IMG/VR virus record: IMGVR_UViG_3300037517_000123
Coordinates: 1-20,454 of that record
From: a virus
Length of the DNA: 20,454 nucleotides
Strand: one strand, 5' to 3'
The position numbers and the translations under genes are program-made. Positions 1-20,454 of the stretch are shown here, in pieces; the first letter of the stretch is position 1, and each line of letters opens with the position of its first letter. The notes under the pieces are model-generated. The model was not told the origin of the DNA and ran no database searches. It saw only the letters and a list, made by a program, of their open reading frames with translations.

Positions 1-282
1 CCCACAAACAGCCTCTAGAGCCTCTATATTGGCTTCGTTCTTATCTGTCCTTATACCCCTCGCCTTGGCCTCTTTAATCATGACCTTAGCATAGTTACGT
101 AATGACCATTCAGCATTTTTCCACATCAATACCGCTGGATGATTGCGCCATGCCCCTGATGGGGACTTTCCAGACAAAACCTTAAGTATCTGATAGGCTT
201 CTAATATCTGTTTATTTAATCTTTTATTATCTAATATTTCTGCACACTGATCATAATCTTTATAAGGTAGGAAGGTTTGCAT
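1..282 (-). CDS. Pyrimidine-dimer DNA glycosylase-like protein (Pyr_excise type), C-terminus cut by window edge
   Basis: The visible 94 residues start MQTFLPYKDYDQCAEILDNK and continue with RLNKQ at about 21-25, GAWRNHPAV at about 43-51 and a following Trp-rich helix. This is the pattern of the short phage and bacterial proteins assigned to the pyrimidine dimer DNA glycosylase family (PF03013, named after T4 endonuclease V), which cut the glycosyl bond at UV-induced thymine dimers. The family link comes from recognised motifs, not from an alignment, and the T4 protein itself is only distantly similar. The ATG shares one base with the stop of the preceding gene (TAATG), so translation is probably coupled. 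The reading frame is open to base 1, so the C-terminus is missing. A DNA repair role in the infected cell fits the rest of the phage, but the assignment is moderate. Confidence 0.72.
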   Translation of the reverse strand, partial: MQTFLPYKDYDQCAEILDNKRLNKQILEAYQILKVLSGKSPSGAWRNHPAVLMWKNAEWSLRNYAKVMIKEAKARGIRTDKNEANIEALEAVCG

Positions 283-512
283 TACTTAATAGCCTCTCTA
301 GTAATCATAACTATTGCTCCGTTATCCTCTAAAGCCTTCTTTACTCTTACCATATATTCTATCGCTTGTCGCTTCTCTGTGTCAAATAGACGCATAAACA
401 TAGCCTCATTAGCCTTAATAGTTATAAAATGATCATTATCAATAATATCTACCTTGAAATTTTTAGGTGCTGGAATAGAATGAAAAGCCATTTTCATTTT
501 ATCTGTATACAT
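282..512 (-). CDS. Conserved small phage protein of unknown function
   Basis: This is a 76-residue protein starting MYTDKMKMAFHSIPAPKNF. I do not recognise a family. It appears as a compact mixed alpha/beta protein: a short beta-rich N-terminal half (KVDIIDNDHFITIKA) followed by an amphipathic helix rich in Lys, Arg and Glu and a final strand (AIVMITREAIK). No cysteine pairs, membrane spans or signal peptide are seen. I chose the ATG at 512 because it overlaps the stop of the upstream DUF2061 gene in a TAATG junction and has GGGGAAG a few bases upstream. A start at 542 is also open but would overlap the DUF2061 gene by 31 bases. It sits between a membrane protein and a DNA repair enzyme, which gives no clear functional hint. 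Confidence 0.7.
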   Translation of the reverse strand: MYTDKMKMAFHSIPAPKNFKVDIIDNDHFITIKANEAMFMRLFDTEKRQAIEYMVRVKKALEDNGAIVMITREAIK

Positions 513-715
513 TATTTTCTTCCCCATTGTACATAATTCCAACCACGCTCATGTGCGTAGTATATAAATATTTTAACAACCGTTTCCCAAAACGCAATTG
601 TTACAGAAAGAGCAGCGTTTTTTGTTATAACATAGGCAACAACAACAGATGAAAGAGTTCCCCATATGCGATAACTTACTGCTTTCGCAAATGATCTTGC
701 TCTAGTTACTTTCAT
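512..715 (-). CDS. DUF2061 family small membrane protein
   Basis: The 67 residues carry the DUF2061 signature: an N-terminal RSFAKAVSYRIWGTLSS, a membrane span at about residues 18-32 (LSSVVVAYVITKNAA), then a second helix containing FWETVVKIFIYYAHERGW at about 42-59. DUF2061 proteins are short predicted inner-membrane proteins of unknown biochemical role in bacteria and phages. A good Shine-Dalgarno sequence (AGGAAG) lies about ten bases before the ATG, inside the end of the overlapping 41-residue gene. The stop shares a base with the start of the next gene. Family assignment is confident; function is not known. Confidence 0.85.
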   Translation of the reverse strand: MKVTRARSFAKAVSYRIWGTLSSVVVAYVITKNAALSVTIAFWETVVKIFIYYAHERGWNYVQWGRK

Positions 716-827
716 TATCTATATCTTCCTTAAACATACTTTTAACAAATCTATCTTCTGCATCTGCAATACCTTGGCCAAAATTAAATACCCAATTCTT
801 TACGCTTTTCAGTAGCCGAAATAGCAT
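702..827 (-). CDS. Possible 41-residue small protein overlapping both neighbours
   Basis: A 41-residue frame starts MLFRLLKSVKNWVFNFGQ and ends DIDNESN. It fills the 68-base space between the kinase-nucleotidylyltransferase gene and the DUF2061 gene, overlapping the former by 44 bases and the latter by 14. The N-terminal third is amphipathic and basic (LLKSVKNWVF), the rest acidic (GIADAEDRF, FKEDIDNES). The 14-base overlap with the next start resembles other junctions in this genome, and the gene would remove the only sizeable gap on this part of the strand. Upstream of the ATG is GGGGGC, a weak ribosome site. I do not recognise a family. It could be a chance frame, so confidence is moderate. 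Confidence 0.45.
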   Translation of the reverse strand: MLFRLLKSVKNWVFNFGQGIADAEDRFVKSMFKEDIDNESN

Positions 828-1542
828 GAATCTTTGCCCCCAAATCTACTTGTTCAATCTTGTATCCAACATCACGACCATAAACAATGTTTGTAATGTT
901 AGGTAGTCTTAGTACTAATGCACCATCCATAAATTTATCCTTGGCAATATATTCTTTTACCTGATCAAATTTTAGTGGATCTTTCTCACTTGTGTTGTAT
1001 GTATTTCGGACTCCAAGTAATACTTGATCAGTTCGTTTACCCGCTTCTTTGTATAAAGCATGATGACCTTCATGCCATGGCTGATATCGACCAAGCATTA
1101 ACGTTGTTGGTGCAGACCAATCATGTAAATTAAACTTTTTAATCAGGTAGTCTACCTCTTGTTCAACTGTGTAGTCTGCTGGAATCCTTGCATCAAAATC
1201 TGTTGGGTCTTCCCACATCTTGTTGGTATCTTCAAATTTACCCTGCTTAATTCGGTCTACCCAAACCAAAACGTCTGGCTTACCAAATGCTGCACGAGTA
1301 AGATTAGTTGGACAAATAAAGTCTACAATGACTGGAGCAACGTCTTGTTTAGAAATAACTCTAGCAATTTCTCCTAACCTGCGTGCATGTTCAATTCTAT
1401 TTTCTATGGAAAATCCAAGGTCAGAGTTAATGGTTGCTCTAACTTCATCAGCATTAAGATGAATAGCATTAATGCGCTCTTTAAGTGTTTTTGCTAGTTC
1501 TGTCTTGCCAGAGCCAGGTAAACCAATAATTTGTATGATCAT
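784..1542 (-). CDS. Bifunctional protein: adenylylsulfate kinase-like domain fused to a cytidylyltransferase/NMN adenylyltransferase-like domain
   Basis: The N-terminal domain (about residues 1-130) resembles adenylylsulfate (APS) kinase: a P-loop GLPGSGKT at 7-14, NADEVR at 30-35, then the SDLGFS-ENR-ARRLGEIARV stretch at 40-62 and FEDTNKMWE near 103, all familiar from CysC-type kinases. The C-terminal domain (about 145-252) has the nucleotidylyltransferase signature GRYQPWHEGHH at 151-161 and ISATEKRKEL at 241-250, matching the HxGH and ISxT-type motifs of cytidylyltransferase and NMN/pantetheine-phosphate adenylyltransferase families. The likely activity is phosphorylation of a small molecule plus nucleotidyl transfer to it or to NMN. 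The true substrates cannot be read from sequence. GGAG lies eight bases before the ATG, and one base separates it from the whiB stop. The domain order is opposite to that of NadR, which has the adenylyltransferase first. Confidence 0.83.
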   Translation of the reverse strand: MIIQIIGLPGSGKTELAKTLKERINAIHLNADEVRATINSDLGFSIENRIEHARRLGEIARVISKQDVAPVIVDFICPTNLTRAAFGKPDVLVWVDRIKQGKFEDTNKMWEDPTDFDARIPADYTVEQEVDYLIKKFNLHDWSAPTTLMLGRYQPWHEGHHALYKEAGKRTDQVLLGVRNTYNTSEKDPLKFDQVKEYIAKDKFMDGALVLRLPNITNIVYGRDVGYKIEQVDLGAKIHAISATEKRKELGI

Positions 1543-1543
1543 T

Positions 1544-1828
1544 TTATTTCTCCATTGTTAAAGATTGCCAAGTGATTGACCAGTCTTGTTTGGTTTTATG
1601 TTTGTTAAACTCTCTGGACACTTCTCCACCCTCTAAGTATACCCCACCCCAAACACCCCACTCTTTACCAGAAATTCCTACCGCAAAACATGTTTTTGCT
1701 ACTGGACATTGCTGACACATTGAATCAACAATTGCCCTACCAGATTCGTTGTCTTCATATTTATCAAAATAAATATTTGTATCAAGACCTAAACATATTG
1801 CATCATCTTTCCATAAATGCTGTTTCAT
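1544..1828 (-). CDS. whiB: WhiB-like iron-sulfur transcription regulator
   Basis: From the ATG at 1828 the 94-residue product has the four WhiB cysteines at 12, 38, 41 and 47 (C-x2-C-x5-C for the last three) followed by GVWGG at 58-62 and the YLEGG turn. WhiB proteins bind a 4Fe-4S cluster through these cysteines and act with the principal sigma factor to regulate transcription; they are confined to actinobacteria and their phages. A basic C-terminal tail (REFNKHKTK) could contact DNA. I prefer the ATG at 1828, just after the upstream stop and with GAG about seven bases before it, over one at 1861 that would overlap the previous gene by 31 bases. Phage WhiB proteins can alter host WhiB-dependent expression and superinfection; that role here is inference. 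Confidence 0.9.
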   Translation of the reverse strand: MKQHLWKDDAICLGLDTNIYFDKYEDNESGRAIVDSMCQQCPVAKTCFAVGISGKEWGVWGGVYLEGGEVSREFNKHKTKQDWSITWQSLTMEK

Positions 1829-1830
1829 TT

Positions 1831-2040
1831 TTAATCTCGATACTTGTTTGGAATATCCCAACCATTACGACCAGGTGAATAAACTTTATGTACATACCAC
1901 TTATCTTTTACTCTAATACCCGTTGGAGATGTCTTTGCAATGTCTGATTCTTTTAAATCAATAACATCCCAACCATTCCAAACTAAGTTATTGTTTTTGG
2001 AAACAATTTTTTCCATTGTATTTAAACTTCTAATTAACAT
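1831..2040 (-). CDS. Small conserved phage protein, unknown function
   Basis: This 69-residue protein contains two echoing motifs, NLVWNGWDVIDLKES in the middle and SPGRNGWDIPNKY at the C-terminus, plus KDKWYVHKVY, all rich in Trp, Tyr and Gly and suggesting a small all-beta fold. I do not recognise a named family. The start is well supported: AGGGGG sits five bases before the ATG at 2040. The gene lies directly upstream of whiB with two bases between stop and start, so the pair is probably co-translated. No membrane span, cysteine cluster or signal peptide is visible. Confidence 0.75.
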   Translation of the reverse strand: MLIRSLNTMEKIVSKNNNLVWNGWDVIDLKESDIAKTSPTGIRVKDKWYVHKVYSPGRNGWDIPNKYRD

Positions 2041-2049
2041 AAATACCCC

Positions 2050-2400
2050 CTAGTATTTAAATATACCAATTTCTATATTTTTTAGTTGTGCTTCTGAAAC
2101 TAACTTAGATATTTTTTCATTTGGCTTACTTAAAAATGCAAAATAATTTATTTGATCTAAATTTTCTTTCATCCAAAGCGGAGCAACTTTATAAAACTTT
2201 ATCTTCTTTCCTCTTGCTTTCATTCCTTTTTCTGATACATTAGAAAATTCTGAAACAAAAGAGTTTACTTTTGCGGGACCAGCAGAATAAATAATAAACT
2301 CATTATCTTCCTGATTCATATTTGACATGGCAACACCCATGGAGCGAATAAAAACTCCATAGTCATTGAACTCATTGGTTCCCTGAACTGCCACGATCAT
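2050..2400 (-). CDS. Conserved phage protein with possible Rossmann/SLOG-like fold
   Basis: From the ATG at 2400 the product is 116 residues. It begins MIVAVQGTNEFNDYGVF, continues with a strand-glycine turn FIIYSAGPAKVNSF at about 38-51, a strand KIKFYKVAPLW at about 67-77 and ends YFAFLSKPNEKIS...IEIGIFKY. This succession (strand, GTxEFxDY, strand, SAGPAKV, strand, alternating helix and strand) resembles YspA/DUF2493-type SLOG proteins, which bind nucleotides or nucleotide-derived ligands. That is my inference from pattern, with no catalytic residue identified. A start at 2412 (MGKEM) is possible, but the GGGA about eight bases before 2400 suits the shorter form. It overlaps the 3' end of the upstream gene by 29 bases. 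Confidence 0.75.
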   Translation of the reverse strand: MIVAVQGTNEFNDYGVFIRSMGVAMSNMNQEDNEFIIYSAGPAKVNSFVSEFSNVSEKGMKARGKKIKFYKVAPLWMKENLDQINYFAFLSKPNEKISKLVSEAQLKNIEIGIFKY

Positions 2401-2788
2401 TTCTTTTCCCATCCCTTAAACTATCTAGTATAAATAGCATCTTATCTAAGTCTACCTTTGACAAACTATCTATGTCTACTGGCTTTGTAGTGCTTTTTTG
2501 TACCTCACCATTAACAGCCTCTGCAACATAAAATTTATTGTTAGATACCCAGTAAGCCTGATTACCTAGAACAATAACCTTAATCATACCTTTTTGTCTA
2601 TGCTTTGTCAACTGCGTAGAGTTATCACTATTTGCTAAAGAAATTGAAAAAAAATGTTTTAACAATCTATGCACATCGCTTTGGCGAGACAAAGTCATTA
2701 AGGTTTTCTTTTTTTCAGTTTTCTTTGTTCTATTAATTATAAACCAAATAGCCCCTAATGTCAAGAATCCTATTATTAACTCTTGCAT
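2372..2788 (-). CDS. N-terminally membrane-anchored phage protein, unknown function
   Basis: The 138-residue product starts with one hydrophobic segment (about residues 3-19, ELIIGFLTLGAIWFIIN) followed by a strongly basic stretch RTKKTEKKK, the arrangement of an N-in anchor with a cytoplasmic body. The body has MIKVIVLGNQAYWVSNNKFYVAEAVNGE at about 68-95, likely beta-rich, and a C-terminal helix VDLDKMLFILDSLRDGKR. I do not recognise a family. No clear Shine-Dalgarno sequence is seen before the ATG at 2788. The sequence TATAATG overlaps that ATG, which is not usable as a minus-10 box for this start. Its 3' end overlaps the next gene. Confidence 0.72.
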   Translation of the reverse strand: MQELIIGFLTLGAIWFIINRTKKTEKKKTLMTLSRQSDVHRLLKHFFSISLANSDNSTQLTKHRQKGMIKVIVLGNQAYWVSNNKFYVAEAVNGEVQKSTTKPVDIDSLSKVDLDKMLFILDSLRDGKRNDRGSSGNQ

Positions 2789-2800
2789 TATAGGACTACT

Positions 2801-2974
2801 TTATTTTTTACCTGTATTAGATTTACTGTTTGCTTGTAGTTCTACAGTGTCTTGAAGTGCAGTAATCCTATTTAACTTTATTTGCAATTGCAATAAATTA
2901 AATTCAAGATCTACACTTTTTTGTTTATAAAAAATAACTAATTGCTTTATTTCTTCTATACTTAAATCCTCCAC
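2801..2974 (-). CDS. Small coiled-coil protein with GTG start
   Basis: A 57-residue frame starts at GTG with AGGGGT five bases before it and only two bases after the upstream stop. The product reads (M)EDLSIEEIKQLVIFYKQK, then KSVDLEFNLLQLQIKLNRITALQDTVELQ, a continuous amphipathic helix with Leu/Ile at heptad spacing, and ends in a polar tail NSKSNTGKK. It probably forms a coiled coil; no function can be assigned. The gene fills what would otherwise be a 188-base gap between its neighbours. The strong ribosome site and the good helix make it credible despite its length. Confidence 0.68.
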   Translation of the reverse strand: MEDLSIEEIKQLVIFYKQKSVDLEFNLLQLQIKLNRITALQDTVELQANSKSNTGKK

Positions 2975-2976
2975 TT

Positions 2977-3348
2977 TTACCCCTTTCTGAAACTAAATGG
3001 ACTTCCGTTCCAAACCTTTTCTACCTGCTTTTTTTCTCTTTCAACAATAGCACGACTCCACGCAAATCCTGCATCTCCGCCCCAAGCCTCCCACATAATT
3101 CTTCCGTTAGATGGAAACTCTGGACCATCGTAAAAACCTTTTCCTTTTTTATCTACTTCGTGACGGGAAAAGAAAGAGAACATTCTTTTAACAGTACTAA
3201 GAGACATTGCTCTACCAGCAACTATATCTGTTGCTCTACCCCAACCTACTGGAGTTCCAGCACCTGTTGCCTTACCATCTTCTTTCCATTTTAAAGCACG
3301 ACGAGCAGCGGCTTTCATACCAGCGTTTGGTGTATATGTATCAGCCAT
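2977..3348 (-). CDS. Conserved phage protein with basic N-terminus and WGGDAG motif
   Basis: From the ATG at 3348 the 123 residues begin MADTYTPNAGMKAAARRALK, then GWGRATDIVAGRAMSLSTVKRMFSFFSRHEVDKKGKGF at about 38-74, SNGRIMWEAWGGDAGFAWS at about 82-100. This combination (basic helix, RxMxxFFxRHxVDK, WxxWGGDAGxxWS) recurs in tailed-phage proteins encoded among head and portal genes, either alone or as a domain of a larger polypeptide; its activity is not established to my knowledge. The ATG at 3348 overlaps the preceding Lys-rich gene by eight bases (ATGGCTGA). A GTG 33 bases further upstream is open but would overlap that gene more and has no better ribosome site. Confidence 0.75.
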   Translation of the reverse strand: MADTYTPNAGMKAAARRALKWKEDGKATGAGTPVGWGRATDIVAGRAMSLSTVKRMFSFFSRHEVDKKGKGFYDGPEFPSNGRIMWEAWGGDAGFAWSRAIVEREKKQVEKVWNGSPFSFRKG

Positions 3349-3451
3349 TTTTTTTGTTCTTCTTTTCTTGTTTTGCAACACGTTTTTCTTTAAGAGTCAT
3401 CTTTGGCTCTTTCTTTTTGTTAACATTACCCTTTTGTTCTTTATTAGCCAT
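3341..3451 (-). CDS. 36-residue Lys-rich basic protein
   Basis: A complete small frame encodes MANKEQKGNVNKKKEPKM followed by TLKEKRVAKQEKKNKKNG, about 40 percent lysine with no acidic patch apart from isolated Glu. Such short Lys-rich proteins are found beside head-gene clusters in many actinophages, and could bind nucleic acid or a capsid surface; that role is inference. It overlaps both neighbours by eight bases in matching junctions (ATGGCTAA upstream, ATGGCTGA downstream), which is strong positional support. GGTGG lies several bases before the ATG, inside the upstream gene. Confidence 0.65.
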   Translation of the reverse strand: MANKEQKGNVNKKKEPKMTLKEKRVAKQEKKNKKNG

Positions 3452-3602
3452 TGCTTACCACCCTTTTTTGTTTTGTTTTATATGGACCTAAGTCTGCCTT
3501 TACGCTACCGTCTTTTCTTAAACGAACAATCTTACCGTCTTTAATTTGCATTGGGTTAAACCCGTGATTTTTAAAATAAGATCCTGAAGACTTTTTAGAC
3601 AT
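3444..3602 (-). CDS. Small basic phage protein, unknown function
   Basis: This 52-residue frame begins MSKKSSGSYFKNHGFNPMQI and continues KDGKIVRLRKDGSVKADLGPYK, ending KRVVSNG. It looks like a short beta hairpin (GKIVRLRKDGSVKADLG) with basic ends; I do not recognise a family. The start shares one base with the stop of the 314-residue gene (TAATG), and the stop overlaps the next start by eight bases, placing it firmly in the operon. No clear Shine-Dalgarno sequence is present, so coupling to the upstream gene is the likely means of initiation. Confidence 0.68.
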   Translation of the reverse strand: MSKKSSGSYFKNHGFNPMQIKDGKIVRLRKDGSVKADLGPYKTKQKRVVSNG

Positions 3603-4546
3603 TATTTTATTAAATCCCTTGGATCAAAAATGCCACCATTCCAAATACCTTTGGTAATTTCTTTTTCTGCTTTATAAGTTCCACCACGACGTTTGTATTC
3701 TTGTACTACCCAAGAATTAGCAACTGCAGATGGATATACATCAAATTTATCTTTTGCTGCTTGCACAACTCTTGCGTACAATTTTGGATTTGATGGTGTT
3801 GAACCACCTCTACGTGGTTTAATAAAGTCATCGTAGTTTGGCTTTTTTGCCTTATCCATTTCCATAGTTTCTCCTTTTTTAGCAGGAACACAGTTAGGAA
3901 CCATGCGCCCATCCTTTTCTTTCATTCCTTGTTGTTCATAACCAACCCAACATGCCTTTTGCATGTTATCCCATTTATCCATTTCCTCATCATCTGAGTA
4001 ATAAGATTTACTAATTTCTTCATCTGACTTTCCAATTTGAGTGTTATACATTTGCATCATAGTTTCAGGATCTGCTGTTGACGGAATTCCAGATCCGTTA
4101 GAACCCATTTCAACTACAAGATCTACTGATACAGATAGTGATTCAATCCTAATAACATCAGACATACGGTGATAAGAAACATATGGTTTTTCTTCCCAAG
4201 CGCCATCTTCTTCTTCATATTCACGAACAATAACTGGCTTATCGTTTTCCATGTATTCCATAGAATACTCTGATCCTGGCAATCCAAGCAATCCTGAATT
4301 AGTCATTACGTACTCAACACGACCAACCATAATTTTATCATCTTCGCCCATGTACATTACAAAATCGCCTTCTTTAATTTCATGCATACTTTTTCCTATG
4401 TTACCTTCGGAACGATTAATTGCATAAATTTGTGCTGCTGCTTCACTACGAGTTTTGTGACAGCCCATAACTTCATTTGTACCCTCTTTTAAAGCAGGAT
4501 AGCCTGAACAACCAAATGAACCCTTAGCACCTATACGATATGGCAT
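3602..4546 (-). CDS. 314-residue multidomain phage protein (DUF5872-like C-terminus)
   Basis: Several separate short modules can be seen. Residues 1-50 contain MPYRIGAKGSFGCSGYPAL and GCHKTRSEAAAQIYAINRSE, a motif common at the edges of phage head proteins. Residues 55-150 (EGDFVMYMGEDDKIMVGRVEY and following) look like a small beta-barrel. Residues about 205-232 (KACWVGYEQQGMKEKDGRM, then PNCVP) form a Cys-containing module. The C-terminal segment KLYARVVQAAKDKFDVYPSA followed by ANSWVVQEYKRRGG (about 260-295) resembles DUF5872-type modules. The middle is acidic and probably disordered. These modules occur in structural or capsid-maturation regions of phages, but no enzymatic motif is evident. 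A TATAAT box lies exactly six bases before the ATG, so the message may be leaderless; no Shine-Dalgarno sequence is seen. Confidence 0.72.
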   Translation of the reverse strand: MPYRIGAKGSFGCSGYPALKEGTNEVMGCHKTRSEAAAQIYAINRSEGNIGKSMHEIKEGDFVMYMGEDDKIMVGRVEYVMTNSGLLGLPGSEYSMEYMENDKPVIVREYEEEDGAWEEKPYVSYHRMSDVIRIESLSVSVDLVVEMGSNGSGIPSTADPETMMQMYNTQIGKSDEEISKSYYSDDEEMDKWDNMQKACWVGYEQQGMKEKDGRMVPNCVPAKKGETMEMDKAKKPNYDDFIKPRRGGSTPSNPKLYARVVQAAKDKFDVYPSAVANSWVVQEYKRRGGTYKAEKEITKGIWNGGIFDPRDLIK

Positions 4547-4552
4547 CTTACT

Positions 4553-4561
4553 ATTATATCA
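4553..4561 (-). promoter_or_regulatory. Extended -10 promoter TGATATAAT, leaderless type
   Basis: TGATATAAT (the TGA is the stop codon of the upstream gene) ends six bases before the ATG at 4546. No Shine-Dalgarno sequence precedes that ATG and no good -35 is seen. It would start transcription of the 314-residue gene and the small genes after it at or beside the start codon. Confidence 0.6.
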
Positions 4562-4891
4562 GCCTTTGGGGTTGAGAAGTCTTATAATTTCAAATAGATT
4601 CCATCTATCTTTTTTAGACAACGCTTCAACGGCTACCTTATCAAAAGATTTTTCTGAAAGTGTAATTATTGGGTCTTTGGCAAGAAGATCTATGTTTAAA
4701 AACCCCTTTTCCCATAACTTCATTACACAGGAGTTAACCTCAGTCATATGCTCATCATAAAGATCTGGCATAATATTTTTAATTTCAGGGGTAAAAGAAT
4801 ATAATAACTCACCAGTTTCCTGGTCAATACCAACAGTCTCTAAACCACCTTCAAGAATAAGTTTTTCAATCATTTTATCATCTTCATTCAT
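4559..4891 (-). CDS. Conserved phage protein, unknown function
   Basis: The 110-residue product has an acidic N-terminus (MNEDDKMIEKLILEGGLETV), a strand-turn GIDQETGELLYSFT, then helices (IMPDLYDEHMTEVNSCVMKLWEKGF and WNLFEIIRLLNP). The pattern of a turn with D-x-E-T-G-E before an alpha-helical body with LWEKGF recalls winged-helix-like folds, but this is weak and I do not claim DNA binding. It starts within the last eight bases of the thioredoxin gene (ATGAATGA), and a GGAG occurs eleven bases before the ATG. It is probably co-translated with the nuclease and thioredoxin genes. Confidence 0.72.
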   Translation of the reverse strand: MNEDDKMIEKLILEGGLETVGIDQETGELLYSFTPEIKNIMPDLYDEHMTEVNSCVMKLWEKGFLNIDLLAKDPIITLSEKSFDKVAVEALSKKDRWNLFEIIRLLNPKG

Positions 4892-5141
4892 TGCCTATGA
4901 ACTCCAACAAAGATTGTTTGGTTTGTGCTCCTATTAAACGGTTAACTTCATTACCGTTTTCAAATAAAACAAACGTTGGAACGGACTTAAGTTCAAATGA
5001 TTTAGCCATTTCTTTTTCTATATCAACATCAATTATTTGAAACATTCCAGGAGCATGCTCTCTATTTAATTCTTCAACAATAGGCTTTACTTTTTTGCAT
5101 GGTTGACACCAATCTGCGGTAAAATAAAGTACTGATTTCAT
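4884..5141 (-). CDS. Thioredoxin-like protein
   Basis: The 85 residues show a complete minimal thioredoxin fold: beta strand VLYFTADW, active site WCQPC at 11-15, acidic strand IIDVDIE at 36-42, the cis-proline motif SVPTF at 53-57 and the final strand FVLFENGNE with the helix that closes the fold. Both active-site cysteines are present, so it should reduce disulfides using a host or phage thioredoxin reductase. In phages thioredoxin-like proteins supply electrons to ribonucleotide reductase or, in T7, act as a polymerase processivity factor; neither partner is visible here. The start overlaps the stop of the nuclease gene by four bases (ATGA), and its 3' end overlaps the next gene by eight. 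Confidence 0.93.
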   Translation of the reverse strand: MKSVLYFTADWCQPCKKVKPIVEELNREHAPGMFQIIDVDIEKEMAKSFELKSVPTFVLFENGNEVNRLIGAQTKQSLLEFIGNE

Positions 5142-5545
5142 TTGCCTGATTTTACTCTAGCCTTTTTTAATGCTTCAAAATCTTTAACCTTTGTATCACC
5201 AAGGTATCCCCAAGCATAGCCATCATTAATCATCTTATCATTTAATGATTCTGTGTCGCCATTTATGTATATCCAACCAAGAATACGACCAAACTTTTCA
5301 GTTGAATTCATCTTTTCTGTTTTAATTACAACAGACTTAGCATCTTTAAGATGTTTTTTTAAGTATTCTTTAGATTCAAGACCAAGTGCTTTCTCAACTT
5401 TATCTGTTGTGCGTGATTCTGGAGTATCAATACCTGCCAAACGAACACGGGAAGAAAATAGAATATCAAATCCTAAATCAATAATTACATCAATGGTATC
5501 TCCATCAACAACATTCTTAACTTCTTTTACAAAATACTGATACAT
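5138..5545 (-). CDS. Staphylococcal-type thermonuclease (SNase)
   Basis: This 135-residue protein is a single SNase domain. VVDGDT at 12-17 holds the calcium-binding Asp, RLAGIDTPE at 35-43 holds Arg35, Asp40 and Glu43, and KFGRILGWI places an Arg at 87, the same numbering as the catalytic residues of staphylococcal nuclease. All catalytic positions are therefore intact. It should cleave DNA or RNA in a calcium-dependent way. No signal peptide is present, so it acts inside the cell (for instance degrading host nucleic acid) or is released at lysis. GGAG sits seven bases before the ATG, which shares a base with the stop of the DUF7455-type gene. The downstream neighbour is thioredoxin. Confidence 0.93.
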   Translation of the reverse strand: MYQYFVKEVKNVVDGDTIDVIIDLGFDILFSSRVRLAGIDTPESRTTDKVEKALGLESKEYLKKHLKDAKSVVIKTEKMNSTEKFGRILGWIYINGDTESLNDKMINDGYAWGYLGDTKVKDFEALKKARVKSGK

Positions 5546-5802
5546 TATATTGCTCCAATCGCTCTATTTTCTATTAGTTTTTCACGCTCATCAACAACTT
5601 CTAACATAAAAGACATCATTTTTTTATATGATTCTGGATTATTCATAATCTTATCATAGTGATGACTGCAAAACATTAACTCTCCAGAAGCACCTTTTAC
5701 TTTGACTAATGCTTGTGCTAGACATGTATCACAGCGATCTTTTGCATTTAAAATCCACTCTTTTGGCTTTACGCTTGGATGATCTTTAATTGCATTGTTC
5801 AT
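5545..5802 (-). CDS. DUF7455-type zinc-binding protein of actinobacterial origin
   Basis: The core is KEWILNAKDRCDTCLAQALVK followed by GASGELMFCSHHYDKI, which reproduces the actinobacterial DUF7455 pattern (DRCDxCxAQAxVxV, GELxFCxHH). Cysteines and histidines (C-x2-C and C-x2-H) probably bind one zinc ion. In actinobacteria the family is encoded near rpoD-type sigma factors, but its biochemical role is not established to me. The C-terminal half is an extended charged helix. Two starts are possible: the ATG at 5802, which sits exactly six bases after TATAAT and so suits a leaderless message, or one at 5817, directly after the fmdB stop. Neither has a Shine-Dalgarno sequence. Confidence 0.8.
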   Translation of the reverse strand: MNNAIKDHPSVKPKEWILNAKDRCDTCLAQALVKVKGASGELMFCSHHYDKIMNNPESYKKMMSFMLEVVDEREKLIENRAIGAI

Positions 5803-5808
5803 AGTATT

Positions 5809-5814
5809 ATTATA
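5809..5814 (-). promoter_or_regulatory. TATAAT box, leaderless type, for the DUF7455-type gene
   Basis: TATAAT is exactly six bases before the ATG at 5802, the same spacing as at 4546, 6962 and 8747. The -35 region is poor. It overlaps the alternative ATG at 5817, so only the shorter protein could come from this promoter. Confidence 0.5.
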
Positions 5815-5817
5815 CAT

Positions 5818-5991
5818 CTACTTTCTGTTGTCGGTTGAATAGAATCCACTACCATTAAAAATTGCAGCAGGAGCACTCCAAAGTCTTTGCATTGATTGAT
5901 TACAACATACTGGATATCTGTCTTCATTTATTGTTTTTTCAAACTCAATTTGTGAAGAACAAACAGAACATTTATAATCATATCTTGGCAT
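5818..5991 (-). CDS. FmdB-type zinc ribbon protein
   Basis: A 57-residue protein begins MPRYDYKCSVCSSQIEFEK, continues PVCCNQSMQRLWSAPAA and ends IFNGSGFYSTDNRK. This is the FmdB/PF09723 regulatory-protein pattern: YxYxCxxC, a second cysteine site and the GSGFYxTD end. The first ribbon half has C8 and C11; the second has adjacent C29 and C30 instead of the usual C-x2-C. It probably binds zinc; family members are thought to be regulators, but little is proven. A textbook AAGGAG lies seven bases before the ATG. A hairpin followed by a T-run sits in the leader, so expression may be attenuated. The stop abuts an ATG of the next gene. Confidence 0.88.
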   Translation of the reverse strand: MPRYDYKCSVCSSQIEFEKTINEDRYPVCCNQSMQRLWSAPAAIFNGSGFYSTDNRK

Positions 5992-6010
5992 TTAAGCACT
6001 CCTTTCTTTT

Positions 6011-6043
6011 AAAAAAATAGTGAGCAGTTTCTGGACATGCTCA
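6011..6043 (-). terminator. Intrinsic terminator or attenuator hairpin in the fmdB leader
   Basis: On the minus strand TGAGCA and TGCTCA pair perfectly around an 11-base loop; GT and AC inside the loop can add two more pairs with one bulged T. Three bases after the stem comes a run of seven T. It follows hsp20, so it can end that transcript. It also lies after the candidate TATAAT promoter for fmdB, so it could attenuate that message. Confidence 0.6.
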
Positions 6044-6055
6044 GGTCTTATATAT

Positions 6056-6084
6056 ATTATACAGTGTTAGTTACTTTTTTGCAA
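6056..6084 (-). promoter_or_regulatory. Candidate promoter TTGCAA-N17-TATAAT for fmdB
   Basis: The -35-like TTGCAA (6084-6079) and the perfect -10 TATAAT (6061-6056) are separated by exactly 17 bases. It overlaps the 3' end of hsp20. Transcription would begin near 6049 and leave a leader of about 58 bases containing the hairpin at 6011-6043. Confidence 0.6.
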
Positions 6085-6502
6085 CTTTGATAGCAATTTC
6101 CTTTGGCTTTTTATCTTCTGGAATAATGCGATCAATGTCAATGTGTAACATACCATCTTTCATTTCAGCACCAGTTACTTCCATATATTCACCAAGTGCA
6201 AATGTGCGGGTAAATTTTCTACCAGCAATGCCTTTATGAACAACCTCAGCATCTGTAGCCTCTACTAGTTCTCCCTTGACAATCAATGTTCCATTATCTA
6301 TAGATACATTAATATCATCTTTAGAAAATCCAGCAACGGCTAAAGATAGTTTATATTTATCTTCATTTAATTTAATAATGTCGTATGGCGGATATGCCTG
6401 ACGTGTTGCTAGATTATGTACTGCATTTAATCGGTCCAATTCACGATTGAAACCAATAAAAAATGGATCCTTAAAAAGATCCAGTGTAAATGAACTTACC
6501 AT
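6071..6502 (-). CDS. Small heat-shock protein (Hsp20/alpha-crystallin)
   Basis: This 143-residue protein has a short N-terminal arm (FTLDLFKDPFFIGFNRELDRL) and an alpha-crystallin domain from about residue 38 (YPPYDIIKLNEDKYKLSLAVAG) through the beta-7 region GRKFTRTFALGEYMEVTGAEM and GMLHIDID. The C-terminal extension contains an IAI tripeptide (I-x-I), which links dimers into oligomers in this family. It resembles IbpA-type ATP-independent chaperones that hold unfolding proteins. Similar genes occur in other phages, where they may help fold virion proteins or protect the host during infection. AAGGAG lies seven bases before the ATG. It has its own extended -10 promoter with an inverted repeat at the start site. 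Confidence 0.95.
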   Translation of the reverse strand: MVSSFTLDLFKDPFFIGFNRELDRLNAVHNLATRQAYPPYDIIKLNEDKYKLSLAVAGFSKDDINVSIDNGTLIVKGELVEATDAEVVHKGIAGRKFTRTFALGEYMEVTGAEMKDGMLHIDIDRIIPEDKKPKEIAIKVAKK

Positions 6503-6532
6503 TATATTTTCTCCTTTTCAGCGAGTTTCATT

Positions 6533-6559
6533 TTTGTACCCCCATTTGGCAGGTACAAA
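6533..6559 (-). promoter_or_regulatory. Operator-like inverted repeat in the hsp20 leader
   Basis: TTTGTACC and GGTACAAA form a perfect 8-base inverted repeat with an 11-base spacer. It begins three bases after the -10 box and covers the predicted start of transcription (near 6556), the usual position of a repressor site. As RNA it would form a hairpin right at the 5' end. It does not match CIRCE or HAIR sequences. Confidence 0.6.
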
Positions 6560-6562
6560 CTT

Positions 6563-6571
6563 ATTATACCA
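6563..6571 (-). promoter_or_regulatory. Extended -10 promoter for hsp20
   Basis: TGGTATAAT (TATAAT at 6568-6563 with TGG immediately before it) is a perfect extended -10 element. The -35 region would fall in the end of tRNA-Glu and offers TTGGAG with a 15-base spacer, a poor match, so the extended -10 probably carries recognition. Confidence 0.65.
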
Positions 6572-6580
6572 AATTTTTAG

Positions 6581-6653
6581 TACCTCCAACGGAATTCGAA
6601 TCCGTGTTACCGCCGTGAAAGGGCGGTGTCCTAGGCCCCTAGACGATGGAGGC
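6581..6653 (-). tRNA. tRNA-Glu (anticodon TTC)
   Basis: The 73-base sequence folds as a full cloverleaf: acceptor GCCTCCA with TGGAGGT, D-arm with AGGGGCCT, anticodon stem CCGCC/GGCGG around loop CTTTCAC (anticodon TTC), and T-arm ACGGA-TTCGAAT-TCCGT. The anticodon arm is nearly identical to bacterial tRNA-Glu. The discriminator is A and no CCA is encoded, so host CCA-adding enzyme is needed. It reads GAA and GAG. Confidence 0.95.
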
Positions 6654-6657
6654 TTAG

Positions 6658-6730
6658 AGCAGAAAACGGGACTCGAACCCGCAACATCTACCTTGGCAAG
6701 GTAGTACTCTACCAATTGAGTTATTTCTGC
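6658..6730 (-). tRNA. tRNA-Gly (anticodon GCC)
   Basis: The 73-base sequence forms acceptor GCAGAAA/TTTCTGC, D-stem ACTC/GAGT, anticodon stem CTACC/GGTAG with loop TTGCCAA (anticodon GCC), a 5-base variable loop and T-arm GCGGG-TTCGAGT-CCCGT. The discriminator is T, as usual for tRNA-Gly. CCA is not encoded. Only four bases separate it from tRNA-Glu, so the two are made from one transcript. It reads GGC and GGT. Confidence 0.95.
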
Positions 6731-6743
6731 ATTTTAATATTTT

Positions 6744-6962
6744 TTAATTATTCTTTATTTTAATTACTACTTGACAAGGGTCTCCACCCTCTTCCCATTC
6801 TTGGGCTTCTTCATCACTCATGTATGGATCTCCATCATGAGTGTTACAGAACGGTTCTGTTACCCATCCCCGCTCAATTCCATTAGTTAACCAAATCTCA
6901 AACTCATCAAGACTTGATGCTTCATCTTGTAGATCTTTTAATATATCATCAAAGTTTGCCAT
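6744..6962 (-). CDS. Small acidic conserved protein of actinobacteria and actinophages
   Basis: The 72-residue product is strongly acidic, with LTNGIERGWVTEPFCNTHDG at about 25-44, MSDEEAQEWEEGGDPC at about 48-63 and a final strand VVIKIKN. The motif W-V-x-x-P-F-C-x-T-H-D-G followed by acidic residues and GGDPC is one I have seen in small actinobacterial and actinophage proteins; the cysteines and histidine may bind a metal. Function unknown. TTGACG-N17-TATAAT ends six bases before the ATG and there is no Shine-Dalgarno sequence, so the mRNA is probably leaderless. Transcription would continue into the two tRNAs directly downstream. Confidence 0.8.
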   Translation of the reverse strand: MANFDDILKDLQDEASSLDEFEIWLTNGIERGWVTEPFCNTHDGDPYMSDEEAQEWEEGGDPCQVVIKIKNN

Positions 6963-6968
6963 ATATAA

Positions 6969-6997
6969 ATTATACTCTTAAATGCTTACTACGTCAA
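6969..6997 (-). promoter_or_regulatory. Strong promoter TTGACG-N17-TATAAT, leaderless type
   Basis: TTGACG (6997-6992) and TATAAT (6974-6969) are 17 bases apart. The ATG at 6962 follows after exactly six bases, which puts the expected first transcribed base on the A of the start codon. It drives the 72-residue protein and the tRNA pair. The -35 lies within the end of the upstream peptidase gene. Confidence 0.75.
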
Positions 6998-7502
6998 CTG
7001 GACCCATACAGGATGGGCTAAATTTAATAGCAGAACTTACCGCTCCCACAACTCTCTTACGAGGATCTTTAGATTTTTCGGTGGCATTTAGATATCCATA
7101 AGCATATTCAGCCCCAGAACCCATTGCTAAATAATCTAAATTATACTTAGATAAAGACATATCAACTGCATTGTGCTCATATATTTGTCCTTTAACACAA
7201 ATAATTAAACCAAGATCAGCCTCTTTGCCAGTGTCAACCCACCAGTCATTATAAAAATTTTTAAGTTGTTTAATAAACTTAGTTTGCATAAACTTATCTA
7301 TGTCTTTAATGTCTGGTATATATGGATTAAAATTATAACGAATGCGTTCTCCGTCTAGGGCACCCGCATATCCAAGTAAATATGGACCAAGTTTCCAAAC
7401 CTTTGGTGCTGTTAAAGAAAGTATTGTATTATCATCTGATGCGCCACGATCTCCAGCCATATATACTTTGCCTTCATGACGAACTACAGCCAAGACTGTC
7501 AT
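6978..7502 (-). CDS. HslV/proteasome beta-like Ntn-hydrolase peptidase
   Basis: The product is 174 residues, the size of HslV. Removing the initiator Met exposes Thr as residue 1 (M-TVLAVVRHEGKVYMAGDRG). Counting from that Thr, Asp falls at 17 (AGD) and Lys at 33 (APKVWKLG), the exact spacing of the catalytic Thr1, Asp17 and Lys33 of HslV and proteasome beta subunits. GYAGALDG and YLAMGSGAEYAYG match the core strands and the GSG turn near residue 129. It should self-assemble into a ring peptidase. No HslU, ARC/Mpa or other unfoldase is visible in the window, so the partner is unknown. GAGGGG lies nine bases before the ATG behind a strong promoter of its own. Confidence 0.88.
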   Translation of the reverse strand: MTVLAVVRHEGKVYMAGDRGASDDNTILSLTAPKVWKLGPYLLGYAGALDGERIRYNFNPYIPDIKDIDKFMQTKFIKQLKNFYNDWWVDTGKEADLGLIICVKGQIYEHNAVDMSLSKYNLDYLAMGSGAEYAYGYLNATEKSKDPRKRVVGAVSSAIKFSPSCMGPVDVVSI

Positions 7503-7530
7503 ATAAGAATCCCCTCAGAGTATATATTTA

Positions 7531-7559
7531 AGTATACCAAACCCTTTTTACTTAGTCAA
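7531..7559 (-). promoter_or_regulatory. Sigma70-type promoter TTGACT-N17-TATACT for the HslV-like gene
   Basis: TTGACT (7559-7554) and TATACT (7536-7531) are separated by 17 bases, and TGG precedes the -10 (extended form). Transcription would start near 7524, leaving a 22-base leader containing GAGGGG. It lies in the 63-base gap after the endolysin gene. Confidence 0.8.
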
Positions 7560-7565
7560 AGATTT

Positions 7566-8141
7566 TTATTTGATGGCTTGACCACATGCTGAGCATGTTT
7601 TAGGCTTGGCAGCAGCCTTTTTAGCAGTACCCGCAGGGGCAGAGCCAAACTTAGGTCTACCAAACCCTACAATAGAAACCATAATGCCTTTTTTATTTTT
7701 CTTGAAAGCACGAAGTTTTTTACAAACCTCTCCACCATTACGCTGGCTACCTTTAGGATCTCCAGAAGTATTACCTTCAATGCACCAGACTGTTCCATCT
7801 TCGTTGTCTTTAACGACAATGGCTACGTGAGATATTCTATCTACCCCGTCAGATGGAAAATCAAAATAAGCAATATCTCCTGGTTCTGGATCTGCTAAGT
7901 CTCCGTCAATCCATGATCCTGCTTTTTTAAATGCTTGTGCTCCGCCTGGAGTATAAACAGTATTAGGAATTTTTACTCCTGCTTCATTTGCACACCAGTT
8001 AACAAATGAACCACACCAAGGTTGAAAATCTGCTTTGGTAAATTTACCATACTTGGTTTCGTTATCTTTAGGACCTTCAATAGTTCCTACTTCTGCAGTA
8101 GCAACTTCAATAAGACGCTCTGCTGTACCTTGCTCTGCCAT
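7566..8141 (-). CDS. Endolysin with CHAP domain
   Basis: The 191-residue protein is a CHAP (cysteine, histidine-dependent amidohydrolase/peptidase) domain at about residues 10-165. WCGSFVNWC at 42-50 carries the catalytic Cys43, ISHVAIVV near 103-110 the histidine, and CIEGNTSGD near 119-127 the Asn that completes the triad. It should cut peptidoglycan peptide or amide bonds at the end of infection. A flexible Ala/Lys linker (GTAKKAAAKPK) leads to a C-terminal C-x2-C-G knuckle (CSACGQ), perhaps half of a zinc site or a wall-binding tag. There is no signal peptide, so a holin is expected for export; candidates lie just upstream. The ATG shares one base with the stop of the membrane protein gene. 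Confidence 0.9.
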   Translation of the reverse strand: MAEQGTAERLIEVATAEVGTIEGPKDNETKYGKFTKADFQPWCGSFVNWCANEAGVKIPNTVYTPGGAQAFKKAGSWIDGDLADPEPGDIAYFDFPSDGVDRISHVAIVVKDNEDGTVWCIEGNTSGDPKGSQRNGGEVCKKLRAFKKNKKGIMVSIVGFGRPKFGSAPAGTAKKAAAKPKTCSACGQAIK

Positions 8142-8548
8142 TATTTTACCCAGTCTGTATCTACTGGTTGTTCTTCTGGCATTGCTCCGTCTGGCTTAGA
8201 AAGTCTACGTGCTTTTGCCTCATCAATTTCTGATTCTAATTTTTTATCTGCCATTGTATTTTTGGCATCAACTTCTTTGTTTGCAATCTGTGCTGCCATA
8301 ACATCTTTAGCACCAGATGATCCAATAAGAAGACCAGCAAGTGTTCCTGTAATAAATGTTGCTACGCTACCAAGAACATTAAAAAACATTTTATCGTTTT
8401 CTGATTGTCCTGTAATTGGTTGTGTAACAAATATAAGGGCATACATGATGCCTGTTGCAGTTATAAATAAAATTGATCCTAGTGTGATACCTAAGATAAA
8501 CTTAAGTCTTGCATCTAACTCTTGAGGAGTTAATCTTTCTTTAGCCAT
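8141..8548 (-). CDS. Two-span membrane protein with charged C-terminus, possible holin
   Basis: The 135 residues contain two membrane spans, about 15-41 (LKFILGITLGSILFITATG and following) and 58-77 (NVLGSVATFITGTLAGLLIG), joined by a loop TQPITGQSENDKMF. The C-terminal 55 residues are helical and charged (KEVDAKNTMADKK, EIDEAKARRL). Two spans plus a charged tail next to an endolysin are typical of a class II holin, but the long tail is unusual, and it may be another envelope protein. The start overlaps the lipoprotein gene by eight bases (ATGGCTAA), and the stop overlaps the endolysin start. Confidence 0.75.
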   Translation of the reverse strand: MAKERLTPQELDARLKFILGITLGSILFITATGIMYALIFVTQPITGQSENDKMFFNVLGSVATFITGTLAGLLIGSSGAKDVMAAQIANKEVDAKNTMADKKLESEIDEAKARRLSKPDGAMPEEQPVDTDWVK

Positions 8549-8747
8549 TTTGTGTTCCCTCCACCTTTGGTTGTTCTGTTAAATCTTCTGGACATGCCCC
8601 GTTAGCAGTACAAATTGGTGGTTTGCATTCTGCTGATTCCCAATTTATTGGGTCTTGGCATGGATATCTATAATGACCATCATACCCACAGCCAGACAAT
8701 CCTAATGCTAGGATGCTTGATAGTAGGAGTATGCGTAGTTTTAACAT
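8541..8747 (-). CDS. Small lipoprotein
   Basis: A 68-residue protein starts MLKLRILLLSSILALGLSGC: a basic N-terminus, hydrophobic core and lipobox LSGC with the lipidated Cys at 20. The mature part is short and carries four further cysteines (YPCQDP, ECKPPIC, GACPED), so it probably forms disulfides outside the membrane. Its position between a small membrane protein and the endolysin suggests a role in lysis or in blocking new infections, but spanin-type lipoproteins are not expected in a host without an outer membrane. TATAAT lies exactly six bases before the ATG; the intervening GGGAGT also resembles a ribosome site but would be too close to work. Confidence 0.82.
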   Translation of the reverse strand: MLKLRILLLSSILALGLSGCGYDGHYRYPCQDPINWESAECKPPICTANGACPEDLTEQPKVEGTQNG

Positions 8748-8753
8748 ACTCCC

Positions 8754-8762
8754 ATTATATCA
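8754..8762 (-). promoter_or_regulatory. Extended -10 promoter TGATATAAT, leaderless type
   Basis: TGATATAAT ends six bases before the lipoprotein ATG (8747), so transcription would begin at or next to the start codon. No good -35 is seen at the expected distance. It lies in the 18-base gap after the upstream membrane protein gene. Confidence 0.55.
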
Positions 8763-8765
8763 AAC

Positions 8766-8942
8766 TTATTCGTCTTCTTTACGAATTCCTATGGTTGCGA
8801 ACCATATGGCTACTGATAATAGGGTTACATACCCTACTACCGTCTTTGCGCTGCCCTCTAAAACCACCCATGCTACAAAGAAGCCCAGGAATGTAAAGTT
8901 CTCATTTAGGGCTGCCATACCCCATTGTTTTAACTTTTTCAT
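8766..8942 (-). CDS. Small two-span membrane protein, candidate holin
   Basis: From the ATG at 8942 the product is 58 residues: a basic start (MKKLKQWGMAAL), a first span at about 16-30 (FTFLGFFVAWVVLEG), a short loop SAKT, a second span at about 35-53 (VVGYVTLLSVAIWFATIGI) and a charged end RKEDE. This size and topology suit a class II holin. AAGGAG is five bases before the ATG, which decides the start, and only one base separates it from the stop of the 863-residue gene. Holins share little sequence, so the call rests on topology and on being the first gene of a block ending in an endolysin. Confidence 0.75.
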   Translation of the reverse strand: MKKLKQWGMAALNENFTFLGFFVAWVVLEGSAKTVVGYVTLLSVAIWFATIGIRKEDE

Positions 8943-8943
8943 T

Positions 8944-11535
8944 TTATCTCCTTCTTCTAGGTGCAGTAGCAACAATTAATTGACCAGCAATAATTGTTAC
9001 AACCACAATATCTTCTGCTTTTTCACGTTCTGGAATAGACATGTCAGCACCCATGCTAAGTAGTGCTTTGCCTAATTCACATTTTTGTTCTTCTGTCAAA
9101 CCTTCAATTGCTTCATCTGGATTAAAACAAGTAGCAACCGCATCTAATAATGCTGCTGGACTTTCTAATACAAGCAATGCTGAGGCCACTTCTGCAGTAA
9201 TAACTACAGGATTACCGTTAACATCTTCTCTTACCTCTACTGGAATTGTAGGAGGAAGATCACGATATTCAAGTCCCGCCGATTCTATGTTTGCAGCAGT
9301 TACTGGTGCTCCTTCTGCTGATGATACCAATACGTCTGCAACTAAATCTTTTTCTGCCAAGGTAAATGTACCGTCTTCAGTTAAAGCCTCTGACAAATTA
9401 ACAACTTCTGCTGTTGTTATTTCTCCATCTGCAGATAACATTTCTGTAATAAACTCTGCTTCTGCCTCTGTTATTCCACCCTCTGATAATGTTGATGAAA
9501 CTTCTGCAGCAATTTCTTCAGATACTTCTCCACCATTAGCAATCGCCTCTAAAACTTCGGTAACTTCAGAAGCATCCAAACCACTATCTGAAACCAAATC
9601 ACTAACTATATCTTGCACTTCTTCTACAGATAAGGTATCATTATCTTGTGCAATTTCTTCAAAAGAATCCTGACTTTCTTCAAGAATATTTTCTAGTTCA
9701 TCGTTGGATGAAGATTCATCAGATTCAGGTGTATCCGTTTCAGGAGATTCAGTTTCTTCGGAAGGCACTTCTTCAGCAGGAGTTTCCTCTGCAGGAGTTT
9801 CTTCTATCTCTGTACTCTCCTCTTCAGTCGGAGTGGTCAAATCTGGTAAAGTTTGTTCAGGCGCATAAATAAAAGATGGTTGTGACGGAGCCTCAATAAT
9901 TTCTTCTTCTGGTGCGGGTATAGAAATAACAACCTCTGTATACTCACTTACAGGTCCTGACCAGTTAGCAACTCTAACAGTATAGGTAGCACCTTCTGTC
10001 AAGCCAGTTAGTTCTATAGATTCTGGAGCGCCGTCTGTATTATAAGTGCCACCCTCATATGGATTTTCTGCATCTGGGTCATCTGTTATTACTTGATAGA
10101 ACCAAGTGTTTGCTGTGTATCCTTCTGGTAACTCTGGTGCAATAACAACTGTTGTTCCTTCAATTACTGGCTCTAATAATGTTGGTGCTGGAGTAGGAAT
10201 ATTATTATTAATAGCAGTGATTAATTCAGTTGCGTTAGTTGTTAATGTAGTTTGAAGAGTATTCTTTGTAGATACCGCTGAGTTTACGGTATTACTTAAA
10301 GATGTAGTATTAATAGCATTTATTGCTGATGTGTTTATAGTATTTTGAGAAACTACTGGTGTAAGACTTGAATTTAATTGTATAATAGTTGCATTTGCTG
10401 CATCTACTGCTGCCTGAACTGTTTCTGTATTTGGATCTACATACGGTGTAAATTCTGAACCTTGGCTTATTTGTCCAGCAAATCCTGATCCTACATTTGT
10501 ATCTTCAATAGGAGTAATTGCTCCATTTGTTGTTTCTCTATAATTAAATCTTGCTTGATCTGGTATTGGACCTACAGCAGTTACATTTGCTATCCACGCT
10601 CCATCGTTTGGATTAACATCAGCATTAAATCTTACCTGTACCATCTGTGTAGAGGCATCTTGTTGAGGAAATGGCCTTAAGTCCCAAGCAATATCTAGAC
10701 TTGTTCCAGTAGTTGAATATGTAATTCCTGTTCCTGTACTCCAAGTAGTCCAATCCCATCCAGCAATAGAAACTGACGGTGCATCAGGAGTTTGATAAAA
10801 AATCCATCCTTGATCTACACCAAATGTTATTGTTGCATTTGATCCAACATAAACATCATTGTATAAAATTCCCCCCATCTGCATTCCAAAAGGTAGGTTC
10901 ATCCTTACGCCAGCATCATCTACTCCAGCAAGAACGTTTGTAGTAGTTCCAATAGTTGCTTGTAAATTATTAACTGCTGTTTGGGCAGCATCAATGGCAA
11001 GGTTTGCTTGAGTTAGTTCAGTTTGTGCTGTTGTTTGTGCGGTTGCTGCTGCTGTTTTTGCTGTAATGGCTTCAGATGTTTCTACTTGAGCAGTTGATGT
11101 GTCAATGTTATTTATAGAGATTTGGGCTGTAACAACAGTATCTTTAGCATCTTGAACTACCTGCGAACTTTGATCTATTGGTGTAACAGATAAATCTATA
11201 GCACTAATTGTGGCTGTGGCTGTGTCTACTAAGGCTACATTTGATTGTGCTACCGAAACTGTTGCAGTCAATGTCTCTACTGCTGCCTGAGCCTCTACCC
11301 TTTCAGCAACTGCTACTGCTATAGTGGCTGTGGCAGTATCCGTGGCTGCAATAGCCTGCTGGACCTCTGTAGTGGCTGTTGCAAGGGCTGTATTAACTGC
11401 TTGTTGAGCAGGGCTAACAACAACTTGTTCTTGATTTTCTGTAGCGTGAGCACGATCAGGAGCCATTATTCCAAAAATTGTTAAGCACAGTCCCACCCCA
11501 AAGGCTAATATTAGTCTTCGTTTGAGATTGGTCAA
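8944..11535 (-). CDS. 863-residue secreted multidomain surface-type protein
   Basis: It starts with a Sec signal peptide (MTNLKRRLILAFGVGLCLTI, ending AHA at 29-31). Next come an Ala/Thr-rich coiled region (about 40-200), a beta-rich domain (about 205-340) with MQMGGILYNDVYVGSNATITFG, loosely like a NIDO-type domain, a second coiled region (about 360-440), and a fibronectin III-like domain (about 450-545, ending TYTVRVANWSGPVS). An acidic Pro/Glu/Thr stretch with PAEE repeats (about 555-620) leads to helical repeats with EF-hand-like turns (about 650-739), and the end is a hydrophobic segment VVVTIIAGQLIVATAP plus RRRR. It is probably exported and membrane- or wall-retained, or a virion fibre. 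The start is TTG with AGGAG twelve bases upstream; no in-frame ATG lies upstream before a stop. It has its own promoter behind a terminator. Confidence 0.8.
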   Translation of the reverse strand: MTNLKRRLILAFGVGLCLTIFGIMAPDRAHATENQEQVVVSPAQQAVNTALATATTEVQQAIAATDTATATIAVAVAERVEAQAAVETLTATVSVAQSNVALVDTATATISAIDLSVTPIDQSSQVVQDAKDTVVTAQISINNIDTSTAQVETSEAITAKTAAATAQTTAQTELTQANLAIDAAQTAVNNLQATIGTTTNVLAGVDDAGVRMNLPFGMQMGGILYNDVYVGSNATITFGVDQGWIFYQTPDAPSVSIAGWDWTTWSTGTGITYSTTGTSLDIAWDLRPFPQQDASTQMVQVRFNADVNPNDGAWIANVTAVGPIPDQARFNYRETTNGAITPIEDTNVGSGFAGQISQGSEFTPYVDPNTETVQAAVDAANATIIQLNSSLTPVVSQNTINTSAINAINTTSLSNTVNSAVSTKNTLQTTLTTNATELITAINNNIPTPAPTLLEPVIEGTTVVIAPELPEGYTANTWFYQVITDDPDAENPYEGGTYNTDGAPESIELTGLTEGATYTVRVANWSGPVSEYTEVVISIPAPEEEIIEAPSQPSFIYAPEQTLPDLTTPTEEESTEIEETPAEETPAEEVPSEETESPETDTPESDESSSNDELENILEESQDSFEEIAQDNDTLSVEEVQDIVSDLVSDSGLDASEVTEVLEAIANGGEVSEEIAAEVSSTLSEGGITEAEAEFITEMLSADGEITTAEVVNLSEALTEDGTFTLAEKDLVADVLVSSAEGAPVTAANIESAGLEYRDLPPTIPVEVREDVNGNPVVITAEVASALLVLESPAALLDAVATCFNPDEAIEGLTEEQKCELGKALLSMGADMSIPEREKAEDIVVVTIIAGQLIVATAPRRRR

Positions 11536-11559
11536 TTGAGTGGTGGTCTCCTATGTGTA

Positions 11560-11580
11560 ATTATATTAGCAATTATACCA
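11560..11580 (-). promoter_or_regulatory. Promoter region for the 863-residue gene, extended -10 plus a second TATAAT
   Basis: TGGTATAAT (11580-11572) is a perfect extended -10; another TATAAT lies at 11565-11560. Both follow the terminator of the upstream gene, and AGGAG comes just downstream. No good -35 is present at the expected spacing from either box. Confidence 0.65.
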
Positions 11581-11592
11581 TTTTTATACAAT

Positions 11593-11622
11593 AAAAAAGA
11601 GGGTAGAAATTAATCTACCCTC
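11593..11622 (-). terminator. Rho-independent terminator after the S-layer-like gene
   Basis: GAGGGTAGA and TCTACCCTC form a perfect 9-base stem with a 6-base loop, followed at once on the minus strand by six T. It lies 18 bases after the stop of the 532-residue gene. An interrupted T-run on the plus strand side could make it weakly bidirectional, but no plus-strand gene needs it. Confidence 0.92.
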
Positions 11623-11640
11623 AATTTTTATAAGGAGTTG

Positions 11641-13239
11641 TTAAGCCTTAACCTTTTTCTGAATCTTTAGTACAAGATTAGTTAAGGTTGTAATTAATGT
11701 TCTAAGTTGTCCAACAGTCACAGCCAATGCAGCCACAGCAGCAAGTGCTTGTGATGCTGAATCAGTTACTGTTGCAGTTGCAGACACCTTTACTTGACCT
11801 GCTACTGGTAAATCAGTTCCACCAGTTGCACTGATAGTAACTGTACCTGCAGATAATGGCATGTAAACCTTGTAAGTCTTTACGCCATTTGCGTCAGTTG
11901 TAATAGATGTTGCAGTAATTGTGTCGCTTGATCCACCAAAAGAATAACTTGTAGTAATTCCTGTAGAAGCAAGTAGGTTAGCATATGTCTTTCCAGACAA
12001 TACCAAACCTGTTGCATCAACTGGTGAAAGAGTAATTGTGGCTTGCTCTCCTGCTACATAGTTTGCTTTATCAAAAGCCAACTTAATAGAAGAAACCGCA
12101 GCCTCTACACGCACAGTTACTGTGTCTGCAGAGATTGTTCCACTCTTTACTACTACACCTGCTGAACCAGTTTTAACACCAGCCAAAGAGAACAATGCTT
12201 CACCATTAGAGATAGAAGCAGTTGTTGCTGAGTTGCTGATTACTGTAAGATCACTTGAAGTTGCTGTTAATGTTCCTGCTCCTACAACTACGCCAGCAGC
12301 GTCATATGCTACGACAGAAAGTGCATCTGCATTAGAACCTACAGCAATTGTTGGCTTCTTTACAGTTGTAACAACTTTAGCAATATCGCCATAAAATGTT
12401 ACCTTTTCTGTTGCTAAGATTGCGCCAGATGCTGAAGTAAGTGTAATTGTTCCTACTCCAGATGTACCGTCAGGAAATACACCAATGTAACTTCCTGCGG
12501 GAATAACTAATGATCTACCAAGAGCGGTAATTGTTGCATGGTTTGTACCATGTCCCAACATTCCTGCTCCTGAAATTGTTGCTGTAATTGATTCTGAAGC
12601 AGAAGCATTAGCAGCATTCTTTTGAGTTAAAACTATAACTGCTGAGGCATCAGAAGACACAGCCTTTGAAGCATACACAGTTGCATCTGTTGTTGCTGAG
12701 ATTGTTTCACCAGCATTTAAAATAGATGTTGTATAAGCAGTTGATGCCTTAAGATCTGGAGCGGTAACAGTAACTGTCCATGTAAGGGCAGCAGATGTAA
12801 CTGAACCAGATGCGCTAGTCAATGTAGGAATAAATCTAACTACATATGTTCCAGCCACGCTAGGCACATTAAGTGATGCTGTTAACTTTGCAGTAACATA
12901 ACCAGTAGTATTAGTTGCTGGTGAAATTGCTGCAGTTCTTGTATCTGATGATAACGCTACTGTTGCGCTAGATGTTTCTGTAACAGCAAACTGTGGAACG
13001 CTAGCAGTAGATGGGGCAGACAACACTGCAGATATTACCGAAACGGTATCTCCAATTGATGTTCCCAAAAATGATACTGACACAACTGCTGTTGCAGTCT
13101 CGCCAGGATTGATTGTATCTGCTACGGCATCAATGGTGACAACGTCAGCATATACTGTAGCCTGTGTCGGAAGTGCCGACATCACGCCAAGTGTCAAGGC
13201 TGCAGCCAAGACTGTGGCAAGTTTCTTAAATGAATTCAT
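11641..13239 (-). CDS. 532-residue secreted S-layer-like protein
   Basis: The protein has a clear Sec signal peptide (MNSFKKLATVLAAALTLGVM, with PTQA near 24-27), then about 450 residues of Ala/Ser/Thr/Val-rich beta repeats resembling Ig-like or invasin-type folds (for example INPGETATAVVSVSF, NAGETISATTDATVYASK, YVAGEQATITLSPVD). It ends in a short alpha-helical coil ALAAVAALAVTVGQL...NLVLKIQKKVKA. This layout (signal, beta repeats, short C-terminal coil with basic end) is that of S-layer proteins of freshwater actinobacteria, so it may be host-derived; I infer this from layout only. The DNA is visibly richer in G and C than that around it, partly because of Ala codons. AAGGAG is four to five bases before the ATG. 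A strong terminator follows. It could instead be a virion surface protein, though a signal peptide argues against that. Confidence 0.78.
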   Translation of the reverse strand: MNSFKKLATVLAAALTLGVMSALPTQATVYADVVTIDAVADTINPGETATAVVSVSFLGTSIGDTVSVISAVLSAPSTASVPQFAVTETSSATVALSSDTRTAAISPATNTTGYVTAKLTASLNVPSVAGTYVVRFIPTLTSASGSVTSAALTWTVTVTAPDLKASTAYTTSILNAGETISATTDATVYASKAVSSDASAVIVLTQKNAANASASESITATISGAGMLGHGTNHATITALGRSLVIPAGSYIGVFPDGTSGVGTITLTSASGAILATEKVTFYGDIAKVVTTVKKPTIAVGSNADALSVVAYDAAGVVVGAGTLTATSSDLTVISNSATTASISNGEALFSLAGVKTGSAGVVVKSGTISADTVTVRVEAAVSSIKLAFDKANYVAGEQATITLSPVDATGLVLSGKTYANLLASTGITTSYSFGGSSDTITATSITTDANGVKTYKVYMPLSAGTVTISATGGTDLPVAGQVKVSATATVTDSASQALAAVAALAVTVGQLRTLITTLTNLVLKIQKKVKA

Positions 13240-13255
13240 TCTTCTCCTTATTAGT

Positions 13256-15031
13256 TTATATTAAGTTTAGTTTATCTAGAAAATCCTTAACATCGTTAGG
13301 CATTTCCCGATTATCTAATTCTACCATACGTTGCTGCTTCTCTGCAAGTCGTGTTGCAGAACTCCAAGTGTGGACCTCTATCTCTGTATTATTAGTCTTT
13401 GGAGTATGTGAAATTGCTGAAAATACCGCTCCACAAACTGCATCTGCTAAGTCTTTTGATTTTTTTCGAGGATGGTCAACTCTATTGCCTTTCATTATTT
13501 TTAATTCTGACATTTCTTCTAGCAGCAAAGGAATCATTGGCATTGCAACACGCTCTTCATAAATCATCATAGCCAAATCTTCGTAGTGTTTTTTAGCAAC
13601 AGATACTGTTTCTGTTCTAATTCCAACAGCCTGCAACTCATTTTGAATGTCAAATGATTGCCAACGGTCAAAAGAAACCATACCAATGTTGAGACCTTCT
13701 CTACGTAAGTTAATAATCCACTGCTTTACCTCTGATAAATTCACTGGTCCTTCCGCTCTTGGCTCCCACCAAGCAACGGCATCAACAACAACAATAGGGG
13801 CTACCTGCTCATAATCTTTAATAACCTGAATATTAACCCATTTGTCAACATGAGCAATAGCAACAGCACACTTGTCATGTTTTTGTGCAAGGTCAGCATG
13901 GATATAATATATTTTTTCTGGATCTGCTTTAAATGTTTCGTCAAACCTTCTAAAAGAATCTACGGGATTTCTAGTATTCATACATTTTTCTAACTTATCT
14001 TTTTGTTTAAAAAACGCATCAGATGCATATGTAGGAACACAAGCAAAACGCATCATAGCATCGCCTAAGTCTGTATAAAATGCTAGTTTAAAATCATCTA
14101 TCTTTCTAGTAGGATTTACTTCCCATGTTGGTCTTTTAAGTGCTAGAATTTTTGGAACCTTATATGAAATAATGCTATCTTCTTCCCAACTAATTTCAAA
14201 TTGATTATTTATGTCATTGTGTGGTAAATCTTCATTCATGATAAAAATATGTTTCTTTTCTATTGTTTCTTTTTCTGCAATTACATCATCATATCTTTTA
14301 GAAATAAAGTCTCCTTGATACCGTGGAAAAGAAAGTAAAACTACCTTACCAAGATCTGGAAAACGAGAATCTACAGATCCACGAAATGCTTTATAAATAT
14401 TTTCTGCAGTTTTACCTTGTTCATTACCAGTGCCAACCTCAGATGCAAAACCAGAAATCTCATCAAGCACTGCAAGCAATAAGTTTAAACCCTCATGCGA
14501 TTCTCTTTCAGAGTGACCAGAATAAACTGTAATTGATTTATCAAACTCAACTGAGTCTGCTTTAGCGTTATACTTACCAGCAAACCATGGAGACTTCTCA
14601 ATCTTTGTTTTAAAACCTTTAAAGAAAACGTTTTTTGCTTGTTGTGCGTTAATAGCAACGTTAATTAAATCTATTGCATCTCCACTTGGTTTTCCGAAAT
14701 ATCTTGCAGGATCTTTGAGACATAATAACTTATAAACAATATAAGCACAAGCAACAGTAGAGGTAAAATCTTTACCAGAACCTTTGCCCAACTGTAAGAT
14801 GATTTCATTTTTAGTATATTTATCATAATATCTTGCCCCTTCTACAGATCCATATATTTCTTGCAGGTCTTCTCTTTTATATATTTGACTCATTGCTTCC
14901 ACAATGTCATATTGAATTGAAGATAGCGGTGGCTGTCCTAAATAATCAGAAGACTCGACAAATGTTTTTGCGTCTACTGGCTTTTCTTCAAATTGATTTT
15001 CTTTTAATACTTCAAGAAAATCATTGAACAT
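13256..15031 (-). CDS. terL: Terminase large subunit
   Basis: The roughly 591-residue protein has an ATPase domain with a Walker A-type loop LGKGSGKDF (about 80-88), a Walker B LLLAVLDE (about 183-190) ending in the catalytic Asp-Glu, and a coupling region VVLLSFPRYQGDF. The C-terminal RNase H-like nuclease domain shows YYIHADLAQKHDKCAVAI (metal-binding Asp), VSFDRWQSFDI and a final acidic site near KDLADAVCG. It cuts concatemeric DNA and pumps it into the prohead. I chose the ATG at 15031, inside the last eleven bases of the small subunit gene; a TTG at 15040, twelve bases after GGAG, is the alternative. The Walker A loop has Gly-Lys-Asp where most have Gly-Lys-Ser/Thr, as seen in some terminases. 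Confidence 0.93.
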   Translation of the reverse strand: MFNDFLEVLKENQFEEKPVDAKTFVESSDYLGQPPLSSIQYDIVEAMSQIYKREDLQEIYGSVEGARYYDKYTKNEIILQLGKGSGKDFTSTVACAYIVYKLLCLKDPARYFGKPSGDAIDLINVAINAQQAKNVFFKGFKTKIEKSPWFAGKYNAKADSVEFDKSITVYSGHSERESHEGLNLLLAVLDEISGFASEVGTGNEQGKTAENIYKAFRGSVDSRFPDLGKVVLLSFPRYQGDFISKRYDDVIAEKETIEKKHIFIMNEDLPHNDINNQFEISWEEDSIISYKVPKILALKRPTWEVNPTRKIDDFKLAFYTDLGDAMMRFACVPTYASDAFFKQKDKLEKCMNTRNPVDSFRRFDETFKADPEKIYYIHADLAQKHDKCAVAIAHVDKWVNIQVIKDYEQVAPIVVVDAVAWWEPRAEGPVNLSEVKQWIINLRREGLNIGMVSFDRWQSFDIQNELQAVGIRTETVSVAKKHYEDLAMMIYEERVAMPMIPLLLEEMSELKIMKGNRVDHPRKKSKDLADAVCGAVFSAISHTPKTNNTEIEVHTWSSATRLAEKQQRMVELDNREMPNDVKDFLDKLNLI

Positions 15032-15557
15032 CGTGGACAATTGTAATCACTTCTCCTTCTTTGGCAATCTGAGAAAGACGTTGCATAATTAAATCACGCA
15101 CCTCTGGATGCGTAGAAGCAATCTCTCTAAGTATTTCAACCAATACCTCTTGCCTTCTTTCAATCTGGATCATCTCTTCTGCAAGTTCTTTATTTTCTAA
15201 CAATCCAGCCTTTTGTAACATTTCAATTCTAGATTTTTCAATATCCATAACTAGTTTAATTGCTTGAGTCTTTGCGCTAAGGTTATTTGTCATTGATGCC
15301 TCATCAATAACTTCATAAGATCTTGTTATTAATTTACTGTAGTGTGCATCAGCGCCAGCAAGTGCTTCTTTGGCACGAGCACGAATAGCATCATTAGCAG
15401 ATGCCATAACTTTCCATTCATTAATTAATGAAACAACACGAGTTCTTGGAATATCTAACTCTTTAGAAATTTTTGTAGGATCTTGACCTTTAAGATACTC
15501 TGCAACAACCTTGTTTACTTCATCAAGATGGTTTACTAAATCTGACTCAGTTGACAT
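15021..15557 (-). CDS. terS: Terminase small subunit
   Basis: The 178 residues start with an HTH-like region at about 15-52 (VAEYLKGQDPTKISKELDI followed by PRTRVVSLINEW), the DNA-recognition part expected in small terminase subunits. Long helices follow (ANDAIRARAKEAL, KSRIEMLQKAG, EEMIQIERRQEVLVEIL) suited to ring oligomerisation. It lies directly upstream of the large subunit with an eleven-base overlap, which is strong context. It should recognise the packaging site and load the large subunit. AAGG lies eight bases before the ATG, which itself overlaps the DUF3310 gene. Confidence 0.85.
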   Translation of the reverse strand: MSTESDLVNHLDEVNKVVAEYLKGQDPTKISKELDIPRTRVVSLINEWKVMASANDAIRARAKEALAGADAHYSKLITRSYEVIDEASMTNNLSAKTQAIKLVMDIEKSRIEMLQKAGLLENKELAEEMIQIERRQEVLVEILREIASTHPEVRDLIMQRLSQIAKEGEVITIVHDVQ

Positions 15558-15792
15558 GATATTTACCTTCTAGCCTATTAATTTCATCTTTAATATAAAA
15601 GATTGCTTTTTCTAAATCCTGTATTGTTTTAGCCTCATCTTTTAGTCCCGCTCTCCACAAATATTTAAAGGCATTGCCTATATTAAAATTTCGGTGTCTT
15701 GTAATTTCTATACACTCTACGCCACTTGGATCAGTTGTGTAGTGCAACGGATGATTAACTTGATCAACCGTAATATTTAAATTATTACTCAT
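15547..15792 (-). CDS. DUF3310 protein
   Basis: From the ATG at 15792 the product is 81 residues with the DUF3310 core: VNHPLHYTTDPSGVECIEIT, then FNIGNAFKYLWRAGLKDE and DLEKAIFYIKDEINRL. The family is almost entirely phage-borne, usually among nucleotide or replication genes, and is described as a nucleotide kinase-like protein of unproven activity. The start overlaps the stop of the HTH gene by four bases (ATGA), which decides against an upstream start at 15858. It is followed by the terminase genes with an eleven-base overlap. Confidence 0.88.
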   Translation of the reverse strand: MSNNLNITVDQVNHPLHYTTDPSGVECIEITRHRNFNIGNAFKYLWRAGLKDEAKTIQDLEKAIFYIKDEINRLEGKYHVN

Positions 15793-15944
15793 CGTTTTGA
15801 CTTCCTTAATCCAAATTTTGCAAGGTATACATAGATTGTTTCTATGCTTGCCCCGCACTCTTTAGCAATATCCTCTGGAGATTTTTTATCCATAAGATAC
15901 CTCTTACGAAGCCAAACCTCTGACTTATACAGTTTACCATTCAT
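15789..15944 (-). CDS. Small HTH DNA-binding protein
   Basis: From the ATG at 15944 there are 51 residues: MNGKLYKSEVWLRKRYLMDK, then KSPEDIAKECGASIETIYVYLAKFGLRK. The latter is a complete helix-turn-helix of the sigma-like or resolvase type (SPEDIAKECGAS as the first helix and turn, IETIYVYLAKFG as the recognition helix). It is likely a small DNA-binding regulator or accessory factor for terminase genes downstream. An earlier start at 15980 would overlap the upstream gene by 32 bases. Neither start has a close Shine-Dalgarno sequence; AGGAGAGG lies fifteen bases before 15944. Confidence 0.78.
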   Translation of the reverse strand: MNGKLYKSEVWLRKRYLMDKKSPEDIAKECGASIETIYVYLAKFGLRKSKR

Positions 15945-15959
15945 AAGGTTATTTGTCAA
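15931..15959 (-). promoter_or_regulatory. Possible promoter TTGACA-N17-TAAACT
   Basis: A perfect TTGACA (15959-15954) is followed after 17 bases by TAAACT (15936-15931), with TGG before the -10. It overlaps the start of the HTH gene and would transcribe DUF3310 and the terminase genes. The lack of a T-A at the second -10 position lowers confidence. Confidence 0.35.
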
Positions 15960-16596
15960 CCTCTCCTGTATTAATATCATAATGATAACTATCTGAATCT
16001 TCAGTTATCCACTTAGAGGCATCTTCCACATCCCATTTTCTAGTATTGATAAGTCTATTAATCACAGGCTTTCCAGGCTTGGTAGTAAATGATGGTTCTA
16101 ATAAAAATACTCTGTTGTTTGGTTGTATAGCAAAGTTGCCATCATCTCTTTGTATAACGTGACCGCATTTATGCTGCCCTGGATTTTCTGAGTATCCATC
16201 ATCAAGTCTATTAGAATCAGGATTGTGCCAATCAAGAGTAAACAAATACTTGCCAGATATTTTTGTCTTTGTCCTGTCCATATAGGTCATACGCATGTTT
16301 GCAAGGTTTGCAAATTTAGTTGTAGTAACAAAAGGACTAAATGAATTCCATAAAACAAGATTGTGTATATCTTCTTCTGGTACATTTGGTTTAGTACAAA
16401 ATGCATTAATAGGCATTCTCCACCAGATACCGCCATCCTCCATTAAAAAATGAAACAATGGGCTACGATTTTGAACGCTAGCCACACCAAAAATTACACA
16501 AGGAAAATATTGATCGTGACTATCTATTTGATCTCTTAAAAAATTACCACGAACATAACATTCAATTGGTGGTATGTTTGCATTTAACTCTGGCAT
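15949..16596 (-). CDS. Conserved phage protein, unknown function
   Basis: The 215-residue product starts MPELNANIPPIECYVRGNFL and contains CVIFGVASVQNRSPLFHFLME, GGIWWRMPINAFC, and HNLVLWNSFSPFV, with many aromatic residues and an apparently all-beta core; later parts include SGKYLFTLDWHNPDSN and GHVIQRDDGNFAIQPNNRV. I recognise it only as a type of protein present in environmental phages near recombination and packaging genes. There is no signal peptide, membrane span or enzyme motif I can name. AGGAG is eight bases before the ATG, which shares one base with the stop of the RuvC-like gene. Confidence 0.75.
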   Translation of the reverse strand: MPELNANIPPIECYVRGNFLRDQIDSHDQYFPCVIFGVASVQNRSPLFHFLMEDGGIWWRMPINAFCTKPNVPEEDIHNLVLWNSFSPFVTTTKFANLANMRMTYMDRTKTKISGKYLFTLDWHNPDSNRLDDGYSENPGQHKCGHVIQRDDGNFAIQPNNRVFLLEPSFTTKPGKPVINRLINTRKWDVEDASKWITEDSDSYHYDINTGEVDK

Positions 16597-17168
16597 TATT
16601 TTTCTCCTATTGCCTTATCCCAATTATTAATAGCCCAGTGACCGATACCACAAGCGTCAGCAACGTCATTATCGTTAATATTTTTATCATAGATGATTTC
16701 AATTAATTTCACAGTCCTTTCTTTTCTAAACTGTCTTTCAAAAGACTTGTACCAAGAATCTGATTTACCAGGATTCTTAGATCTAATTAATATTTGTTCT
16801 TCTTTTGTTAATTTTTTATTACCTAAATAGTTTTGCCAAGTAATTGGAGAAACCTTTCCCACTGTCCTAATGCCACACATTGCAGCGGCACCAAGCAATG
16901 CTCCTTGAACTAATGCAAGGTCAGCAGCAGTTTTTGGACTATTCATAAATACAGTATGCTCAATTACAATAGCATCTGCTTTCATTACCGTTTCAAAATA
17001 TGCTTTAGTCTTTCTTGCTGCATCTCCTACTTTTAGGTATATATCACTTCCCTCAAAATTTATTTTGCCAATTTCTTTAAGGTCTTTATTATCAAACACC
17101 GCATATGCAAGGTTATTAGTACTAGCATCAATAGCGCAAATTCTTGTTGGCTGATTAGTCTTGTTCAT
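16596..17168 (-). CDS. RuvC-like Holliday junction resolvase
   Basis: The 190-residue protein has the RNase H-like layout of RuvC: first acidic strand ICAIDASTNN with Asp14, second strand DAIVIEHTVF with Glu70, the central helix region ALVQGALLGAAAMCGI and a C-terminal helix NDNDVADACGIGHWAI carrying the last two Asp. These four acidic residues bind the two metal ions. It should cut four-way junctions arising during recombination or packaging. The ATG at 17168 overlaps the zinc-finger gene by 14 bases; a TTG six bases earlier is possible. Sitting beside RecA-like and Cas4-like proteins supports the role. Confidence 0.87.
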   Translation of the reverse strand: MNKTNQPTRICAIDASTNNLAYAVFDNKDLKEIGKINFEGSDIYLKVGDAARKTKAYFETVMKADAIVIEHTVFMNSPKTAADLALVQGALLGAAAMCGIRTVGKVSPITWQNYLGNKKLTKEEQILIRSKNPGKSDSWYKSFERQFRKERTVKLIEIIYDKNINDNDVADACGIGHWAINNWDKAIGEK

Positions 17169-17445
17169 AATCAAAAAATCCCTTTATCTCTTTTAACATT
17201 TTGTCTACTTCTTTTTTGCTTACATTGCAGTTAGAACAAAAGCCAGAATCATTGTATATAGATAGTTGTTGTCCACAACCACCAAAACATTTTCTGACTT
17301 TTCCAATTCTTTTTTGCCTACGAGTTAACTGATATCTTTCTACTATCTTGTCTTTTGTTGCAAATGATCTACACTCAGTGCCGCAATAAATTTGATAAGT
17401 TACTTTAGGTGTAAAGCCTTTGTTACACTTTTCACAAAGTTTCAC
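17155..17445 (-). CDS. Zinc-finger protein with two Cys clusters
   Basis: Read from a GTG at 17445 the product has 96 residues. The first zinc module is KLCEKCNKGFTPKVTYQIYC ending GTEC, and the second is KCFGGCGQQLSIYNDSGFC ending SNC, each with four cysteines. Between them is a basic linker KDKIVERYQLTRRQKRIGKVRK, and the end is an acidic helix. It probably binds DNA or a partner protein within the recombination module; no enzyme motif is seen. GAGGGG lies five bases before the GTG, which decides the start and gives a 14-base overlap with the exonuclease gene. Confidence 0.78.
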   Translation of the reverse strand: MKLCEKCNKGFTPKVTYQIYCGTECRSFATKDKIVERYQLTRRQKRIGKVRKCFGGCGQQLSIYNDSGFCSNCNVSKKEVDKMLKEIKGFFDYEQD

Positions 17446-18280
17446 TAAGCCCCTCAAGAGGTTTAATTTTAAGAACCCCTGTTTCTGCCTCTGCACAGGC
17501 TTTTTGAATAGGGCAACCCTTGCAGATTTTAGAGTTAGACCTATATGTTTTAACTGGGATTTCTCTGTCTGTCCAAGCCTTACGGACCTGCCTCATCCAG
17601 TCAAATGCGTAATCAATCCATTTACGATACTCGTCATTAACCTGTACTGGAAGTGTTAATAACTCGTGATTGTTTTTATTTTCATAAATTAAAACGCCTT
17701 TATCTTTTTTTAATATTTTCATATACATTAGCAATTGCATTAGGTGCCCACCTTTAGGCTTCCTGTTTGCCTTCTTATATTCAAATCCATCATTTGGCAT
17801 TGTTTTAATTTCACCAACAATAGACTGTCCGTTAAAGTCAAGCATGGCATCACCATAACCAAATATTGGTGGGTCATCTGTTTTAACTGTAAATTCTAAT
17901 GCAGGATGTTTTTGCTTGCCATACTTTCGTTCTGCTGTTTCAAACTCCATAGTTTTATCAAGAATATCTGCACTAATCATTGCATCTTGAATTCTATCGT
18001 GACTTAAGGTACCGCTGTTTCTATTTGCTACACCGTAAGGACTTGCATCATCATAAAATACTTGGCCATCAAATGCAAGGTACCAGAAACGAGCACACTC
18101 TCCAGAACCCCAAGCCAAGCCTGATGGTGAAAAAGAATATTTTTTAGTAAATTTTGGTTTAATGTCAGCAACATATCCTTGTTGGATAGCCTCTACCAAA
18201 CCTTCAGTATAGTCAATATCTCCGTTATGTATTGGTTCATCTTGCTTAATCATAATCTGTTTTAATAAGTTTTTAGTCAT
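17432..18280 (-). CDS. Cas4/RecB-like PD-(D/E)XK exonuclease with Fe-S cluster cysteines
   Basis: The 282-residue product shows SPSGLAWGSGECARFWYLAF with the first cluster Cys (about 62), SGTLSHDRIQ with a nuclease His, GYGDAMLDFNGQSIVGEIKT with the catalytic D and E-x-K, HLMQLLMYM (the RecB-type Gln motif) and a C-terminal SKICKGCPIQKAC giving the other three cysteines. One N-terminal and three C-terminal cysteines around a PD-(D/E)XK core is the Cas4/AddB arrangement that holds a 4Fe-4S cluster. It should resect DNA ends in phage recombination. AAGGA is five bases before the ATG at 18280; the ATG at 18286 is too close to it. A promoter TGCTATACT lies just upstream. Confidence 0.88.
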   Translation of the reverse strand: MTKNLLKQIMIKQDEPIHNGDIDYTEGLVEAIQQGYVADIKPKFTKKYSFSPSGLAWGSGECARFWYLAFDGQVFYDDASPYGVANRNSGTLSHDRIQDAMISADILDKTMEFETAERKYGKQKHPALEFTVKTDDPPIFGYGDAMLDFNGQSIVGEIKTMPNDGFEYKKANRKPKGGHLMQLLMYMKILKKDKGVLIYENKNNHELLTLPVQVNDEYRKWIDYAFDWMRQVRKAWTDREIPVKTYRSNSKICKGCPIQKACAEAETGVLKIKPLEGLSETL

Positions 18281-18301
18281 TTTCATCCTTTGTTTTATAT
18301 A

Positions 18302-18310
18302 AGTATAGCA
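18302..18310 (-). promoter_or_regulatory. Extended -10 promoter TGCTATACT before the exonuclease gene
   Basis: TGC directly precedes TATACT (18307-18302). Transcription would start near 18295, leaving about 15 bases to the ATG at 18280 with AAGGA in between. No good -35 is present. It lies in the 32-base gap after the upstream gene. Confidence 0.5.
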
Positions 18311-18312
18311 GG

Positions 18313-18630
18313 TTAGCGTATTATGTATTTGAGTGCTGAGACTAAGTTGTTGATTGATTCTGCTGCCGTGAAATATATGTTCTTTTTTGCCCTGTCACTT
18401 TTATCTACGTTAGCCATCCAAGTTGCTCTAAATGACATCTTTGCTGCTATTGCCTGAAGTCTTACGATTTCCACGGTAGCAACATTAAGTGGAACATCTG
18501 GCTTAATGATTAACTTAGCAATCATTGTTAAAGCCATTGTTAATTCTTCATCCTTCATGTAGTCAGCAATTTCAGTTAAACCATTAACCATATCTATTGT
18601 CGTTCCTGTTGGCTGAACCTGTTGTGTCAC
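18313..18630 (-). CDS. Conserved helical phage protein, unknown function
   Basis: The 105-residue product starts at GTG (read as Met) and is almost wholly helical: IDMVNGLTEIADYMKDEEL, MALTMIAKLIIKPDVPLNVA, EIVRLQAIAAKMSFRATWMA and KKNIYFTAAESINNLVSALKYIIR. The last motif (KKNxYxTAAExxxxLVxALKY) is one I associate with small proteins in actinophage replication regions. No activity can be named. GAGGGG inside the last codons of the upstream gene lies about eight bases before the GTG; only one base separates the two genes. Confidence 0.75.
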   Translation of the reverse strand: MTQQVQPTGTTIDMVNGLTEIADYMKDEELTMALTMIAKLIIKPDVPLNVATVEIVRLQAIAAKMSFRATWMANVDKSDRAKKNIYFTAAESINNLVSALKYIIR

Positions 18631-18631
18631 C

Positions 18632-18922
18632 CTATTCCCCCTCTGTTAGTTGTTCTAAAAGATCCATTTCAATTATAGCAAGTCTTACCTTTGTGTTGCC
18701 CTCACCTAAAATAACAATTATTGCAGGAGATTTATCAGTTCCTGATTTAATAGAATCAGTAACAGCCTTAGCCCACACATCCTTGTTTAAAGTAAAAGAT
18801 TTGCTAACCTCTTTAAAGTCAACAATAAAGTTTCTCCATGTTGCATCTCCTTTTTTATTGTTACGACCTGAGTTCTTGTGTTGTTTGGCACCAATTCTTT
18901 TAGACTCACTTCTTTCACTCAT
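18632..18922 (-). CDS. Small PD-(D/E)XK-like nuclease, candidate Holliday junction resolvase
   Basis: The 96 residues run KRIGAKQHKNSGRNNKKGDA, FIVDFKEVSKSFTLNKDVWA, then SPAIIVILGEGN and a final strand-helix VRLAIIEMDLLEQL. The order (basic Gly-rich start, GDA, then VDFKE, then a Lys/Ser-rich turn and a KxxW helix) matches small PD-(D/E)XK endonucleases and Hjc-like resolvases; Asp of GDA and D-x-K of VDFK would be the metal-binding and catalytic residues. The assignment is from motifs only. AAGGAC is seven bases before the ATG, which overlaps the zinc ribbon gene by eight bases. Confidence 0.65.
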   Translation of the reverse strand: MSERSESKRIGAKQHKNSGRNNKKGDATWRNFIVDFKEVSKSFTLNKDVWAKAVTDSIKSGTDKSPAIIVILGEGNTKVRLAIIEMDLLEQLTEGE

Positions 18923-19097
18923 TGATAAAGTCCTTCTTTTTTCTTTTAGGTGGCACTAATCCAACCTTTGATATATGTTTTTTAGAACACATCCAGGTTG
19001 CATCTCCAGTTTCTCTCCAATATCTTAAAGACAAGACTTCTTCTTGACAAGTTTTGCATGGAAACTTTCCTGGATAAACGGTAAACTCTTTAGACAT
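18915..19097 (-). CDS. Small zinc ribbon phage protein
   Basis: The 60-residue protein reads MSKEFTVYPGKFPCKTCQEE, then LSLRYWRETGDATWMCSKKHISKVGLVP, ending in a basic tail PKRKKKD. Cysteines at C-x2-C and a later C-S-K-K-H could bind zinc. The RYWRETGDATWMCSKKH stretch is typical of small proteins of cyanophages and freshwater phages, but the function is unknown. It starts inside the last eight bases of the recA-like gene (ATGTCTAA), and its stop overlaps the nuclease gene by eight bases (ATGAGTGA), so all three are probably co-translated. Confidence 0.78.
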   Translation of the reverse strand: MSKEFTVYPGKFPCKTCQEEVLSLRYWRETGDATWMCSKKHISKVGLVPPKRKKKDFINE

Positions 19098-20103
19098 TAC
19101 TCAACTTATCTTTTAACTGTTGCTGTAAATCTAAATCTTCTTTTATCCTATTAACTATTCCATCTCTTCCTTGAACCTTAGTTCCATCATCTAGTTGATA
19201 CCAAGCACCAGTTCTATTTAATAAACCAACAGACTCTGCTGTGTCAACAAGATCTCCAATAGCATCAATGCCAATGTTATTTCCACGGAAATAAAAATCA
19301 TATTCTCCTGATTGAAATCCTGGAGATGTTTTAGAAAATTGTAGTTCCCAACGAATTTTTCTTCCTATCTTTTCTTCAATTAACTTATCTCCAATTTTTA
19401 TCTTACCTTTTATTGCCTGATTATCGGACTCTGAAGAAAATAATTTAACAATACAAGAAGAGTAAAACTTAGTAGCCTGTCCGCCAGATGGCTGCTGGCT
19501 AGTATACATAGCACTAATGTTATTTCTTGATTGAGAAATAAGAACAAGTAAAGTAGGTTTTACTTTGTTGTTAGCGTAGTTTAACATTTTCCAAGCATTG
19601 CTAAAGTCTCTAGACTCTGCACCAATCTGTTTGGTGTTTTCAAGAGCCTTCATTTCATCTGTATCTTTTTCAAAATAAATTGCGGGTAGCATAGAAGTAA
19701 TAGAGTCAATTACAATCAAATCAACTCCAGCATTCATAAGACCAACGCCAACATCTACCATATCGCTAATAGTTCTTGCTTGTGAGTAGATTAATTTAGT
19801 GGGATCTACTCCTAACTGCCGTGCCCAATCCTCAGAATAAGACATCTCAGAATCAATCCATGCACAAACCTTGCCCTCTTTTTGTGCTAAAGCAATCATT
19901 TGTAAACACATAGATGATTTTGCTGAAGACTTGCTTCCCCAGATTAACACTTGTCTGCCATAGGGTAGTCCTCCACCCAGTGCACGATTTAATCCAAAAC
20001 TTGGAGTTGGTTGGTACTCAAATGTAATACCTTCTCCTGTACCTAAACGTTTACGTATTCTTGGGTCTAACTGTGACAATACGTCCTCTATACTAACTGA
20101 CAT
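19090..20103 (-). CDS. RecA/UvsX-like recombinase
   Basis: The 337-residue protein carries a RecA core: PTPSFGLNRALGGGLPYGR (about 32-50), Walker A GSKSSAKSS at 56-64, the catalytic Glu in AWIDSE at 86, Walker B LIVIDSITSM, the QSRNNISAMY region followed by PSGGQATKFYSS (loop L2 and the switch Gln), and a shorter C-terminal domain than bacterial RecA. It should coat single-stranded DNA and drive strand exchange in phage replication. The Walker A has Ala where RecA has the conserved Gly (SSGKT). GGAGG lies six bases before the ATG, inside the end of the upstream polymerase gene, which overlaps by eleven bases. Confidence 0.92.
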   Translation of the reverse strand: MSVSIEDVLSQLDPRIRKRLGTGEGITFEYQPTPSFGLNRALGGGLPYGRQVLIWGSKSSAKSSMCLQMIALAQKEGKVCAWIDSEMSYSEDWARQLGVDPTKLIYSQARTISDMVDVGVGLMNAGVDLIVIDSITSMLPAIYFEKDTDEMKALENTKQIGAESRDFSNAWKMLNYANNKVKPTLLVLISQSRNNISAMYTSQQPSGGQATKFYSSCIVKLFSSESDNQAIKGKIKIGDKLIEEKIGRKIRWELQFSKTSPGFQSGEYDFYFRGNNIGIDAIGDLVDTAESVGLLNRTGAWYQLDDGTKVQGRDGIVNRIKEDLDLQQQLKDKLSNV

Positions 20104-20454
20104 TTACATCCTCCATTATAACTGTTCCATCTTTAGTTTTACCGAAACTAAACTTATATGCCTTGCCTTCTTCTATGTGCATGTATGCTTTTGGAAATGC
20201 TGTTGGAAATACCGTAACAGAGTGTAAGTCTCTTGAAGTATCTGCTAAAGTAAGTGAAGCCATTTTTTTACCAGCCTTTGTCATTCTTGGTTTAAAAGAA
20301 ACAACAAACATTTCTTCTTCTGTATAGGGTAATTGTTTATAACTTAAAAACCTTACAAGAGCGTTTGAAGATCCTTTTATTTCATCAACAGGAACTGCAG
20401 AAACAATCCTGTTGTCATTAGCAAGAACCAGGTAAGTACGACCCGTCTCAATAG
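20093..20454 (-). CDS. C-terminal part of a DNA polymerase III alpha-like protein, 5' end outside window
   Basis: The frame is open to the right edge and covers about 119 residues plus a stop. It begins (I)ETGRTYLVLANDNRIVSAVP, continues VRFLSYKQLPYTEEE, and then MFVVSFKPRMTKAGKKMASL with TLADTSRDLHSVTVFPTAF and KAYMHIEEGKAYKFSFGK. The latter is an OB fold of the kind found at the C-terminus of DnaE/PolC-type polymerase III alpha subunits (KPxxTKxGKxMAxxTLxDxSG, then VFPxxF). An internal ATG at 20311 is in the middle of this domain and is not taken as the start because the frame continues upstream with protein-like sequence. The polymerase identity is inferred, since the catalytic part is not in view; another OB-containing replication protein is possible. 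Confidence 0.75.
   Translation of the reverse strand, partial: IETGRTYLVLANDNRIVSAVPVDEIKGSSNALVRFLSYKQLPYTEEEMFVVSFKPRMTKAGKKMASLTLADTSRDLHSVTVFPTAFPKAYMHIEEGKAYKFSFGKTKDGTVIMEDVNVS

Follow-up and report, generated by a model that had tools for sequence, protein, structure and literature searches.

The window analysed here, a stretch of viral DNA of 20,454 bases that makes up an IMG/VR virus record, encodes a compact protein of the proteasome fold. We favor the view, at a probability of about one half, that this protein is a proteasome-like threonine peptidase acting without a dedicated phage unfoldase in a phage of Actinobacteria. That the protein belongs to the proteasome/HslV-type Ntn-hydrolases is nearly certain from its family matches and its predicted fold. 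The preliminary description of this DNA had reported an HslV/proteasome-like peptidase gene without an unfoldase in a phage, and in these general terms the report is borne out by the fold, the catalytic triad, and the recovery of 353 relatives in one scan and at least 488 in another. The coordinates of the gene, of its catalytic codons, and of the surrounding features are given in Table 1.

Table 1. Positions in the 20,454-base window of the peptidase gene, its key codons, its expression signals, and nearby genes
Feature	Position	Strand	Basis or remark
Proteasome/HslV-like Ntn-hydrolase gene	6978..7502	minus	ATG at 7502, stop at 6978; 174 aa = Met + 173-residue mature chain; profile matches, model, conservation
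Thr1 codon, predicted nucleophile once Met is removed	7497..7499	minus	sequence; T in 161/161 phage copies
Asp17 codon	7449..7451	minus	sequence; D in 160/161, E in L126
Lys33 codon	7401..7403	minus	sequence; K in 161/161
Asp113 codon	7161..7163	minus	D in 161/161 phage copies; not Asp in two HslV rows
Ser128 codon of GSG turn (proteasome Ser129 equivalent)	7116..7118	minus	S in 159/161
Sigma-70 promoter TTGACT-17-TATACT with TG (extended -10)	7531..7559	minus	28 bases 5' of start
Ribosome-binding-site-like GAGGGG	7511..7516	minus	sequence
72-aa acidic ORF (CNTHDGD...GGDPC), downstream neighbor	6744..6962	minus	sequence; recurs in relatives
tRNA-Glu(ttc) 6580-6653 and tRNA-Gly(gcc) 6657-6730 (context)	6580..6730	minus	
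Hsp20 small heat-shock protein (context)	6071..6502	minus	PF00011 E 1.2e-18; phrog_432
WhiB-type protein (context; actinobacterial host marker)	1544..1861	minus	PF02467 43.8 bits vs 23.6

PHROG 1040, the 'peptidase HslV family', matched the window protein over residues 1-174 with an E value of 5.6e-18, and the Pfam Proteasome profile (PF00227) was passed narrowly, at 22.6 bits against a gathering cut-off of 22.4. The NCBIfam HslV model TIGR03692 gave 23.8 bits, below its cut-off of 157.75, and scores with the NCBIfam archaeal and bacterial proteasome models fell far under theirs. Structure prediction and superposition on HslV and proteasome beta, which the preliminary description had proposed as a check, were run on a single chain. 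The AlphaFold2 model, made from an input alignment of 42 sequences, reached a pLDDT of 94.6 and a pTM of 0.89 and predicts an Ntn-hydrolase fold. Among solved folds, Foldseek placed the betaproteobacterial proteasome homologue BPH (PDB 5ovs, 5ovt, and 5ovu; E 3.4e-13) and HslV (E 1.1e-12) nearest to the model. With VIA-align the model superimposed on HslV with a Z score of 19.2 (163 residues, rmsd 2.9), on BPH with 19.1 (165 residues, rmsd 2.6), and on a bacterial proteasome beta chain with 17.9 (167 residues, rmsd 2.9). Judged on the predicted structure, HslV and BPH are tied as the nearest folds. A single-sequence search of the PDB had yeast beta5 at the top (E 0.0017), with BPH not among the 60 matches listed, and a profile search had BPH at the top, an order that was partly built in since the alignment included four BPH-like Ser1 bacterial sequences. 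The shared fold does not demonstrate activity.

Thr1, Asp17, and Lys33 fall at the positions expected from proteasome/HslV numbering and the GSG turn is present as Gly127-Ser128-Gly129 of the mature chain, both as first described. One correction concerns the spacing, which is not universally exact: in four relatives (L039, L073, L075, and L080) the stretch from Thr1 to Asp17 is two residues longer. Asp113 may have a role resembling that of proteasome Asp114; in the alignment used for the tree its column holds Asp in 14 of 14 rows of the window's clade, 18 of 22 other phage or myxobacterial rows, 5 of 7 BPH/Ser1 rows, and neither of the 2 HslV rows. Gly47 of the proteasome oxyanion hole has no exact counterpart: the window protein has Gly46-Ala47, and position 47 is variable among the copies. 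The open frame spans 178 codons and the mature chain 173, which leaves few open codons 5' of the start and no room for a long propeptide.

The relatives come from two scans of IMG/VR. The best 80 of the 353 confirmed in the first are 91-99% identical to the window protein, and the second, with a wider alignment, confirmed at least 488, of which the best 80, ranked by nearness to the first sequence of that alignment, are 23-76% identical to the window protein. The window and these 160 loci, 103 of them unique, formed the conservation set, and as the search patterns held parts of the conserved motifs, the counts that follow are partly built in. Thr1, Lys33, and Asp113 are found in all 161 copies, Asp17 in 160, Ser128 in 159, and Gly129 in 154, the second Gly of the turn missing from 7. 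The sole copy with Glu for the catalytic Asp17 (L126, 3367-3879) keeps Thr1, Lys33, and the GSG turn. A start codon stands immediately 5' of the Thr1 codon in 161 of 161 copies (152 ATG, 7 TTG, and 2 GTG), with an additional in-frame start upstream in 28 of them. For the close relatives, 52 distinct coding sequences gave a median dN/dS of 0.054 over the 1304 of 1326 possible pairs with dS of 0.05-1.5, which points to strong purifying selection on the coding sequence.

Outside these scans, a search of INPHARED with the window protein returned 129 records at E 0.01, mostly Salmonella and Escherichia phages, and no actinobacterial host was among the matches listed. A plasmid search gave no match. 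In bacterial genomes an exact-peptide search found no relative, and a degenerate-pattern search found 15 distant relatives. Homologues beginning MTC lie on MAG contigs of 16-210 kb assigned to Myxococcota and related bacteria (L086-L089, L091, and L093).

The tree of 45 rows, rooted at its midpoint for drawing, splits into nine rows of HslV, BPH, and Ser1-type bacterial sequences (99/97) versus 36 phage and MAG-contig rows (99/97). The window's relatives form a 14-row clade within the latter group (96/92), with L126 and L109 included. The homologues from Myxococcota and related MAG contigs (L086-L089 and L091) also fall in the 36-row clade; L086-L089 are 23-26% identical to the window protein. 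HslV (ClpQ) resembles the window protein in fold and triad numbering, but the name HslV used in the preliminary description could not be kept. TIGR03692 stays below its cut-off and the tree sets the protein apart from HslV. HslV also has a basic pore cluster of Arg86, Arg89, and Lys90, whereas by alignment all 14 rows of the clade lack a basic residue there. Mutation of the basic pore cluster is described as crippling HslV (PMC5777263). No HslU, the partner of HslV, was found in 16 phage records, the window among them; as these are possibly fragments, it may lie outside them.

BPH is like the window protein in fold and triad and, in the published account of it, in having no propeptide and no known unfoldase (PMC5777263). 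The window protein differs from it in sequence (18-22% identity), in its branch of the tree, and in having a shorter pore loop in the alignment, and because BPH groups with the Ser1 bacterial sequences (97/77) we rejected membership of the window protein in BPH. The same account reports Met removal by mass spectrometry and binding of epoxomicin to Thr1, and yet purified BPH, a ring with all of its triad in place, showed no activity toward peptides or casein, for which a cofactor was proposed (PMC5777263). For this reason we retain the intact triad from the earlier portrayal of the protein as a working threonine peptidase but not the activity, and by this analogy the Thr1/Asp17/Lys33 triad alone would be insufficient to infer it.

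Phage proteins of PHROG 1040 are a further point of comparison. Those of S124 (a T5-like Salmonella phage), Tunturi_5, and phiTY18 also have Thr1, Asp17, and Lys33, whereas pT24 has Ser1, and all four are only 24-28% identical to the window protein. They are separate from the window protein's branch of the tree and have other neighboring genes. Fuchs et al. (2021) unite AAH, CPH, PPH, BPH, and HslV as group I proteasome homologues (PMC8665760), with which the window protein shares the compact subunit and the triad, and they describe AAH, CPH, and PPH in phages. Their PPH has about 140 residues and no helix H2 (PMC8665760), whereas the window protein has 173 residues and, in the model, a second helix at 67-85; membership in PPH was rejected on this basis. 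For AAH, compared here by description only, that survey came upon no Actinobacteria-specific phage (PMC8665760), whereas the present clade is found in phages that carry WhiB.

No unfoldase was found in the window, in agreement with the preliminary description: HslU is missing from this record, and the ORFs that were scanned with profiles, a part of all ORFs, included no AAA+ unfoldase. An AAA unfoldase was also sought beyond the window, as had been suggested there, with PF07724 (AAA_2), which we take to be the domain of HslU and ClpX. It was absent from all 39 related records, namely 15 close and 24 further ones of 15-343 kb, seven of the latter lying outside the clade, while the profile was positive in 14 of 14 control genomes. 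As none of the searched records was rated 90% complete and they are possibly fragments, an unfoldase may sit outside them. Matches to PF00004 in 4 of the 15 close records were below the cut-off and lie at loci that hold an APS-kinase-like ORF, and we rejected them as a phage unfoldase. Fuchs et al., who describe proteasome homologues in phages, report no AAA+ interactors that co-occur (PMC8665760).

We consider a stand-alone mechanism the likeliest of several. If BPH is a guide, Met would be removed by the host's methionine aminopeptidase, leaving the amino group of Thr1 free, and the subunits would close into a homo-oligomeric ring or double ring of 6- or 7-fold symmetry with the active sites inside. 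Entry would be restricted to peptides and to unfolded or flexible proteins, so that no dedicated phage unfoldase would be needed, and the self-compartmentalised peptidase may then trim host or phage proteins and peptides during infection. Activity without a partner cannot, by the same analogy, be assumed, because purified BPH was inert with its triad and ring intact. Since BPH undergoes Met removal and binds epoxomicin at Thr1 and is nevertheless inert, a second reading stands beside the first, tentatively and at well below even odds. The protein would be a latent peptidase whose ring is opened and supplied with substrates by a docked host AAA+ unfoldase or other activator, and the phage would in this way redirect host proteolysis. 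The cofactor proposed for BPH and the lack of a phage-coded AAA_2 unfoldase in the 39 records (possibly fragments) are both consistent with such an arrangement. The missing basic pore cluster, however, makes coupling of the HslU type unlikely.

The phage of the window very probably infects Actinobacteria, conceivably freshwater Nanopelagicales. Of 20 records counted to the window's clade, six by the tree and 14 by at least 56% identity to the window, 16 had a WhiB match above the cut-off, versus 0 of 7 virus records outside the clade; the other 4 of the 20 had no match above the cut-off. The whiB gene is regarded as an actinophage marker in the literature (PMC10202952, PMC6802176). Foldseek gave a match in Gordonia phage Daredevil (E 1.7e-10), so at least one cultured actinophage has a predicted protein of the proteasome fold, and a claim to the first such protein in actinophages was dropped on this account. 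Through this large, conserved branch in phages with WhiB, Actinobacteria, some members of which have proteasomes, join the hosts of phages with this proteasome-like family.

Transcription of the peptidase gene very likely starts at a promoter of its own and is carried out by the main polymerase of the host, as judged from the conservation of the site in the upstream regions of relatives. After regions shorter than 100 bases and duplicates were dropped, 105 upstream regions were kept. Among the close regions 41 of 47, and among the distant ones 48 of 58, had a promoter-type site matching at least 10 of 12 consensus bases, mostly 26-33 bases from the start, against approximately 3% of mononucleotide-shuffled upstreams. 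Of the 105, 103 also have a ribosome-binding-site-like motif no more than 18 nt from the start. Local promoter-like sites barely exceed those in shuffles (24 vs 17.4 +/- 4.4), and in a scan of the whole window the peptidase promoter was among the three top-scoring sites. Its description as one of the best promoters of the window was therefore correct, and the site is kept in relatives.

The downstream 72-aa acidic ORF is a steadier neighbor of the peptidase than Hsp20. At least 400 bases of downstream sequence were available at 79 of 80 close and 75 of 80 distant loci, and the ORF was present at 69 of the 79 and 67 of the 75, lying within about 20 bases of the peptidase gene in 115 of these 136. 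No match was found at the remaining 10 close and 8 distant loci, one of the latter (L109) being in the clade. The reverse search, starting from the 72-aa ORF, found the peptidase at 74 of 74 loci with room for it among the nearest 80 of 407, a weakly informative result. Aligning 33 of these ORFs showed C39, H42, C63, W24, and W33 to be invariant. Pfam and PHROG gave no match for the ORF, its model is uninformative (pLDDT 60), and INPHARED gave nothing at E 0.01; a search of INPHARED with a relative of the ORF (L136) reached only Mycobacterium phage Aminay, at E 1 and in two records. The 72-aa protein is possibly a dedicated partner of the peptidase. We regard as improbable the more elaborate idea of a widespread, actinophage-specific two-gene unit, in which the peptidase and the acidic Cys/His protein, as adaptor, gate, or inhibitor of the ring, would be expressed from one strong and conserved promoter for unfoldase-free targeted proteolysis of host proteins. 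The Hsp20 gene, which had been taken to form a protein quality-control set with the peptidase, lies within the 4-kb flanks at 71 of 80 close loci and at no more than 12 of 80 distant ones; the link thus looks like local synteny, and the argument for such a set is weak. Endolysin-like genes are present on both sides.

Neighboring genes in other phages bear on what else the protein might do. In S124 the homologue comes after genes for ribonucleotide reductase, dihydrofolate reductase, and thymidylate synthase, with RNase H also near, the homologue of Geobacillus virus E3 lies near dihydrofolate reductase and thymidylate synthase genes, and homologues in several other phages lie near nucleotide-metabolism or hypothetical genes. 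Settings of this kind would suit a proteasome-fold Ntn-hydrolase with a specific processing or transpeptidase role, perhaps on one host or defence protein, and the family described by Fuchs et al. has a barrel protease at one end of its range and connectase, a monomeric ligase, at the other (PMC8665760). The model, however, shows no connectase-like two-helix insertion between strands 3 and 4, and its layout is that of the ring-forming HslV and BPH, so that we consider a specific enzyme of this kind doubtful.

The preliminary description had also offered processing of virion proteins, and in the window the gene does adjoin the endolysin gene, with the terminase gene approximately 6 kb away. In phage PBECO4 genes annotated as virion-structural and a protease are found near the homologue. 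What speaks against a role in the maturation of the head by cleavage of its structural proteins is that 7 of 16 records, each of the seven longer than 56 kb, have a separate S78 prohead-protease match over the cut-off, although these matches extend over about 60 of 165 profile positions and the other nine records, including the window and records of 87.6 and 62.8 kb, had no match over the cut-off. At least several of these phages thus appear to have a separate candidate for head maturation, and this, together with the nucleotide-metabolism and hypothetical genes near several homologues in other phages, makes virion processing very unlikely. A catalytically dead decoy, a single beta-like subunit with which the phage could disturb a host ring by co-assembly, is likewise very unlikely, as it would need neither the nearly invariant triad nor a start codon before Thr1 in every copy.

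Phages carrying an HslV-like gene on its own have been described before (PMC7823757, PMC8665760). The Salmonella jumbo phage pSal-SNUABM-04 is described as having an HslV gene without HslU (PMC7823757), which may be the same situation as here, and a proteasome-like gene is listed for an Alteromonas phage (PMC7289586). What is new here is a large actinophage branch with a conserved promoter, usually beside the 72-aa acidic ORF. Many phages have proteasome homologues, and in the literature found a function is demonstrated for none of them; in the open-licence literature no experimental work on a phage member came to light. The finding is ordinary in kind and useful as a case: with its conserved promoter and compact size, the gene is well suited to asking whether a proteasome-type ring can work unfoldase-free.

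Several other genes deserve mention. Beside WhiB, an ORF on the minus strand (784-1542) has an adenylylsulfate-kinase-like N-terminal and a nicotinamide-nucleotide-adenylyltransferase-like C-terminal part, with copies of 79-80% identity in four related records. A minus-strand ORF at 15949-16596 (215 aa) matches PHROG 3704, 'ferredoxin', with E 1.1e-53, a label that may not fit. Between the terminase and endolysin genes, also on the minus strand, lie ORFs for Ala/Thr-rich proteins of 863 aa (8944-11535) and 532 aa (11641-13239); neither matched Pfam, nor did the first match PHROG, and from their signal-peptide-like starts both look like secreted or surface-located proteins. Among the phage homologues, that of Vibrio phage VPMCC14 (L273, 2498-3460) has 320 aa and a long C-terminal extension that recalls the extended RPC type described by Fuchs et al. 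(PMC8665760). In Aeromonas phage 4L372XY (L275) two adjacent genes, 2498-3049 and 3067-3894, are each annotated 'peptidase HslV family', and a mixed ring is possible.
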